From an uncultured Geobacteraceae bacterium (lineage in GTDB: Bacteria; Desulfobacterota; Desulfuromonadia; Geobacterales; Pseudopelobacteraceae): a stretch of DNA of 64,000 nucleotides. The notes below the pieces were generated by a model. It had not been told where the DNA came from. It was given only the letters and a program-made list of their open reading frames with translations, and did no database searches. Where the stretch lies: contig CAIYDX010000402.1 in NCBI GenBank assembly GCA_903925005.1, positions 1-64,000 on the forward strand, read 5' to 3'. The position numbers and the translations under genes are program-made. This document shows, piece after piece, positions 1-64,000 of this stretch (position 1 is its first letter; every line of letters begins with the position of its first letter).

Positions 1-482
1 AAGCCCGTGTTGAAGATGCACTTCACGCAACCCGTGCTGCTGTTGACGAGGGCATCGTCCCTGGCGGCGGCGTAGCATACATCCGCGCTCTGTGCGCTCT
101 GGACGGCTTCAGCCTGTCCACCGAGCAGCAGTTCGGCGTAAACGTGATCAAAGCTTCCCTCGAAGCTCCGATCCGTCAGATTGCAGAAAACGCAGGGATC
201 GATGCTTCGATCGTAGTTGACAAGGTCAAGAACGGCAAAGATGCCTTTGGATACGACGCAGCCAATGATGAATATGTCGACATGATCGCAGCCGGCATTA
301 TCGACCCGACCAAAGTTTCCCGCAGCGCTCTTCAGAATGCTGCTTCCATCGCCGGCCTGATGCTGACGACCGAAGCACTGATCGCCGAAAAACCTAAGGA
401 TGACTCTGCAGGCGGCGGCATGGGCGGCGGTATGCCTGGCGGCATGGGCGGCATGGGTGGCATGGGCGGCGGAATGTACTAA
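1..482 (+). CDS. groEL: Chaperonin GroEL, C-terminal part (5' end outside window)
   Basis: The reading frame is open from base 3 and ends at TAA 480-482, giving about 159 residues of the equatorial domain of a class I chaperonin. GroEL forms the 14-subunit ATP-driven folding chamber in the cytoplasm. Recognisable features are the [11 protein letters not shown] segment near the window start, the conserved [19 protein letters not shown] block, and a tail of Gly-Gly-Met repeats ending GGGMY. The gene is truncated only by the window edge. groES and the promoter would lie upstream. A strong terminator follows at 533-567. The assignment is secure. Confidence 0.98.
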
Positions 483-532
483 GCAGCACGCCGGCACCTG
501 TAGCATCCAATTAGATTAATGCTAAACGCATG

Positions 533-567
533 GGCGGAAAACTTCGGTTTTCCGCCTTTGTTTTTTT
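533..567 (+). terminator. Rho-independent terminator after groEL
   Basis: A perfect 10-bp stem (533-542 pairing with 547-556) is closed by a TTCG tetraloop and followed by a T-rich run (557-567). It lies 50 bases after the groEL stop and should end the chaperonin transcript. Confidence 0.93.
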
Positions 568-627
568 CTGCCGATGCGCTAGTATGGCGACCACTGTAAT
601 AATCGTCTGGTAAGATCGGAGTTAGTC

Positions 628-945
628 ATGGAATTAATCGGAAAAGCATTAACATTGAGTGAGCTTGTTTCATATCAAGAAGGCTCGGTAGTAAGTAAGA
701 CACTCATTGACAAGAAAATCGGGACGGTAACGATGTTTTCGTTCGGCGCCGGACAAGGATTGAGCGAGCACATCGTACCATATGACGCGTTTGTGCAGAT
801 TGTTGATGGCGAAGCGGAAGTGGTTATTAATGGTGAGACGCACACGGTCAGCGCCGGACAGATGATTATCATGCCGGCCAGTATTCCCCATGAATTGAAA
901 GCGGTGAAGCCGTTCAAGATGCTGCTCGTCATGATAAGGACCTGA
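628..945 (+). CDS. Small cupin-domain protein
   Basis: A 105-residue single-domain cupin. Residues about 38-98 carry the two cupin motifs: a glycine-rich stretch with SEHIVPYDAFVQIVDGEAEV, and then AGQMIIMPASIPHEL. Members of this family usually bind a metal through His/Glu residues; here SEH and the PHEL histidine are plausible ligands. No signal peptide is seen, so it is probably cytoplasmic. The start has GGAG about 8 bases upstream. hemH begins 3 bases after its stop, so the two are probably co-transcribed. The substrate cannot be deduced; small cupins range from isomerases to sensors. Confidence 0.85.
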   Translation: MELIGKALTLSELVSYQEGSVVSKTLIDKKIGTVTMFSFGAGQGLSEHIVPYDAFVQIVDGEAEVVINGETHTVSAGQMIIMPASIPHELKAVKPFKMLLVMIRT

Positions 946-948
946 GAA

Positions 949-1908
949 ATGGCTGATAAAACCGCCGTGCTGCTGCTCCAGATGGGTGGGCCCGATTCAT
1001 TGGCCGCCATCGAACCGTTTCTGTATAATCTTTTTTCCGACCGGGATATCATCCGCATCGGCCCTGCGTTTCTGCAGCCGGTCATTGCCCGTTTCATAGC
1101 GCGGCGCCGTTCGAAAAAAGTCATGGAATATTACAAGAAGATCGGCGGCAAATCACCGATCCGTGAGCTGACCGAACAGCAGGCTTCGGAGCTGGGAATG
1201 TTTCTCGGCCCGGATTACCGCTGTTTCGTGGCGATGCGCTACTCAAAACCGGATACCGCCGAAGCTTTGGCCGCAATCTCACGCGAAGGCTTCACCAAAA
1301 TCATCGCCCTCTCGCTCTATCCTCATTATTCGCGCGCCACGGTCGGCTCCAGCATCAATGAACTGGAGCGCGGACTAAAAAAGAGCACTGTCCCATTCAA
1401 CCTCACCTATATTCGCCAGTTTTATGACCACCCTTCCTACATAGGGGCACTCGCGGAAAAAGTCGAGAAAGGGCTGGCCGGTTTTCCGGATCGCTCCAAT
1501 GTCCAGCTGGTCTTCTCGGCCCACGGCCTGCCCCAATCGTTCATAGATTCCGGCGACCCCTATCTTGAACATATTCAGACAACCGTACGCCTGACCATGG
1601 AACATTTCGGCGGCGTTTCTCATCATCTGGCGTTCCAGTCGCGCGCCGGTCCGGTCAAATGGCTGGAGCCATCCACCGAAGCGAAGATTGTAGAACTGGC
1701 CGCCGCCGGCTGCAAGCAGCTGTTGATGGTGCCGATCTCGTTCGTTTCCGATCATATCGAGACGCTCTATGAAATCGACATCCAGTACAAGGATGAGGCA
1801 ATGACGCTCGGCATCACTGATTTCCGGCGCACCGAAGCGCTCAACAGCTCTCCCGCCTTCATTGCCTGCCTGGCCGAGCTGATACGAGGCTCTGCCGACC
1901 GGGATTGA
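949..1908 (+). CDS. hemH: Ferrochelatase
   Basis: A 319-residue protein of normal length for bacterial ferrochelatase, which inserts Fe(II) into the porphyrin macrocycle in the last steps of haem synthesis. It begins with the typical [13 protein letters not shown], has the ALSLYPHYS segment near 120-128, the catalytic SAHGLP motif with His192, and the [13 protein letters not shown] motif (265-277) with the acidic metal-site residues. No transmembrane segment is seen. It follows the cupin gene by 3 bases. The enzyme fits an organism rich in c-type cytochromes. Whether it acts on protoporphyrin or coproporphyrin cannot be told here. Confidence 0.96.
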
Positions 1909-1964
1909 TTTTATCTGCCAACTGTCGTATTGTGCGGAACATAAATAATTTTGGAGGAAAGACT

Positions 1965-2537
1965 ATGTTTAGAAAAATGCTGAGCGCTGTTGCACTGATC
2001 TGCCTTGTTGCCGGAATCGCATCCGCGGAAGGAAAGAAGAACCCGGTTGTCATGATCGAGACCAACCTGGGAAACATCAAGGCCGAGCTTTTTGAAAAAG
2101 AGGCTCCCATCAGTGTCAAAAACTTCCTGGAATATACAAAAAGCGGCTTTTATAGCGATACCATCTTCCATCGTGTCATTGCCAACTTCATGATTCAGGG
2201 GGGAGGGTTTACGGTTGATTTCAAGCAGAAACCGACCAAAGCGCCGATCAAAAACGAAGCCTACAATGGGCTTAAAAACCAGCGAGGAACATTGGCCATG
2301 GCGCGAACCGGTGTTGTGGATTCCGCAACGGCACAATTTTTTATAAATGCCGTCGATAACGATTTCCTTAATTATCGCGACAAGAGCCAGCAAGGCTATG
2401 GCTACGCGGTATTCGGAAAAGTAATTGAAGGCATGGACGTGGTTGACAAAATTGCCGCAACCAAGACCGTAACGCGCGGCTTTCCCGATGTCCCCCAAAC
2501 AGCTGTCGTGATCAAGTCCGTTAAAGTAGTGAAGTAG
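1965..2537 (+). CDS. Periplasmic cyclophilin-type peptidyl-prolyl isomerase
   Basis: A 190-residue protein. I chose ATG 1965 because GGAGG (1953-1957) precedes it and it opens directly into a signal peptide ([17 protein letters not shown], then a cut near ASA). An earlier in-frame start at 1905 would overlap hemH and lacks this logic. The mature domain is a compact cyclophilin: [29 protein letters not shown], a core with FFINAVDN and [18 protein letters not shown]. It should catalyse cis-trans isomerisation of prolyl bonds during folding of exported proteins, like E. coli PpiA. Several basic residues follow the core, ending KVVK. Confidence 0.93.
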
Positions 2538-2546
2538 GAGAGTCTC

Positions 2547-3200
2547 ATGGGAATGACTGAGGATCTAAACAACTGGACTCACGAACAGAAGTGCCGGAAA
2601 GCGGTGGCGTCGCTGGAGAAGAACGGCTTCACCGCCCGGTACTGCGCTGCCCCGCAGGACGCGGCGGAATACATCATTACAGGGGCAGCCGATGCCGTCA
2701 CTGTCGGATTCGGCGGGTCAATGTCGGTAGTATCTCTGGGAGTGGAACAGTTACTGCGAGAGCAGGGGAAAGAGATTCTCAATCATGCCCCCTCTACCCT
2801 CTCACGCGACGAAAAACTGGAGATCATGCGCCGCCAGCTTACCTGCGACCTGTTTTTGTCGGGCAGCAACGCCGTTACACTGAACGGCGAACTGGTTAAT
2901 ATCGATGCCACCGGCAACCGGGTCGGAGCGATGCTCTTCGGTCCGCGCAAGGTAATTGTTGTCGCCGGGCGCAACAAACTCGTTGACGGCACACTTCCCG
3001 ATGCGATCAAAAGGGTCAAGGAATGGGCGACTCCCCCCAATGCAAAACGCCTCAATTTCAAAACGCCCTGTTCCTCAACCGGTTTTTGCAGCGACTGCAA
3101 CTCTCCGGACCGGCTCTGCCGGGTTACCGCCGTCATCGATCGCAAACCACGCTTTACCGACCTTCATGTACTGGTAGTCAACGCCGAACTGGGTTTTTAA
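2547..3200 (+). CDS. LUD-domain (LutC/DUF162-like) protein with C-terminal Cys cluster
   Basis: A 217-residue LUD-domain protein. The fold signature is the glycine-rich VGFGGSMSVVSLG (53-65), then LFLSGSNAVTLNGELVNIDATGNRV and a VIVVAGRNKLV strand. Near the C-terminus four cysteines (175, 181, 184, 191; C-x5-C-x2-C-x6-C) could bind a metal or Fe-S cluster. LUD proteins are known from L-lactate oxidation (LutC), but no lutA or lutB is present here, so a lactate role is not supported. Its stop is immediately followed by the comF start codon, suggesting co-translation. The precise function is unknown. Confidence 0.88.
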   Translation: MGMTEDLNNWTHEQKCRKAVASLEKNGFTARYCAAPQDAAEYIITGAADAVTVGFGGSMSVVSLGVEQLLREQGKEILNHAPSTLSRDEKLEIMRRQLTCDLFLSGSNAVTLNGELVNIDATGNRVGAMLFGPRKVIVVAGRNKLVDGTLPDAIKRVKEWATPPNAKRLNFKTPCSSTGFCSDCNSPDRLCRVTAVIDRKPRFTDLHVLVVNAELGF

Positions 3201-3944
3201 ATGGCCAGGGAGGCGCCTGCATTCAAGCGTTTCTTCAATGCGCTGCTTGATATCGTTCTGCCGCCAACTTGCCACCTCTGCCATTCATTCATCCCGGATG
3301 CCGGAAAGCTCCACATCTGCCCAACCTGTCATGACAGTTTGCCGCTGGTATCGTCCCCGCTCTGCTCAATCTGCGGAATCCCCTTTATCGGGGCGGGGAA
3401 CGATCACCGCTGCGGCGCATGCCTGGCTCATCCCCCCAGCTTTGATATAGCCAGGGCGTATTTCCTCTATGAAGGCCCAATACGCGACCTGATCCACTCC
3501 TTCAAGTACAACCAGCGCACACACCTGCGGAAACCATTGGCGCTCCTGACTCTGGAATGGCTGCGCGAATACCTGTCTGATCAAGGTCCGCATCTGATCG
3601 TTCCGGTACCGCTGCATCGTTCGCGCCTTCGGCAGCGTGGTTTTAACCAGGCCGCACTCCTTGGCAGGGTGCTGTCTCGGCACCTCTCTCTCCCGATTCT
3701 GCCCGACGCGCTGATCAGAACCAGGCCGACCGAACCGCAGATCAAGCTTTCGTCGACGGAACGCCGGGTGAATGTAAAAGGTGCCTTTAACGTTAAAAAA
3801 CCTGACCGTATAGCCGGCAAGCGGATACTGTTGCTCGACGATGTCATGACGACCGGAAGCACAATAAACGAATGTGCCGGAGTGTTGAAGAAGGCAGGGG
3901 CAGATCGGGTGATTGCGGCAACTATCGCCCGCACCGCCAGATAA
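3201..3944 (+). CDS. ComF-family phosphoribosyltransferase-like protein
   Basis: A 247-residue ComFC-type protein. The N-terminal 75 residues carry four CxxC pairs (C24/27, C40/43, C55/58, C71/74), a zinc-ribbon region typical of the family. The C-terminal half has a type I phosphoribosyltransferase fold with the PRPP loop ILLLDDVMTTGST (about 210-222). In naturally competent bacteria ComF helps handle incoming single-stranded DNA, but the family is widespread in non-competent species and its chemistry is unproven. ATG abuts the TAA of the LUD gene, so translational coupling is likely. Confidence 0.9.
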   Translation: MAREAPAFKRFFNALLDIVLPPTCHLCHSFIPDAGKLHICPTCHDSLPLVSSPLCSICGIPFIGAGNDHRCGACLAHPPSFDIARAYFLYEGPIRDLIHSFKYNQRTHLRKPLALLTLEWLREYLSDQGPHLIVPVPLHRSRLRQRGFNQAALLGRVLSRHLSLPILPDALIRTRPTEPQIKLSSTERRVNVKGAFNVKKPDRIAGKRILLLDDVMTTGSTINECAGVLKKAGADRVIAATIARTAR

Positions 3945-3997
3945 TTTATTTTAACAATTTATCTCAACGAGCTATACTTGCCCGACAGTTTATTTTC

Positions 3998-4026
3998 TTG
4001 ACAACTACGGTCTGCTTCCGTAATGA
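3998..4026 (+). promoter_or_regulatory. Promoter with candidate operator for the Rrf2 regulator
   Basis: TTGACA (3998-4003) is followed 17 bases later by TAATGA (4021-4026). Between the two hexamers sits an inverted repeat, TACGG (4006-4010) and CCGTA (4018-4022), separated by 7 bases; extending the arms to 7 bp costs one mismatch. An operator overlapping the spacer and -10 box is what autorepression by the downstream regulator would need. Confidence 0.6.
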
Positions 4027-4061
4027 TTTCCCGCATTTCATTCTACACGGAGTATCTAAAT

Positions 4062-4538
4062 ATGCGTTTATCAACTAAGAGCAGATACGGCTTGAGAGCC
4101 ATGTTCGATATAGCTTACAACTGCGGCGCCGATCCTGTCCAGATTCAGGACATCTCGCGTCGGCAGCAGATTTCTCCCCGCTACCTCGAACAGATCTTCC
4201 AGAACCTGAAACGCGCCGGCCTTCTGAAAAGCAAGCGCGGGCCGCAAGGGGGATATGCGCTGTCGCGCAAACCGGATGAAATCACAGTCCTTGAGATCCT
4301 GAATGCCACCGAACAGGACGTGTTGCTGGTTGACTGCGCCGGGGCCACGCCAAAGAAACTCCGCCGCAAGTCGGAGTGCCCTTTCGAGGGGCACTGCGTC
4401 ACCCAGACAGTCTGGTCGGAGGCAAACGCGCTCCTTGACACTCTTTTTGGCGGAATGACCCTGCAAACGCTCTGTCAGCGTGCCCATGACATGGGGATCA
4501 AAAATGAGGCCGATAACCGCATCATGTATTTTATCTGA
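4062..4538 (+). CDS. Rrf2-family transcriptional regulator (IscR-like)
   Basis: A 158-residue winged-helix regulator. ATG 4062 begins the conserved MRLSTKSRYGLRAMFDIAY; the in-frame ATG 39 bases earlier adds residues foreign to the family and overlaps the candidate -10. The DNA-binding region includes ISPRYLEQIFQNLKRAGLLKS and GGYALSRKP. Three cysteines (92, 106, 112) occupy the place of the Fe-S ligands of IscR, though with a wider first gap (x13 instead of x5). It could sense Fe-S status, redox or nitrosative signals. No isc/suf or cysteine genes are adjacent, so targets are unknown. Confidence 0.92.
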   Translation: MRLSTKSRYGLRAMFDIAYNCGADPVQIQDISRRQQISPRYLEQIFQNLKRAGLLKSKRGPQGGYALSRKPDEITVLEILNATEQDVLLVDCAGATPKKLRRKSECPFEGHCVTQTVWSEANALLDTLFGGMTLQTLCQRAHDMGIKNEADNRIMYFI

Positions 4539-4570
4539 TTTCTCGGTTTGGAAGAAAACTACTGGCGGGA

Positions 4571-4700
4571 CGATTCCCTCTCCATGAGGGAGAGGGTTAG
4601 GGTGAGGGGGCAGAGTTTGATTATGCGGCACTGTTGCACCCCTCATCCGGCCTTCGGCCACCTTCTCCCTTAGGGAGAAGGAACGAGAGGGAGAAGTATT
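4571..4700. repeat. REP-like palindromic intergenic repeat
   Basis: A G/C-rich block of two hairpins: CCCTCTCC/GGGAGAGGG around 4576-4596, and CTTCTCCC/GGGAGAAG around 4662-4680, with a CCGGCCTTCGGCC segment between. The GGGAGAGGGTTAGGGTGAGG wording is familiar from dispersed extragenic repeats in many proteobacterial genomes. It lies between convergent genes and codes for nothing recognisable. Confidence 0.75.
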
Positions 4701-4708
4701 TCCTCAGC

Positions 4709-4742
4709 TAAAAAAAACAGGGCGGCTTTTAAGGCCGCCCTG
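4709..4742 (-). terminator. Rho-independent terminator for the GNAT/ybaK/hypE strand
   Basis: On the minus strand a stem of about 9 bp (CAGGGCGGC with GCCGCCCTG, 4718-4742) is followed by a run of T residues (plus-strand A tract 4710-4717). It sits just after the stop of the minus-strand acetyltransferase. Confidence 0.9.
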
Positions 4743-4749
4743 TCGCGTT

Positions 4750-5199
4750 TCATAGATCCAGAATCATCGCGTTTTCGTCGCAGTCCGGAAACTTCGCGCA
4801 TTTAATACAGTCGCCCCAGACCTTATGCGGCAGTTCGGCTTTATCCACCAGGCGGAAGCCATGCTTGGCAAAGAAATCCGGTTTATAGGTCAGGCAGAAT
4901 ATCCGTTTTAACCCTAATTCGCGCGCCTCGACGATACATGACTGTACCAGGCGACTGCCGATTCCCTTGCGACCGGCATCCTCCGTCACGGCAACAGAGC
5001 GCACCTCGGCAAGATCGTCCCAGACGATATGCAGCGCCGCAGCGCCCAGAAGCACGCCATCTTCTTCAAATACGTAAAAATCGCGCAACGACTCATACAG
5101 TTCCGACAACGAACGGGAAAGCATGTCTCCCCGATTGGCAAAGGTCATCAGCAGTTTCTGGATATCTTTTACATCTGCAATTTGTGCTTTTCTAATCAT
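4750..5199 (-). CDS. GNAT N-acetyltransferase, ArgA-like
   Basis: A 149-residue single GNAT domain. Seen: an IRKAQIADVKDIQKLL start, LAEVRSVAVTEDAGRKGIGSRLV carrying the acetyl-CoA loop (R-x-x-G-I-G), and a C-terminal HGFRLVDKAELPHKVWGDC followed by CIKCAKFPDC-type cysteines. This combination resembles the short, stand-alone N-acetylglutamate synthases used for arginine synthesis in several delta-class bacteria, where it matches only the acetyltransferase half of classical ArgA. That substrate assignment is inference; no other arg genes are in the window. It is the last gene of a minus-strand group with ybaK and hypE. Confidence 0.8.
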   Translation of the reverse strand: MIRKAQIADVKDIQKLLMTFANRGDMLSRSLSELYESLRDFYVFEEDGVLLGAAALHIVWDDLAEVRSVAVTEDAGRKGIGSRLVQSCIVEARELGLKRIFCLTYKPDFFAKHGFRLVDKAELPHKVWGDCIKCAKFPDCDENAMILDL

Positions 5200-5225
5200 G
5201 AAATATTCCTTTCCCTCATCTTCAA

Positions 5226-5711
5226 TTATCGGATACCGACAGTTACCAGTCGCGGCTTCAGTACCCTGACAAGTTCCGCCGGCGCCATGCCGACCAGATA
5301 ACCCCGCTTCCCGCCGTTGATATAAATCTTCGGCAGCGTGGCGATGTTCTCTTCCATATACACCGGCATCCGGTTGCGGGTTCCGAACGGCGAGGTGCCG
5401 CCGACCAGATAACCGCTCTGCTTTTGTGCCGTGTCCGCACTGCAGGGCGACACCGTCTTTACGCCGATCACGCGCGCCAGCTCTTTCGTGGAAACCTGCA
5501 GATCGCCATGCATCAGGACAATCAGCGGCTTACGGCAATCATCCTCCATCACCAATGTCTTTATGACTGCATGCTCGTCAACGCCCAGTTCGCGCGAAGA
5601 TACCGCAGTCCCCCCCTTATCCTCATAACTGTAGGGGTGGTCACTAAAGTCAACCTTTTCGGCACGCAGCATGCGTACCGCAGCGGTTACCGGAGTTTTT
5701 TCCTTCGCCAT
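5226..5711 (-). CDS. ybaK: YbaK/EbsC-family Cys-tRNA(Pro) deacylase
   Basis: A 161-residue YbaK-type trans-editing protein, which hydrolyses Cys-tRNA(Pro) mischarged by prolyl-tRNA synthetase. The start is ATG 5711, opening MAKEKTPVTAAVRMLRAEKV; a longer frame from 5771 runs into hypE and is not family-like. Conserved elements: VIKTLVMEDD, LVGGTSPFGTRNRMPVYME with the glycine-rich GGTSPFG loop, and KIYINGGKRGYLVGM. Its start codon lies 1 base downstream of the hypE stop on the same strand, so the two are probably translated from one mRNA. Confidence 0.92.
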   Translation of the reverse strand: MAKEKTPVTAAVRMLRAEKVDFSDHPYSYEDKGGTAVSSRELGVDEHAVIKTLVMEDDCRKPLIVLMHGDLQVSTKELARVIGVKTVSPCSADTAQKQSGYLVGGTSPFGTRNRMPVYMEENIATLPKIYINGGKRGYLVGMAPAELVRVLKPRLVTVGIR

Positions 5712-5712
5712 C

Positions 5713-6726
5713 CTAGCAGATCCTCGGCAGCTGTTCCCCGGAAAGCATGTCGACCGAGCGCATGCCCCCAATTACCGTCTCCATCTGTACCCGTCCGGCC
5801 GCTCCGGCTTCAACCGTGCCGATGATGGCGGCGGCGGCTCCGAGCGGATGTTTCCTGATAGCGGCCAGCGCCACGTCCGCGGCATCGGCGGCCACAAAGG
5901 CCAGCAGTTTCCCCTCGTTCGCCACAAACAGCGGATCAAGCCCCAGAATCGAGCAGACGCCCCGCACTGCTGACTTTACCGGCAGCGCCTCTTCCCGCAG
6001 CGTAATGGCGACGCCGGACTGCTGGGCAATCTCTTTAATCGTGGTTGCCACGCCGCCCCGAGTCGGATCGCGCAGCACATGAAGAGCAGCGCCAATTTCC
6101 TCAACAAGAGCGGAGGTCAGGCCATTCAGGGCCGCCGAATCGCTCTTGATTTCCGTGCTGACCTCAAGCCCTTCGCGTCCGGCCATAACGGCGATGCCGT
6201 GATCGCCGATCGTGCCGTTGATTATGATGACATCTCCCGGCTGCGCGTTCGCGCCATGAATCGGCAGGTTGTGTTCGACCGCGCCAACGCCAGAAGTCGT
6301 GATAAATATCTTGTCGGCCTTGCCGCGCGGCACGACCTTGGTATCTCCGGTGACGATTTTAACGCCGGCCGCATCGGCCGCCGAGCGCATATCTTCAAGT
6401 ATGATTTTCAGATCGGCCTTACTGAACCCCTCTTCGATGATCAATCCGACACTCAGCCAAAGCGGCCGGGCGCCCATCATTGCCAGGTCGTTGACGGTGC
6501 CATGCACGGCCAGGCTGCCGATGGTGCCACCGGGGAAAAATATCGGGTCAACGACAAAGGAGTCGGTCGTATAGGCTATCCGTCCGGCAACACCCTCCAG
6601 CAGCGCGGCATCATTTTGTCCCGCAGAGGGAATTCCGCTGACGATCGGAATGATCAGTTCATCGAGCAACTGGTGCGAAAGTCGGCCGCCGCTGCCATGG
6701 CCGAGGAGAATCAGGTCATTATTCAT
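5713..6726 (-). CDS. hypE: Hydrogenase maturation carbamoyl dehydratase HypE
   Basis: A 337-residue protein of the PurM/SelD-like ATP-binding superfamily. It starts with LGHGSGGRLSHQLLDELI, contains FFPGGTIGSLAVHGTVNDL, VVPRGKADKIFITT, and DPTRGGVATTIKEIA, and ends with the hallmark PRIC, whose terminal cysteine receives the carbamoyl group from HypF and is dehydrated to thiocyanate for the CN ligands of [NiFe] hydrogenase. It is the first gene of the minus-strand group. The other hyp genes and hydrogenase subunits are not in the window, so hypE stands apart from them here. Confidence 0.97.
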   Translation of the reverse strand: MNNDLILLGHGSGGRLSHQLLDELIIPIVSGIPSAGQNDAALLEGVAGRIAYTTDSFVVDPIFFPGGTIGSLAVHGTVNDLAMMGARPLWLSVGLIIEEGFSKADLKIILEDMRSAADAAGVKIVTGDTKVVPRGKADKIFITTSGVGAVEHNLPIHGANAQPGDVIIINGTIGDHGIAVMAGREGLEVSTEIKSDSAALNGLTSALVEEIGAALHVLRDPTRGGVATTIKEIAQQSGVAITLREEALPVKSAVRGVCSILGLDPLFVANEGKLLAFVAADAADVALAAIRKHPLGAAAAIIGTVEAGAAGRVQMETVIGGMRSVDMLSGEQLPRIC

Positions 6727-6817
6727 GTAATAGGCCCCCCGAATATTTGTTTCACAATAGCACGAAATTAATCAATATGTCACGGCAGGTTTTTAATGTT
6801 GAAGCATGTAATCTTCT

Positions 6818-6846
6818 TTGACAATGAATATACGCAGGATTATATT
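6818..6846 (+). promoter_or_regulatory. Strong sigma-70-type promoter
   Basis: TTGACA (6818-6823), a 17-base spacer and TATATT (6841-6846) form one of the best consensus promoters in the window. It points at the gene at 6917 and predicts a leader of about 65 bases. It ends 14 bases before a TTAGGT hexamer (6861-6866), a possible cassette boundary. Confidence 0.75.
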
Positions 6847-6916
6847 GCGCGTTAATGAATTTAGGTCTAATCGGGCCGTATTTCAGGTGTAGTCAAAACA
6901 TGAAGGAGCCCCAGAA

Positions 6917-7897
6917 ATGAGGATTGCCCCTATAATTGCAATATTGCTTTTGTTCTACGGAATTGGAGTATGCGCTGAATCACAACCACCAACCCCAAGT
7001 TTCAGGATAATCATTCAAGAAGAACATGCAGGCACCAAACAAACCACACAAAATCGAGCAAAAGAACAACCCGGCATTGAGTCAAACTCTTTTGTTGTAA
7101 AAAGCATTCCCAATCAAGAGAGCAAAGACGATGCAGATTACAAGAAATACGAGCATCACGAGAAACCGACGCTTGATAGATATATGACATGGGGCACTGT
7201 ATCACTTGCCGTTTTTACATTCCTCTTATTTTGTTTCACCGCCGCTCTTTGGTGGGTAACCTATCGATTGAGCAAAGACGCCAGGATAACTTCCGAACGG
7301 CAAGCCGCAGAAATGGCGGCATCTATTTCTGAAGCTGCTAAAGCTGCCTCTGCTATGGAACGCGTCTCCACTCACATGGAAATCAGCGCCAAAGCAGCGT
7401 CTGAAAGTGTCGCTACTCTCAAAGAGCGAACAGCTCAACAAATGCGGGCTTATTTGACTGTGACCATAAACAACGGGATATTTCAAGAACGAACAAGGAA
7501 TCTTAAATTTGACGTCAGACCGACATTAAGTAATTCTGGCAATACCCCTGCTCACAAAATCACCTATTGGGCAAATGCTGATATTCTGCCGTATCCATTA
7601 CCAGATGACTTCCAATTACCACCAGCTAAAAACAAAATCCAAAGTTCATATGTACTCGGTCCGCATCAAAATGTTGTGTTGAACGCTATTGTAGATGATT
7701 TTGTTCCAGATGAAGACGTCAAGAATATCAAGCTTGGAAAAGAACGACGGGCTTATATTTGGGGCGAAGTTTCATACATTGATGCTTTTGGTGATAGCCA
7801 CCGCACTAAATTTAGTCATAGCATTTATTGGCTGGGTGAAGAAGAAAAAGAGATGATTTTCGGTAATTATGACAGCATATACAATGAAGCTGATTAA
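6917..7897 (+). CDS. Unknown membrane-anchored protein with coiled coil
   Basis: A 326-residue protein of no family I recognise. AAGGAG precedes the ATG. Residues 1-20 look like a signal peptide (hydrophobic, ending GVCA), residues 21-90 are polar and low in structure, 93-115 form a transmembrane helix, 120-175 an alanine/glutamate-rich likely coiled coil, and 176-326 a beta-rich domain with AYLTVTINNGIF and KITYWANADILPYPLP. A similar layout (TM, coiled coil, beta domain) is common among orphan proteins in accessory DNA. The base composition is clearly richer in A/T than in hypE or lhgO on either side. It may be the first gene of a two-cassette array (see 8413). Confidence 0.75.
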   Translation: MRIAPIIAILLLFYGIGVCAESQPPTPSFRIIIQEEHAGTKQTTQNRAKEQPGIESNSFVVKSIPNQESKDDADYKKYEHHEKPTLDRYMTWGTVSLAVFTFLLFCFTAALWWVTYRLSKDARITSERQAAEMAASISEAAKAASAMERVSTHMEISAKAASESVATLKERTAQQMRAYLTVTINNGIFQERTRNLKFDVRPTLSNSGNTPAHKITYWANADILPYPLPDDFQLPPAKNKIQSSYVLGPHQNVVLNAIVDDFVPDEDVKNIKLGKERRAYIWGEVSYIDAFGDSHRTKFSHSIYWLGEEEKEMIFGNYDSIYNEAD

Positions 7898-7922
7898 ATT
7901 AGCTTCCTAACCTATTGCGAAG

Positions 7923-7974
7923 TTCGGGGGACACCTTATTTAATTCAAACGAGATAAGTATGGTGTCGCCCGAA
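7923..7974. repeat. Long imperfect palindrome between two orphan genes
   Basis: TTCGGGGGACACC (7923-7935) matches the reverse complement of 7962-7974 at 12 of 13 bases, and CTTAT/ATAAG extends the stem inward. The wording resembles REP-type elements near IS200-like transposases. It could equally be the variable stem of a long attC site running from 7905 (TCCTAAC, one mismatch to RYYYAAC) to GTTGGGC at 8005-8011. It could also serve as a terminator for the upstream gene, although no T tract follows. Confidence 0.6.
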
Positions 7975-8018
7975 CATACATCCCAGGAAACAAACCAAGT
8001 AGGAGTTGGGCCACACTA

Positions 8019-8408
8019 ATGACCATTACGATTTTAAGAACTATTGCTTTGCTTGTCGCGCTTGCCATGTCAGTTCGCGCAAACGCAGCGGACTTCACGA
8101 GAAATGTCACTTTTACTCAGGGAAAAGCATCTACCGCCATCCAAGGCGACGTCATAAGAGGAGATAGAGACAATTACCTCCTCAGGGTCCGCGCCGGACA
8201 AGTCATGTCGGTTGAGGTTACGGCACAGGAAAACAATGCGGCCTTTTCTATTTTTGAACCGAAGGCCGATGAACCAATTCCTGGCACAGAGTCGGAGCAC
8301 GACCGTACGAAGTGGAGCGGTGTCTTAGCTAAGAGTGGCATATATCGGATAGAAGTTGGGAGCACCAGAGGAAATGCACAATACACATTGCGCGTTTCAG
8401 TCAAATAA
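8019..8408 (+). CDS. Secreted beta-sandwich protein, probable cassette gene
   Basis: A 129-residue protein with a clear signal peptide (cut after ANA, about residue 23) and a small beta-rich mature domain: VTFTQGKASTAIQGDVIRG, YLLRVRAGQVMSVEV, GIYRIEVGSTRGNAQYTLRV. The repeated glycine-aspartate turns and the final YTLRV strand resemble pre-peptidase C-terminal (PPC) domains and periplasmic lysozyme-inhibitor-like proteins; that similarity is from memory and weak. The cysteine-free domain should be periplasmic or secreted. GTTGGGCCACA just upstream and TGTGGCCCAGC just after the stop are near-perfect inverted repeats framing the gene, as expected for an integron cassette. Confidence 0.78.
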   Translation: MTITILRTIALLVALAMSVRANAADFTRNVTFTQGKASTAIQGDVIRGDRDNYLLRVRAGQVMSVEVTAQENNAAFSIFEPKADEPIPGTESEHDRTKWSGVLAKSGIYRIEVGSTRGNAQYTLRVSVK

Positions 8409-8412
8409 TGTG

Positions 8413-8472
8413 GCCCAGCCCATCCATCGAGAGGGACCGCTTATCGGCGGCCTCTCATGTCAGACGTTGAAT
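8413..8472 (+). other. attC-like (59-base-element) recombination site
   Basis: A 60-bp site right after the stop of the 8019 gene. It starts with GCCCAGC (8413-8419; consensus RYYYAAC, one mismatch) and ends with GTTGAAT (8466-8472; fits GTTRRRY). Between them GAGAGG (8429-8434) plus CCGC (8437-8440) pair with GCGG (8447-8450) plus CCTCTC (8451-8456), leaving 8435-8436 extrahelical, the hallmark of attC folding. The first core is complementary to GTTGGGC at 8005-8011, the other end of the putative cassette, as expected when recombination occurs at G^TT. Confidence 0.62.
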
Positions 8473-8522
8473 AGCTGAGCCTTGTAGTTGACCAAATCAA
8501 GAGTACATTATAGGACTCTAAA

Positions 8523-9731
8523 ATGATTTACGACTTTATTGTAATTGGTGCCGGAATAATCGGGATGTCAACAGCCCGGCAGTTGCAGCAAGCTTTTCCA
8601 GGGAAGTCTGTACTGGTGCTGGAAAAGGAGATTGGCCCGGCCTGCCATCAGACCGGCCGTAACTCCGGGGTAATCCATGCCGGGTTTTACTATGCGCCGG
8701 GGAGCTTGAAAGCACAATTCTGCCGGGAAGGAAATGTCGCCACCAAGGCGTTCTGTGCCGAGCACGGCATCAGGTTTGAAGAGTGCGGCAAACTTCTGGT
8801 GGCGACCAACGCTCTCGAACTGGAGCGAATGTCCGGACTGGTCACCCGCTGCGCAGAAAACCAAATTCCTTTCGAGGTCTTGTCAGCGCAGCAGTTGAAA
8901 GAGGCGGAGCCGAATATTACCGGGGTCGGAGCCATTCTGGTGCCATCCACAGGCATCGTCAACTACGCCGAAATCACCCGCAAGATGGTTGAACTGGTCA
9001 TGCAAAGTGGTGGAGAAGTCCTGTTTAACAGTAACGTCGTGGCGCTTGCCGAACAGCCTGACAGGATGTCGGTCCGGACCGACAAAGCGTGTTTTGAGGG
9101 GCGCTATCTCGTGGCCTGCGCCGGGGTGATGGCTGACCGCGTGGTCGCGATGACCGGGGTCAAGCCGGAGTTCAAGATTATTCCGTTCCGCGGCGATTAC
9201 TTTCTGCTGGGCGTAGAGCATAACCGCATCGTAAATCACCTGATTTATCCGATCCCTGATCCGGAATTGCCTTTTCTCGGGGTACATCTGACAAAGATGA
9301 TCGACGGCACGGTTACCGTCGGCCCCAACGCTGTACTGGCCTTCAAGCGCGAAGGGTATGCCAGACTCGACTTCAGCCTGGCCGACAGTTTCGAAATGCT
9401 GACCTATCCGGGGCTGCTCAAAGTCCTGCGTGACAACTTCAAAGTCAGTATGCTGGAGCTGAAAAACAGCCTTTTCAAAGCGGGCTACCTGGAACTGGTG
9501 CGCAAATACTGCCCGAGCCTGACCGTGCAGGACCTGCACGATTATCCGGCTGGAATCCGTGCGCAGGCGGTCACCCCGGAAGGTTTACTGGTTCATGACT
9601 TCCTTTTTGTAAATACGGACAGGGCACTGTTCGTATGCAATGCGCCGTCCCCGGCGGCAACTTCCGCTATTCCCATAGGTAAGCATATCGTGGAGAAAAT
9701 GCAGACATTAACTAAGACCAAAGAGGGGTAG
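8523..9731 (+). CDS. lhgO: L-2-hydroxyglutarate oxidase
   Basis: A 402-residue FAD-dependent oxidoreductase of the LhgO family. The N-terminus has the dinucleotide motif VIGAGIIGMSTAR, followed by the family-typical GRNSGVIHAGFYYAPGSLKA. Further blocks: LVPSTGIVNYAEITRKM, IIPFRGDYFLL, and HLTKMIDGTVTVGPNAVLA. Length is normal. The enzyme oxidises L-2-hydroxyglutarate to 2-oxoglutarate, passing electrons to the membrane quinone pool. It is followed 10 bases later by the dioxygenase gene and probably shares its transcript. The sequence immediately upstream is the attC-like site. Confidence 0.93.
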   Translation: MIYDFIVIGAGIIGMSTARQLQQAFPGKSVLVLEKEIGPACHQTGRNSGVIHAGFYYAPGSLKAQFCREGNVATKAFCAEHGIRFEECGKLLVATNALELERMSGLVTRCAENQIPFEVLSAQQLKEAEPNITGVGAILVPSTGIVNYAEITRKMVELVMQSGGEVLFNSNVVALAEQPDRMSVRTDKACFEGRYLVACAGVMADRVVAMTGVKPEFKIIPFRGDYFLLGVEHNRIVNHLIYPIPDPELPFLGVHLTKMIDGTVTVGPNAVLAFKREGYARLDFSLADSFEMLTYPGLLKVLRDNFKVSMLELKNSLFKAGYLELVRKYCPSLTVQDLHDYPAGIRAQAVTPEGLLVHDFLFVNTDRALFVCNAPSPAATSAIPIGKHIVEKMQTLTKTKEG

Positions 9732-9741
9732 TACTCTGATT

Positions 9742-10542
9742 ATGACCACTCACCTCAACACTCATACTCCCCTGATGCCGGTCCTCTTCGTGGGGCACGG
9801 CAGCCCGATGAACGCCATCGAGGAAACCGCCTTTGTAGCCGCCTGGCGCGAGACAGCGGCACAAATCACTCGCCCGACGGCCATTCTCTGTATTTCTGCC
9901 CACTGGGAGACGGAGGGAAGCTTCGTCACGTCCATGGCACACCCCAAAACGATCCACGACTTCTACGGTTTCCCCGATGAGCTGTTTAAGGTGCAATATC
10001 CGGCCCCCGGTTCACCCGAACTTGCCAAGCGGGTGCAGAAGCTGATCGGTTCCACGGCGGTACGTATGGATGAAGACCATCCCTGGGGACTGGATCATGG
10101 AACCTGGTCGGTGCTCCGCCGCATGTATCCCGAGGCCGATATCCCGGTGGTTCAGCTGAGTCTGGACCGCACCAAACCTCCCCGTTTCCACTATGACCTC
10201 GCCGCCGAACTCTTTCCCCTGCGGCAAGAGGGGGTGCTGGTAATCGGGAGCGGCAACCTGGTCCACAATCTGCGGCTGATTGATTGGGGCACGGACGGCC
10301 CCTATCCCTGGGCTGCGGAGTTCGACAGCCTGGCTGCGGAATTCATTCTGGCGGGGGAGCACAACCGGCTGGTGGACTACCCGCCCCTGGGGGAAGCGGC
10401 CCGACTCTCGATCCCAACCAACGAACACTACCTGCCGCTTTTGTACGCCCTGGCGCTGCAGCAACCGGGGGAAAAAGTCGCCTTCTTCACCGAGGGGGTG
10501 GTATATGGCACCATCTCCATGCGCTCCCTGCGGATCGGCTGA
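9742..10542 (+). CDS. DODA-type extradiol ring-opening dioxygenase (YgiD-like)
   Basis: A 266-residue class III extradiol dioxygenase, close in layout to E. coli YgiD (4,5-DOPA extradiol dioxygenase). Putative metal ligands are His19 (VGHGSPMNA), His54 (CISAHWET) and His229 (NEHYLPLLYAL), with His119 (GLDHGTW) and His175 (GSGNLVHNL) as active-site residues. It should cleave a catechol-type ring using a bound divalent metal and O2. The real substrate is unknown, and an O2-dependent enzyme is notable if the host is mainly anaerobic. It lies between lhgO and a permease in one direction. Confidence 0.88.
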   Translation: MTTHLNTHTPLMPVLFVGHGSPMNAIEETAFVAAWRETAAQITRPTAILCISAHWETEGSFVTSMAHPKTIHDFYGFPDELFKVQYPAPGSPELAKRVQKLIGSTAVRMDEDHPWGLDHGTWSVLRRMYPEADIPVVQLSLDRTKPPRFHYDLAAELFPLRQEGVLVIGSGNLVHNLRLIDWGTDGPYPWAAEFDSLAAEFILAGEHNRLVDYPPLGEAARLSIPTNEHYLPLLYALALQQPGEKVAFFTEGVVYGTISMRSLRIG

Positions 10543-10594
10543 CAAAAGCCAACAGCCATAATGGAAATATTGAAACAAAAAGGAAACGCACTCT

Positions 10595-12214
10595 ATGAAA
10601 GTCGGATGGTTTGTTCACGGAGATATTGACGGATTCTTCGGGCTGTTCGTCGACAATCTGCTGCAGCTGATGTTGATCGCGGTCCTCTGCGGCAACGTCT
10701 GCGGCATGCCGCAAGAGCTTGTTTACGGGAGGATTCTTCCCGGCGCGGCGCTGTCGATCCTCTTTGGCAACGTCTTCTATGCGTGGCAGGCACGGAGACT
10801 GGCTATCAGTACGGGCCGATTCGATGTCACTGCGCTGCCGTACGGAATCAACACCGTCAGCCTGATCGCCTTCATCTTCCTGATCATTGCTCCGATTTAT
10901 TTTGAAACTAAGGATCCGAACCTTGCCTGGCAGGCCGGCCTGTTTGCGTGCCTCGTCAGCGCTGTCCTTGAGTGTGTCGGGGCGTTTGTCGGCGACTGGC
11001 TCCGCAGGCACACTCCCCGGGCCGCGCTGCTGTCATCGCTGGCCGGGATTGCCCTCACCTTCATCTCCATGGGTTTCGTGTTCCAGATCTTCGCCATGCC
11101 GGCCATAGCGATTGTACCAGCGCTGTTCGTGATTATCGTCTATGGAGGACAGATCAAACTACCACTTGGCCTGCCGGGCGGTTTCATCGCGGTGGTGCTG
11201 GGGGTGGCGATGGGATGGCTGCTCAGATGGGCCGGCTACCCCTTTTTCCAGCCGCTCCAGGAGCCGTATCACTTTGCCGTCCACTTCCCTCGGCCCGCTT
11301 TTGCCGACATGCTCGTTTTCCTGACTAACGGTCAGGGATGGAAGTACTTCTCGGTTATCTTCCCGATGGCGCTTTTCAACGTAATCGGATCTCTCCAAAA
11401 CCTGGAAAGCGCGGAAGCTGCCGGCGACCGGTACGATACGAGGTCGTCCCTGCTGGTCAATGGGTTCGGCTCGATCGTGGCGGCGTGCCTTGGCAACCCG
11501 TTCCCGACCACGATCTACATCGGCCACCCCGGCTGGAAAGCGATGGGAGCTAGGTGGGGCTATTCGATATTGAACGGTGCCGTGATTACGGTCCTCTGCC
11601 TGATTGGAGGAGTCACCTTGGTGCTCAAGGTGGTGCCGATGGAAGCGATGATCGGCATTCTGCTCTGGGTCGGACTCATAATCACGGCCCAGGCATTCAA
11701 GGAAGTGCCCAAGAAACACAGCGTGGCGGTGGCACTCGGACTGATGCCGGCGCTCGCGGCGTGGGCGCTGCTGCTCATCGAGACGACCCTGCGCAAGGCG
11801 GGCGCCAGCCTGTATGATGTTGCCCCGAAATTCGGCGGCGACCTTTATGTGTACGGCGTCATCGCCCTTAGCCAGGGTTTCATGCTCTCGGGCATGATTC
11901 TGTCGGCAATGATGGTGTTTGTCGTCGAGAGGAAGTTTCTCAAGGCGGCGCTCTGGACGGCAACCGCCGCACTGCTCTCCTTTTTCGGGGTTATCCATGC
12001 TTATGTACTGACTCCGGCGGGCGTGCAGAACACGTTCGGTTACGGCGCCGCCAAAGGGTATGCACTGGCTTACCTGGGCACAACCCTGCTGCTGGTCGCT
12101 ATCTACTACTATAAACGCGGCAAATTGTACTCACGTGCGGATATTTATAAACACTACCGTGTTCCTGCCGTAGAGTTGCAGACAAAGCCAGAGGATCAGA
12201 CCGGAGAAACATGA
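10595..12214 (+). CDS. Multi-pass permease, NCS2/xanthine-uracil-permease-like
   Basis: A 539-residue integral membrane protein with roughly 12 hydrophobic segments. The sequence is distinctive: VLCGNVCGMPQELVYGRILPG early, TALPYGINTVSLIAF at about 75-90, and GNPFPTTIYIGHPGWKAMGARWGYSILNG in the middle. The TALPYGIN and NPFPTT parts look like the substrate-binding half-helices of nucleobase-cation symporter-2 proteins. The substrate is not evident and need not be a nucleobase. AGGAA lies 10 bases before the ATG. Its stop overlaps the region just before the epimerase start, suggesting coupling. Confidence 0.8.
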   Translation: MKVGWFVHGDIDGFFGLFVDNLLQLMLIAVLCGNVCGMPQELVYGRILPGAALSILFGNVFYAWQARRLAISTGRFDVTALPYGINTVSLIAFIFLIIAPIYFETKDPNLAWQAGLFACLVSAVLECVGAFVGDWLRRHTPRAALLSSLAGIALTFISMGFVFQIFAMPAIAIVPALFVIIVYGGQIKLPLGLPGGFIAVVLGVAMGWLLRWAGYPFFQPLQEPYHFAVHFPRPAFADMLVFLTNGQGWKYFSVIFPMALFNVIGSLQNLESAEAAGDRYDTRSSLLVNGFGSIVAACLGNPFPTTIYIGHPGWKAMGARWGYSILNGAVITVLCLIGGVTLVLKVVPMEAMIGILLWVGLIITAQAFKEVPKKHSVAVALGLMPALAAWALLLIETTLRKAGASLYDVAPKFGGDLYVYGVIALSQGFMLSGMILSAMMVFVVERKFLKAALWTATAALLSFFGVIHAYVLTPAGVQNTFGYGAAKGYALAYLGTTLLLVAIYYYKRGKLYSRADIYKHYRVPAVELQTKPEDQTGET

Positions 12215-12215
12215 T

Positions 12216-13325
12216 ATGGAAAGAGTATCGTTTGTGATAGATGACGCCGTGGCTTCGATAATCCGGGCGCCGCTGGTTACCCCGTTCCGGATTGCCACCG
12301 GACAGCACGACGAACTGGAGAATGTCTTCTTCCGGCTCCGGACCAGTGACGGCATATGCGGTTACGGTGAGGCGGCCGTTGCCACCCACATCACCGGCGA
12401 AACCGTGGCCGCGACGCTGACCAATCTGCAGGCCGCGGCCGCTGCACTGAAAGGGCGCAAGATAGACGTTCCAGAGGAGGTCTGCCGGGAATTTTCTCCC
12501 ACATTTGCAGGCAACCATGCTGGCCTGGCAGCCTTTGAAATGGCTCTGCTGGATCTGGCCTCCCGCGTGAAGGGGATTCCGTTTTACAAGCTCTTCACAC
12601 CGGTTGCGTCAAAAGAGCCGCTGCTGGCGTTTAACACCGACATCACCATCGTGATCGGCTCCCTCGATGAAGCCCGGGCAGCCGCGCGGCAATATGCGGA
12701 ACAAGGATTCAAAGCCTTCAAGATCAAAATCGGCAAGGACGAGGAGCTGGACCTGAACCGTGTTCTAGCGGTGCGGGAGATCGCGCCTGACAGTGAACTG
12801 ATTCTGGACGCAAACATGGGATTTAACACCAGCCGGATGCTGGCGTTCCTGGAACAACTCGACAGGAAAGGGGTGCGCCCGGTGCTGTTAGAGCAACCTG
12901 TTCCCAAGCATGACTGGGATGCCCTGGCAGCGATCACAGCGGCGCTGGCCGGGAGCGGCACACTGGTCTGCGCCGACGAAAGTGTCGGCTCGTTGGCCGA
13001 TGCCCGGCGGGCCATCGACAGCAACGCAGTCAGCGCCATAAACATCAAGTTCATGAAAAGCGGCATCCTGGAAAGCGCGGAAATAGCCCGGCTTGCCAGT
13101 TCGCTTGGGATACCGCTGATGCTGGGAGCGATGATGGAGAGCGCGCTGGCGATTACCGCGTCGGCCCATTTTGCCGCCGGACTGGGCTGTTTTGACTTCA
13201 TGGATATTGATACGACGTTTTTCATCAAGGGGGAGCTGGCACACTCCCCGTACCTTGATGACAGCGGCAGATTCGACCTGCATAACGCAGGGGTCGGAAT
13301 CGGAGTCGAGCTGCACTTTGAATGA
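12216..13325 (+). CDS. Dipeptide epimerase (enolase superfamily)
   Basis: A 369-residue member of the muconate-lactonising branch of the enolase superfamily. Catalytic residues are all visible: the K-x-K pair Lys169/Lys171 (FKIKIG), metal ligands Asp198 (LDANMG), Glu226 (LEQPV) and Asp254 (CADES), and the opposite-face base Lys278 (IKFMKSG). The Asp330-x-Asp332 motif (MDIDT) is the signature that binds the dipeptide amino group in L-Ala-D/L-Glu and related epimerases. It starts 1 base after the permease stop with GGAG upstream. It suggests use of murein-derived or other dipeptides; the exact specificity cannot be read here. Confidence 0.9.
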   Translation: MERVSFVIDDAVASIIRAPLVTPFRIATGQHDELENVFFRLRTSDGICGYGEAAVATHITGETVAATLTNLQAAAAALKGRKIDVPEEVCREFSPTFAGNHAGLAAFEMALLDLASRVKGIPFYKLFTPVASKEPLLAFNTDITIVIGSLDEARAAARQYAEQGFKAFKIKIGKDEELDLNRVLAVREIAPDSELILDANMGFNTSRMLAFLEQLDRKGVRPVLLEQPVPKHDWDALAAITAALAGSGTLVCADESVGSLADARRAIDSNAVSAINIKFMKSGILESAEIARLASSLGIPLMLGAMMESALAITASAHFAAGLGCFDFMDIDTTFFIKGELAHSPYLDDSGRFDLHNAGVGIGVELHFE

Positions 13326-13589
13326 GTCTTAACCTCATACTCAACATCCTAAGGCAATGGGACGCAGATCAAATCTGATGAGACAACTAAGTGCCTGTAA
13401 GCTGCAAAATGCGCAGCAACAGTCACTAATGATTTGAGCGGATTACACGGATATAAAATACATACTCAAAAGATTAAAATCTGCGTAAATCCGCTAAATC
13501 TGCTAAATCCGAGTCATCCGCGTTCTATTGCAGTTGAAGTTTGCTGTTTAATTTGAACTGAACTTCTAAAAAAACAAGGTAACATTGCA
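13326..13589. other. Intergenic stretch with short degenerate repeats
   Basis: No gene is seen. From about 13435 to 13535 there are several variants of the word AATCCGCTAAATCTGC, in direct order, ending ATCCGCGTTCTATTG, a type of simple extragenic repeat found between genes in many bacteria. No convincing promoter or terminator is visible. The permease gene at 13590 has only a weak AAGG ribosome site. Confidence 0.55.
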
Positions 13590-14900
13590 ATGCCTATTGA
13601 AATAACCTCCACGCTCGGCTGGGGCCTCCTGGGGCTGGCGCCGCTCTTGATCTACATCGTGCTGGTATTTCGCGATGTGGACATCCTGGCGGCCACAGCC
13701 ATATGCGTGGTGATCGGCGCAGTTCTGAGCCACCAGACCCTCGTTTCCTTCGGCGCCGCTCTGTCAAACAGCATGTCTTCGTTTCTGGCGCTGGTCGGAC
13801 TGATCATCATGCTGGGACGCGGGCTCGGGGAGGTGCTGAACGCAACGAAGGTGTCGCATACCATCGTGTACCGGATCATCCACGGCATCGGCGTCGATAC
13901 GGAAAAGAAGGCTATGCTCGGCATCATGGCGGCCTGCCTGGTGATCGTCGGGCTGCTCGGCACCATGGCCGGGGGGAATGCCATCATCGCTCCGATCGTA
14001 CTGCCGGTGGCCGCCGCGGTCGGTCTGTCGCGGAGCACGGTCAGCGTTATTTTTCAGGCGGTCGGTGAAGAGGCGCTGATCCTGGGACCGTTCACTCCCC
14101 CCGTGATTACGCTGCTGGGGCTGACCAAGCTCGGCTACGGCGAGATGCTGCTTTATGTTTCCGGACCGGTCGCGCTGATTACGCTGGCGGTGACATGGCA
14201 GATGATCCAGCGGATTCAGCAAAACACCAGGGAGAGCAACCGCTATCAGCAACCGGAGCAGACGGAACAGTTCGAGCCGAGCCCACGGAGCAGACGAGCC
14301 ACTCTGGTCTTTGCCATATCTTTTCTGGCGGCAGTTGTCTACGGCATCGCCGTGAAGGCGCCCACCTCGTTCGTCATCGTGATCATGCTCGGATTGTCGG
14401 TCATCACCGGGCTGGTAGGGGGGCTGAAGTTCGAGGAAATTCTTAGGCTGGTCATCAAAGGGATGGCGGGCAATGTCGGGCTGTTTCTGCTCTTTCTGCT
14501 GCTGGACCCGTTCATCTTTTTTGTCGACAAGGCGGGGGGCTTTGCGGCTTTGACCGCGTTGATCAAACCGATGATGGAGATCGGAGGCAAGCCGGCCATT
14601 GTCATTACCGGCGGGTTTCTGGGCGCGTTCGGGATCAGTGGCGCCACGGTGGCAACCATCAAGCTGCTGCACGAGATGTTCAGCCCGCTGCTCGCCCGGC
14701 ACGGCGTCTCGATGCTTGCCTGGGCACTGGCCCTGGTGGTCGCGACAAGAGTAAACAATTTCGTCTTCCCCGGTGCGAACATGGTCAGTTCCCTCGGCTT
14801 TGCCGAGTCCGTGGATATGAAGTCGATGCTCAGAAACGGCTGGGTAGTTGCCGCGTGTCAGCTCACTTTCCTGATAGCATTCAGCCTGCTTTTTGCCTGA
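13590..14900 (+). CDS. Ion-transporter-superfamily permease (GntP/NhaC-like)
   Basis: A 436-residue membrane protein with about 10-12 hydrophobic helices and a polar cytoplasmic loop near residues 210-235 (rich in Gln, Glu, Arg). Motifs: MLGRGLGEVLNATK, LLGTMAGGNAIIAPIVLPVAA, GPFTPPVITLLG and GGFLGAFGISGATVATIKLLHEMF. The two similar halves, each with a Gly/Ala-rich re-entrant segment, are typical of the ion-transporter superfamily (gluconate:H+ and Na+/H+ symport or antiport types). The direction and substrate are unknown. Its place after the epimerase suggests uptake of an organic acid or peptide product. Confidence 0.75.
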   Translation: MPIEITSTLGWGLLGLAPLLIYIVLVFRDVDILAATAICVVIGAVLSHQTLVSFGAALSNSMSSFLALVGLIIMLGRGLGEVLNATKVSHTIVYRIIHGIGVDTEKKAMLGIMAACLVIVGLLGTMAGGNAIIAPIVLPVAAAVGLSRSTVSVIFQAVGEEALILGPFTPPVITLLGLTKLGYGEMLLYVSGPVALITLAVTWQMIQRIQQNTRESNRYQQPEQTEQFEPSPRSRRATLVFAISFLAAVVYGIAVKAPTSFVIVIMLGLSVITGLVGGLKFEEILRLVIKGMAGNVGLFLLFLLLDPFIFFVDKAGGFAALTALIKPMMEIGGKPAIVITGGFLGAFGISGATVATIKLLHEMFSPLLARHGVSMLAWALALVVATRVNNFVFPGANMVSSLGFAESVDMKSMLRNGWVVAACQLTFLIAFSLLFA

Positions 14901-15031
14901 TACCAATTTCACCCCACCACAAAGCCCCTCACCATTAATTACTTCCGAATAATAACGGCAGCTTTTTATGTTCACATGACGGGGCAATATATGCTAAATA
15001 AGAAGCTTATTTTATCTACTTTGGGGGTTTC

Positions 15032-16360
15032 ATGACGGAATACAGACCACTGCAACAGCTGCCCGATCCGGCCGGCTACAAGGCCGGCGACGTGCTGGTG
15101 TTGGTTGGGGAGCTATTTGGACGCGGCTATGCCAACGGCCTGGTTGACGAGGCCAAACGGGTCGGCATGACCGTAATCGGCACTACGGTCGGACGCAGGG
15201 ATAGCGAAGGGACACTGAGGCCGCTTACTGCCGAAGAGTTGGCTGATGCAGAAGCGCTCCTTGGCGGAGTTATCATCAATATTCCACTGGAGGCCGGTTT
15301 TGATATGGAGAGCGGCGACGGTTTCCCCTCCGTGGCTGAACAGCTGAAAAAAGCTCGTCCCGATGATTTTGCCACTATCAGCTTTATCGAAGAGAGTGTC
15401 GAAAAAGCGTGTGCCGCCGGGACCGCCCGGTTTCGCGCCAATCTCGCGCTGCTTGAAACCGAACTGCTCAAGCGGATACCGGCTGGCGTCAATATCCTTG
15501 TGGCTCATTCGATGGCGGGCGGCATTCCGCGTGCCAGGGTTTTCATGCCGCTACTGAACCGGATTTTCAAAGGGACCGGCGACAAATACATGGCCTCGGA
15601 AGTCTTCTGGGACAGCCCGCTTGGCCGGCTCTGCGACAGCAGTTTCAACGAAGTGACTGCGGACACCTTCCGCTATCTGATTGAAGGCACCGCCACCCTG
15701 CGCGAGAGAAACTCCGGCGCCGGAAGCAAAGTCTGTTACTCGGCATACGGCTACCACGGCACCGAAGTATTGGTAAACGGCAAGTATCGTTGGCAATCCT
15801 ATACACCGTATGTACAAGGTTTCGCCAAGATGCGGCTTGAAGAGATCGCCTCTGAGGCTGCCGCCAAAGGCATCCCGGCAACCGTTTTCAACTGCCCGGA
15901 AATCCAGACCAATTCCAGCGCGCTTTTCCTGGGGGTTGAGATTTCGCTTTACCCGCTTCTGAGCGCTATTCGCAATGAAGTCGATGCAGAAACCACCGAT
16001 ACTCTTGAGGCCCGTTGCCAAGCCATGCTGAAAGAGGGAGAAACCGTTGCCAACCTGCTGGAGCGCGCCGACCGCTATCTCTCCTCCCCTATCCTGGAAC
16101 GGATCGTGGATTTTGCCACTTGGCCGCAGCACAATACCCGTGAACAGGCCGAATTGATGCTGGCCGCTTCCGCCGAGCTGATGGAACTGCATGCGGATCA
16201 GAAGCAGCTGGTCTGTGCCGAACTATCCAGAATTGTCTTCCTGACCACCGGCCGACTGATGCTGCACAGCTCCTGGAACCCGCCGGCATCCACCGTATGG
16301 CTTAATCATGATATAATCAGCCGTCTGTTGGCCGACCAAAGCGGCGCCGGAATTATTTAA
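15032..16360 (+). CDS. Uncharacterised protein with Rossmann-like N-terminus
   Basis: A 442-residue soluble protein. Residues about 20-55 (VLVLVGELFGRGYANGLVDEAKR, then VIGTTVGRRDSEG) look like a first beta-alpha-beta unit of a Rossmann fold with a loop resembling enoyl-ACP reductases. A later VNILVAHSMAGGIPRARVF and CYSAYGYHGTEVLVNGKY are well-ordered blocks of unknown role. I have a vague memory of a family called FabMG-type enoyl-ACP reductase with this length, which I cannot verify. No signal peptide. GGGGG precedes the ATG. bamD follows after 26 bases on the same strand. Confidence 0.7.
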   Translation: MTEYRPLQQLPDPAGYKAGDVLVLVGELFGRGYANGLVDEAKRVGMTVIGTTVGRRDSEGTLRPLTAEELADAEALLGGVIINIPLEAGFDMESGDGFPSVAEQLKKARPDDFATISFIEESVEKACAAGTARFRANLALLETELLKRIPAGVNILVAHSMAGGIPRARVFMPLLNRIFKGTGDKYMASEVFWDSPLGRLCDSSFNEVTADTFRYLIEGTATLRERNSGAGSKVCYSAYGYHGTEVLVNGKYRWQSYTPYVQGFAKMRLEEIASEAAAKGIPATVFNCPEIQTNSSALFLGVEISLYPLLSAIRNEVDAETTDTLEARCQAMLKEGETVANLLERADRYLSSPILERIVDFATWPQHNTREQAELMLAASAELMELHADQKQLVCAELSRIVFLTTGRLMLHSSWNPPASTVWLNHDIISRLLADQSGAGII

Positions 16361-16386
16361 CTGATATTGTTTCAAAAAGGATACGT

Positions 16387-17133
16387 ATGAATTCAGCCGC
16401 AAAATTGATCGCCTCGTTCATCCTCGCTTCCGCGCTGCTGCAGGGGTGTTCCACCACACAGGTAAACAAGCCTGCCGATGTGCTTTATAAAGAGGGGGAA
16501 CAGTTCTTCAAAGACGGAAAATATGAAGATGCCATCGCCCAGTGGAAAAAGGTCAAGGAGACGTATCAGTCAGCGGAACTTACCACAAAGTCCGAGCTGA
16601 ATATCGCCGACGCCTACTTCCTGAACAAAGACTATATCGAAGCTGCCGCCGGTTATGAAGATTTCCGAAAACTGCACCCAAAACACCCGCAAGCGGATTT
16701 TGCCCTGTATCGTCAGGGGTTGAGCTATTTCAACGAAATCCACAGCATCGACACAGACCAGACTCCGGTAAAGAATGCGCAGATGACTTTTGATTCCTAC
16801 CTGAAGCTTTACCCAACCGGTGCCCAGTTGGCCGAGGTAAAAGCAAAACGGATGGAATGCCGTGACAAGCAGCTGCAGTACGAACTGTATGTCGGGCGGT
16901 TTTACTTGAAGACAGATGCCTATAAAGCCGCAATCGCACGTTTCGAAGAATCGCTTAAAATGTTTACCGACTTGGCAAGGCGGGACGAAGTACTGTATTA
17001 TCTGGGCAAAGCCTATCTTGAAGATAGCCAGAAAGCAAAAGGGATTGAGGTTTTTGCCCGGCTAGCCCGGGAATATCCCGGCAGCGCCTTCCTCCAGGAA
17101 GCCTACAAGGCTATGAATTCCTTACCCAAATGA
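16387..17133 (+). CDS. bamD: BamD-like outer-membrane assembly lipoprotein
   Basis: A 248-residue lipoprotein. The signal peptide ends in the lipobox LLQGC, with Cys21 as the lipidation site. The rest is helical tetratricopeptide-type repeats: YKEGEQFFKDGKYEDAIAQW, AYFLNKDYIEAAAGYEDF, YLKLYPTGAQLAEVKAK, and a final AKGIEVFARLAREYP. Its length and TPR array match BamD/YfiO, the essential lipoprotein of the beta-barrel assembly complex. A generic TPR lipoprotein is the alternative. plsY starts 6 bases after the stop. Confidence 0.85.
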   Translation: MNSAAKLIASFILASALLQGCSTTQVNKPADVLYKEGEQFFKDGKYEDAIAQWKKVKETYQSAELTTKSELNIADAYFLNKDYIEAAAGYEDFRKLHPKHPQADFALYRQGLSYFNEIHSIDTDQTPVKNAQMTFDSYLKLYPTGAQLAEVKAKRMECRDKQLQYELYVGRFYLKTDAYKAAIARFEESLKMFTDLARRDEVLYYLGKAYLEDSQKAKGIEVFARLAREYPGSAFLQEAYKAMNSLPK

Positions 17134-17139
17134 GAACTT

Positions 17140-17733
17140 ATGCCAGGTAATTACCAGCTGTTTATCGCCATTGGGGCAGCATACCTGATCGGGTCCATCC
17201 CGACCGGGCTTCTGCTCGGAAAAGCGTACGGAATAGATGTCCGGAAGGAGGGGAGCGGCAATATCGGCGCGACCAACCTGTACCGGACCGTCGGTCGCAA
17301 GGTCGGTGTCATAACACTGATCGGCGACTGCCTGAAAGGGCTGCTTCCGGTGGTTCTCGTAAAATTCAGCGCACTCCCGCCTGAATCTGCCGCATGGGTC
17401 GGGCTGGCCGCTTTTTGCGGTCATGTATTTTCGGTTTTTCTCAAATTCAAGGGGGGGAAGGGTGTCGCTACAGCGTTGGGAGTTTTTCTGGCGCTTGCTC
17501 CCCTCGCGGTTGGAATTGCAGTGGCACTGTTTGCCCTGTTGATGTTTCTCTGGCGCTACGTTTCACTCGGGTCAATCTCCGCAGCAGCCGTAATGCCTCT
17601 GGCGGTCTATTATCTGGGAGGGAGCAGAAGCGTGATCATTGTAACCTTTGTGATTGCCGCAATTGTCATTATCCGCCATCATGAAAATATCAAGCGGCTT
17701 ATCTCCGGCAGCGAAAACAAATTCAAAGCTTAA
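17140..17733 (+). CDS. plsY: Acyl-phosphate glycerol-3-phosphate acyltransferase
   Basis: A 197-residue membrane protein with about five transmembrane helices. The three conserved cytoplasmic motifs are present: GSIPTGLLLGK, GSGNIGATNLYR and FKGGKGVATALG. PlsY transfers the acyl group from acyl-phosphate to sn-glycerol-3-phosphate to make lysophosphatidate, the first membrane step of phospholipid synthesis. The partner plsX is not in the window. It probably shares a transcript with the BamD-like gene. A positively charged tail ends NKFKA. Confidence 0.97.
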   Translation: MPGNYQLFIAIGAAYLIGSIPTGLLLGKAYGIDVRKEGSGNIGATNLYRTVGRKVGVITLIGDCLKGLLPVVLVKFSALPPESAAWVGLAAFCGHVFSVFLKFKGGKGVATALGVFLALAPLAVGIAVALFALLMFLWRYVSLGSISAAAVMPLAVYYLGGSRSVIIVTFVIAAIVIIRHHENIKRLISGSENKFKA

Positions 17734-17747
17734 CCGAACCATTTTCA

Positions 17748-17859
17748 CACAAAGGCACGGAGACACGAAGAATGTCAAAAATAAAAGTCTACATAGTTCA
17801 GCCCGATGACTTCAAATCATTCAATCCTGGTTTTCTTCGTGCCTTTGTGCCTCCGTGAG
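17748..17859. repeat. Inverted-repeat intergenic element
   Basis: Two arms of about 25 bases, at 17748-17773 (CACAAAGGCACGGAGACACG) and 17834-17859 (CTTCGTGCCTTTGTGCCTCC), are imperfect inverted copies of each other around a 60-base AT-rich centre. This wording is a common dispersed extragenic repeat. No ORF or T tract is associated with it. Confidence 0.65.
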
Positions 17860-17917
17860 AGATGCTTTTGATTCATTTTCTGACCTGTGCAGTTACCAAA
17901 AACCATTGAGACCGAAG

Positions 17918-18412
17918 TCAGTGTCCCTGCACCGCCCCCCTCATAGCTCCTTCCGGCCTGATAAACGCCAGGAACCGCTCCTGCAACAGCTCAGCCGCTG
18001 AGATATTCCCCGAAAGACGCAGTACCTCAATGACACATTCGGCCGTGCACAAACCGGATTCCTTCTGATTTTTCCTGAGGTTGTACACCGATTTTTCACC
18101 CGTAGTCAGCCCGATGCGGCGAATTTTCTGAAGGTACGGACTTCGCTGATGGATTTTGCGGGCCTCATGCCACGTGCCGTCTATTACCACGAACTGCGTG
18201 ATGCCGCTCAGATCGCCTTCATTCCCATCCGCGGCGCCGGGATAGACCAGCGCCACGCCGCCCGCTTCAATATCCTCGATCAGCCGGGCAGGAGGATTCA
18301 TCCTGTCCCAGCGCACCTGCTCGGCAGCACTCCCCAAGACATCAACCACCAAACGCCCGGTATTGGAGCGTTTCTCAAACTCTTTAAAATGTGTCAACAG
18401 TGTTATTTTCAT
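17918..18412 (-). CDS. DTW-domain tRNA-uridine aminocarboxypropyltransferase
   Basis: A 164-residue DTW-domain protein. The signature region VVIDGTWHEARKI (near residue 75) is clear, followed by LTTGEKSVYNLRKNQKESGLCTAE, which forms the rest of the SAM-binding knot. Enzymes of this group (E. coli TapT/YfiP) make the acp3U modification in tRNA using S-adenosylmethionine. The N-terminal CxxC region of longer members is absent, so this is a short version beginning at MKITLLTHFKEFEKRSNTG. It is the last gene of a minus-strand group after the Gre-type gene, 16 bases downstream of it. Confidence 0.85.
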   Translation of the reverse strand: MKITLLTHFKEFEKRSNTGRLVVDVLGSAAEQVRWDRMNPPARLIEDIEAGGVALVYPGAADGNEGDLSGITQFVVIDGTWHEARKIHQRSPYLQKIRRIGLTTGEKSVYNLRKNQKESGLCTAECVIEVLRLSGNISAAELLQERFLAFIRPEGAMRGAVQGH

Positions 18413-18428
18413 ATAAGAGCCATCTTGT

Positions 18429-18908
18429 TCAACAGACCGCGACTATAGTGAACGACGCGGCGGCATTGTTACCGCCCTGCACTTCATCGCCGCTCCGCAG
18501 GCCAAGCAGCCGCCGCCCCAAGGGAGAACCGGGGGTAATAACGACAATCTCGCCGTCACCATCGGCAATTTTCATCCCGCCGGCTTGAGGGCCGAGAAAG
18601 AACCGCCTTACGCTCCCCTCCCCCTCTTCCATCGTAACCAGTGCCGTCAGCCGGATCGGCGTGTCGTCGTCAAAGCTGTGCAGCGTCAGGGAGCGGTAAC
18701 TCTCCAGCGCAATCCGGATCTCCTGGGCGCGATTGGCCTGTCCCTGGGCGATGTAGGAGGCTTCCAGCGCGGTGGTGTCATACTTGTTGTCGGGAAGGCA
18801 CTCCGAGTGGGTAGCCGCCGCGTGGGCCGCCTTTGCGGCGGTGGACAGCACCGCCAGGTCGGCGGAAAGCGCCGTGATTATTTCCTGAATTATCTGTTCT
18901 TTGGTCAT
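18429..18908 (-). CDS. GreA/GreB-family transcription factor
   Basis: A 159-residue protein. The C-terminal half has the FKBP-like domain of Gre factors (RFFLGPQAGG, EIVVITPGSPLGRRLLGLRSGDEV). The N-terminal half is helical (QEIITALSADLAVLSTAAKAAHAAATHSE region) and should form the coiled coil that enters the RNA polymerase secondary channel. The tip sequence (ATHSECLPDNKYDTTALEAS) has acidic residues but is not the usual D-x-x-E of GreA, so cleavage-stimulating activity is uncertain; it may be a Gre-like regulator. It starts 2 bases after the UPF0182 stop on the same strand. Confidence 0.8.
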   Translation of the reverse strand: MTKEQIIQEIITALSADLAVLSTAAKAAHAAATHSECLPDNKYDTTALEASYIAQGQANRAQEIRIALESYRSLTLHSFDDDTPIRLTALVTMEEGEGSVRRFFLGPQAGGMKIADGDGEIVVITPGSPLGRRLLGLRSGDEVQGGNNAAASFTIVAVC

Positions 18909-18910
18909 TC

Positions 18911-21589
18911 CTACTGTGCCATCCTCTTCAGAACCAGCTCCAGCTTGCGCAGCTCCTCCCCGTAACCGGCCCAGTTACCCTGCCGCTGCAGGGTCGTCGC
19001 CTTTTCATAGATGCCCATCGCTTCCTTGGCCAGAGTGGCTGACGATGCTTTCGAATCTGTCGTGACCGCTTTGGTTACGGCAACCGCAGCTTTTTTGCCG
19101 CCGAAGAGGCGTTGCAGGGCAAGCTCCAGGTTCTCCTCCATCACCACCTCATCGTTAAAGGCAACAATTACCCGCTTCAGTTCGGGGAGTGCGGATTTAT
19201 CGGCGGCAAGAAAGAGCGGCTGGACATAAAGCAGCGACTTTTCAATCGGGATCACCAGCATGCTCCCCCGGATAACCTCGGAGCCGCGCTGATTCCAGAG
19301 CGTCAACTGCTGCGAGATGAAGGAATCTTGGTTGATGCGGGCGTCGATCTGTTTCGGGCCATAAATCAACCGGTCGCGCGGAAAGGTGTAAGCGCGGACC
19401 TTGCCGTAGTTGGGCTCGTCGCAACGAGCCGTAAGCCAGGCCGCCAGGTTGTCCCGCTTGGAGGGGGTAAACGGCAGCAGCAGGACGAACTCTTCCACCT
19501 TTTCACCCGGCAGCTTCATGATCGTGTAGTTCGGCTCCATCGGCTTTTCGCCCAGTGCCGGGACCTGCCAGAGATTTTCCTTGTTGTAGAAGACCTTCGG
19601 ATCGGTCATGTGGTAAGCGGCAAATATGGCGGCCTGCAGCTGAAGGAACTGATGCGGATAGCGAACGTGTTTGCGCAGATCATCAGGCATCGCCGACATC
19701 TGCTTGAAAAGTCCCGGAAACATCCGGTCATAGACCTTTGCCATAACATCTTGCGGATCGCTGATGTAGAAGCTGACCGTACCGTCATAAGCATCGACAA
19801 CCGCCTTGACGGAGTTTCTCATATAGTTGATCCCCCCCTGGAGCGGTTTTGAATAAGGGAGACGATCCGAATAGGTGTAGGCATCGATGATCCATGTGAG
19901 CCTGCCATCTTTCCTGACGACCATGTAGGGATCGCCATCGAAACGGAGAAAGGGCGCAATCGCTTTGACCCGCTCATTGATGTTGCGGTTGAAGAGAATC
20001 CGGCTCTCCTGCGTGATATCCGAAGAAAGCAGTATTTTTTCCGTCTTGAATCTGGTTGCAAACAACGCTTTTTTAAGCAGCGAATCGATCGGCACCCCAC
20101 CCTTGCCGGCGTAGGTCGTGTTGATGTTGCCGGTGGCGGTAGGATAGCTGAATTCGGGGACCTTGGTCTTGACGACCACATAGTCGTTGGAGAGTTCGCC
20201 GAAATATATTTCCGGCCTGGTCACCTTGATGTCGGCCAAGCTGACGGTCGGGATGTCCTTGACAAAAAATTCCGGCAATCCCTCCTTGCTGATCCGGCTG
20301 ACCGGCCCGAAGGTAATACCGTTGCCGTGGGTGAAAATCAACCGCTCGTTGATCCAGTTTTTACTCGGAAGGTCGGCGTAGGAAAGTTCGCGCGGAGAGA
20401 GCATTACCTGGGTGTATTGCCCGTTCACAAGATAGCGGTCATTATCCACGTCAAAGAATTTGTAATAGGTCCTGATCTGCTGCAGCTGGCTGTAAGTCTT
20501 GAGCAGCGGGGCATGGTCCCAGAGGCGGATGTTTTTGATCGTTGCGTCGTTATTGGCTATATCGGCGGCGGAAAGCTTCGTATCGACATCGAACGGTACG
20601 GTTTCAATCTTTTCCAGATCGTAGCCGAAGCGAGTGAATTTGAGATTATTCTCTATGTAGGGGGTCTCAAGCGCCAATTCGTTGGGGGCAACCTTGAACT
20701 TCTGCAGCAGCCCCGGATAGACGCTGATTCCAACTCCGTACACGACGATCAGAATAATCGGCGGCAGCAGCGCCATGCGCCATTTCCCTTTCCAGATGCC
20801 GACGACGAGCATGCCGCCTGCCAAAGGTGCCAGGAAGGTGAGTACCCGCAAGGTCAGCAGCCTGGCGTGTACATCGGCATAGCCTGCGCCAAAAAAAGTG
20901 CCGCTGCCGGAAAGCAGCAGCCTGAAACCGTCGAAATAATATCCGGCGGCAACGGTGAGAGAAAAAATTCCGGCCAGAACCGCAAGATGCCGGCGAACCT
21001 TTTCGTCAATCATTACTCCACGCTCTGTAAGCACGACGCCGCCGCGCACAAAATAGACCGCTCCGGCCAAAACGGCAGATGCAAACAGCATGAAGCTGCA
21101 AAAACTCTTGAGCAGCTCCATGAGCGGCAGAGTGAACAGGTAAAAACCGATATCCTTGCCGATAACCGGATCGACCATCCCAACAGTCACTCTGTTCGTG
21201 AAAAGCAGCAGTTCCTCCCACTGCTGAGCACCCCAGTTGCCGGCCAGGAGCGCCAGGAGCAGACTGAAAAGCACGCCAAGCGGCTTGACGAACCGAACAA
21301 GTTCGTCTCTGTTAAAGCGAAAGTTACCAGCGCTCAAGATAAAAATTTCCGAATGAGGAAATGACGCTCTGTTTGCAAGAAGCAGGTTGGCCAGCGCAAA
21401 AACAAACAGGATAACGCCGAAAAACAGGCCGGCGCAGGTTTTGGCATACAGAGTCGTGGTAAACACGGACGAGAATCCGGTCTCGACAAAAAAGAGCCAA
21501 TCCGTGTAAAATGCAACAAGCGACGTCATGAAAGGCAGGACTACGGCGACAGCGATAAGAATGAGAATGATGCTGTTTTTCTTGAACAC
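18911..21589 (-). CDS. UPF0182 family large membrane protein
   Basis: An 892-residue protein of the UPF0182 (COG1615) family. GTG at 21589 is the start, with GGGGAG 8 bases upstream. Residues 1-300 contain about seven transmembrane helices, beginning MFKKNSIILILIAVAVV with the family-typical FYTDWLFFVETGF. The remaining 590 residues form a large soluble domain, probably outside the cytoplasm, with GNGITFGPV, WIIDAYTYSDRLPYS, DPQDVMAKVYDRMFPGLF and an alanine-rich tail. The family is widely distributed but its function is unknown to me. It heads a minus-strand group with the Gre-type and DTW genes. Confidence 0.93.
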   Translation of the reverse strand: MFKKNSIILILIAVAVVLPFMTSLVAFYTDWLFFVETGFSSVFTTTLYAKTCAGLFFGVILFVFALANLLLANRASFPHSEIFILSAGNFRFNRDELVRFVKPLGVLFSLLLALLAGNWGAQQWEELLLFTNRVTVGMVDPVIGKDIGFYLFTLPLMELLKSFCSFMLFASAVLAGAVYFVRGGVVLTERGVMIDEKVRRHLAVLAGIFSLTVAAGYYFDGFRLLLSGSGTFFGAGYADVHARLLTLRVLTFLAPLAGGMLVVGIWKGKWRMALLPPIILIVVYGVGISVYPGLLQKFKVAPNELALETPYIENNLKFTRFGYDLEKIETVPFDVDTKLSAADIANNDATIKNIRLWDHAPLLKTYSQLQQIRTYYKFFDVDNDRYLVNGQYTQVMLSPRELSYADLPSKNWINERLIFTHGNGITFGPVSRISKEGLPEFFVKDIPTVSLADIKVTRPEIYFGELSNDYVVVKTKVPEFSYPTATGNINTTYAGKGGVPIDSLLKKALFATRFKTEKILLSSDITQESRILFNRNINERVKAIAPFLRFDGDPYMVVRKDGRLTWIIDAYTYSDRLPYSKPLQGGINYMRNSVKAVVDAYDGTVSFYISDPQDVMAKVYDRMFPGLFKQMSAMPDDLRKHVRYPHQFLQLQAAIFAAYHMTDPKVFYNKENLWQVPALGEKPMEPNYTIMKLPGEKVEEFVLLLPFTPSKRDNLAAWLTARCDEPNYGKVRAYTFPRDRLIYGPKQIDARINQDSFISQQLTLWNQRGSEVIRGSMLVIPIEKSLLYVQPLFLAADKSALPELKRVIVAFNDEVVMEENLELALQRLFGGKKAAVAVTKAVTTDSKASSATLAKEAMGIYEKATTLQRQGNWAGYGEELRKLELVLKRMAQ

Positions 21590-21685
21590 GATGCGGCTCC
21601 CCTCTGTTTTTTTCCCAGTATATCATCAAAATAGAAGCGCAGGATTTTTAAACCAAGTTTTTTTTGAAAGCGTTTCATCCATGTC

Positions 21686-21714
21686 TTGACAAAACAGCGT
21701 TTGCGTCTTAATGA
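21686..21714 (+). promoter_or_regulatory. Promoter for the PAS kinase/HD-GYP operon
   Basis: TTGACA (21686-21691), 17 bases, then TAATGA (21709-21714), with ATAAT just downstream. It lies 45 bases before the kinase ATG and, divergently, about 100 bases from the UPF0182 start. The arrangement (TTGACA-17-TAATGA) is the same as at the Rrf2 promoter. Confidence 0.6.
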
Positions 21715-21758
21715 TAATCTGACATCTCATTTCCCGATTGCTTCTATAAGGATCCTCG

Positions 21759-23081
21759 ATGCGGAAAACGGTGAATAACAGTCAGGTTATTAACGGATCA
21801 CCGATACCCACCTTCGCTATCGACCGCAAGCACCGTATTACACACTGGAATAAAGCCTGCGAGGCGCTGACCGGCAAGTCGGCCGAGGGGTTGATCGGCA
21901 CCAACTTTCAGTGGAGCGCCTTCGATGTCAAACAGCGCTCCGTGCTGGCCGATCTTATCGTTGATAAAGCTGCCGAGAGCGAAATACAGTCCTTCTACAA
22001 AGGGAGAGGACGCAAATCGCAGCTGGTTGAAGGGGCATACGAGGCAGAGGGTTTTTATCCGATCCTTGGCGATGGGGGCAAGTGGCTGTTTTTCACCGCC
22101 GCACCGCTGCGCGATTTTCTGGGCAGGATCGTCGGAGCTATCGAGACGATTCAGGACATCACCGACCTGAAGATTGCGGAAGAGAAGGAGCACGCCCTCA
22201 ACCAGAGGCTGACCCAGTCGGTAGCGGAACTGCAGTATTCTCTGGAACTGCTGCGCAAGACTCAGCATCAACTGGTTCAGTCGGAAAAGATGGCGGCGCT
22301 CGGCGGGCTGGTTGCCGGTGTTGCCCATGAAATCAATACGCCGGTCGGCATAGGTGTTACCGCGGCATCATTGCTTGAAGAGAGAACCAGAGAGTGCGCC
22401 CAGCTTTTCGACAGCCAATCCATGAAACGCTCCGATCTCGATGCCTATTTCCGGCTCGCAACAGAATCCACAAAGATGATTCTATCCAACCTTGTTCGAG
22501 CCTCCGATCTGATTCACAGTTTCAAGCAGGTAGCCGTTGATCAGTCCTGCGAAGAGCCGCACAGCTTCAATCTCAAGGAGTGCCTGGATAATATCGCTAT
22601 GACTTTCAGGCCGAAGCTGCGCAAGAGATCCCATTCGGTAAGCGTAAAATGCAGCGGCGATCTTGTGCTTCAAAGCTATGCCGGCGCGATGGGGCAGGTT
22701 GTGTCCAATCTCATCATGAACTCCCTTATCCATGGCTTCGAAGAGATGGAGAGCGGAAAAATTATGATCATGGTTCACGATCATGCGGATGAAGTAGAAA
22801 TTATATACAGCGATAACGGCAAGGGGATATCAAAAGAGTATCTTGAAAGGATTTTTGAACCTTTTTTTACAACCAAGCGAAACAGGGGGGGAACAGGTCT
22901 CGGGCTGCATATACTGTACAACCTTGTTACGCAGACTCTAGGCGGTCGAATCGAATGCAAGAGTGAGCCGGGTCAAGGTTCCTCGTTCCTGTTCATGTTC
23001 CCACGTGTAGCACCTTCCGGAAGAGAAGCTTTTTTTAGCGCTCACCAAACATCGGAAAAGGAGAAAGAATATCGTGGATAG
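21759..23081 (+). CDS. PAS-domain sensor histidine kinase
   Basis: A 440-residue kinase with no transmembrane helix, hence a cytoplasmic sensor. A PAS domain covers about 10-135 (PIPTFAIDRKHRITHWNKACE), then a coiled coil (140-175), an unusual dimerisation/phosphoacceptor helix with His190 (GVAHEINTPVGIG), and an ATPase domain with N box NLIMNSLIHG, G1 SDNGKGIS and G2 GGTGLGLHI. The H box with NTPVG matches the HK group that often pairs with HD-GYP regulators. The stop overlaps the GTG of the next gene by 8 bases, so kinase and regulator are translationally coupled. The signal is unknown. Confidence 0.93.
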   Translation: MRKTVNNSQVINGSPIPTFAIDRKHRITHWNKACEALTGKSAEGLIGTNFQWSAFDVKQRSVLADLIVDKAAESEIQSFYKGRGRKSQLVEGAYEAEGFYPILGDGGKWLFFTAAPLRDFLGRIVGAIETIQDITDLKIAEEKEHALNQRLTQSVAELQYSLELLRKTQHQLVQSEKMAALGGLVAGVAHEINTPVGIGVTAASLLEERTRECAQLFDSQSMKRSDLDAYFRLATESTKMILSNLVRASDLIHSFKQVAVDQSCEEPHSFNLKECLDNIAMTFRPKLRKRSHSVSVKCSGDLVLQSYAGAMGQVVSNLIMNSLIHGFEEMESGKIMIMVHDHADEVEIIYSDNGKGISKEYLERIFEPFFTTKRNRGGTGLGLHILYNLVTQTLGGRIECKSEPGQGSSFLFMFPRVAPSGREAFFSAHQTSEKEKEYRG

Positions 23082-24639
23082 CGAAATTTTATTGGGAGAA
23101 GATCTTATTTTCGCGGAAGAGATTGCCACGGAGTTCCGGCCTGAACGCGAGGGTTGGAAACTCTTGATCGTCGATGACGAAGAGGAAATTCACACCATCA
23201 CGAGAATGGCGATGCAGGATTTCATTTTCGAGGAGCGCAGCCTGACTTTTATCAGCGCCTATTCCGGCGCGGAGGCCAAAGCCGTCCTTGAGGATCATCC
23301 GGATACCGCAATAATGCTCCTCGATGTGGTTATGGAATCTGACCATGCCGGGCTGGAGGTTGCCCGCTATGTCCGTGAAACTCTGGGCAACACTTTTGTA
23401 AGGATAATCCTCCGCACAGGACGTCCCGGCCAGGCTCCGGAACGGAAGGTGATCTCGGAGTACGATATCAACGACTACAAGGAAAAAACCGAACTGACGG
23501 TCCAAAAGCTCACAACCACCATCATCTCCGCCCTTCGCTCGTATCGGGATCTGCACATCATCGACCGAAACCGCAGGGGCCTCATGAAAATCATCAATGC
23601 TTCGGCCCATCTTTTCGAAATTCAATCCCTGCGACAATTTGCCAATGGCGTCCTGACACAGCTGCTATCCATTCTCAACCTCGACGAAAGTTCATTGTAT
23701 CTGCATGATGCCGGGTTTTCGGTTTCGAGCCTCGATAACGACTTTCTGATCCTTGCGGCGACCGGCAGGTTCGAGCCGTTTGTCGACAAGAGGGCAACCA
23801 ATGTCATGCCGGCCGAGATCAACGATCGGCTCGCGCAGGTCATAGGCGCCAAGTGCAGCCTTTTCTTCCCCGATGCGTATGTCGGATATTTTCCGACCGG
23901 GAGCGGACGGACCGGAATTTTGTATCTGACCGGTTATGTGCAGAAGATGGCGGATCTGGATCGCGATCTTCTGCGGTTGTTTTCAACTAACGTATCCATC
24001 GCCTTCAAGAACCTCGATCTGAACAGTGAAATCATCGAAACTCAAAAGGAGGTAATCCTCACCCTTGGCGAGGTCGTAGAGTCCCGTTCTCTCGAAATGG
24101 CGAACCATGTCAAGCGTGTAGCCGAGGTTTCGCATCTGCTGGCCATGAAAGCCGGCCTGGGGGAAGATCGTTCCGAGATCTTGAGACTCGCATCGCCGAT
24201 GCACGATGTCGGCAAGGTGGGGGTGCCGGATGCCATTCTGTTCAAGCCGAGCAGGCCGACACCTGAGGAATTCGATCAAATAAGACCGCATGCCGCTATC
24301 GGATACGAGATCCTGAGGAAATCACGCAGGGAAATCATGGAAGCCGCCGCGGTAATTGCCCACCAGCATCATGAGCATTGGGACGGCACCGGATACCCGG
24401 CCGGACTTGCCGGTGAAAACATCCACATATACGCCCGCATAACCGGACTGGCGGATGTGTTTGACGCCTTGAGCCATCAGCGCGTCTACAAGGAGGCGTG
24501 GAACATCGAGGATGTATTGGAATATGTCCGCAATGAGAGAGGAAAACACTTCGATCCGACTCTCGTGGACATATTTCTGAATGACTTTGACGAGTTCCTC
24601 GCCATAAACGAAAAACATCCTGTTCAAAAAGCCGGTTAA
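23074..24639 (+). CDS. Response regulator with DUF3369 and HD-GYP output
   Basis: A 521-residue three-domain protein starting at GTG 23074. Receiver domain at about 28-150 with acidic pair Asp35/Asp36 and phosphoacceptor Asp84 (MLLDVVMES). A DUF3369 region follows (about 165-320), a GAF-like sensor. HD-GYP phosphodiesterase at about 325-515 has HDVGKVGVPD and HHEHWDGTGYP, all catalytic residues kept. It should hydrolyse cyclic di-GMP (some relatives prefer cGAMP) under control of the overlapping kinase. Two Val for Ile changes in the HD motif are conservative. It ends 25 bases before a convergent gene. Confidence 0.94.
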   Translation: MDSEILLGEDLIFAEEIATEFRPEREGWKLLIVDDEEEIHTITRMAMQDFIFEERSLTFISAYSGAEAKAVLEDHPDTAIMLLDVVMESDHAGLEVARYVRETLGNTFVRIILRTGRPGQAPERKVISEYDINDYKEKTELTVQKLTTTIISALRSYRDLHIIDRNRRGLMKIINASAHLFEIQSLRQFANGVLTQLLSILNLDESSLYLHDAGFSVSSLDNDFLILAATGRFEPFVDKRATNVMPAEINDRLAQVIGAKCSLFFPDAYVGYFPTGSGRTGILYLTGYVQKMADLDRDLLRLFSTNVSIAFKNLDLNSEIIETQKEVILTLGEVVESRSLEMANHVKRVAEVSHLLAMKAGLGEDRSEILRLASPMHDVGKVGVPDAILFKPSRPTPEEFDQIRPHAAIGYEILRKSRREIMEAAAVIAHQHHEHWDGTGYPAGLAGENIHIYARITGLADVFDALSHQRVYKEAWNIEDVLEYVRNERGKHFDPTLVDIFLNDFDEFLAINEKHPVQKAG

Positions 24640-24663
24640 TACCTGGAGTTCAGGCCGTAATCA

Positions 24664-25443
24664 CTACGGAATCCGGCAAGATGTAGTAGGGACCCAGATG
24701 CCCGCCCCCATGGTCATGCCGATGTCGCGGCAGCCCAGATAGTCGCTGTGAAGACGCAGGCTGTTATCGGCTATCGACATGCCCACCTCAACTTTATGGA
24801 AAGCCTCGTTGCGACTGTGATCTGCGACCAGCAACACGGTCGAATTTATCTGCCTGAGTTTAAGGTATAGTTCAGAGATATTTCTGAGATTATCGGGAAA
24901 GAAGTCCTCGACCGGATCAAGGACAATCAGCTTGCATTTGAAATATTCGCTGAACTGGTGCAGATAGGTGTAGGTCTTGGTCATGCTGCCGGAAACATCG
25001 ATCAGATGCGGCGACACACCAAAACACTCGTCAAACAGGGAAATATGGGTAAAATTGTCCAGGTTTTCGTCTATGCGCGCTGAAAAATCCGGCACGCAGG
25101 TCCACTCCCTGACCAACCGTTTAAAGCGGCGATGGCTGTCTTCGTCAGTGTCCCGGGCGTTGATGTAAAGCACCTTGCCCGGCTGCAGACAGGCAAAACG
25201 GTCAAGAAACGACAGGCCAAAGGCCACCGACATCGCCAACTGGGTTGCCAACGTAGTCTTGCCGAAGACGGTACTGGCCTGCAGCGACACCAGAGCATCG
25301 GCCGGAATCAGTTCGGCTATCAGGTACTCTTCCGGATTCGGCGGAACGAATGGGCGCTTCTGCCACTCCTTTACACCCAAATTCTGGGCGAAGGGGTTTT
25401 CTTCGATCTTTAAATTGGCTGTGAGAGACATGGATTTTGACAC
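24664..25443 (-). CDS. RecA/RepA-like AAA ATPase with atypical P-loop
   Basis: A 259-residue RecA-fold ATPase (AAA_25/RepA-like). The P-loop region reads ASTVFGKTTLATQLA: the GKT core is kept, but the first glycine of the Walker A motif is alanine. Walker B is KLIVLDPVEDFF, and VLLVADHSRNE resembles the sensor region of RepA-like helicases. No DNA-binding or primase domain is fused, and no plasmid or phage genes are around. It follows the serine-hydrolase gene by 76 bases on the same strand. Possible roles include a DNA-repair or regulatory ATPase; function is not established. Confidence 0.72.
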   Translation of the reverse strand: MSKSMSLTANLKIEENPFAQNLGVKEWQKRPFVPPNPEEYLIAELIPADALVSLQASTVFGKTTLATQLAMSVAFGLSFLDRFACLQPGKVLYINARDTDEDSHRRFKRLVREWTCVPDFSARIDENLDNFTHISLFDECFGVSPHLIDVSGSMTKTYTYLHQFSEYFKCKLIVLDPVEDFFPDNLRNISELYLKLRQINSTVLLVADHSRNEAFHKVEVGMSIADNSLRLHSDYLGCRDIGMTMGAGIWVPTTSCRIP

Positions 25444-25519
25444 CTCCGGAAACGCGGACGGTAGTGGCTAAAAATATTGACGTTTCTCATATCGTTACTC
25501 CATCTCCACTCCGCCAGGT

Positions 25520-26860
25520 TCACGTTAACGCTCGGCGGGTACGACCGGATGATTTGCGCCGGAGGCTTTTGCCGTTTTTCTTACTGTAGTGGCGATGCGC
25601 CTTGTAATGCGATTCAGATACCGCCGCCACCAATCTTATTCCGCGCGAGGAGACCGGAATGCCCCGTGTTGCCGTCCGTCGCGGATCTGCGGTTATCCTG
25701 GTGATCTCCGGGGCAGCCGCCTGCGTCAGGATGTCGCCCGGCTTACCGAACTCTGCTGCGGCAAGAGTGGAGATGTCACTGCGCAACTGGTTGAACACCC
25801 CGATGTCCCGGTAGTTCAAACGGTTTGTCAGCAGAACCACGAACAGATCCTGTTTAGGATCTATCCAGATTGAAGAGCCGCTGTATCCGGTGTGACCGAA
25901 GGAAGCGTCCGAGAACAATCTCCCCTTCGGCGACGAAAAGCGGGAATTCATGTCCCATCCCAGGCCGCGCACCACGGTGTCGTTACTGCAGAGAAACGGA
26001 GAGGTCATCTGTTTCACAACCTGCTCCGACAGGATGCGTCTGCCATCAAGCACACCGCCATCAAGCATCAGACGGGCAAACCGGGCGAGATCCTGTGCGG
26101 AGCTGAAAAGACCGGCATGACCCGCAACGCTGCCAAGACGGCGAGAATTCCGGTCCTGAACGGTTCCGCCGTCAATTCCCAGCGTCGGGGCGATACGATC
26201 CTTCATGTTAAGCGTCGGCAGAAACATGGTCTCCGGAGTGACAAGCGGCGCAAAGAGTTCTTCGCGACAGTAAGCGTCCAATGTCTTGCCGGAAACCCGA
26301 TGAACGAGCTCTCCCAAAAGTATGAAATTGATATCGGCATAGCTGAAACTGCTGCCGGGACTTTCCCGGTATTTCTCCGCCGCGGCCCTGTTTATGGCGG
26401 TCTGCATTACCTGTTCCTTACTCATGTCAAAGTCGGCAAGTCCGGAAGTGTGAGTCAGCAGATGGAGGATTGTGGTGTTTTCGCGCTCTGTGCCCTTGAA
26501 TTCGGGAAACCAGCGGGTCAACGGATCCTGCAGGGAGATCCGCCCCTCATCCAGCAGCTTCATCACCGCCGGCGCGGTTGCAATCACCTTGGTCAGGGAG
26601 GCGAGATCGAAGATGGTCTGTTCGCCAAGCAGCGGCGCATCCGGTCTGGCAGACAGCCGCCCATGGGCGGTGCTGGCAAGTATACCGGCATGATTACCGA
26701 TCACGACAACTCCGCCGGCGATCAGATTGTTCGAGATGGCCCGTTCCACCAGATAGTCAATAGTGGCAACGCGGCTGTAATCCAGCACTTTATCCGAAGC
26801 CGACAGGATCGAAGTGGAAAAAAACAGGCAAAATGAGATAAAACTGCAGAGAATACGCAC
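25520..26860 (-). CDS. Exported serine hydrolase, beta-lactamase/class C fold
   Basis: Read from GTG 26860, which has AAAGG 6 bases upstream and opens VRILCSFISFCLFFSTSILSAS, a signal peptide; the frame extends 65 codons further upstream but that stretch is not protein-like and contains the 36-bp palindrome. The 446-residue protein has the catalytic Ser-x-x-Lys in DLASLTK, a Tyr in SYADINF where class C enzymes have YxN, LTHTSGL and the HTG-type FGHTGYSG. It belongs to the serine beta-lactamase-like esterase/D-aminopeptidase group. With the neighbouring PBP it may act on peptidoglycan peptides; true beta-lactamase activity is only one option. The last 45 residues are very basic. Confidence 0.85.
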   Translation of the reverse strand: MRILCSFISFCLFFSTSILSASDKVLDYSRVATIDYLVERAISNNLIAGGVVVIGNHAGILASTAHGRLSARPDAPLLGEQTIFDLASLTKVIATAPAVMKLLDEGRISLQDPLTRWFPEFKGTERENTTILHLLTHTSGLADFDMSKEQVMQTAINRAAAEKYRESPGSSFSYADINFILLGELVHRVSGKTLDAYCREELFAPLVTPETMFLPTLNMKDRIAPTLGIDGGTVQDRNSRRLGSVAGHAGLFSSAQDLARFARLMLDGGVLDGRRILSEQVVKQMTSPFLCSNDTVVRGLGWDMNSRFSSPKGRLFSDASFGHTGYSGSSIWIDPKQDLFVVLLTNRLNYRDIGVFNQLRSDISTLAAAEFGKPGDILTQAAAPEITRITADPRRTATRGIPVSSRGIRLVAAVSESHYKAHRHYSKKNGKSLRRKSSGRTRRALT

Positions 26861-26946
26861 GGCAGGCCTTTGACGAATGCAGGTTGTTGAGCGGGTGCGG
26901 CCCGGACTGTCCGCCGCATCTGGGTATTTCAGTTTGTACCATAGCA

Positions 26947-26982
26947 TGACAGCCGATAACATATATATGTTATCGGCTGTCA
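26947..26982. repeat. 36-bp perfect palindrome
   Basis: Two 18-bp half-sites (TGACAGCCGATAACATAT and its exact reverse complement) meet with no spacer. It lies between the PBP gene and the serine hydrolase, both on the minus strand, about 85 bases before the chosen hydrolase start. No T tract follows on either strand, so it is not a standard terminator. It could be a regulator-binding site, a cruciform/site-specific recombination or processing signal, or an mRNA hairpin. Confidence 0.9.
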
Positions 26983-27065
26983 CCGGAATAACGTTAGACC
27001 TGATTCCTGATCCTGTATTCCTCAGAAAGGCAGAATTATGAATTAAATACTTCATCCTTCATAAT

Positions 27066-29030
27066 TCACTCTTCATCCTCCTCCCCACCCGCTTCAGTAT
27101 CCCCCCCATGCTTGGGGCAGTACTCGTCCGGTTCGGTCCCGGAGATATAATATTCATCACGGCGCGTCGGGCAATCGGGGGTCGCCAGGAAGCCTGTTGT
27201 CGGGTCGATCTCGACAGCAACTACCGTATCCGGTCTGGCAAAATCAACGGCCGGTTTCGATGCCACGGCCTTACGCATGAACCGCTCCCAGATCGGGGCG
27301 GCAACAGCGCCTCCGGTAAAGCCCTTCCCCCCGGGGCGAGGCTTGTCATATCCGACCCAAACGCCGGTTATTACCTGCGGGGTATAGCCGACGAACCAGG
27401 CATCCCGATAATCATCGGTGGTACCGGTCTTCCCGGCGGCCGGATATGCTTTGCTGAATTTTTTGAGGCTCTTGGCGGTGCCGTAGGTCAGGACATCTTT
27501 CAGCATCTCGGTGGTAACAAAGGCGACAGCCGGGTCAAGTACCTGAGTGACTACCGGTGGATTCTCGGTCCAGATTCTGCGGGCGCTGTCATAAATGCGG
27601 ATTATGACCCTCGCTTCGGCGCGCATACCTCCGGTGGCCAGGGTGGTGTAGGCCTGAACCAACTCGTTCAGCGTGACTTCATCGGTTCCTAGCGCCAGGG
27701 AGAGACCATTTTCCCTCCGAAGCGACAAACCCATCTTTCCGGCAAAATCGGCAAAATACGGCACACCGACAGCTTCCAGCAGCTTTACCGCGATGACATT
27801 ATTGGAATAGGCCAGGGCCTGCCTGAGGCTCAAATCCCCGTAGAGTTCGCGGCCATAGTTCAGCGGTTTCCAGATTTCATTATTTCCCTTATTGTAAGTT
27901 GCCGGGGTATCATTCCAGATGCTGCCGGCAGTGAGCCCCTTTTCCAGGGCAGCGGCATAAATCAACGGCTTGATGGCGGATCCGGGCTGACGTTTGGCAA
28001 AAAAGGCACGATTAAAGGCGTTCTGAGCGGCGTTTACCCCCCCAACCGCCGCCAAAACATTCCCGGTGGCAGGGTCCAGACAGACCAATGCTCCTTGCAA
28101 CTCGGGAGAAATTCGCTTGACCCCGTCGCTCAGCGCCTGCTCTGCCTGTTTCTGCAGGTTCAGATCCAGGGCCGCCGTCACCTCCAGCCCCCCCTGCTCG
28201 ATGATCTCGGCTCCGTACCTCTCTATCAGCTTGTTCCGGATATGCGCCAGATACTGCGGCGCCTCCCCCGGTTTGACCACCGATGCCGGTTTGGCCCGCA
28301 GCGCCTGCCTTTGCCGGGGGGTGATCATTTCCAGATCCACCATCCGCTTGAGCACCATATCCCGCCGTCCCGTGACGTGGGCCGGTTTCCCGAGCGGATT
28401 GTAACGGGCCGGATTTTTTTGCACGCCGGCCAACTGGGCACATTCCGCCTCGGTCAGCTCCTCCGGATTTTTGTCGAAATAGAGCCGCGCCGCCTGGGCA
28501 ATGCCCCAGGCTCCGTTCCCGTAATATATTTCGTTGAAATACATCTCCAGAATCTGTTTTTTGCTGTATTTCTGTTCAAACTCAATAGCCATGCGGACTT
28601 CATCGAACTTTCGTTCGATGGTTTTTTCGCTGGACAGATACCTGTTTTTGATCAACTGCTGGGTGATGGTTGACCCCCCCTCGGCCAGCCTCCTCTTGAC
28701 CACATCTTTCACAATGGCCCGGGCGATCCCGCGAAAATCGATGCCGCTATGTTCATAAAAGCGGGCGTCCTCAACGGCCACCACCGCTTTTTGCAGAAAC
28801 GTGGGGATGCGGTCGATTGAGACCCAGTAACGTTTCTCCGGCAAGATCCGGCCGACAAACCGCCTCTGGTTGTCAAAAACCTTGATTGAGTTATAACCTG
28901 TAGCCAAGGTGGGATAAGTGGCAAAATTGTCCTGAGCCAAGAGCGCCGGGGCAAGGGTCAAGACCAGAATAATGCCTGATGCGATGATATATAGTGTCTT
29001 TATTAAATGGGTTGTTTGATGCCGAAACAA
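27066..29030 (-). CDS. Bifunctional penicillin-binding protein, class A (PBP1-type)
   Basis: A 654-residue class A PBP that polymerises glycan strands and crosslinks peptides at the outer face of the inner membrane. The start is TTG 29030 with GGAG 10 bases upstream. Residues 10-32 form the signal anchor. The GT51 domain has VEDARFYEHSGID and GGSTITQQLIKNRYLS; the transpeptidase has Ser-x-x-Lys in GSAIKP, Ser-x-Asn in YSNNV and KTG in AGKTGTTDD. After the catalytic domain come a Cys pair (CPTRRDEYY..., DEYCPKHG) and an acidic tail ending EEDEE. It belongs to the 1A/1C size class rather than long PBP1a. Confidence 0.96.
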   Translation of the reverse strand: MFRHQTTHLIKTLYIIASGIILVLTLAPALLAQDNFATYPTLATGYNSIKVFDNQRRFVGRILPEKRYWVSIDRIPTFLQKAVVAVEDARFYEHSGIDFRGIARAIVKDVVKRRLAEGGSTITQQLIKNRYLSSEKTIERKFDEVRMAIEFEQKYSKKQILEMYFNEIYYGNGAWGIAQAARLYFDKNPEELTEAECAQLAGVQKNPARYNPLGKPAHVTGRRDMVLKRMVDLEMITPRQRQALRAKPASVVKPGEAPQYLAHIRNKLIERYGAEIIEQGGLEVTAALDLNLQKQAEQALSDGVKRISPELQGALVCLDPATGNVLAAVGGVNAAQNAFNRAFFAKRQPGSAIKPLIYAAALEKGLTAGSIWNDTPATYNKGNNEIWKPLNYGRELYGDLSLRQALAYSNNVIAVKLLEAVGVPYFADFAGKMGLSLRRENGLSLALGTDEVTLNELVQAYTTLATGGMRAEARVIIRIYDSARRIWTENPPVVTQVLDPAVAFVTTEMLKDVLTYGTAKSLKKFSKAYPAAGKTGTTDDYRDAWFVGYTPQVITGVWVGYDKPRPGGKGFTGGAVAAPIWERFMRKAVASKPAVDFARPDTVVAVEIDPTTGFLATPDCPTRRDEYYISGTEPDEYCPKHGGDTEAGGEEDEE

Positions 29031-29080
29031 AGTATTTTTACTCCTTTGTGATATACTTGCATTGTAAGTGGGGGTGTTCC

Positions 29081-29383
29081 ATGCCCGAAGGAACTATTAT
29101 CTGCATACTGTTTGCTTTGGTGCTGTCGTCAGCGGTTGGAATGGTTGTGTACTGCCTGCGGCTGGCCCGCAAATTCAGAAGAATCGAAGCCGACATGAAC
29201 TGTATCTACGATGGCACGATGCATCATGTTGTCGATATCATTTACGACCCTGACTGGTTCCTGCGCAAGGTGCGGCTTCACACCGATGTTTATCCCTATG
29301 TCGTCGATGTGTTGATTTCAGAGGTCCAAACCACTCAACAACAATCCTGGTTCCACAACTCAAAATCCCACCCTCAGACCTAG
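29081..29383 (+). CDS. Small single-pass membrane protein, unknown
   Basis: ATG 29081, preceded by GTGGGGG, gives 100 residues; a longer frame from 28994 overlaps the divergent PBP start and is less likely. Residues 3-27 (EGTIICILFALVLSSAVGMVVYC region) form a transmembrane helix, then a basic stop (RLARKFRR) and a cytoplasmic domain containing VVDIIYDPDWFLRKVRLHTDVYP. The last 8 codons overlap the 3' end of the convergent outer-membrane gene by 24 bases. No family recognised. The divergent arrangement with the PBP is the only functional hint. Confidence 0.6.
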   Translation: MPEGTIICILFALVLSSAVGMVVYCLRLARKFRRIEADMNCIYDGTMHHVVDIIYDPDWFLRKVRLHTDVYPYVVDVLISEVQTTQQQSWFHNSKSHPQT

Positions 29384-30013
29384 AACGGCGCTGTGATTGA
29401 GGTAATCCATAGCAAATACATGGCCGTTTACTTCAGTGAATTTTGGCCTGGCGCTGCTGAAAAAGCGATAGCCGAAATCGAGACTCAGGCGTTCAGTCAG
29501 CGCGATATCAACTCCAGCCCCCATCTGATAAGCAAAGACAACAGCCGAGCCGCTGCTCATCGGCTGACCGGTCACCTTCAAATCGGCAGCCTCGATACGG
29601 GCAGCGCCGATGCCGACACCGATATACGGCGCCCAACGACCGGTGTCTCGGGGAACGCCAAAAAAGTTCAGTAGCAGACTGTCCGCCGTTACGTTGCCCC
29701 CGGCTGCGAAGCTCCCTTTAGTAAACTTAACCTGGTCGAGCGGGTTGCTGCGGTGACTGAATTCAAGCTCGACCCGCCCCTCGCCGACAGGGTTGCCCTT
29801 TTCAAAGTCCCAGCCAAGGACAACACTCCCCAGCGGGGCCGGATTAAACTCAAGCCCGAAATCCCCCACATCGTCGGAGCCTTTGGCGCTCATCAGCGCA
29901 TTTCCGCCAATGAAAGCGCCGATATAGGGACCCGAGTGCTGCTGTGCCATGGCCTGGCTGCAGATGAGAAGCGTCAGACAGAGGGCGGTAAGTATCAGGC
30001 TGGTTCGTTTCAT
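29360..30013 (-). CDS. Outer-membrane beta-barrel protein
   Basis: A 217-residue exported protein. The start used is the ATG at 30013 (MKRTSLILTALCLTLLICSQAMA signal peptide); an upstream in-frame start would add 12 polar residues. The mature part alternates hydrophobic and polar residues in strands such as YIGAFIGGNALM, GSVVLGWDFEKG, WAPYIGVGIGAARI and SLDFGYRFF, and ends LGLRVGF with a terminal phenylalanine, the usual signal for BAM insertion. It fits an 8-strand OmpA-like/OmpW-like porin domain. It lies 47 bases downstream of the Ig-repeat lipoprotein and probably shares its mRNA. Confidence 0.88.
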   Translation of the reverse strand: MKRTSLILTALCLTLLICSQAMAQQHSGPYIGAFIGGNALMSAKGSDDVGDFGLEFNPAPLGSVVLGWDFEKGNPVGEGRVELEFSHRSNPLDQVKFTKGSFAAGGNVTADSLLLNFFGVPRDTGRWAPYIGVGIGAARIEAADLKVTGQPMSSGSAVVFAYQMGAGVDIALTERLSLDFGYRFFSSARPKFTEVNGHVFAMDYLNHSAVLGLRVGF

Positions 30014-30060
30014 GTAATCCCTTCCTGGTTTAGGTTCGTACAATTTCAAACCGTAACGTC

Positions 30061-31788
30061 CTACGACACCGTAATCTTGGCGGTTTGAGTCTTGCCGCCG
30101 AAACTGACCGTCAGCGTAGCAGAGCCGGAATCGACCCCCACGACCTGTCCCGGTTGATTAAGACTGTCGGCCAGGATCGCGATGTTCGATGAGTCGATAT
30201 TCCAGGACGCATCCGCGGTTACATCCCTGGTGGTGCCATCGCCGTAGTTTGCCGTTACCGAGAGCGAAACCTGGTTACCGGCAACCACGCTGGTAGAACC
30301 CGTGATTGTCAGACTCTGGAGAGCCGGCGTTCTGACCGTAACGGCGGCTGGGACCGGAGCCGTTTTGCCGCCATACGTGGCACTGATCGTGGTAGTGCCT
30401 GTGGCGACTCCGGTAACGCGGCCAACGGCAAGTCCGCCGGTTCCGATCGTGGCGACGGATGTATTACTGGATTGAAGGGTGCTGAGAGTAGTCACATCCT
30501 GGGTCGTGCCGCCTACAAAGGTGGCGGTCACGGTGAAAGGGCTGCTGGTTTTGGCAAGCAGTTCCCAGGTAGTCGGGGAGATCGCAATAGAAGACAGCGC
30601 CGGGGACGTAACCGTGAGTGTCAAAGGGGTTGCGGCAGACAGAGTCCCGGAAGGAGATGGAGATGGAGCTGCAGCTGCAATCGTGGTCGACGACGTCACC
30701 GCGAGAGGGTTCAGAAACGCCAGGTTGCCTCCCGAAGTCGTAACCGTTGCAAATGATGTATTGGCCGGAGTCCAGGTAGTCGCACCGGTAATGTCCCGTG
30801 AGCTGCCATTGCTGAAAGTTCCGGTGGCGGTTATGCGACCGACGGTATCTTTGACCAGCGTAATGGCGGCCGGAGAGATGGAAATCGCGGTCAAATTGCC
30901 CCCTGTCGCTTTGAGGCTGGTTGTTGCACTGACACCGCCAAGAGTGGCGCCGATTGTGGTCGTCCCCTGCGTAAGCGCAGTTGCCGTTCCGCTGTTGCTG
31001 ACGATAGTGGCGCAAGTAGGATTCGATGAACTCCAGGCAACACGTGATGTGATATCGGCAGTAGTATTGTTGGAATAGGTGCCGGTGGCGGTAAAACCCT
31101 GGGAAGACAGGGTCAGGAGCGTTGGATTGACAGGAGAGAGCGCAATTGTTTGCAGTACCGGAGCCGTAACAGTCATCAGCGTAGTAGCACTGATAGTAGG
31201 AGAAAAGGTTGCCGTAATTGTCGCCGTCCCGACCGAGACGGCTGCCGCCAGCCCCTTGCTGGCGGCAGCATTGCTGACACTCCCCATTCCGGGTGCACTC
31301 GAAGCCCAGGTGACGTCGAATGTCAGATCCTGGGTTGTTGAGTCGGACAATGTGCCGTTTGCCGCAAATTGGGTATTCAAACCTACGGCAACGGATGGAG
31401 CGGCAGGGGTGATCGTCAGTCCTGTGACAGAGGCCGAACTTACCGTCAGTTTAAAAGTTGACGACACGTTCCCGACGGTCGCGGTCAGAGTAGCAGTTCC
31501 CGGAGCTGAGCCGAAAACACGGCTGGGGATTGCCGTAGTAAATCCGGCCACGGCCGGCGTGTCGCTGGACCAGACCACCTGATCGGTGATGTCGTCGGTA
31601 AACAGACCGGAATAGTTGCCATTTGCCGTTAGCTTGGTGGACGTATTTGCAGCAATGGTCGAGGAAACCGCACTGATCTCGATTGAGGTCAGCGGAGTGA
31701 AAACATTCTTCCGGGTCGGCGTTCCATTCCAGCCGCAGCCGGATAACAGCATCATAAAAATAAAACCCGACCATAACAGGTTAGCCAT
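30061..31788 (-). CDS. Surface lipoprotein with six bacterial Ig-like (Big) repeats
   Basis: A 575-residue protein. I take ATG 31788, preceded by GGGGG, rather than GTG 31794. The signal peptide ends with the lipobox MLLSGC, so it is lipid-anchored. The rest is six tandem Ig-like repeats of about 85-95 residues, each opening like LTSIEIS, VTGLTIT, LQTIALS, LTAISIS, LSSIAIS or LQSLTIT and including a T-x-D-[IV]-T strand (DDITDQVVWSS, ADITSRVAWSS, RDVTADASW) and a GTATLTATV-type strand. Repeats 1, 3 and 6 are the most regular; repeat 4 carries a PSPSPSG insert. Such proteins act as adhesins or surface scaffolds. Confidence 0.9.
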   Translation of the reverse strand: MANLLWSGFIFMMLLSGCGWNGTPTRKNVFTPLTSIEISAVSSTIAANTSTKLTANGNYSGLFTDDITDQVVWSSDTPAVAGFTTAIPSRVFGSAPGTATLTATVGNVSSTFKLTVSSASVTGLTITPAAPSVAVGLNTQFAANGTLSDSTTQDLTFDVTWASSAPGMGSVSNAAASKGLAAAVSVGTATITATFSPTISATTLMTVTAPVLQTIALSPVNPTLLTLSSQGFTATGTYSNNTTADITSRVAWSSSNPTCATIVSNSGTATALTQGTTTIGATLGGVSATTSLKATGGNLTAISISPAAITLVKDTVGRITATGTFSNGSSRDITGATTWTPANTSFATVTTSGGNLAFLNPLAVTSSTTIAAAAPSPSPSGTLSAATPLTLTVTSPALSSIAISPTTWELLAKTSSPFTVTATFVGGTTQDVTTLSTLQSSNTSVATIGTGGLAVGRVTGVATGTTTISATYGGKTAPVPAAVTVRTPALQSLTITGSTSVVAGNQVSLSVTANYGDGTTRDVTADASWNIDSSNIAILADSLNQPGQVVGVDSGSATLTVSFGGKTQTAKITVS

Positions 31789-31852
31789 GCACACCCCCAG
31801 AAAAAGCTAGTGGACCGTTTGAGAAGAATATTTCCTGCCGTCCGCTTGAGAA

Positions 31853-31882
31853 TTAGTAGCACCCGGCATGGAGTGCCGTCAA
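31853..31882 (-). promoter_or_regulatory. Possible promoter of the Ig-repeat lipoprotein
   Basis: On the minus strand TTGACG (31877-31882) and TACTAA (31853-31858) are separated by 18 bases, ending about 65 bases before the ATG at 31788. The -35 box overlaps one arm of the nested inverted repeat at 31870-31926, so that structure may be an operator. The -10 match is poor. Confidence 0.4.
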
Positions 31883-31926
31883 TATACATATTAATTGTGT
31901 ATCGCGCAATCATACCACGGCACTCC
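31870..31926. repeat. Nested inverted repeat upstream of the Ig-repeat lipoprotein
   Basis: GGAGTGCCG (31870-31878) is repeated in exact inverted form, CGGCACTCC (31918-31926). Inside the 39-base gap, ATACA (31884-31888) and TGTAT form a second, inner pair. The two-level symmetry in otherwise AT-rich DNA suggests a structured regulatory site. It lies in a 485-bp gap between divergent genes that otherwise shows only the chemoreceptor promoter and a micro-ORF. Confidence 0.55.
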
Positions 31927-32009
31927 CCCCTTAACGTAAAGGCATAGTAAATTTGATACATATATGGCTTTTATTTTACCTAAAAAGAATTTATGTAAAC
32001 ATTTTGCCA

Positions 32010-32038
32010 TTGACAGTATGATACCATTGAATTATACG
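32010..32038 (+). promoter_or_regulatory. Promoter of the chemoreceptor gene
   Basis: TTGACA (32010-32015), an exact 17-base spacer and TATACG (32033-32038) form a good sigma-70-type promoter. Transcription from about 32045 would give a long leader of about 230 bases before ATG 32274. The leader has a weak hairpin around 32062-32082 and an 8-codon ORF at 32195. Confidence 0.65.
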
Positions 32039-32194
32039 TTAAAAAGAGACAGTTAAATACGATATGGCCGTAACAGCGCGGCTATTTTAATAATTTAATA
32101 AAAATAAAACTACTTCTTCTTTCTGCTGTTTTTTTCATGAAACTGTTAATTACCGCTGAAACTCTATGGTGGATACGATAAAGAGGAAGTAAGC

Positions 32195-32218
32195 ATGAAA
32201 CATTCAGGCGAGATGTAA
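32195..32218 (+). other. Seven-codon micro-ORF in the chemoreceptor leader
   Basis: ATG 32195 reads MKHSGEM and stops at TAA 32216-32218. AGAGGAAG lies about 8 bases upstream, a better ribosome site than that of many genes here. It could be an upstream ORF affecting translation or mRNA decay of the chemoreceptor, or chance. Confidence 0.35.
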
Positions 32219-32273
32219 ATTAATTACAAATGGGGGAAGGGTTTTACTTCTCTCTTTTTTGTTTGGAGACCTC

Positions 32274-34742
32274 ATGAGAATCAGGAACAAACTATCAGTC
32301 AACTCCTTCATTATTCTTGTATTAATGGCTGTGATCAGCATTACCGCGGTCATCGGCATCAAGTTTATTCAGAAAAACATTTTTGCTCTTACCCAGAAAT
32401 CCACCCCTTACCAGATAAAGACCCTCAACCACCAACGGGCGCTTCAGGCCCACGCCTCCAATCTGCTGAAAGTTGCCGGATCGGACTCTATCAACGACTT
32501 CAAGCAGAATTCTGCCAATGGCAACGCATCCCTTGCCGAAGAGATCAATTCAGCCGAGGAGCTGCTCAAGCTCGGCTCAACATCCGATTATGCTACCGAT
32601 ACAATCAGCGACAATACCAGGTCCATCATCGCAATAACGGAAAAAAGGCTGAATTTGCAGAATGAAACCCAGTCTGCAATTAAAACGATGCGGGAGCGAT
32701 TGGAAGACGCTTCGAAAAGACTTAACGCGCTTGATGGCTCCATAAGAAAGCTGCAACAAGGTTCAGCCGGAAACATGGTGACCAATATCGATGCGACTTC
32801 GTCGGTAAACCAGCAGGCCAATCATCTTTCCACCATCAGGGACGGTCTGAAGGATTTGAACCTCATTGCGAACCGTATTCCGGTAATTCCGGACAAGCGT
32901 ACGATAGCCGGCGTAAAGAGCAGCGTCGAAGCGACAGCTGTTACCATTGTCCAGGCGGCTAAAGCCGTCAACTGGTCCGACAGGAAGTCCGGCGATGAAT
33001 TGGCTGGTAAATTCAAGTCACTGGGGACGAACCTTGCCGAAGCGGCAACTCTGCGCTTGAAGTTTATCAACGACGAAGACGAGGCGCTTAATGCCAAGTC
33101 TCAGAAGATCACCAAGGATATGGAATATGAAATCTCCTATATCCTTCCCGGTATAATCAAGGAGCTGGAAAAATCCAGTTCGGCCCTTAAGGTCAGTACC
33201 GGAGAGATGTCGAAAAGCATCTCCGCATTCTCCGAAACTAATACCATTTTGATCCAGTCGTCCGCGATCTTGCTGCTCAGCGCCTTTATCGACTCACAGA
33301 TAAATTACAGCCTGTCGATCAAGAACGTGCCCGATTTCAACAAGGCTGTTTCCGCCATTGAGCAGGCTTTCAGACAGATAGACGGAACTGCCCAGAAGCT
33401 CAAAGTGGTACTTGCCAAGCCTAAATTCAAAAGCGAATCCAGGCTGTTGAACGATTCTCTCGCCGCTTTATCAACGGTGCGGCAAGGATTCCTGGCCAAG
33501 GACGGCGCGACCGACAAGATCCGGGCGTCCCTCGGGAACATCGATGAAGTATCGAAGCTCAACCAGAAGATGAAAGATTTGGTTACAAGCCAGATGGAAC
33601 AGAGCGGCAAAGATGTGGCCGTAGCCCAGAAAAGCCAGGAAGGGGCGGTAACTTCGGTCAAGGCGGCGGTAAACACGACCGTCATGCTCATTTTCATCAT
33701 CTCAGGCATCGCCGTGCTCGCCTCCATACTCCTCAGCAAATGGATAACGACCTCCATCACAGCGCCGATAAATGAGCTTACCACGGTTGCCGAAGGATTC
33801 GGCAACGGCGATTTCAGCATCAGGATGGATGAAAGCAGAAAGGATGAATTCGGCACTCTTGCGTCGCATTTTAACCTGGCTACCACAAAACTGGGGGAGA
33901 TTACGACTCAGCTGAAAGGTTCAATAGACAGACTTGCTTCAAATTCTCAAATTCTCTCTACAACAGCCGAAAATTTGTACAAAGGAGCCAGGGAACAGGC
34001 GACACAGACAGAGCAATCCGTCACCGCGATGACCGAGATAAGCCAGACCATCATGGATGTCGCCAGAAATGCGCGTGACGCGGCGGCCGCTTCCAAGGAT
34101 GCCCTGGACATGGCTACCAGCGGCAATTCAGTGATCACCAAGACAGTTCGCGGCATGTACGAAATCGCGGATTCGGTAAAAGGGGCCGCCACAACGGTCG
34201 GCAAGCTCAGCGAAAACTCCGACAAGATCGGCGATATCGTCAACACGATAAACGACATAGCAGACCAGACCAACCTGTTGGCGCTTAATGCCGCGATCGA
34301 AGCGGCCAGGGCCGGCGATCAGGGACGCGGGTTCTCGGTTGTCGCCGACGAGGTCAGAAAACTTGCCCAGCGCACGGGAGAGGCAACCCACGAAATAGCC
34401 GGCATCATCAACGAGATCCAGACGGACACCGGAAAATCGGTTTCGGCAATGAATGCCGGACAGACACGGGTTTCTGAAGGTGTACAGCTTACCAATGAAG
34501 CAAGCCAGTCGCTTGAGGCAATTGTGAAGGCATCTCAACTTGGCGTGGACATGGCCCAGATGATAGCGACCGCCACCGATGACCAGTCAACCGCTTCAGC
34601 TGAGGTTTCGCACGGAATGGAGAGGATCGCAAACATTACGCATGAACTGAACAAATCTACTGAAGAGATCAAACAGGCTTCGCAGGAACTTTCGACCCTT
34701 GCAATCGACCTGAACCGCATGGCCTCATGGTTTAAAATATAA
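32274..34742 (+). CDS. Methyl-accepting chemotaxis protein with very large sensor domain
   Basis: An 822-residue chemoreceptor. ATG 32274 has GGAG 5 bases upstream. TM1 is about 13-33, TM2 about 469-491 ([19 protein letters not shown]), so the periplasmic sensor spans about 435 residues and is mostly helical. A HAMP domain follows ([20 protein letters not shown]), then the signalling domain with the hairpin tip [20 protein letters not shown] and [20 protein letters not shown]. There is no pentapeptide tether for CheR/CheB at the C-terminus (ends MASWFKI). Two solute-binding proteins directly downstream may present ligand to it. Confidence 0.95.
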
Positions 34743-34846
34743 ATCCTAAGGAGGGTGAATTAACAGAGCTAATATTCAAAACAGATGGGTGCCTTTGTCT
34801 GGAAATCCAACCATAACCGGCGAAACTCGCCAAGGAGGGCTCGAAC

Positions 34847-36121
34847 ATGAAAAAGATCAGGGGATGTCTCGTTTTTCTCATAACGTTATTATGTGCCAAC
34901 GCCACAGTTTTTACTGTTTCCGGTGGTTCCGCCGCCGCTGAGGAGACGGTCAAGATCGGCCTGAACTATCCTGAAACCGGCCCGTATGCCAAGGAAGGGC
35001 TTAATCAGCGGAGATCGGCTGACCTTGCCGCGGAAGAGATCAATGCCGCCGGCGGGATTCTTGGAAAAAAGGTGCAGCTGGTATACAGGGACACCAAGGC
35101 CAACGCCAAGGTTGGCAAAGAGACCGCCATAGAGCTTTTCGACAAGGAAGGGGTGCAGATGATTTTTGGCGGGGTATCCAGCGGCGTAGCCATCGCCGTA
35201 GGAAAAGTTGCCAAACAGAAAAACAAACTCTTTTTCGGCACGGTCACCGGCTCGACCGAGCTCACCGCGGAGGAAGGGGTCAAGACTACCTTCAGGGAGT
35301 GGTATGATTCATATATGGCAGCCAACGCTTTGGCGAGCTACCTGAACAGCCACTTTGCCGGCAAGAAAACCTTTTATATTACATCCGATTATTCGTGGGG
35401 CTGGACCACGGAAGACGCATTCCGGAATTTCACCAAAACTACGGACAAAAATGAACATAAAGCGTTATTGACCAAGCTGGGGTCCCCCGACTTCAAACAG
35501 GTCCTGGCTGTTGCCAAAGACAGCCAACCGACCGTTCTGGTTCTGATCCTGTTCGGACGGGATCTTGAGATCGCCTTGAAACAGGCATCCGAGATGGGAA
35601 TTAAAGCAAATACCCAGATAGTTATCCCGCACATCACTCTTGATGTTGCGATGGAAGTCGGCCCCGAGGTAATGGAGGGGATTGTCGGCACAACGTATTG
35701 GGATTGGAGTGTACCATTCAAATACGATTATCCGAAAGGGAAGGCTTATGTCGAGAACTTTGCAAAGAAATACAGCAGATATCCGACCATGACCGGTGCC
35801 CCCGCTTATGTAATTCTTCATCAATACAAGGATGCTGTTGAAAGGGCAAAGTCCTTTGATACCGCTGCAGTCATAAAGGCGCTGGAAGGGCACAAATACA
35901 CGGGTGTCAAGGATGAAGAGCAGTGGCGGGATTTCGACCACCAATCACTGGGAACCGTGTACGCGGTAAAAGGGAAACCTGCTGCCGAAGTCAACAAAGA
36001 CAAATTCAAGCAGGATTTCTTTGAAATCATCAGCACCATGAAGGGTGATGTCGCTGCCGTCGGCAAAGATGACTGGGTTAAAAACAGGGCGAAGGTCGGT
36101 ATGCCGGCAGCACTGGAATAG
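34847..36121 (+). CDS. Type 1 periplasmic solute-binding protein (LivJ-like), copy 1
   Basis: A 424-residue exported binding protein with a signal peptide ending AAA (about 28-31). The mature protein starts VKIGLNYPETGPYAKEG, a hallmark of branched-chain amino acid/amide-type binding proteins, and continues AGGILGKKVQLVYRDT, MIFGGVSSGVAIAVGKV and APAYVILHQYKDAVERAK. AAGGAGGG lies upstream. It is a close paralogue of the next gene: block after block aligns without gaps, including the final KVGMPA and LE. No permease or ATPase genes of a LIV-type transporter are in the window. Ligand unknown. Confidence 0.93.
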   Translation: MKKIRGCLVFLITLLCANATVFTVSGGSAAAEETVKIGLNYPETGPYAKEGLNQRRSADLAAEEINAAGGILGKKVQLVYRDTKANAKVGKETAIELFDKEGVQMIFGGVSSGVAIAVGKVAKQKNKLFFGTVTGSTELTAEEGVKTTFREWYDSYMAANALASYLNSHFAGKKTFYITSDYSWGWTTEDAFRNFTKTTDKNEHKALLTKLGSPDFKQVLAVAKDSQPTVLVLILFGRDLEIALKQASEMGIKANTQIVIPHITLDVAMEVGPEVMEGIVGTTYWDWSVPFKYDYPKGKAYVENFAKKYSRYPTMTGAPAYVILHQYKDAVERAKSFDTAAVIKALEGHKYTGVKDEEQWRDFDHQSLGTVYAVKGKPAAEVNKDKFKQDFFEIISTMKGDVAAVGKDDWVKNRAKVGMPAALE

Positions 36122-36159
36122 CGGAATAAATTTTTCTTGAAAATATATGTCATACGGAG

Positions 36160-36193
36160 GAGGATGGGGCAACCCATCCTCTTTTGTCGTTTT
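36160..36193 (+). terminator. Rho-independent terminator between the two binding-protein genes
   Basis: A perfect 9-bp stem GAGGATGGG/CCCATCCTC (36160-36168 and 36173-36181) with a GCAA loop and TTTTGTCGTTTT downstream. It would end or attenuate transcription after the first copy, so the second may be expressed at a different level. Confidence 0.88.
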
Positions 36194-36237
36194 AAATATA
36201 ATTTTTCCTCTAACCAACGCTATTCGAGGAGCCCGCC

Positions 36238-37509
36238 ATGAACAAGATCAAGGATCGTCTTATTTGTCTGGCAATGTCGCTAATAACAAGCGGAATCATG
36301 TTATCACCCTTCCCCGCCCTTGCCGCCGATGAATCTGTAAAAATCGGTTTCAACTACCCGGAAACAGGGCCCTATGCCAAACAGGGACTTGACCAGCGAA
36401 GGGCGGCGGAGCTTGCTGCCGGCGAGATAAACGCCTCGGGCGGCATCCTCGGCAAGAAGGTGCAACTGCTGTTCAAGGATTCCCAGTCGAACACAAAAAC
36501 AGCGAAACAGAATGCCATTGACCTCTTCGACAAGGATGGCGTGGCAATGCTGTTCGGAGGCGTTTCCAGCGGCGAAGCGATTGCCAACGGCAAGGTTGCC
36601 AAACAAAAGAACAAACTCTTTTTCGGCACACTCGGATCCTCAACCGAGATTACCGGTGAAGAAGGGCATAAGTTCATCTTCAGGGATTACTTCGATTCGT
36701 ACATGTCGGCCAAGGTATTATCGAACTATTTGAATAAAAATTTTGCCGGCAAGAAATTTTTCTATATAGCCTCCGACTATTCATGGGGGTGGACCACCGA
36801 AGATGTATTCCGAAAATTCACCAATACTACGGACAAGAACGAGCATAAGGGGCTCCTGACGAAGCTTGGCTCCACCGATTATAAGGAAGCTCTGCAAGTT
36901 GCCAAAGAGAGTAATGCGGCGGTGCTGGTCATGGTCCTGTTCGGGCGTGACATGGAGATCGCCTTGAAACAGGCCGATGAGATGGGACTCAAGAAAACAA
37001 TGCAGCTGGTTTTTCCCTCAATAACCCTGGATGCGGTTGAAGGCGTGGGGGCCGAGGTTGCCGAAGGGATCGTTGGAGCAAAATACTGGACATGGCAAGT
37101 GCCGTACCAGTTCAATTATCCAAAGGGAAAAGCTTTTGTAGAAAATTTCGGCGAAAAATACCATAAACGGCCATCAATGGCGGCAGCCCCGGCTTATGTG
37201 ATACTGCATCAGTACAAAGAGGCCGTGGAGTTGGCAAAGTCGTTTGACACCAATGCTGTTATAAAGGCGCTCGAAGGGCACAAATACACGGGCCTCAAGG
37301 ATGAGCAGCAGTGGCGGGCGTGGGATCATCAGTCGATCGGAACGGTGTATGCGGTAAAGTGCAAGCCAGCCGCTGAAGTCAGGAAAGATAAATTTAAACA
37401 GGATTTCTTTGAGATCATAACTTCCATGAAAGGGGAAGATGCGGCCATCAACTTCAAGGAGTGGAGCGAAAACAGAGCGAAAGTCGGCATGCCGGCGACA
37501 CTGGAATAA
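36238..37509 (+). CDS. Type 1 periplasmic solute-binding protein (LivJ-like), copy 2
   Basis: A 423-residue paralogue of the previous gene. Signal peptide MNKIKDRLICLAMSLITSG and so on, cut near ALA (about 30). The mature start is VKIGFNYPETGPYAKQG; other matches are GGVSSGEAIANGKVAKQKNKL, DYSWGWTTEDVFRKF and APAYVILHQYKEAVELAK. Differences fall mainly in the hinge and pocket-lining stretches (for example SSTEITGEEGHKF against TGSTELTAEEGVK), suggesting related but distinct ligands. GAGG precedes the ATG. A terminator follows at 37540. The pair looks like a recent tandem duplication. Confidence 0.93.
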   Translation: MNKIKDRLICLAMSLITSGIMLSPFPALAADESVKIGFNYPETGPYAKQGLDQRRAAELAAGEINASGGILGKKVQLLFKDSQSNTKTAKQNAIDLFDKDGVAMLFGGVSSGEAIANGKVAKQKNKLFFGTLGSSTEITGEEGHKFIFRDYFDSYMSAKVLSNYLNKNFAGKKFFYIASDYSWGWTTEDVFRKFTNTTDKNEHKGLLTKLGSTDYKEALQVAKESNAAVLVMVLFGRDMEIALKQADEMGLKKTMQLVFPSITLDAVEGVGAEVAEGIVGAKYWTWQVPYQFNYPKGKAFVENFGEKYHKRPSMAAAPAYVILHQYKEAVELAKSFDTNAVIKALEGHKYTGLKDEQQWRAWDHQSIGTVYAVKCKPAAEVRKDKFKQDFFEIITSMKGEDAAINFKEWSENRAKVGMPATLE

Positions 37510-37539
37510 CTTCTAACACAGCAGCAATTACAAAAGTGC

Positions 37540-37565
37540 AAGGCGGCCGATTGGCCGCCTTTATC
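37540..37565 (+). terminator. Terminator after the second binding-protein gene
   Basis: AAGGCGGCC (37540-37548), loop GATT, GGCCGCCTT (37553-37561), then TATCT. The T tract is short. The same AAGGCGGCC core is used at 50775 and 54202. The following 220 bases up to 37789 hold no gene that I can see. Confidence 0.75.
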
Positions 37566-37789
37566 TAAACCTAACAGTCTAATAATATTACATACCGTCA
37601 TATATAGCAGTTATATGTTAAACTTGACGGGTTACGCAGAAATCTTCTTCATCCCCCTCAATGCTTCATTCCATTTAATCCCACACAATTAACCGTTACC
37701 CATCCCCGTTTTCTGGAACCATCTTCGGCACGTTAGTTGCGAGTATAGCGTCAGAATGAGAAGTGATTTCAGATAATGGGAGAACAAAC

Positions 37790-37876
37790 ATGAGCCACGA
37801 CAAAGGTCATCACGTAGAACACGCCCCAAGCAAAGAGTACTCCAAAGATCACGTCCATGACAAATCTGTTCAATAG
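37790..37876 (+). CDS. 28-residue histidine-rich peptide ORF
   Basis: ATG 37790 with GGGAG 7 bases upstream encodes 28 residues ending at TAG 37874-37876. It has six histidines and many Lys/Asp/Glu (starts MSHDKGHHVEH, ends HVHDKSVQ), so it is very polar and could bind a metal ion. Its stop codon overlaps the AGGAA ribosome site of the next gene, whose ATG is 6 bases away, so the two are likely translated in sequence. It is too short for family assignment. It may be a true small protein or a leader that couples translation to the kinase. Confidence 0.5.
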   Translation: MSHDKGHHVEHAPSKEYSKDHVHDKSVQ

Positions 37877-37882
37877 GAATTG

Positions 37883-40765
37883 ATGATGAAAAATAAACCT
37901 GTGATTTTAGTTGTCGATGACCAACCCCAAAACATTGAACTTCTTGAAGCATTTCTAATAAAGCAGGACTATACAATTATCCAGGCGGGAAGCGGCGAAG
38001 AAGCGCTGGGAAAACTTTCCAGTAATCAAGTCGATCTGGTGCTATTGGACGCAATCATGCCAGGGATGTCTGGCTTCGATGTGCTGACTGAAATACGTGT
38101 AAATATAAAGACACTGCGTATCCCGGTAGTTATTATCACGGCATATAATGAGAATGAAGCCAGGTTGAAAGCTTTCGAGTCAGGATGCGATGATTTTATC
38201 TCCAAGCCTTTTGATCGATATGAACTTTTAGCTCGGGTAAAGTCGCTTCTTAGAATAAAGTTTCTGAATGACGAAATAGATGAAGCCCGCGAATTCGCCG
38301 AGAACGTCATCAACACAGTGCGTGAACCCTTAATTTCACTGGACCACGACCTCCGGGTGGTCACCGCCAGCCGTTCCTTCTATGAATTCTTCATGGTAAA
38401 ACCTGAAGAGACTGTAGGTCAGCTTATTTATGACCTGGGCAATAAACAGTGGGATATCCCCAAGCTTCGGGAGCTGCTGGAAACCATTCTTCCCCAAAAA
38501 ACCACCTTTGACAACTATGAGGTTGAACACAAATTTGCCACTATCGGCAGGCGCATCATGCTACTGAATGCGCGGCAGATTCAAAGAGCATTTGGAAGTG
38601 AGCGGATCATCCTACTGGCCATTGAGGACATTACCGAACGCAAGCAATTGGAAGATTTATTGAAAGATTCTGAAATGCGTTACAGGCGTATTTATGAGAC
38701 AGCAAGCGACGGGATTGTACTTCTCGAAAAAAGCGAAGGGCATATAATCCATGCTAATCCGGCTGCAGAGAAAATGCTGGGGTATTCCAAAGAGGAATAC
38801 GTCGGGAAAATGCTGCAAGATATTGGTGTACCGCTTGACATGAGTGATTTCCCTTCGATAATGCAAGCTTTGGACAAGAGCGGTATTATTAATTACGATA
38901 ATATTGAGGTAATACCCAAAGCCGGTAACTCTATAAACGCGGATATATACATGGTCGACAAATCATTGCTGGCACAATGTAATATTCGCGATGTCACTGA
39001 ACGGAAGCAAGCCGAGTCCTACCGGGATATGGAGCGGGAAGTCTTGCAGACACTAAACGAACCAGAGATTTTTCAGGATTCCATCCAAAACGTCCTCGAA
39101 ACATTGAAAACACATATGTTATTCGATGCCGTGGCCATTAGTCTGCAGGACGGAGATGATGTTCCCTATTTTGCTCAGATAGGCTTCTCCAGGGATTTTG
39201 TACTGGGTGAAAACCCAATCATTGACTATACAGATAATGGCAATGCATTTCAGGACAAAGACGTCTGCACCACCATGCAATGTGCTTGTGGTCTGGATAT
39301 ATCCGGCAAGACCGATCCGAAACATCCGCTTTACACACCTGGAGGAACTTTCTGGACAAACGACTCACCCGTGGCTTTGGACATCCTGACGGAAGCGGAT
39401 CCCCAACAGCATCCGCGAAATGCATGCATACATCAATGTTATGCCTCCTTTGCCTTGGTGCCCATACAGAACAAAGACCGAATCGTTGGCCAGATTCAAT
39501 TCTACGACCGGGACAAAGGACGCTTTTCTCGAGATTTAGTTGAAATCCTCGAAGGAATAGCTACGGACATCGGTGCGGCTCTGCTGCGCAAAAAAGCTGA
39601 AGCCGAGAAATTCAAGCTTGAAACCCAGCTTCTACAAGCTCAGAAAATGGAATCAATTGGCCTATTAGCTGGCGGCGTGGCACATGATTTCAATAATATG
39701 TTAAGTATTATCGTGCGATATGCGCAATTGGGCCTCATGGGATTGGATCCTTCCAATAAACTTCACGCCTATCTTACGGAAATAAGCAATGCCGCTGACC
39801 GGTCCGCCGACCTCACACGACAACTGTTGGCATTTGCCCGCAAACAAACCATCGCACCCAAAGTGCTTAACCTTAACGAAACCGTGACCAGCATGTTCAA
39901 AATGCTGCAGAGGCTTATCGGCGAGAACATCCAGCTCAATTGGGAACCTGGGGCCAATCTCTTGGCCGTTAATATGGATCCTTCACAGATCGATCAAATT
40001 TTAGCCAACATGTGCGTGAATGCCCAGAATGCAATTTCCGGAGTTGGCACTATAACCATTAAAACGAGAAATGAATGCTTGGACGAAGACTATTGCTCTC
40101 AACATGTGGGTTTTGTTCCTGGGGAGTATGTACTGCTTACGATTAGCGATGATGGTTGTGGTATGGACAAGGAAACACTTGCTCATATCTTTGAACCGTT
40201 TTTTACAACCAAGGGCGTCGGTGAAGGCACCGGGCTCGGATTAGCCACGGTTTATGGCATTGTCAAACAGAACAACGGATTCATCAATGCTTACAGCGAG
40301 CCAGGGTCCGGAACAATTTTCACGATCTATCTACCAAGGCATGTGGGTACGTCCGATCAAGTGAAGGCAGAAACGTCAGCGGTGTTAGCCCCACACGGAA
40401 CCGAGACCATCCTATTGGTGGAAGACGAGCCGCATATTCTGACAGTTACAACGATAATTCTCGAAAAATTGGGTTATACGGTTTTACCGGCCAACTCACC
40501 AACTGAAGCCTTTAATCAGATAAAGGACCATGCCAGCGAGATACAGCTTCTCATGACCGATGTAGTTATGCCTGAAATGAACGGCCGGGACCTGGCTAAA
40601 CACCTGATGTCACTCTATCCACAACTGAAATGTCTTTTCACGTCTGGATATACGGCAAATGTGATTGCCCATAACGGTGTACTCGATGAGGGGCTGCACT
40701 TTATCCATAAGCCTTTTTCGCTGTTTGGCATAGCAACAAAGTTACGGGAGGTGCTGGATAGTTGA
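37883..40765 (+). CDS. Hybrid histidine kinase: REC-PAS-PAS-GAF-HisKA-HATPase-REC
   Basis: A 960-residue soluble hybrid kinase. ATG 37883 or 37886 is the likely start (AGGAA upstream); a TTG at 37880 is also in frame. Receiver 1 at 1-125 has VVDDQPQN and phosphoacceptor near Asp55 (LVLLDAIMPG). Two PAS domains (about 140-250 and 265-370) end in the typical EDITERKQ and RDVTERKQ. A GAF-like region (395-575) has cysteines CACGLDISG and CIHQCYASFALVP. HisKA His is in GGVAHDFNNMLS (about 597); ATPase motifs are DDGCGMD and GTGLGLATVYG. Receiver 2 Asp is in LMTDVVMPEMNG (about 890). Signal unknown. Confidence 0.94.
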   Translation: MMKNKPVILVVDDQPQNIELLEAFLIKQDYTIIQAGSGEEALGKLSSNQVDLVLLDAIMPGMSGFDVLTEIRVNIKTLRIPVVIITAYNENEARLKAFESGCDDFISKPFDRYELLARVKSLLRIKFLNDEIDEAREFAENVINTVREPLISLDHDLRVVTASRSFYEFFMVKPEETVGQLIYDLGNKQWDIPKLRELLETILPQKTTFDNYEVEHKFATIGRRIMLLNARQIQRAFGSERIILLAIEDITERKQLEDLLKDSEMRYRRIYETASDGIVLLEKSEGHIIHANPAAEKMLGYSKEEYVGKMLQDIGVPLDMSDFPSIMQALDKSGIINYDNIEVIPKAGNSINADIYMVDKSLLAQCNIRDVTERKQAESYRDMEREVLQTLNEPEIFQDSIQNVLETLKTHMLFDAVAISLQDGDDVPYFAQIGFSRDFVLGENPIIDYTDNGNAFQDKDVCTTMQCACGLDISGKTDPKHPLYTPGGTFWTNDSPVALDILTEADPQQHPRNACIHQCYASFALVPIQNKDRIVGQIQFYDRDKGRFSRDLVEILEGIATDIGAALLRKKAEAEKFKLETQLLQAQKMESIGLLAGGVAHDFNNMLSIIVRYAQLGLMGLDPSNKLHAYLTEISNAADRSADLTRQLLAFARKQTIAPKVLNLNETVTSMFKMLQRLIGENIQLNWEPGANLLAVNMDPSQIDQILANMCVNAQNAISGVGTITIKTRNECLDEDYCSQHVGFVPGEYVLLTISDDGCGMDKETLAHIFEPFFTTKGVGEGTGLGLATVYGIVKQNNGFINAYSEPGSGTIFTIYLPRHVGTSDQVKAETSAVLAPHGTETILLVEDEPHILTVTTIILEKLGYTVLPANSPTEAFNQIKDHASEIQLLMTDVVMPEMNGRDLAKHLMSLYPQLKCLFTSGYTANVIAHNGVLDEGLHFIHKPFSLFGIATKLREVLDS

Positions 40766-40822
40766 ACCATTCACAAAAAGCCGCTAAAAATCAAAAATAT
40801 AAATCCAAGACATATATTCTCT

Positions 40823-43702
40823 TTATACTTCTATGCCAGCATTCCGGATACCAGCATTGAGGGCATCTAGCGCTTTGACAAAGTCATAGTTGTCTATCCT
40901 GGACTTGATATCCTGATACTGCTCACCAAATGTGGCATTAAGCAGATCTGTATGAGTCTCGAACACGTCGACTGCCTCAGAGTCGCTATCTGCCAGCAAT
41001 AATTTCAGACGACGGCAGACCTCTCCGAGTAACTTTGTATCTACCGTGCACTGGACATTTTCGCTGGTTTCAAGAACCGGTAGCTGTGTTTCCAATGATC
41101 CTATTAGTTCAGCCAGAACTTCTTCAAAAAGGGTGAGAGACGCCTTAAGTTCATCAGGAGCTCTCTTCAATTTTATTGCTGACTCCAAATCCACTGATTT
41201 TTCATGCAACCGCATCGCACCCAATCCAGCCGAAACACCTTTGAGCGTATGAGCCAATCTTTCCGCCGTGGCAAGATCATCAGCTTCCAGTGCCATACGG
41301 ATATTATCGGCGCTGTCCTTTTGCCCACTCATGAATTTACGTAGAAGTGATAGATAAAGGTTCTTGTTGCCCAGTACTCGCCGCATTCCGACTTCCGCGT
41401 CAAAACCGTTAATCCCATAAGGAATGGACTCCGCTGAAGTCGGCTTAATATCAAGTGAGGGGACAGGCTCCTGTACCGAAGTCCGTGGAGATATCCACGT
41501 TACCAGGGCCTTCCAAAGGTTTTTAGGTTCAATCGGCTTGGCCAGATAGTCATTCATGCCACAGTCAAAACACATTTTGCGGTCACTTTCCATGGCATTG
41601 GCGGTCATCGCTACGATCCGGATATCAGCCCCCGATTCCAACATACGAATTGCTTTGGTTGCCGTATATCCATCCATAATCGGCATCTGAACGTCCATCA
41701 GAACCAGGTCGTAGCGCTTTTCTTGGACTTTTCTGACAGCAATTTCACCATTCTCTGCAATATCGACAGTGCATCCCGCCAATGCGAGTAACTCAGTCGC
41801 TACATCCTGATTGTAGTCATTATCTTCGACCAGCAAGATATGGGAACCTCTAATTTGATCGAGCTGCTCAGTGCTTATCTCAGACGAATCCCTCTTCGAA
41901 ATATGACAGCGTTTTTCCTGGCTAAAATTCTGCATGATAGTGTCAAAGAGCAGCGACGGACTGACTGGCTTAATCAACATGGCATTGATACCGACGTTCT
42001 CGGCCTGACATATCACTTCCTCCCGGCCGAAGGCGGACACCATGATGGTTACCGGAAACTTCTCGAGTTTTAGATCATTGCGCATTTTACGTACCGTCTC
42101 AATGCCGTCCATCTTAGGCATCTGCCAATCTATCAGTACCAGTTCGTATGGTTTTACTCTCGATGCTTCTTCGAGGGCAATGATAGCTAATTGGCCGGAT
42201 TCAACAGCATCAACTTCGAATCTGAAACTGGCAAGTAGTTCAACCAAAACGTCGCGAGCCATCTGGTTATCGTCAACCACCAACACTTTCAAACCGGTCA
42301 GATTGGTTGGTACTTTGTGCTGGTGAGTTTCTATTAAATGATCATTTAAACCGAAACAGGCAAAAAAACTGAAACTGCTGCCAATTCCTGGATAACTTTC
42401 CACCTCGATACTCCCGCCCATCATTTCTATCAAACTTTTGGAGATTGTCAGGCCAAGACCGGTGCCGCCAAACTTGCGAGTTACAGACGAATCAGCCTGA
42501 TTAAAGGCCACGAAGAGTCGGGATAACTGTTCCTCACTCATACCTAGACCAGTGTCGCTAACCGTGAATCGCAATTTACACTGATTATCCACTTTTTCCA
42601 TCAGTTCCGTTTTGATAAGTATGTTGCCAATTTGTGTGAACTTGACGGCATTGCTGGCAAGATTCAGTAGTACCTGACCCAAGCGCAGTGGATCTCCTAT
42701 CAGATTTAATGGGATTTCAGGATCAATGGAGCTGACAAGTTCCAGTCCTTTTTCGGAAGCCTTTGCCGCTACCATGCTTGTTATATTGTTGATTATGTCT
42801 TCAAATCTAAAATCAATATGCTCTATCGCAAGTTTGCCGGCTTCGATTTTGGAAGAATCAAGAATATCGTTGATTACCCCGAGGAGAGAGAGAGCTGAAG
42901 TTTCTATCTTGGAAAGGTATTCACGTTGCCTGTTATTCAGGTCAGTTTTCTGGCACAGTCCGCTGAATCCAATTATAGCGTTCATGGGAGTCCGTATTTC
43001 GTGGCTCATATTTGCCAAAAACTCGCTTTTGACTCGTGTTGCTGTCTCGGCCAGTTTTTGAGCTTTATGCAGATCAATATTTTGCTCAACAAGATTATTA
43101 ATTGCGACGCGGCGGGCCCGGTCGAAAACTGTAGCAATGAAATACTGGATCAGTATCAGGCCAAAGATGCAAATAATGCTAAAAAAGGTAGTGAACTCTG
43201 GATGAAATTCCTTTGGGAACTGGACACCCTGCAAACTGGCCCGACCTAACGCAAGAGTTACCACACAACAGAGAATCATCCAGATTAACGTATCTATACA
43301 AGATCCAATCAGCAACACTCCGGCAATTGGAATCAGTGAAAACCATGGGAATACACTCGAATGAAGGCCACCGGTAAAAAGGCTACAGCCAAGGACAGCA
43401 ACAAAAAAACAACACGCGAGGTATAGGTTGACACACAATCGAAACAATCCAGTGGCCTGAAAGAGGAACAAGATTGCATAAAACATGAAAAAATTAGTCA
43501 TCATCAGAATTACGCCGGTGTTAAACCCGATTACATATGATACGCCAACATAGAGCAGAGAGAATATCGAAGTAATCAGGCAGAAGTTCACCAACAGACT
43601 ATTAGCTGCTTGTTGACTCTCGTCAAGCGCGGAACATACCGGAGTAAACCAGGTTGTAATTTTGTTCAGTTGGGATAATGACGTATTTGGGGAGCTACTC
43701 AT
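40823..43702 (-). CDS. Membrane hybrid histidine kinase with two receivers and Hpt
   Basis: Read from ATG 43702 (GGAG 9 bases upstream), 959 residues; an earlier ATG at 43810 overlaps the end of the HD-GYP gene and is possible but lacks a ribosome site. Residues 35-210 contain about six transmembrane helices. HisKA has [17 protein letters not shown] (His near 231), ATPase motifs SDTGLGM and [15 protein letters not shown]. Receiver 1 ([13 protein letters not shown]) and receiver 2 ([13 protein letters not shown]) follow, then an Hpt domain with [14 protein letters not shown] (His near 817). This BarA/TorS-like phosphorelay is complete in one chain. It lies immediately downstream of the HD-GYP regulator. 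Confidence 0.93.
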
Positions 43703-43799
43703 AACGGGGTACTCCAAATTGTTGAATGAGAATCTGCCAACATGTCCAATAAACAGCCGGTTATCTGGTTTTGTCAATTCAATCTTACTGGCTGGAAAA

Positions 43800-44891
43800 T
43801 CATTGACCATCGGTCCATAGCGCAGCAATACGCTTGAGATCTGTTTGTATCGCCATAAACGCCTCGACCACTTGCGGGTCAAAATGTGTGCCTCCCCCTT
43901 CCGTTATAATGGCAACCGCCTGTTCGAATGTCATGGCGGCTTTGTAAGGTCGACTGGTCGTCAGAGCATCAAAAACATCTGCCACAGCCATGATGCGAGC
44001 AGACAGTGGTATTCGTTCGCCTTTCAAACCATTAGGGTAGCCAGTGCCATCCCATTTTTCATGGTGACAATGGGAAATATCCATGGCCATTGTAAGGAAA
44101 TCGCCTTTTTCGCCCATATAGCCGCCCGCTGTTCGCAACATATCATGACCGCGTGACGCATGAGTTTTTATGACATCGAATTCATCCTGCGTAAGTTTAC
44201 CAGCTTTGAGGAGAATTTGATCGGGAATGGCAATTTTACCGATGTCGTGTAGCGGTGCCGATTTGGAAATAAGTTCAATTTGTGGCACAGACAGATACCC
44301 CGCGTGTTTGGGAGACAGCGCCAGTTGCTCAGCTAGCACACGTGTATATCCCTGGGTACGTCGGATATGATTACCGGTACACGCGTCACGAAATTCTGCT
44401 AATGAAACCATGACCAGAATGGACGATTCCTGCAAACGGCTAACCTCGGAAAGGCGACGCTCCACTTCCTCTTTTAGCCATGCATTCTGATCCTGTAGAA
44501 AATCCTGCCAGGCTTTGATCTGCAGTTGGGTTTTGATACGGGCAAGCACAATTGACGGGCTAAAGGGCTTATGAATAAAGTCCACAGCCCCCATCAACAA
44601 CCCCTCTTCTTCATCTTCCATGGAAGTCTTAGCGGTAAGAAAAATGACCGGTATGCGCATCGTCAACGGGTCAGATTTCAAAATACGACAGACTTCAAAA
44701 CCGTCCATTTCCGGCATCATGATATCCAGCAAGATCTGATCGGGTGGCGCTCCATTCGCCAGTTCCAGAGCACGGGCGCCATTATTGGAAACTTTGACTT
44801 GGTATTGATCCTTCAGCAAGTTTGACATCGTACTCAAGTTGTGTGGTGTGTCGTCAACTACCAAGATCGATGGTCTGTCTTTAGCTATCAT
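43800..44891 (-). CDS. Response regulator with HD-GYP phosphodiesterase
   Basis: A 363-residue regulator. Receiver 1-125 has VVDDTPHNL and phosphoacceptor in [12 protein letters not shown]; a short helical linker follows; the HD-GYP domain (about 150-350) has [19 protein letters not shown] and [13 protein letters not shown], all catalytic residues present. It should degrade cyclic di-GMP when phosphorylated, most likely by the Hpt-containing kinase encoded directly downstream. Its ATG forms an ATGA overlap with the stop of the upstream reverse-transcriptase remnant. Confidence 0.95.
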
Positions 44892-45133
44892 GCTTCCACG
44901 CTCCGAATTACGGGGTTTACTTTTAATCTCTGCGGGACAAATTCCTCGCAGCTTGCTGCGGGGTTGTTCATTTCTGTTAATGCTCCGGTGATTATCCCTT
45001 CGCTTTCCCCGATAGCCTCGAAGGCTATGCCATCAATGCCGGCACTCCCTTTGTTGGCTCGAACAAGACGAAGTTCACACAGATCTGATTGTAGCTTTAA
45101 AAAGAAGAGGTCTGTGATTGTATAATCATATTG
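44888..45133 (-). pseudogene. Remnant of a group II intron-type reverse transcriptase
   Basis: The minus-strand frame is open for about 80 codons from 45133 to a TGA at 44888-44890, with no start codon and a stop just upstream (45134-45136). It contains CELRLVRANKGSAGIDGIAF followed by EAIGESEG, which matches the conserved N-terminal block of group II intron reverse transcriptases (R-x-x-ANKGSAGxDG). Then the similarity stops; the polymerase domains (YADD) are missing. It reads as a fossil of an inserted retroelement, cut short by deletion. No intron RNA domain was recognised nearby. Confidence 0.6.
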
Positions 45134-45442
45134 CTAGTTCAACACACTAAGCCGTAACATTAATAAAATTAAAATATATAGTAAAACTCCAGGATTATCT
45201 ATTGTAGGAAACACCTACTAAACGATGATTATAACGGATGATTACGTCGGTTTGGAAAGCTGAGATTGTTTTTTTTGGCGGCAGTAATAGTGAATGGAGC
45301 TTTTGCAGGATGGATCGTGCTTCGCTGCTACATCTTTTCGGATGTCGCGATTAACCACTTACGTACTCCGGCAAAGGCAAGAGTAGCCTGACAGGAGTAT
45401 ATTTGTGCTACAATGAAGTTGTAGCCGCCATGAGGTTTTACC
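45134..45442. other. Intergenic region, no gene recognised
   Basis: AT-rich at 45140-45240 (runs of ATTAATAAAATTAAAATATAT), then mixed sequence. No convincing ORF, promoter or terminator. It may contain decayed DNA from the retroelement upstream. Confidence 0.5.
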
Positions 45443-45694
45443 ATGTGCCTGATCGTCTTTGCCTATGACTGCCATCCCGTCTACCACCTGATCCTGGGCG
45501 CAAACCGAGATGAGTTCCGCGATCGCCCTACCGTCTCGTCCCGGTTCTGGAGTGATGCTCCGCACCTCCTGGCCGGGCGTGACAAGGTTGCCGCAGGTAC
45601 TTGGCTAACGTTCGTCGAGCGTACCTTTAACCGTTCCAGGATGACATCGTCCACGGTGCGCCACAGCTTCCTGATCCGCCCACCAATCCTATGA
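45443..45694 (+). pseudogene. TANGO2/NRDE-family gene with internal deletion
   Basis: An 83-residue frame that begins like a full NRDE protein: MCLIVFAYDCHPVYHLILGA, then the NRDE motif (ANRDEF), and HLLAGRDKVAAGTWL (about 41-55). It then jumps to FVERTFNRSRMTSS and RHSFLIRPP, which resembles the extreme C-terminus of the family (V-x-F-x-E-R-x-F ... F-x-I). Normal members have about 250 residues, so some 170 central residues appear to be missing in frame. The product is unlikely to be active. The ATGA at 45691-45694 overlaps the AcpH start, so the leftover frame may still serve translational coupling. Confidence 0.7.
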
Positions 45695-46275
45695 ACTTTC
45701 TCTTCCACATGCTGCTCTCAGGCGCAGACGAACAGATTCTGGTCGGCAACTTCATGGGCGATTTTGTCAAGGGTCCGCTGGCCGACCGGTTCCCCGAGCG
45801 AATCGAGCTGGGGATCAACCTGCACCGCAGGATAGACTCTTTCGCCAGCCGCGACGACCTGTTCCAGCAGAGCAGACGGCGTCTTGACCACCGCTACGGA
45901 CTGTATCGCGGAGTGCTGGTTGATCTGTTCTACGATCATTTTCTGGTGATGGAGTGGCACAAATGGTCGGATGAACCGCTTGACCGGTATCTTGCCAGAA
46001 CCAGATCAATCATCGAACAGCAGTACGGCGAATTGCCCGAACGTCTCCAAAAGGTAATGCCGGTAATTTTCGAAGAGCTTCTCCCCTCCTATGGCGAGGT
46101 GAGCGGCATCGGCAGCGCATTGGAGAGGATGTCGCGAAGAGTTGTCCGGAAGAACCCGCTGGCTGGCGGCGAGGCAGAGCTGGAGCGGAACTACGATGGT
46201 TTGCGCTATGATTTTGGCAGATTCATGCCGGGCATACGGCGCTATGCGCTGGAATTTATTGCGGCGAGTTCCTGA
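45691..46275 (+). CDS. acpH: Acyl carrier protein phosphodiesterase (DUF479)
   Basis: A 194-residue protein of the AcpH family, which removes the 4'-phosphopantetheine group from holo-ACP. It begins MNFLFHMLLSGADEQILVGN, followed by FMGDFVKG and INLHRRIDSFASRDD, the metal-binding HD-type motifs of the family, and YRGVLVDLFYDHFLVMEW. It overlaps the TANGO2 remnant by 4 bases (ATGA). No promoter is visible between them, so expression probably depends on a promoter upstream of 45443. Confidence 0.92.
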   Translation: MNFLFHMLLSGADEQILVGNFMGDFVKGPLADRFPERIELGINLHRRIDSFASRDDLFQQSRRRLDHRYGLYRGVLVDLFYDHFLVMEWHKWSDEPLDRYLARTRSIIEQQYGELPERLQKVMPVIFEELLPSYGEVSGIGSALERMSRRVVRKNPLAGGEAELERNYDGLRYDFGRFMPGIRRYALEFIAASS

Positions 46276-46305
46276 ATGAATCGGGTTTGCTCAATTTTAA
46301 GGGCG

Positions 46306-46521
46306 CTACCGGCGAGGCGCATGCAACAGCGGCAGAAGAAATTTATCAAAGACAACCCTCTGCTTAGCGGACAGCAGATCGATGTCACCTTCGTTATCGA
46401 GCAAAAAGGTGCCGACACCGATGACTGTTCTTGCCAGATAGCCGGTCCCGGCAACACTCTTTTCAATTTCATCGTTTCGTTTGTGAATCAGGTTTTTCAG
46501 CAAGGGTAAGTCTACGTTCAT
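46306..46521 (-). CDS. Short conserved-looking protein, unknown
   Basis: 71 residues on the minus strand, ATG 46521 with GGAG 7 bases upstream. The sequence is compact and protein-like (MNVDLPLLKNLIHKRND, TGYLARTVIGVGTFLLDNEG, VVFDKFLLPLL). A plus-strand frame over the same bases lacks a ribosome site and is rejected. It is convergent with acpH, 30 bases apart. No signal peptide, no known domain. Confidence 0.6.
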   Translation of the reverse strand: MNVDLPLLKNLIHKRNDEIEKSVAGTGYLARTVIGVGTFLLDNEGDIDLLSAKQRVVFDKFLLPLLHAPRR

Positions 46522-46746
46522 ATATAGTCTCCATCGGTTAATGTACGCTCCTCGCGTTAAAGATACTTTCCGCGCAGGGCCAGAGACTATTTATATACAC
46601 TATCATGCCCGGAACATCCACCTACAATCGGCCGATATTTGATCGTTTTGCCAGTATTTAACTTGAATTCTTCACAAAGCATTTTTTCGATGACGGTGTA
46701 TAATAAATGCAGTGCACCAAATTACGGAAGAAAAGGAGATCGTATC

Positions 46747-47121
46747 ATGGCAAATCCATTTGTACATGTTGAGCTGATGACCACCGACATTGCCAAAGCA
46801 AAGGAGTTTTATACAGGGCTGTTCGATTGGAAACTTGAAGATATTCCAGGGATGGACTACACCTTGATTAATGTGGGCGAAGGAACCGGCGGCGGCATGA
46901 TGAAAACCGTTCAACCCGATTCACCATCCTACTGGATGGCCTATGTTTATGTGGAAAATGCGGCTGTCGCCACCGAGAAGGCCCGGACTCTCGGCGCGAC
47001 GATCTGCAAGGAGGTCACCGAGATTCCGGGCGTCGGCTGGTTCAGTGTCATCACAGACCCGACCGGAGCTACATTGGCACTATGGCAGGTGAATCCGGCC
47101 TGTCAAAAACCCGCAGAATAA
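46747..47121 (+). CDS. VOC-superfamily (glyoxalase-fold) protein
   Basis: ATG 46747 with AGGAG upstream gives 124 residues; a TATAAT (46699-46704) lies 43 bases before the ATG as a likely -10 box. The sequence has the two beta-alpha-beta3 modules of vicinal-oxygen-chelate proteins: FVHVELMTTDIAKAKEFYT, then YVYVENAAVATEKARTLGA and GWFSVITDPTGATLALWQ. It resembles the CFP30B/antibiotic-resistance-like branch with DWKLEDIPGMDYTLI. The metal and substrate are unknown. It ends 4 bases before the convergent DUF1499 gene. Confidence 0.88.
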   Translation: MANPFVHVELMTTDIAKAKEFYTGLFDWKLEDIPGMDYTLINVGEGTGGGMMKTVQPDSPSYWMAYVYVENAAVATEKARTLGATICKEVTEIPGVGWFSVITDPTGATLALWQVNPACQKPAE

Positions 47122-47125
47122 GCTG

Positions 47126-47554
47126 TTACTGCTGAAAAAACCGCCGGATCTCCTCCATGCGCCTGCGGTTTTTTCCCATATCCCAATAGCCGATACGGGC
47201 AGCGGAGCGAATGTGAATGACGCCGGCGGAGGTATCCAGAGCCAGTAGACCGTCATCTACAAAGCCGAGAAAGGTCCTGAATTCGACCTGAATGGCCGAG
47301 GCGGTGGCAGCAACGATCCGGGTGTCGGGGCGACCGGCCAGGATAGTGCGCAGGCGGGCAAAGGCAGCCTCGGCGGCACCGGTAAAACGCAGCGGTTCGA
47401 TAAAATGACTGTCTGCGGCAAGACTTGAGACGCAATTGGGCGACAAGGGACAGGAAGGAAGTAACGGTTGCGAAGCTGCCGTAACGTTTGATACCATAGC
47501 TACCACCAGAGTTAATAATATAAATTTCGTAAAAGGGGGCTTTTGCAGCTTCAT
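47126..47554 (-). CDS. DUF1499 exported protein
   Basis: 142 residues with an N-terminal signal peptide (MKLQKPPFTKFILLTLVVAM, cut near TAA). The mature domain is DUF1499: CPLSPNCVSSLAADSHFIEPLRF, AAFARLRTILAGRP, FRTFLGFVDDGLLALD and VIHIRSAARIGYWDMGKNRRR. The two cysteines in SCPLSPNC could form a disulfide. Function is not known. The repeat element at 47573 sits directly upstream of its start. Confidence 0.9.
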   Translation of the reverse strand: MKLQKPPFTKFILLTLVVAMVSNVTAASQPLLPSCPLSPNCVSSLAADSHFIEPLRFTGAAEAAFARLRTILAGRPDTRIVAATASAIQVEFRTFLGFVDDGLLALDTSAGVIHIRSAARIGYWDMGKNRRRMEEIRRFFQQ

Positions 47555-47572
47555 ACCGGCCCCCTTGTTATA

Positions 47573-47691
47573 CCAATTTCAAATCAAAGATGAAATCAAG
47601 GCGGCGAGGATTGAGGCGCCGAGGCGTACTAATCAGTACGTTGAGGTGCCGAAGACGAGCCAACGATGATAGCGCTTTGATTTGGAATTGG
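47573..47691. repeat. 119-bp MITE-like element (copy A)
   Basis: The ends are 17-bp inverted repeats with one mismatch: CCAATTTCAAATCAAAG (47573-47589) and CTTTGATTTGGAATTGG (47675-47691). The interior starts ATCAAGGCGGCGAGG and has a central palindrome around GCGTACTAATCAGTACG, and a GACGAGCCAACG segment. The interior aligns with the element at 57027-57144. It codes for no protein and resembles a non-autonomous miniature element. Its own promoter activity is unknown. Confidence 0.75.
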
Positions 47692-47950
47692 AATTAGTCA
47701 CTGATTTATACTTCAGGCAAGCATCCCCCCACACAAGATTATACACCTTTGCCCCGCATCTCTCAACAATCTTGCACGTTGTGCGTAACTGCGGCTGATT
47801 CCTCCCTGAAACAAGGTCCATCAATGGGTTGAGACATTCCGGTCGACATTGTTAAAGGTAATTGAGTTGACATGGTCGACAGTTGACTGGTAAAAACAGG
47901 CTGTTTTTATGCAATGATAAAGGGGGAATACTGAAAACGGAGTATTCTGC
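47692..47950. other. Intergenic region upstream of the DUF882 gene
   Basis: No gene is seen. There is a possible promoter TTGACT (47883-47888), 17 bases, TTTATG, and a small self-complementary stretch AAAAACAG/CTGTTTTT (about 47892-47908). Two GGTCGACA words (47851 and 47874) flank ATTGAGTTGACAT. Confidence in any regulatory role is low. Confidence 0.4.
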
Positions 47951-48502
47951 TTGTTTACAAAAAAAATCAACCGACGGACATTTCTTCAATTGGCAGTGGC
48001 AGGTGCAGCGACCTTTAGCGGGAGCAGGACATCATTCGCAAAATCACTTTTTTACGACACCGGGGCACTTACACTTTTCAACTTCCACACAAACGACAGG
48101 CTCTCCGTTAAATTCCGGAGACCGGGTGGATCGTATGATCTTGATGCCCTGCATGCAATAAACTGGATCATGCGGTGCCATTACACCAACCAGATAACCA
48201 TCATGGATATCAATGCAATCGAATATCTCAACCTTGTCGACAAGAAGCTTGGGGGAGGAAACGAGATTCATATAATCTCCGGTTACCGTTCTCCTTCCTA
48301 CAACTCGTTTCTGGTGCAAAACGGCCGGCATGTAGCCAGACACAGCCTCCACCGCCTCGGTCAGGCTATTGACATCGCCATCCCCGGCGTCCCTCTCGAC
48401 AAGGTCAGGCATACAGCCATCGCCCTGCAGTTGGGGGGAGTCGGTTACTATCCGGGTGCCGGCTTTGTCCACATCGACTCTGGAAAGATTAGAACCTGGT
48501 GA
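47951..48502 (+). CDS. DUF882/YcbK-type M15-like murein endopeptidase
   Basis: 183 residues starting at TTG 47951 (GGAG 8 bases upstream). The N-terminus INRRTFLQLAVAGA carries a twin-arginine motif, so the folded protein is exported by Tat. The domain is DUF882: HIISGYRSPSYNSFL, HSLHRLGQAIDIAIPG with the metal ligands His and Asp, and GFVHIDSGKIRTW with the second His. E. coli MepK (YcbK) of this family cleaves mDap-mDap 3-3 crosslinks. The L,D-transpeptidase gene begins 6 bases downstream, so the two form a unit that could make and break the same crosslinks. Confidence 0.9.
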   Translation: MFTKKINRRTFLQLAVAGAATFSGSRTSFAKSLFYDTGALTLFNFHTNDRLSVKFRRPGGSYDLDALHAINWIMRCHYTNQITIMDINAIEYLNLVDKKLGGGNEIHIISGYRSPSYNSFLVQNGRHVARHSLHRLGQAIDIAIPGVPLDKVRHTAIALQLGGVGYYPGAGFVHIDSGKIRTW

Positions 48503-48508
48503 AATAGA

Positions 48509-49300
48509 ATGCCGACCCTCCGAATCATCTCACTTTTCTTGATCCTCACTGCCATGTCCCCGATAACAGCTCGGGGAGAATCGCGAAAGATATCTAATGT
48601 TTGCAGCATCGTCCATCCGAGCGATGCGGGCATTGCCTGGGATTGCCGCAAGATCAAAAAGGGGGAAACGGCGGAGATGCTCTTTGGCGACCGCTGGCTG
48701 GACGTGCTCCGCTTCAACCGGATCGACCGGCGCCATCTGACCGCCGGGGTTTCCATCAAGGTCCCCAGAAACTTGGATGACATCGAAGAGTATTCCCCAC
48801 TTCCCGACACCTACCCCAAAGCCGCCCAGGAAGAGAAATTCATCCTGGTGGATATGTTCGAACAGTTCCTCGGTGCCTACGAAAATGGCGAGATGGTCTT
48901 CTCTTTTCCTATTGCCTCCGGCGACCATGTGCACCGGACCCCCATCGGCGATTTTCGGATCGACGGTTTCAGCAGCCGACACCGGTCATCGCTTTACAAG
49001 ATCGAAAAGACCGACACCTTTTACCCAATGCACTATGCGCTGCGCTTTTTCATCAACGACCACGGAGTAGATTTCTGGCTTCATGGCCGAGACCTGCCCG
49101 GTTTCCCTGCATCGCACGGCTGCGTCGGCCTCTACGATGAGGAGATGCAGCAGAAATACTACCAGTTCTCCCGGCAGCCCCAGCTCCAGGATGCCCGCAC
49201 TCTTTACGAATGGGTTGTTGGAACAAAGAAGGACAGCGGTAAATTCACCTGGCTGAAGAACGGCCCCCGGGTGCGGATCATCGGCGAGTCGCCACTCTGA
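48509..49300 (+). CDS. L,D-transpeptidase (YkuD) with LysM-like N-terminus
   Basis: 263 residues. Signal peptide MPTLRIISLFLILTAMSPIT with a cut near ARG/GES. Residues 45-95 (KKGETAEMLFGDRWLDVLRFN and VSIKVPRN) look like a degenerate LysM peptidoglycan-binding module. The YkuD domain (110-250) has the catalytic stretch HGRDLPGFPASHGCVGLYD with the nucleophilic Cys, but the Arg normally following (SHGC-x-R) is Gly. IASGDHVHRTPIGDFRI precedes it. It should form 3-3 crosslinks or attach proteins in the periplasm. Activity with the missing Arg is uncertain. Confidence 0.9.
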   Translation: MPTLRIISLFLILTAMSPITARGESRKISNVCSIVHPSDAGIAWDCRKIKKGETAEMLFGDRWLDVLRFNRIDRRHLTAGVSIKVPRNLDDIEEYSPLPDTYPKAAQEEKFILVDMFEQFLGAYENGEMVFSFPIASGDHVHRTPIGDFRIDGFSSRHRSSLYKIEKTDTFYPMHYALRFFINDHGVDFWLHGRDLPGFPASHGCVGLYDEEMQQKYYQFSRQPQLQDARTLYEWVVGTKKDSGKFTWLKNGPRVRIIGESPL

Positions 49301-49303
49301 TAG

Positions 49304-49331
49304 AGAAAGTCAACGGGACCGTTTACTTTCT
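49304..49331. terminator. Hairpin between convergent peptidoglycan genes
   Basis: AGAAAGTCAACGG (49304-49316) pairs with CCGTTTACTTTCT (49319-49331) with one mismatch. It sits directly after the L,D-transpeptidase stop and before the dacC-like stop. No long T tract on the plus strand follows. Confidence 0.45.
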
Positions 49332-49354
49332 TGATACTCGATTTCTTCAGTTCC

Positions 49355-50209
49355 CTATTCCTCGTTGCCAATTCTCCGTAATTCAGCAGAGCTACTGTTC
49401 GCGAAAGGGACCTTTCCTTTCCGGACAAATGCCAGATCCAGCATGGCTGCGGCATCATGCCAGCGGTTGCTGGTATGCAGCATGACCAGAAGTACGCGCG
49501 TCCCCTCCCGTTCCGCCAGGGCAACGAGACATCCTCCCGCACCAGGGGTGTAACCGGTCTTGACCCCGGCTGTTCCGGGGTAGCGGCCAAGCAGATGATT
49601 CCTGTTCCGGATATTGAAGCGCCGTTTTCCGTCCACGGTCCTGATCTGCTGTTGCTGCCGGGAGACCAGCTCTCTGAAGGTCCGGTTTGCGAGCGCGGTC
49701 TCGGCAAGGATGGCCAGGTCATGAGCGGTGGAATAGTGGCGTGGCTCGTCATGTCCGCAGGGATTGCTGAAGTGGCTGTCGTTAAGCCCCAGTTTTTTAG
49801 CCCGTGCATTCATTAGGGTGGCGAATCGCTCCTTGTCGCCCCCCACATGATCGGCCAGGGCGCGGCAGGCATCGTTGGCCGAGAAGATCAGCGTGGCGGC
49901 GAGCAGATTACCAACCGTCATTTTGTCACCCTTGTGCAGTCCGATGCGCGATCTGCTCTCCGTAGCAGCTCCGCTGCTCACTGTCACCACCCTGTCCAGA
50001 GGCACCCGCTCCAGGACCAGCAGCGCGGTCATGATCTTGGTAAGGCTTGCGGGGGCGAGCCGCCGCTCCGGGCGATGAGTCCAAACGGTTTCTCCGTCGA
50101 TTTTGAGGAGATAGGATGAAGCAGCCGCCGGGAAGGGATCGTCAGTCGCGGCGCCTGCTGCAGTGATTGCAGTCAGCAGGATGGATAGAATGAATAGGAT
50201 GCGCCACAT
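49355..50209 (-). CDS. D-alanyl-D-alanine carboxypeptidase (PBP5/DacF-like)
   Basis: 284 residues read from ATG 50209 (AAAGGAG 8 bases upstream; an in-frame start further upstream lacks this site). Signal peptide MWRILFILSILLTAITAAGA. The active-site motifs of low-molecular-weight PBPs are complete: APASLTKIM (Ser-x-x-Lys), FSANDACR (Ser-x-Asn) and GVKTGYTPGAGGC (Lys-Thr-Gly). It should trim terminal D-Ala from pentapeptides. The C-terminal PBP5 beta domain and amphipathic membrane anchor seem to be lacking, so this is a short form. Confidence 0.94.
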   Translation of the reverse strand: MWRILFILSILLTAITAAGAATDDPFPAAASSYLLKIDGETVWTHRPERRLAPASLTKIMTALLVLERVPLDRVVTVSSGAATESRSRIGLHKGDKMTVGNLLAATLIFSANDACRALADHVGGDKERFATLMNARAKKLGLNDSHFSNPCGHDEPRHYSTAHDLAILAETALANRTFRELVSRQQQQIRTVDGKRRFNIRNRNHLLGRYPGTAGVKTGYTPGAGGCLVALAEREGTRVLLVMLHTSNRWHDAAAMLDLAFVRKGKVPFANSSSAELRRIGNEE

Positions 50210-50255
50210 GATGCCCGCTCCTTTGACACAGAAAACCTCCATATCACTTTCTGCT

Positions 50256-50264
50256 ATTATATCA
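50256..50264 (-). promoter_or_regulatory. Extended -10 promoter of the carboxypeptidase gene
   Basis: On the minus strand TGATATAAT (TG-n-TATAAT) is a perfect extended -10 element about 45 bases upstream of the ATG at 50209. No good -35 hexamer is seen, as is usual for this class. The rest of the 50210-50568 gap has no gene. Confidence 0.55.
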
Positions 50265-50568
50265 AGTTCTGCACGTACTGCGGAGAGTATTGTTATTCCT
50301 GTTGACAAAGCGATGTCGACATGAAAAACCTAGCGAAACAAAAGCAACCTATTCCCTATCATCTCTCAATAACTGCCGCAAAATCAATCACCCGCAACGT
50401 CAACATGCATATTTTGCAGGCTCCGAAAACGACATCCAGTCGTGGCACCGGCGCTCAAATCCCGTAGTTACTGCATTCAGAGCAAGTTATTAATTTTGGT
50501 ATTGTTTATGCGATAACACCAATCAAAGACTTTTTGTCCTATATATCGTCTTCAGATTGGAGGTCACC

Positions 50569-50688
50569 ATGGACGCATCGAATCCGTTGTGGAAAGGTTT
50601 TATGGATCTGGTACGGAGCATCTTCGTAATAGAGGTCGGAGTCTACCTCTATTACAGCCTGATCATGACCGGAGAAATGCTCCCCTAA
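50569..50688 (+). CDS. 39-residue putative membrane peptide
   Basis: ATG 50569 with GGAGG (50559-50563) encodes 39 residues ending TAA 50686-50688. Residues about 12-33 (MDLVRSIFVIEVGVYLYYSL) are hydrophobic enough to insert in the membrane, with Asp/Lys at the N-terminal side. It is too short for a family search by eye, but the ribosome site is the best within several hundred bases. A strong hairpin follows at 50775. It may be a true small protein. Confidence 0.5.
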   Translation: MDASNPLWKGFMDLVRSIFVIEVGVYLYYSLIMTGEMLP

Positions 50689-50774
50689 GCATCAGTTGCC
50701 ATATCCCCCCAAGTAAGCCAAGATCCTCACCAGATGAGGAAACGGGTAGGGTCGCATCATTCGGGTTACAACAG

Positions 50775-50806
50775 TATAAAGGGCGGCCAATCGGCCGCCC
50801 TTTATA
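50775..50806. terminator. 14-bp perfect stem, bidirectional terminator
   Basis: TATAAAGGGCGGCC (50775-50788) and its exact reverse complement (50793-50806) with loop AATC. Read in either direction the stem is followed by TTTATA from its own arm. It lies between the 39-residue ORF and the convergent Cys-rich protein gene. The GGCGGCC core recalls the hairpins at 37540 and 54202. Confidence 0.8.
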
Positions 50807-50873
50807 CCAAGTATGGTGCCCCCGGAATTCCGCCCGGAGAACCAATATTCTCATTCATCTTTCCTGGTTCATA

Positions 50874-51326
50874 CTACTCTACGGTTATCTTTTTCTTAGC
50901 CCTTTTCTTCACCTTTTTCTTAATCTTTACCTTGATTTTCTGCTTTAGCATTTCATTCTCTTTTTTTAGGAGTTCGATTTCGTTCTTCAATAGTTCAGCG
51001 GTCTTATCTGTATTATTGGTAACTCCCACCTTTTTTTCTCCCTTCGATAACACATACTGAGTACCGATGCATGTGCAACCAAAGTTAATGCCGCCACCGC
51101 TCCACCACTCCTCTTTTATAATTTCTTTAGGAGTTTTTAAGACAACTATCCACCCTTCTGACAGCAGATTTTGAAGTCCGCAGTCCCCACATTTCGCAGC
51201 ACAATCAGGTTCATATTGGGCATATTTATAAGTTTGAGCACAGAATACCGTCTTTTGCTCGGTTGCATTTGCTTCCAAAGAAATATCCATGGCAAATAGC
51301 AACACAACTGCTATCAGATATTTCAT
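50874..51326 (-). CDS. Secreted Cys-rich protein with lysine-rich coiled-coil tail
   Basis: 150 residues. Signal peptide (MKYLIAVVLLFAMDISLEANA). The mature part first has cysteines in FCAQTYKYAQYEPDCAAKCG, DCGLQ and GCTCIG, six of them in close spacing, possibly disulfides or metal binding. Residues 108-133 form a heptad-like coiled coil (ELLKNEIELLKKENEMLKQ), and the last 20 are strongly basic (KIKVKIKKKVKKRAKKK). The basic tail could bind nucleic acid, lipopolysaccharide or wall polymers. No family recognised. The gene is A/T-rich compared with lysA. Confidence 0.65.
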   Translation of the reverse strand: MKYLIAVVLLFAMDISLEANATEQKTVFCAQTYKYAQYEPDCAAKCGDCGLQNLLSEGWIVVLKTPKEIIKEEWWSGGGINFGCTCIGTQYVLSKGEKKVGVTNNTDKTAELLKNEIELLKKENEMLKQKIKVKIKKKVKKRAKKKITVE

Positions 51327-51455
51327 TTTTAAATCCTCTCTTGATGCACGGCTCTCACTTTATTGTCTTATATTCATTTGGCCTTGTAATGCTGACTTAA
51401 CACCCATTTATATTACTTAAATACTTGATAGTGTCAATGTTTAAGAAGCACAGTC

Positions 51456-51485
51456 AAAAGGCCACAGAGACCCTGCGGCCTTTTT
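51456..51485 (+). terminator. Terminator-like hairpin upstream of lysA
   Basis: AAAAGGCC (51456-51463) pairs with GGCCTTTTT (51477-51485), and CAG/CTG adds an inner pair. The T-rich 3' side reads on the plus strand. The genes before it are on the other strand or far upstream, so it does not end an obvious gene. It might act in the lysA leader or end a short RNA started near TTAACA...AATACT (about 51398-51426). The rest of the 51327-51712 gap shows no gene. Confidence 0.45.
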
Positions 51486-51712
51486 ATTTGGTATTTTCAA
51501 CTTGGATGTGCAAAATACCTTCAGCCGGAAAAACAAAACCGTTATATGACAAATGTTGCCGAACAGCTTACAAATGAACAGCATGCAACAAACTTCCAGA
51601 GAGATGTTGCACCGAACCGTCCGAAAATGTTACATAGAAGAATAACCCTCTTCACGTTGCCCTGATGGGGTCGGAGAATGCGGGGTCATATCAAATTTGT
51701 GAGGTTGATAGA

Positions 51713-53032
51713 ATGACAATGAAACACTTTGGTCCGACCAAACTGGACGCAACACTCATCCCGAAAATAGCAGATCAGTGGGGAACACCCGTATATCTGC
51801 ATGATCAGGAATACATAGAAAACAGCTGTGAACAGCTGCTGAACATGCCGAATGCGTTCGGCCTGCATGTTCGATACGCCATGAAGGCGAACTCGGATCG
51901 TACGGTATTGCGTGTCGTCACCAATAAAGGACTGGATCTGGATTGCTCGTCACTTAATGAAGCGGCCCGTGCTTTTGCCGCCGGGGTGCCGTATGCCCGG
52001 ATGATGCTGACGACCCAGGAGGTTCCATCCGGAGAGGAACGCACGGAAGTGGAGGAGATGATCAAAGCGGGCCTCAAGTACAACGTCTGCTCCATGACGC
52101 AGTTTCAACTGATTGCCGACTTTGCCAAAAGCATCAAACTGGACCTGTCCATCAGGGTCCATCCGGGAGCCACCGGCGGCGGTGAAAGCGCCACCCGCGA
52201 TACCGGCAGCGAATATTCCTGCTTCGGCGTACACTTAAACGACGTCCCCACGGTAAAGGACCTGGCTGACAAACTGGGGCTACGCTTCACCCAGGTTCAT
52301 GTCCATATCGGCTCGGGCGGCGACCCTGAAAAATGGCGCCAGAACATCGACCGTGAACTGGGCTTTGTGCGTACCTATTTCCCGGATGCCACCACAGTAA
52401 GCTTCGGCGGGGGGCTCAAGGTCGCCAGGATGCCGGGAGAAAAACAGGCCGACATCACGTCTCTGGGAGCCTATGCTGCGCAGCGGATAACGGAGTTCAA
52501 GGAGGCAACCGGCCGCGAACTGCAGATGGAAGTCGAGCCGGGAACCTATGTGGTGGCCAACTCAGGCCATATCATCACCAAAATTATCGACAAAAAGCTG
52601 ACCAACGAGCTGAACTTCCTGATCGTTGACGGCGGCATGGAACTGCTGACGCGCCCGCTGCTGTACGGTTCCGAACATCCCATCGCCATTGTGCGTCAGG
52701 ACGGTACGCTGCTTTCCAGCGAGTATGACAGCAAGCCAACGGCCGCGTTAAAGTCGTTCGGAATCGTGGGGCGCTGCTGCGAAAGCGGTGATTCGGTGCG
52801 CCTGGACGGCGACGGCAACATCGTGCCGGTGCTGATTGCCGAACCGGAAATCGGTGACTATGTCGTGATCGGCGGCACGGGAGCCTACTCCGAGAGTATG
52901 TCGCCGGAAAACTACAACTCACACCGCAAGCCGCCAGCCGTAATGAGAACGCGCAGTTCCGAGCTGGTTCTGATCAGAAAGAAGCAGCTTCGTGAGCAGA
53001 TTGTCGAGAATGAGCTGGATGTGAAACTGTAA
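51713..53032 (+). CDS. lysA: Diaminopimelate decarboxylase
   Basis: 439 residues. ATG 51713 has GAGG 8 bases upstream. A fold-type III PLP enzyme: Lys of the PLP site in RYAMKANSD, glycine-rich phosphate loop VHIGSGGDPEKW, VSFGGGLKV, MEVEPGTYVV, and the substrate/dimer motif CCESGDSV. It decarboxylates meso-diaminopimelate to L-lysine. The family also includes carboxynorspermidine decarboxylases, but the location opposite dapL-dapB-dapA and the length support LysA. A terminator follows at 53059. Confidence 0.95.
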   Translation: MTMKHFGPTKLDATLIPKIADQWGTPVYLHDQEYIENSCEQLLNMPNAFGLHVRYAMKANSDRTVLRVVTNKGLDLDCSSLNEAARAFAAGVPYARMMLTTQEVPSGEERTEVEEMIKAGLKYNVCSMTQFQLIADFAKSIKLDLSIRVHPGATGGGESATRDTGSEYSCFGVHLNDVPTVKDLADKLGLRFTQVHVHIGSGGDPEKWRQNIDRELGFVRTYFPDATTVSFGGGLKVARMPGEKQADITSLGAYAAQRITEFKEATGRELQMEVEPGTYVVANSGHIITKIIDKKLTNELNFLIVDGGMELLTRPLLYGSEHPIAIVRQDGTLLSSEYDSKPTAALKSFGIVGRCCESGDSVRLDGDGNIVPVLIAEPEIGDYVVIGGTGAYSESMSPENYNSHRKPPAVMRTRSSELVLIRKKQLREQIVENELDVKL

Positions 53033-53058
53033 TTGATCAATAATCTCACGTAGACAGA

Positions 53059-53094
53059 AGAGGCCAAGGGGTATGCGTCCCTTGGCCTCTTTTT
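53059..53094 (+). terminator. Rho-independent terminator after lysA
   Basis: AGAGGCCAAGGG (53059-53070) pairs with CCCTTGGCCTCT (53079-53090), loop GTATGCGT, and then TTTT. It also faces the 3' end of the convergent dihydrouridine synthase gene. Confidence 0.92.
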
Positions 53095-53115
53095 ACTTGA
53101 GACAGGCTGCCTCGC

Positions 53116-54075
53116 TTAGCAGAGCCAGTGCAGAGCGGCTTCGAACGCTCGCACAGTTTTGGCCCGCCGCAGCTCCTTGAGCAGTTTTGCCAGCTCCGGA
53201 TCATCCAGGTACGCGATAATCTCCTTGATCTTATTCAGCACCTGCGTATCGCCGCAGAACAGCTGGCCGTAACGGATCAGCATCTCCCTCAGATAGTGGT
53301 CAAGCTCTCCTCTTCGCTCTTCCCGGCCTGGCTCGGGGTTCACCAATCCGCGCAGGCGTAGGAACAGCCGCGGATCGGCAATCGCCCCCCGCCCCAGCAT
53401 CAGCCCGGCAGCGCCGGTTTCGCTCAGCACCCGTCCGCCATCGGCAGCGCTCCGGATATCCCCGTTGGCAATCACCGGCAGCCGGGTCTCCCGCACCACC
53501 CGGGCGGTCGCCCCATGGTCGGCTACTCCGTTGTACTTCTGAACCACGGTTCTAGGGTGCAGCACCAGGAAATCCACCCCGCTCGATTCAAAGAGCGGCA
53601 GCAGCGACAGGATCTGGTCCGGATCATCGTACCCGGTCCGGATCTTGACGGAGAAAGAACCGGAGATAACCTCCCGCAGGGCGGGGATGACCTCCGCAAG
53701 ATTGTCCGGACAGCGGAGCATCCCCCCACCGGTCAGGCCGCCCCCCATCCGGCCATAGGGGCATCCCATATTGAGGTTGATATGTGCAGCACCGGCCTCC
53801 TGCGCGACCCGGACCGCCAAGACCAGCGCCTCCCGCTCATGCCCCACCAACTGCACCACCAGCGGCACCCCGTCCTGCTCAGAGGCGACATCCCGCAGGT
53901 CAACAGCGGTAAGCCCCGCTCCCGCCGGTGCAGTATTGACGCGCATGAACTCGGTAAAGATGACGTCGGGCCGGACATGTTCGATAAAATAAGCGCGCAA
54001 GGCCCGGTTGGTCAGCCCCTGCATCGGCGCCAGCATCAGAGGTGTGGTTCCAGTTTGCCACGGGAGTACCGTCAT
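53116..54075 (-). CDS. tRNA-dihydrouridine synthase (Dus family)
   Basis: 319 residues, a flavin-dependent TIM-barrel enzyme that reduces uridine to dihydrouridine in the D loop of tRNA. Motifs: LAPMQGLTNRALRAYF, INLNMGCPYGRM with the catalytic Cys, SVKIRTGYDD, LHPRTVVQKY (family usually HGRT/HPRT), VIANGDIRSAADG and GLMLGRGAIADP. The C-terminal helical RNA-binding domain is present. It lies downstream of dapL on the same strand, about 130 bases after it, with a terminator between, so it may have its own promoter. The subfamily (DusA, B or C) was not decided. Confidence 0.93.
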   Translation of the reverse strand: MTVLPWQTGTTPLMLAPMQGLTNRALRAYFIEHVRPDVIFTEFMRVNTAPAGAGLTAVDLRDVASEQDGVPLVVQLVGHEREALVLAVRVAQEAGAAHINLNMGCPYGRMGGGLTGGGMLRCPDNLAEVIPALREVISGSFSVKIRTGYDDPDQILSLLPLFESSGVDFLVLHPRTVVQKYNGVADHGATARVVRETRLPVIANGDIRSAADGGRVLSETGAAGLMLGRGAIADPRLFLRLRGLVNPEPGREERRGELDHYLREMLIRYGQLFCGDTQVLNKIKEIIAYLDDPELAKLLKELRRAKTVRAFEAALHWLC

Positions 54076-54201
54076 GCCGCGTTTGCCGTTTCCGGCGGTT
54101 TCTGAACGGAGCAGCGGACGGTCGTGTCGTTATGGGAGGAAAGAATGTTCATGTTCGTATTGTTGCTCAACTGGTAGGGAAATTACAAGCATGGAAAGAG
54201 C

Positions 54202-54226
54202 AAAGGCGGCCTTGTCGGCCGCCTTT
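54202..54226 (-). terminator. Terminator between dapL and dus
   Basis: AAAGGCGGCC (54202-54211) and GGCCGCCTTT (54217-54226) make a perfect 10-bp stem with loop TTGTC. On the minus strand it comes 9 bases after the dapL stop; only a short T tract follows. It should end or attenuate the dap transcript. Confidence 0.8.
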
Positions 54227-54234
54227 CATCAATC

Positions 54235-55467
54235 CTACTTGAGATTTTTCTTGATGCGTTCCACCGCCTCAATCACATTCTCGCGATGGCCGAAGGCCGA
54301 CAACCGGAAGTACCCTTCCCCGCTCGGACCGAAACCGGAACCGGGCGTTCCGACCACGTTGCATTCGGTCAGCAGCTTGTCAAAGAACTCCCAACTGGTC
54401 AGGTTGCCCGGCGTCTTGAGCCAGATGTATGGGGCGTTAACGCCGCCGAAACAGGTAACACCGGCTTCCTTCAAACCTTCACGGATGATGCGGGCGTTCT
54501 CCATGTAATAATCGATGACCTCTTTGGTCTCTGCCCACCCTTCGTCGCTGTAGACCGCGGCAGCGGCACGCTGGACCGGGTAGGAAGCGCCGTTGAACTT
54601 GGTGGTGGTGCGGCGCAGCCAGAGCTTGTTAAAGCTGTATTTCTCGCCGCTGGTCGTGGTGCCCATTACCTCTTCAGGCACGACCACCAGGCCGCAGCGG
54701 ACGCCGGTGAAGCCGGCGGTCTTGGAGAACGAACGGAACTCGATGGCACACTTCTTGGCACCTTCGATCTCGTAAATTGAATGCGGGATTGCGGGATCGG
54801 TGATGAACGCCTCGTAGGCGGCGTCGAAGAAGATCACCGCGTCGTTGGCGTTAGCGTAATCAACCCATTTCTTCAGCTCGGCCTTGGAGGCCACCACGCC
54901 GGTCGGGTTGTTGGGGAAGCAGAGATAGATGATATCCACCTTCCCGGTCGGCAGCGCCGGGATGAAGCCGCTGGCTTCGTTGCACGGCATGTAGACGATC
55001 CCTTTGTAATACCCCTTGTCGTCGGCATCGCCGGTACGGCCGATCATCACGTTAGTGTCGTTGTAGACCGGATAGACCGGGTCGCCGATCGCGACGACGT
55101 TGTCCATCGCAAAGATGTCGAGGATGTTGGCGCAGTCGCACTTGGAACCGTCGGAGATGAACATCTCTTCTGTTTTCAGTGACACGCCCAGCGGTTTGTA
55201 GGATTTCTCGATAATGGCGTTGATCAGCCAGTCATACCCCTGCTCCGGGCCGTAGCCGGCGAACTTGTCGGTAGTAGCCAGATCGTCCACGGCGTCGTGG
55301 AAGGCTTTCAGTACAGCCGGAGCCAGCGGGCGGGTAACATCGCCGATGCCGAGACGGATGACCTTTGCGGTCGGATTGGCTTCGGCAAAGGCGCGCACGC
55401 GGCGGCCGATCTCGGGGAACAGGTAACCGGCTTTGAGTTTCAGATAGTTGTCGTTGATTTTTGCCAT
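54235..55467 (-). CDS. dapL: LL-diaminopimelate aminotransferase
   Basis: 410 residues, a fold-type I PLP aminotransferase. It begins [20 protein letters not shown], has [37 protein letters not shown], and the PLP lysine in [14 protein letters not shown]. DapL converts L-tetrahydrodipicolinate straight to LL-diaminopimelate, skipping the succinylase or acetylase steps; dapD/dapE are not seen. GGAG is 11 bases upstream of the ATG. It is the last dap gene on the strand, following the vapBC pair by 33 bases. Confidence 0.96.
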
Positions 55468-55500
55468 TACTTACTTTTCTCCTTATTGCGTAATAAATTG

Positions 55501-55905
55501 CTATTTGATCAGAATAAATCCCATTGTCGAAAAATGACCATCAAAGGTAAAGGCTTGCTTCAGCTTTAAAGACTTCATCAAAGCAAATGAGGTGCAATCA
55601 GTAAAACTGAATGCTTGGTCTTCGAACTTTTTAAACAGTTCAAATGCTTTGGCAAAATGGGCATCATCAATGTCTTTAATTGTAACGACACCGCTTGCCA
55701 ATATTCTGTTACCAAAATCCATAGCAACAGTATGTCCCAGGTTATAGCGTAGCCAAGTTATTGTTTCGCTGATGACATAGGTAGATGTAACAAGGCGGGT
55801 ATTGACAGACTGAAATTGTTTCTGAATAGCAACTGCTTCTTGATGGTAGGTATCACGTCTGTCGGTGAGCGCTATCCAGGCACTTGTATCGACAAAGGTT
55901 GTCAC
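55501..55905 (-). CDS. vapC: PIN-domain toxin (VapC-like)
   Basis: 134 residues read from GTG 55905, which overlaps the antitoxin stop as GTGA (55902-55905); an ATG 8 codons upstream lies inside the antitoxin and is less likely. A PIN-domain ribonuclease: FVDTSAWIAL with the first Asp, YVISETITWLRY with the Glu, and SFTDCTSFALMKSL with the C-terminal Asp cluster. VapC toxins cut tRNA or rRNA when the antitoxin is lost. The gene is richer in A/T than the dap genes around it, consistent with horizontal arrival. Confidence 0.88.
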   Translation of the reverse strand: MTTFVDTSAWIALTDRRDTYHQEAVAIQKQFQSVNTRLVTSTYVISETITWLRYNLGHTVAMDFGNRILASGVVTIKDIDDAHFAKAFELFKKFEDQAFSFTDCTSFALMKSLKLKQAFTFDGHFSTMGFILIK

Positions 55906-56168
55906 CGCCGGTGAACACCGTAAAGACACTGATCATGCTTTAATGAACCATCCCCGGAATTACTTTCACACATTCCGATAATCCCTAAAATAGAGTCATT
56001 ATCCCATTTTGCCCGTTTTTTTGTTTTTGAAGATGGAAGTATCTGCTCTTTAGCAATAACAATGACCTCATTTTTAAGTTTATGAACCCATTTATATAGT
56101 TCAGGCATAATTGAGTCGGGGCAAGAGTTTATCTCAGCAATTATTTTTTCACGATACGTAGTCGCCAT
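55902..56168 (-). CDS. Putative VapB-type antitoxin
   Basis: 88 residues from ATG 56168 (GAGGAGG 8 bases upstream); a GTG two codons earlier is possible. It opens MATTYREKIIAEINSCPDSI and has a central PELYKWVHKLKNEV helix with KTKKRAKWDNDS, fitting a short antitoxin that wraps its PIN partner through the C-terminal half. No clear AbrB or RHH DNA-binding motif is visible, so its fold is uncertain; the role rests on its tight overlap with the PIN gene. It lies 21 bases after the dapB stop. Confidence 0.72.
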   Translation of the reverse strand: MATTYREKIIAEINSCPDSIMPELYKWVHKLKNEVIVIAKEQILPSSKTKKRAKWDNDSILGIIGMCESNSGDGSLKHDQCLYGVHRR

Positions 56169-56189
56169 GCACACTTCCTCCTCTCAAAC

Positions 56190-56993
56190 CTACTTCAACC
56201 CCAACACATCCTGCATGTCATACAGCCCCGGCGTCTTGCCGACTACCCATTTCGCCGCACGCACGGAACCGCGCGAAAACATGTCGCGGGTCATGGCGCG
56301 GTGCGAAATTTCGATCCGCTCCCCCATGCCGATGAAGTAGACGGTGTGCTCGCCGACGATGTCGCCGCCCCGAACCGTCTGCATGCCGATTTCTTCCTTG
56401 GTCCGCTCGCCGCAGATCCCTTCGCGGTGGTAGTTGGCCACCTTGTTGTAGTCCCGCCCCAGCGCTTCAGCAACGACCTCGCCCATGCGCACGGCAGTTC
56501 CTGACGGTGAGTCTTTTTTCTTGTTGTGGTGCAGTTCGACGATCTCGACGTCAAAATCATCGCCGAGAGTTTTTGCGACATCTTTCAAAACCTTGAAGCA
56601 GACGTTGACCCCCACCGACATGTTGGGCGCCAGTACCGCCGGGATATCCTTGGCCAGTTCGGCTGCCAGCGCGCGCTCCTCGGGGGTGAAGCCGGTGGAA
56701 CCGATCACGATCGCCTTCTTCTGCAGGGCGCACACTTCCAGATTTTTAAGCGAAACTTTGGGTGATGTGAAATCGATCAGCACGTCACAGGCGGCGACAA
56801 CCGCATTCAAGCTGTCGGTGATCAGGACACCACTCTTGCCGCACCCGGCCAGAAGCCCGGCGTCCTCCCCGATCTGGGGATGCCCCGGACGTTCCAGAGC
56901 GGCACAGAATTCGACCCCTTCAGCTTCAATAATGGAAGTGATGATGCGCTGTCCCATCCGCCCCGCAGCGCCGCACACGGCTACTTTAATCAT
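56190..56993 (-). CDS. dapB: 4-hydroxy-tetrahydrodipicolinate reductase
   Basis: 267 residues. NAD(P)H-binding Rossmann motif VAVCGAAGRMGQRI at the N-terminus, DVLIDFTSPKVSLKNL, IGSTGFTPEE, the catalytic VELHHNKKKDSPSGTA and GGDIVGEHTVYFIG of the C-terminal domain. It reduces the DapA product to tetrahydrodipicolinate. The start has AGAATC rather than a strong ribosome site. It is the second dap gene; the repeat at 57027-57144 separates it from dapA. Confidence 0.97.
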   Translation of the reverse strand: MIKVAVCGAAGRMGQRIITSIIEAEGVEFCAALERPGHPQIGEDAGLLAGCGKSGVLITDSLNAVVAACDVLIDFTSPKVSLKNLEVCALQKKAIVIGSTGFTPEERALAAELAKDIPAVLAPNMSVGVNVCFKVLKDVAKTLGDDFDVEIVELHHNKKKDSPSGTAVRMGEVVAEALGRDYNKVANYHREGICGERTKEEIGMQTVRGGDIVGEHTVYFIGMGERIEISHRAMTRDMFSRGSVRAAKWVVGKTPGLYDMQDVLGLK

Positions 56994-57026
56994 AGAGATT
57001 CTCCGTTTTTTTATATCACTACAGAT

Positions 57027-57144
57027 GGAAGTGCGATTTTTTTGTCATATCAAGGCGCCGAGGAAGAGCGCGGAGGCGTAGCAGCGCTACGCCGCACAAG
57101 CGATGACGAAGGCAACGCCGAGATGGCGAAAAAAGCGCGCTTCC
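57027..57144. repeat. 118-bp MITE-like element (copy B) between dapA and dapB
   Basis: Ends: GGAAGTGCGATTTTTTTGTC (from 57027) and an imperfect inverted copy ending CGCGCTTCC at 57144, 19 of 24 bases matching. The core reads ATCAAGGCGCCGAGGAAG, GGAGGCGTAGCAGCGCTACG and GATGACGAAGGCAACGCCGAG and aligns with copy A at 47573-47691, which has almost the same length. The last base is the first base of the dapA stop codon on the minus strand, so the element sits flush against dapA. It may affect dapA-dapB mRNA processing. Confidence 0.75.
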
Positions 57145-58016
57145 TAGATCAGCTTGTACTCTTTCATAATGGCTGCCAGCTTCTCCTTGTTCCCCGCGCT
57201 CATTTCGCAGAGCGGCAAGCGCACCTCGTCGGAACACTTGCCCATCAGCCCGAGAGCGGTCTTGACCGGAATCGGGTTGGACTCCATGAACATGGCATTG
57301 CCGATCTTCAGGGTGCCCAGATGCAGCTCGCGGGCTTTTTCCAGATCACCGGCAAAGAAAGCGTCGGTCAAATCCCCGACCGCTTTGGGCATAATGTTGG
57401 CCAACACCGAGATGATCCCCTTGGCGCCGCAGGCCATCATCGGGAAAGTGATGAAGTCGTCACCGGAGAAAACGTCAATCTGGCTGCCGCAGAGCGCCAG
57501 GATTTCGGATGCCTGCTGCAGGGAGCCGGTCGCCTCCTTGATCGCGACGATATTTTTGTGCGGAGCCAGACGGGCCACGGTCTCGGGAAGCAGATTGACG
57601 CCGGTGCGTCCCGGTACGTTGTAGAGGATCTGGGGGATATCAACGGCATCGGCAATGGCGGTGTAGTGACGATACAACCCTTCCTGGGTCGGCTTGTTGT
57701 AGTAGGGGGTCACCAGCAGCACACCGGCCACGCCCATCTCTTTCGCTTCGCGGGTAAGGTTGATGGCTTCGGCGGTGGAGTTGGAACCGGTGCCGGCGAT
57801 AACCGGGACGCGTCCCTTAGCCTGCTCGAAAACAATCCGGATCACATCCATATGCTCTTCGTTATCCAGCGTGGAAGACTCGCCGGTGGTGCCGCAGGCA
57901 ACGATCGCGTCGGTGCCGTTCTCGATCTGGAAATCCACCAGTTCACGCAGCTTCTGCTCGTCAACCGCGCCGTTTTTAAATGGCGTCACTATTGCTACAA
58001 TACTTCCCTTGAACAT
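57144..58016 (-). CDS. dapA: 4-hydroxy-tetrahydrodipicolinate synthase
   Basis: 290 residues, a TIM-barrel Schiff-base aldolase. Family motifs: MFKGSIVAIVTPFKNGAVDE, CGTTGESSTLDNEEH, VTPYYNKPTQEGLYRHYTAI, YNVPGRTGVNL with the catalytic Tyr, and IVAIKEATGSLQ with the Schiff-base Lys. It condenses pyruvate with aspartate semialdehyde. GGAGG is upstream of the ATG. It is the first dap gene on the strand, with its own promoter at 58100-58129. It ends right at the edge of the repeat. Confidence 0.97.
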   Translation of the reverse strand: MFKGSIVAIVTPFKNGAVDEQKLRELVDFQIENGTDAIVACGTTGESSTLDNEEHMDVIRIVFEQAKGRVPVIAGTGSNSTAEAINLTREAKEMGVAGVLLVTPYYNKPTQEGLYRHYTAIADAVDIPQILYNVPGRTGVNLLPETVARLAPHKNIVAIKEATGSLQQASEILALCGSQIDVFSGDDFITFPMMACGAKGIISVLANIMPKAVGDLTDAFFAGDLEKARELHLGTLKIGNAMFMESNPIPVKTALGLMGKCSDEVRLPLCEMSAGNKEKLAAIMKEYKLI

Positions 58017-58099
58017 GACTGAATACCTCCTGGATTGATTCCCGATCTATTTTATTTTACAAGCCCTGACGAACAGGACAGCTAACAATAAAGTGTATA

Positions 58100-58129
58100 T
58101 TTGTAGCATAGGAGAGGGCTGGAAGTCAA
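58100..58129 (-). promoter_or_regulatory. Promoter of dapA
   Basis: On the minus strand TTGACT (58124-58129), an 18-base spacer and TACAAA (58100-58105). Transcription would start about 75 bases upstream of the dapA ATG. It separates dapA from the diaguanylate cyclase gene, which is on the same strand. No lysine riboswitch was recognised in the leader. Confidence 0.55.
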
Positions 58130-58231
58130 AAAATAAGGTATATTATGAAGGATATTATTGCCCGCAGACATGATCGTCCGGTTGCGGAGATCAGGATTAC
58201 TCTATTTATATTGCTCCAATATCAGAACGTA

Positions 58232-59236
58232 TCAGTTGCAGACACCGTTTCGTCCAGCTGCTTTTGCACGATACAGGGCAATATCGGCGCGTTTCAGCAG
58301 CGTTTCATCGCTGTCTTTCCCCGTTACTTCGGCAACTCCGATCGATAGAGTCATTGTGAGCTTGGCGCCATCGAGATGAAAACGGCTTCCCCGCACCTCC
58401 TCGCACAGCTTCCAGGCGACTTCCGTTGCCGCAACGGCGTCGCTTTTAACAAGAATGAGGGCATATTCATCGCCACCGAAACGGGCAAAAAAATCACTTC
58501 CCCGGAGTGAAGCCTTGATTTTCAACGCAACCCCCTTCAAAATCCGGTCGCCGGCCAGATGGCCGTGCGTATCATTAACAACCTTGAAGTTATCAAGGTC
58601 GATCATCAATAAAGAAAACGGCTCGCCGTACCGTTTGTGTAATGCGATCATCTCATTCAGCTTTTCATCGAAATAGCTTCGATTTGCCAAATGTGTCAAA
58701 CCGTCAATCCTTACCGCCGTGCGCAGAGTCTCGATCTGGCGCTGCTGTTCCAGCAGTGCCTCACGAGATTTGGTCAGCTCTCCCTTCAAGGTATTGTTTC
58801 TTGAAATCACATGGTCAATCTCCTTCAACAAAAGAGAATGCGCCTCGCTCAAGTCAGCCGTTGGGTCTATACTGTTCACGGAACTTTTCACATCCCCAAG
58901 CACCAGCGAAGAATCGCTGGCCGCCTTGTCCGCCCGTTGAATGTGCATCGCCATAATCAAAAGGATACTTCTGATCGTTTGCGCGGAATCGTACAGATCC
59001 TGTTCGCGCTGATCAACCGCATGAAGCTGATCAGCCGTCTCATCCCCCTCCTCCTCCGGGCGCCCCTCGACACCTGACCGCTTGCTGCAAATCCGGGCCG
59101 CCAGTGAAAACAGTTGTCGTATTGACCCGATAATATCAAAACTTTCTCCGGAACTGATCTTTTGGGCGACATACAGAATCATCATACCGGCTATCAGTCC
59201 GGATCCAAAGACAAGAAGATACGTTGATATGCTCAC
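58232..59236 (-). CDS. Membrane-anchored diguanylate cyclase (GGDEF)
   Basis: 334 residues. One N-terminal transmembrane helix (STYLLVFGSGLIAGMMILYVA), an acidic linker, a helical region (80-165, coiled coil), and a GGDEF domain with RIDGLTHLANRSYFDEKL, LLMIDLDNFKVVNDTHGH and the active-site RFGGDEYAL. The inhibitory I-site RxxD (RGSD) lies 5 residues before GGDEY, so product feedback is expected. It makes cyclic di-GMP, opposite to the two HD-GYP proteins in the window. The sensor input is not evident; no periplasmic domain. Confidence 0.94.
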   Translation of the reverse strand: MSISTYLLVFGSGLIAGMMILYVAQKISSGESFDIIGSIRQLFSLAARICSKRSGVEGRPEEEGDETADQLHAVDQREQDLYDSAQTIRSILLIMAMHIQRADKAASDSSLVLGDVKSSVNSIDPTADLSEAHSLLLKEIDHVISRNNTLKGELTKSREALLEQQRQIETLRTAVRIDGLTHLANRSYFDEKLNEMIALHKRYGEPFSLLMIDLDNFKVVNDTHGHLAGDRILKGVALKIKASLRGSDFFARFGGDEYALILVKSDAVAATEVAWKLCEEVRGSRFHLDGAKLTMTLSIGVAEVTGKDSDETLLKRADIALYRAKAAGRNGVCN

Positions 59237-59456
59237 TAAGAAATCCTCCTAAACATCAAATCAAGAAAGAGATATTGTAATCGATCCAGTCAGAGTATCA
59301 AGTACTTTGTTTAACACACGGTATCATCAATATACTTGTCTGCATGAGAACAGAGAGAAATCTGATGCATCCGGCACGGCATATGCCTGTGAAAAATCAC
59401 TCCCGCAGGCACGCAAGATATGTTACAGTTGCATAATTTTACACAAGGACCATTTC

Positions 59457-60071
59457 ATGCTGATCCCTAACACATCCCCCACCTTTCTCCCGTGGGAGGA
59501 TAATGATCCATCTCCGATTTGGAGCGGGATATTTGGCAACAACAACCCCCTGGCGCTGGAAATCGGCTGCGGCGTCGGTGATTTTGTCGTACAGATGGCG
59601 GTTCTGCACCCCGACCTTAATTTTATCGCCCTTGATTTCTACAACAAAGGGTGCATAAAAACCTGCAAACGGATCGACAAGGCCGGGCTGACTAATGTGC
59701 GTGTACTGAGGGCCGAAGCGCGCAGTTTCATCGAAGCCTGCATTCCGGCGGGAACACTGCGAATGGTAGTCATCAACTGCCCCGATCCCTGGCCCAAACT
59801 GCGCCACAGAAAGAGACGCCTGGTCAATTCCGATTTCGTCAGCTATCTGTCGAACTTTATGCGACCGGACGCCGATTTGTACTTCGCCACCGATTTTGTC
59901 GATTACGGCCTGGATGTCGCCGAGTTCATGGCGGTTCAAACCGGATTCGTCAATCAGCTTGCTCCGGATACATTCCGTCATAATCTGGAAGGGTATCCGG
60001 TTTCAAAATACATGCGCCGTTTTCTGGATATGGGACAGCCGATTTACTACGTTCACTACCGGAAGATATAA
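59457..60071 (+). CDS. trmB: tRNA (guanine-N7)-methyltransferase
   Basis: 204 residues from ATG 59457 (AAGGACC upstream); an ORF extension to 59307 adds 50 residues not typical of the family. SAM-binding LALEIGCGVGDFVVQMA, FIALDFYNKGCIKTCKRI, and the TrmB hallmark INCPDPWPKLRHRKRRLVN, then YFATDFVDYGLDVAEF. It makes m7G46 in tRNA. FYNKGC replaces the usual Glu-x-x-Arg region partly. The symporter small subunit gene follows 22 bases downstream. Confidence 0.93.
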   Translation: MLIPNTSPTFLPWEDNDPSPIWSGIFGNNNPLALEIGCGVGDFVVQMAVLHPDLNFIALDFYNKGCIKTCKRIDKAGLTNVRVLRAEARSFIEACIPAGTLRMVVINCPDPWPKLRHRKRRLVNSDFVSYLSNFMRPDADLYFATDFVDYGLDVAEFMAVQTGFVNQLAPDTFRHNLEGYPVSKYMRRFLDMGQPIYYVHYRKI

Positions 60072-60093
60072 GGATTATTGGTTGGGAGACATC

Positions 60094-60441
60094 ATGAATG
60101 AGACTTCTTCACATACCGATCCCAGCTTTTTCAGGCCGCGCGGCGCTTCAATGCGGGGCGAGGTTCGCGTCATCAAACTTGTCCTGTCGGGGTGGCTGAT
60201 AGCCATTGTCGGCTTTCAACTTTTTGCATATCTTCTGGAAGTCAACTATTCCGCACTGTTGCTCGAAGAGCTTACCTTTTTCAATCTGCCGATTCAGTTC
60301 TGGCTGAGTGGCCAGCTTCTGCCGCTCTGGTTCATCATTCTCTGCGGGCTATTCAACATCTGGATGGACCGCCACACGGAACCATCGCAGGAAGGCTCGC
60401 TCCGTTTTCGCATAAGACCGGCCGACGGGGAGGACGAATAA
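60094..60441 (+). CDS. Sodium:solute symporter small subunit (DUF4212-like)
   Basis: 115 residues from ATG 60094 (GGGAG upstream). Two transmembrane helices (about 30-50 VIKLVLSGWLIAIVGFQLF, and 72-92 WLSGQLLPLWFIILCGLFN) separated by a short loop, with charged ends. The arrangement directly before a large SSS permease, with the stop TAA abutting its ATG, is that of the DUF4212 small subunits of two-part acetate/organic-acid symporters. The assignment rests on context and topology more than on sequence. Confidence 0.72.
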   Translation: MNETSSHTDPSFFRPRGASMRGEVRVIKLVLSGWLIAIVGFQLFAYLLEVNYSALLLEELTFFNLPIQFWLSGQLLPLWFIILCGLFNIWMDRHTEPSQEGSLRFRIRPADGEDE

Positions 60442-61971
60442 ATGGCCTCCGGAATTGTACAGCTCGTGCCGTTAGCCATTGTAGCCGGCATGTTTGCACT
60501 TTTCATCCTTTCCGGGCTGCGCAGTCGCTCCAGACAGGCCTCAGAATACGATTTGAGCGGCAGCTATACCGGACGAATCGGCATCGGAGCGGGCATCGCC
60601 AGCAACTGGATGAGCTCCGCCAGCTTTCTCGGCGTGGCCGGCATGTTTTACCTGAAGGGCTATTTTGCCATGACTTACATAGTGGGATGGACCGGCGGAT
60701 ATGTTCTGCTGCTGGTGCTGATCGCCACGCAAATCAGACGTTTTGGTAAATTTACGGCACCGGATTTTGTCGGTTTCCGCTATGAGTCCGACGCAGCCCG
60801 CACCCTGGCGGCGCTGATTTCGATAATCATCATGATTATTTTCTGCGCCGCCCAATTTCGCGGCATCGCGCTGCTGGTCTCGTGGCTTTTCGGTATCGGC
60901 TATATCCCGGCGGTTGTAGTTGGAACCTCACTGTTTGTATCATTTGTCGTAGTTTCCGGGATAATGGGAACGGCCCGCAATCAGAAGCTGCAGTATTTCG
61001 TGCTGATCACCACATTCATCCTGCCGTTGATGCTGTTGACCCGCAAGCTGGGCTATTTCTGGATTTTGCCACAGTTCGGCTACGGAGCGGCCATCGGCGA
61101 ACTGCAGCAGCAGTTCGGCCTTAACTGGTCGGAACCATTTGCCGGAACGTCTCTCTTCGAATGGCTTGCACTCTGCTTTACTCTGATGTTCGGCACCGCC
61201 GGAATGCCGCACGTACTCTCCCGGTTCTACATGGCTCCCGGCATACGGGATGCACGCTGGGGGGTAGTCTGGGGACTGTTCTTTATCGCCCTGATCTACT
61301 GGTCGGCTCCGGCGTACGGCGTACTGGCAAGGCTATTTGAAGCTCGCAACGGCCTGACCGTCAACATGGGCAACATCGATGCCGCCGACATGATCGTACT
61401 CTCGGCAGCCGGCCTGGGTGGGCTGCCGCTCTGGGCGGTCGGTCTCCTGGCCGCCGGAGGCATGAGCGCCGCTTTTTCTACATCAGCCGGAGTGTTGATG
61501 ACCGGTTCCGCTTCATTCTCGTTTGATATTTACCCGCGCCTGATTCGTCCCGGCGCTTCAGAACAGGATAAAGTCCGTGCCGCCAAAGTTTTTTTTCTGG
61601 TTATGGCTGTTATTGTAATGGCCCTGACCTTTCAGCCATGGGGAATGATCGCCGAGATTGCCGCTTTTGCCTTTGCAGTGGCCGGCAACACCTTGTTCCC
61701 GACTTTCCTGCTCGGAATATGGTGGCCCAGGGCCAATGCCGCCGGCATCATCTGCGGCATGCTGACCGGACTGGTCATCAGCTTTGTTCCCCTGTTTGCC
61801 GGCAATTCAGTGCCATTCATATCGCACCTGCTGCCATTCACATCATCAGCTTTTATCGGTGCACCTTTGGTCATAATCGTGATGATCGTCTCCTCATTGC
61901 TGACCGCACCGCCATCACCGGCCATCAGGCTCTTTATAAGCCGTGATGTGCATGATTGCCCTGAAGAATAA
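60442..61971 (+). CDS. Sodium:solute symporter (SSS family), large subunit
   Basis: 509 residues with about 13 transmembrane segments. It starts at the ATG right after the small-subunit stop. Family features: SEYDLSGSYTGRIGIGAGIA, SNWMSSASFLGVAGMFYLKG, GFRYESDAARTLAALIS, and GGMSAAFSTSAGVLMTGSAS near the Na+ site. It is most like the ActP/VC2705 branch that carries acetate, propionate or other monocarboxylates. Actual substrate is not known. The next gene overlaps its stop by 1 base (TAATG). Confidence 0.9.
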   Translation: MASGIVQLVPLAIVAGMFALFILSGLRSRSRQASEYDLSGSYTGRIGIGAGIASNWMSSASFLGVAGMFYLKGYFAMTYIVGWTGGYVLLLVLIATQIRRFGKFTAPDFVGFRYESDAARTLAALISIIIMIIFCAAQFRGIALLVSWLFGIGYIPAVVVGTSLFVSFVVVSGIMGTARNQKLQYFVLITTFILPLMLLTRKLGYFWILPQFGYGAAIGELQQQFGLNWSEPFAGTSLFEWLALCFTLMFGTAGMPHVLSRFYMAPGIRDARWGVVWGLFFIALIYWSAPAYGVLARLFEARNGLTVNMGNIDAADMIVLSAAGLGGLPLWAVGLLAAGGMSAAFSTSAGVLMTGSASFSFDIYPRLIRPGASEQDKVRAAKVFFLVMAVIVMALTFQPWGMIAEIAAFAFAVAGNTLFPTFLLGIWWPRANAAGIICGMLTGLVISFVPLFAGNSVPFISHLLPFTSSAFIGAPLVIIVMIVSSLLTAPPSPAIRLFISRDVHDCPEE

Positions 61972-63206
61972 TGGCTCTCCTGCTCTCTTCAAATGGCGGT
62001 AGCGTAACCGCCTGGCGAACGGCTGAAGATTTTACCGCCGCGTATCGGCAGACGCTGCTGGAGATGGCGGCTTCCGATCATGACAACAGCTCTGAAGCGG
62101 TTTTTTCGGAGACCTGCGCAGCGCTTGAAACCGCCATCACCACCCATCAGGACCTCCTGATGCGTCTGAACGGCCTGATCGAGGAGGTGGTCGCCGCGAC
62201 GGCGTCAACCCGACTGAACGAGTTGACCGGCGCCTACTACGGTGATCTGTACCGCCATTTTGGCCGTTTTCGCTCAGCATCCGCATTTTACCAGATGAGC
62301 ATGACGTTTTTGCGACAGATAAGCGCCGTTATCATTGCGCAGACCACCGATAAACTCGGCATCAGCGCCGATGATCTTCCTGAGATGGCGCTGATCGCAA
62401 TCGGCCCGGCGGGGCGCTGCGAGTATTCACCCTACTGCCCGTTGCAGATCCTGCTCGTTCATGGCGAAGCCACAGCTTCACAAATCCGGAACATCACCCG
62501 GTTCTGCCAAACCCTTCATGCCGGCTTTGAAGATGCCGGGCTGGCAATTGATCCGGTTGTCACCCCATGCAATGCGAACTGGCGTGGAACCTTGTCGGAA
62601 TGGCAACAGCGCGGTGAAGAGGGGCTGCATTCGCTGACGGATAATAAACTGATCGATTTTTGCCGCCTTATTGACCAATATCCGCTTTACCCGGTTGAAG
62701 GTCTTGCCGGAGAGTTAAAACAGATAAGCAGCACGATACTGAGCGGCAACCGCCCGGCACTGGCTAATATGATTGTGCGGATGACTTCGCTTTCCAATGG
62801 TATTGGTTTCATGGGAAGATTGAAACTCGAACGAACCGGCAGTGAACGCGGAAAGTTTAGTCTTCTGAACCATGGGCTGCTGCCGCTCTCAGCCGCTTTG
62901 TCAACGCTGGCTCTGATCAAGAAAAGTGCCGCGACCAGCAATTGCGAACGGATTCATGAGTTGTTGAAACGTCGGGAGCTTGATGCCGGGCAGGCGGAAA
63001 TAATGCTGGAAACCTGGCGGGAGCTGCACACCCTCCGCCTGAGCCTGGAGGATGCCTCCCGGACCGATGCATCGCCCAACCGACCGATAGTTATAAATCC
63101 GAACGAATTGACGGCTGAGCAGTTGCAGTCACTGAAAAAAAACCTGGAATCGGTTGCCGTAATCCAGCGCCATGTCCTGATCACCTTCTCCGGAATGGGA
63201 GAGTAG
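61971..63206 (+). CDS. DUF294-like protein with degenerate nucleotidyltransferase site
   Basis: 411 residues. A helical N-terminal region (1-140) precedes a domain resembling the GlnD-type nucleotidyltransferase of DUF294 proteins, then a helical substrate-binding-like C-terminus (TLALIKKSAATSNCERIHELL). In active relatives the motif is G-S-x-G-R-x-E followed by T-D-Q-D; here it reads IGPAGRCEYSPYCPLQILLV, with Ser replaced by Pro and both aspartates gone. So nucleotidyl transfer is unlikely and a binding/regulatory role is favoured. It overlaps the symporter gene by 1 base, which suggests control of that transporter. Confidence 0.72.
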   Translation: MALLLSSNGGSVTAWRTAEDFTAAYRQTLLEMAASDHDNSSEAVFSETCAALETAITTHQDLLMRLNGLIEEVVAATASTRLNELTGAYYGDLYRHFGRFRSASAFYQMSMTFLRQISAVIIAQTTDKLGISADDLPEMALIAIGPAGRCEYSPYCPLQILLVHGEATASQIRNITRFCQTLHAGFEDAGLAIDPVVTPCNANWRGTLSEWQQRGEEGLHSLTDNKLIDFCRLIDQYPLYPVEGLAGELKQISSTILSGNRPALANMIVRMTSLSNGIGFMGRLKLERTGSERGKFSLLNHGLLPLSAALSTLALIKKSAATSNCERIHELLKRRELDAGQAEIMLETWRELHTLRLSLEDASRTDASPNRPIVINPNELTAEQLQSLKKNLESVAVIQRHVLITFSGMGE

Positions 63207-63212
63207 TGCAGC

Positions 63213-64000
63213 ATGATATTATCGCTTTCAACCGGATGTCTCTTTACGCTGCCGCTGCAAAAAATATTCGAGCTGGCAGTGGAATCCGGATTCGACGGGG
63301 TTGAGCTTATCATCAACCGGAATTTTCAAGGAATCAACCCGGTCAAGCTCATAACATCGCTTCAGCAGATAACCACGATCCATTCCATCCATGCCCCGTT
63401 TATGGATCTGGATGGTTGGGGCGGGCCCATCGGTTCAATCAAGCGTTCCGTGGCTCTTGCAGCTGAATGCAACATTCCGCTGGTCAATTTCCACCCCCCA
63501 TCCTGGATGGAGCTGGAAATCGGATTCTGGAGATGGCTCTACAGTGTGCATGATTTCCAGAAAGAGTTCGGACTGAATGGGGAAGTGACCATTACCATGG
63601 AAAACATGCCATGGGTCGGAAAGTGGAAGATCAACCCGAATATTTTATCCAATACTGAGCGGATGGTTAATTTTATCCGGGATCACAATCTGTACATGAC
63701 ATTCGACTGTACTCATATGGGATCGGGAAAAACAAACTTCATCAATGATTTTTTTCTCTGTTACGATTCGGGGCGCATTCGTAATATCCATTTTTCCGAT
63801 TATGGCCATGGTCGCGAACACCTGCTTCCAGGGCATGGAATTCTGCCGCTCACCCGGTTTCTTAACCACCTGCGCGCCTCGGAGTATCAAAGCACGGTTA
63901 CGCTTGAACTTGACCCGAGGGAACTCCCCAAGGGGGAACAAAATATTCTGGAAAGGCTGAAAGAGATACTCTCCTTCCTGCGCGAGGAAACCGGTCCCCA
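63213..64000 (+). CDS. TIM-barrel sugar-phosphate isomerase/AP endonuclease family 2 (3' end outside window)
   Basis: ATG 63213, 6 bases after the previous stop, opens a frame that stays open to the window end (262 codons). It starts MILSLSTGCLFTLPLQKIFE, then AVESGFDGVELII, TTIHSIHAPFM, VNFHPPSW, ITMENMPW, YMTFDCTHM, IHFSDYGHG and TLELDP: the order of metal-ligand strands (His, His, Glu, Asp/His, His, Glu) of xylose-isomerase-like TIM barrels. The family includes endonuclease IV and sugar isomerases or epimerases; the choice cannot be made here. It shares direction and tight spacing with the symporter and DUF294-like genes. Confidence 0.85.
   Translation, partial: MILSLSTGCLFTLPLQKIFELAVESGFDGVELIINRNFQGINPVKLITSLQQITTIHSIHAPFMDLDGWGGPIGSIKRSVALAAECNIPLVNFHPPSWMELEIGFWRWLYSVHDFQKEFGLNGEVTITMENMPWVGKWKINPNILSNTERMVNFIRDHNLYMTFDCTHMGSGKTNFINDFFLCYDSGRIRNIHFSDYGHGREHLLPGHGILPLTRFLNHLRASEYQSTVTLELDPRELPKGEQNILERLKEILSFLREETGP

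Follow-up and report, generated by a model that had tools for sequence, protein, structure and literature searches.

A unique palindrome upstream of a serine hydrolase gene

Given that a 36-bp palindrome without a single mismatch separates two cell-wall genes of an uncultured Geobacteraceae bacterium, we questioned whether it is a regulatory site, a structural or mobile element, or the trace of a mutation in a promoter. The palindrome (TGACAGCCGATAACATATATATGTTATCGGCTGTCA, Table 1) lies in a 64,000-nt window (the whole stretch of DNA analysed), and its two 18-nt arms (TGACAGCCGATAACATAT|ATATGTTATCGGCTGTCA) pair at 18 of 18 positions (100% complementarity) with 0 nt in between. An earlier note, made from the sequence alone, had described this symmetry, the location between penicillin-binding protein (PBP) and serine hydrolase genes (both on the minus strand) and the absence of a T tract, and all three were confirmed. 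A terminator scan was silent at the palindrome, and an intrinsic terminator, which combines a GC-rich stem with a T run, was rejected. The same note judged the length to exceed chance, which also proved correct: given the base composition of the window, about 1e-6 such palindromes are expected per 64 kb and 8e-5 (~1e-4) per 5.4-Mb assembly, and 9 nt per arm is the most that any other spacer-free palindrome in the window reaches. Across 470 kb sampled from this genome, arms extended to 12 nt at most when a spacer of 0–2 nt was allowed, and stayed below 10 nt with zero spacer. Nothing comparable occurred in that sample, so a genome-wide palindrome habit was rejected. Elsewhere, at 50,774–50,807, the window holds another perfect inverted repeat with 15-nt arms (GTATAAAGGGCGGCC / GGCCGCCCTTTATAC) and a 4-nt loop.

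A mechanically called hydrolase open reading frame begins with an ATG at 27,055 and reads through the palindrome. To judge from sequence alignment, the gene most likely starts instead at the GTG near 26,863, because it aligns with a homologous GTGCGT in relatives, as does the signal peptide; there, the sequence after the conserved GTG encodes a signal-peptide-like N-terminus. With this start, the palindrome is intergenic. The gene directly upstream of the hydrolase encodes the PBP in L039 and L046 and an OMP-barrel protein in L044 and L045; this variable gene order (27,066–30,049 in the window) suggests that the PBP gene was inserted or lost between the two. Just past the PBP stop codon, at 27,036–27,070, is an AT-rich inverted repeat (GAATTATGAA...TTCATAATTC, 15-nt loop) found as a single copy in the genome. 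This stretch is missing from L039, and there the activator-like box described below shares bases with the stop codon of the PBP gene.

Table 1. Coordinates of the palindrome, its parts and the neighbouring genes in the 64,000-nt window.
Feature	Position	Strand	Basis or remark
Perfect palindrome, two 18-nt arms without spacer	26947..26982	.	Inverted-repeat scan
Right arm ATATGTTATCGGCTGTCA (hydrolase sense strand), with ATCGGCT, the putative ancestral promoter-spacer block	26947..26964	-	
Left arm TGACAGCCGATAACATAT, in place of the TTGACATCACA half-box; reverse-complements the right arm exactly	26965..26982	-	
Surviving GGTGA half of the CRP/FNR-like box GGTGAT-N4-ATCACA	26980..26984	-	Alignment with relatives
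-10 hexamer TATGGT; extended TG at 26945-26946, directly abutting the palindrome	26938..26943	-	Sequence conservation; putative promoter function
Serine hydrolase (Pfam Beta-lactamase PF00144), served by the palindrome-bearing promoter	25520..26863	-	Start GTG ~26863
Class A penicillin-binding protein (Transgly + Transpeptidase), upstream neighbour of the hydrolase	27066..29030	-	

A conserved CRP/FNR-like promoter in relatives

We aligned orthologous upstream regions from 12 relatives (L039, L040, L041, L042, L043, L044, L045, L046, L047, L049, L053 and L011). The alignment was clean, and all 12 promoters carry [GC]GTGA[TC]-N4-5-TCACA, followed by a spacer (consensus CATCGGCT) and an extended -10 element (consensus TGGTATGGTA). 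The CRP/FNR-like box, GGTGAT-N4-ATCACA, lies ~30 bp upstream of the extended -10 (TGnTATGGT), with its centre near -42 (about -41.5) reckoned from the start site predicted by the -10. Class II promoters that depend on CRP/FNR have this spacing. At a constant distance from the -10, the spacer contains ATCGGCT, either exactly (L039, L046, L047) or with one mismatch (L041, L042, L044, L049, L053). The layout of more distant Geotalea loci appeared similar by eye (GGTGATGGTGGTCAC in L048 and GTGATGGCGGTCAC in L055, each then followed by TATAAT).

The box stays with the hydrolase whether the upstream gene encodes the PBP (L039, L046) or the OMP-barrel protein (L044, L045), and the activator-like element therefore belongs to the hydrolase. 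We infer from its sequence that the ancestral box was a binding site for a CRP/FNR-type activator. The genome containing the window encodes CRP-type HTH proteins, two of them above the Pfam cut-off. While the full box GGTGAT-N4-ATCACA has zero matches in this genome, the shorter form GGTGAT-N4-ATCAC is about as frequent as in relatives; with that frequency and the CRP-type proteins present, loss of the regulator as the cause of box decay is unsupported. The comparison also brings to light a CRP/FNR-like promoter, conserved among Geobacter-like bacteria, that serves an uncharacterised serine hydrolase of the PF00144 family.

Replacement of a conserved half-site

Read in the sense direction of the hydrolase, the window promoter is GGTGACAGCCGATAACATATATATGTTATCGGCTGTCATGCTATGGTA. 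It keeps GGTGA, the ATCGGCT block (in the right arm) and TGnTATGGTA, and the palindrome covers -16 to -51, so the regulatory placement proposed in the earlier note was right. The TCAC half-box, found in 12/12 relatives, is missing from the window in either alignment register. The left arm instead carries AGCCGAT, which occurs in 0/12 relatives at that position and matches the retained ATCGGCT exactly when reverse-complemented. Both flanks align with the relatives and spacing changes by only ~+3 bp, implying replacement of sequence rather than insertion. At this place, the relatives' dyad scores (7–11 of 18 pairs) are no higher than those of shuffled sequence (mean 9.2). Nor do the 300 nt upstream of their hydrolase genes hold any perfect palindrome whose arms reach 7 nt. 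The symmetry is therefore new, and the right arm ancestral, given the equal distance of ATCGGCT from the -10 in relatives. Sequence comparison lends good support to this change, from conserved promoter box to palindrome.

The palindrome was also searched for elsewhere. It has a copy number of 1 in its own 5.4-Mb assembly, where an 18-nt arm, allowing up to 3 mismatches, otherwise matched just three weak, isolated half-sites. Its central 26 bp had no match with up to 3 mismatches in 57 related genomes (36 congeneric), and the near-full form CAGCCGATAAC-N8-GTTATCGGCTG had none in genome_contigs or viral_contigs. Its relatives (a Geobacter sp. MAG, Oryzomonas japonica and Desulfuromonadaceae MAGs) mark the source of the assembly as a Geobacter-like bacterium. 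Within the window, GCCGATAAC was observed 5 times (0.44 expected), comprising the two palindrome arms and three isolated copies, among whose surroundings a common arrangement was not found on inspection. The palindrome is thus neither repeated nor conserved at the orthologous promoters, the very outcome that the earlier note had named as its refutation, making a regulon operator or a mobile or resolution site unlikely.

This bears on the resolution or integration site suggested in the earlier note. A mobile or site-specific recombination element (MITE, REP, or resolution or integration site) would suit a palindromic sequence located between genes. However, the sequence is single copy, contig matches are lacking, the orthologous promoter was replaced rather than interrupted, and the adjacent proteins scanned include no recombinase or transposase, leaving such an element highly improbable. 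REP, MITE or other repeats were rejected because these are multiple-copy sequences. A fold-back chimera produced during assembly or amplification is similarly far-fetched: the assembly is of metagenome type (419 contigs, 6% estimated contamination), but on either side the flank leads into the part of the orthologous promoter that belongs there, whereas fold-back chimeras normally run on into the inverted flank. We regard the feature as real, striking in its sequence and unique. Its best interpretation is a scar that mutation left in a conserved promoter, not a regulon operator.

A template switch as the probable origin

A short template switch during replication, specific to this lineage, probably left the palindrome as a scar in the serine hydrolase promoter. 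The ancestor would have carried the GGTGAT-N4-ATCACA dyad near -42, a spacer with ATCGGCT and the extended -10 TGnTATGGT. While this DNA was being replicated, the growing strand may have folded back or jumped to the complementary strand within the AT-rich spacer. The spacer (ATCGGCT-TCA) would then have been copied inverted over the dyad's downstream half, with the strand rejoining at the TGA microhomology of GGTGA. Such an event would leave a perfect palindrome from -16 to -51, no TCAC half-site and a net gain of ~3 bp. A single template switch, which we infer as the mutational mechanism, explains in one step why the arms are perfect, why the right arm is the ancestral one, why the flanks are intact and why the sequence is unique. 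That one template switch can create a perfect inverted repeat is well established (PMC7202029, PMC8794818).

An ancestral origin of one arm, as expected of a template switch, was recovered for the ATCGGCT block only, the rest of the arm being too diverged. Whole-arm identity to relatives is about equal for both arms (10 vs 10 of 18 in L039) and does not separate them, and the copying direction therefore rests mainly on that block. An alignment allowing one inverted copy scored only 3–7 points above a plain alignment in 12/12 relatives, an uncalibrated margin between sequences too diverged to decide the matter; on the same uncalibrated score, the inverted copy was placed at the expected spot for three relatives only (L044, L046, L047). 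The closest relatives are ~80% identical in the hydrolase protein, and the single step is visible in no near-ancestor. Correction of an existing quasipalindrome was rejected, as the relatives' dyad score is no better than shuffled. Symmetry may alternatively have arisen through gradual selection.

Consequences for hydrolase control

Since the palindrome now lies over about -16 to -51 and only one half-site is left, CRP/FNR-type activation of the hydrolase was presumably lost or reduced. The change would be expected to weaken or rewire hydrolase expression, with basal transcription possibly continuing from the extended -10. Within the left arm, the change has also produced GCCGATAA, preceded at 15 bp by TAAC (TAAC-N15-GCCGATAA, read in the hydrolase sense direction); the upstream element matches at 3 of 4 positions, which counts for little as evidence. 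We take GCCGATAA to be a perfect sigma-28-type -10, and FliA is encoded in the same genome. One template switch might even have destroyed an activator site while creating a symmetric operator or, more weakly, a sigma-28-like element now used by another regulator, a combination we regard as doubtful. On the template-switch reading by itself, a single replication error appears to have generated the long perfect palindrome while deleting a regulatory half-site conserved in 12/12 promoters, and the locus offers a testable example of regulatory rewiring through template switching.

A newly evolved, species-specific operator, at which a dimeric or tetrameric repressor over the -35 region would have turned an activated promoter into a repressed one, is possible though unlikely. 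It would fit the exact position over the conserved promoter, and symmetry with zero mismatches is compatible with selection. Against this, the three weak half-sites aside, the genome has no second site (searched with an arm at up to 3 mismatches), all 57 relatives lack the palindrome, and the adjacent genes examined encode no obvious type of DNA-binding repressor. To our knowledge, natural operators are rarely perfect across 36 bp. The candidates listed in the earlier note are mostly unsupported; for its operator of a cell-wall stress regulator, neither further copies nor conservation were found. A species-specific operator, for which the analysis turned up no positive evidence, could still have originated by template switch and then been kept. 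The locus also cautions against taking every long perfect palindrome in a promoter for an operator.

A cruciform, or an RNA hairpin acting as an RNase III site or stability element in PBP-hydrolase read-through transcripts, is improbable. The predicted fold is stable (-27.5 kcal/mol, centroid; z = -6.2; 0/200 shuffles equally stable), but the same folding is expected of any perfect 36-bp palindrome. Moreover, it comes with no T tract or terminator call, relatives have no hairpin at this position, and Rfam yielded no match. Because the conserved -10 is downstream of the palindrome, the hydrolase's own transcript would not include it, and the RNase III processing hairpin suggested earlier is therefore unlikely there.

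Comparison with known systems

The ancestral box resembles CRP/FNR class II sites (TGTGA-N6-TCACA / TTGAT-N4-ATCAA) in its symmetric TGA-N8-TCA and in a centre ~42 bp upstream of the predicted start, and the ancestral promoter likewise combines an extended -10 with the lack of a recognisable -35. Unlike those sites, the window promoter is missing one half-site, and for the ancestral box a CRP/FNR-family protein is a candidate binder. The palindrome itself is best compared with quasipalindrome-associated and other short template-switch mutations, known from thyA and lacZ reporters in Escherichia coli (PMC7202029) and from the stems of RNA genes (PMC8794818). It differs from these cases in its promoter location, in being deduced from diverged relatives rather than a parent-offspring pair, and in apparently representing creation rather than correction, with no pre-existing quasipalindrome detectable in relatives. 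As in those cases, however, one concerted event would have produced a perfect inverted repeat, one arm is the reverse complement of its ancestral neighbour and the flanks are intact.
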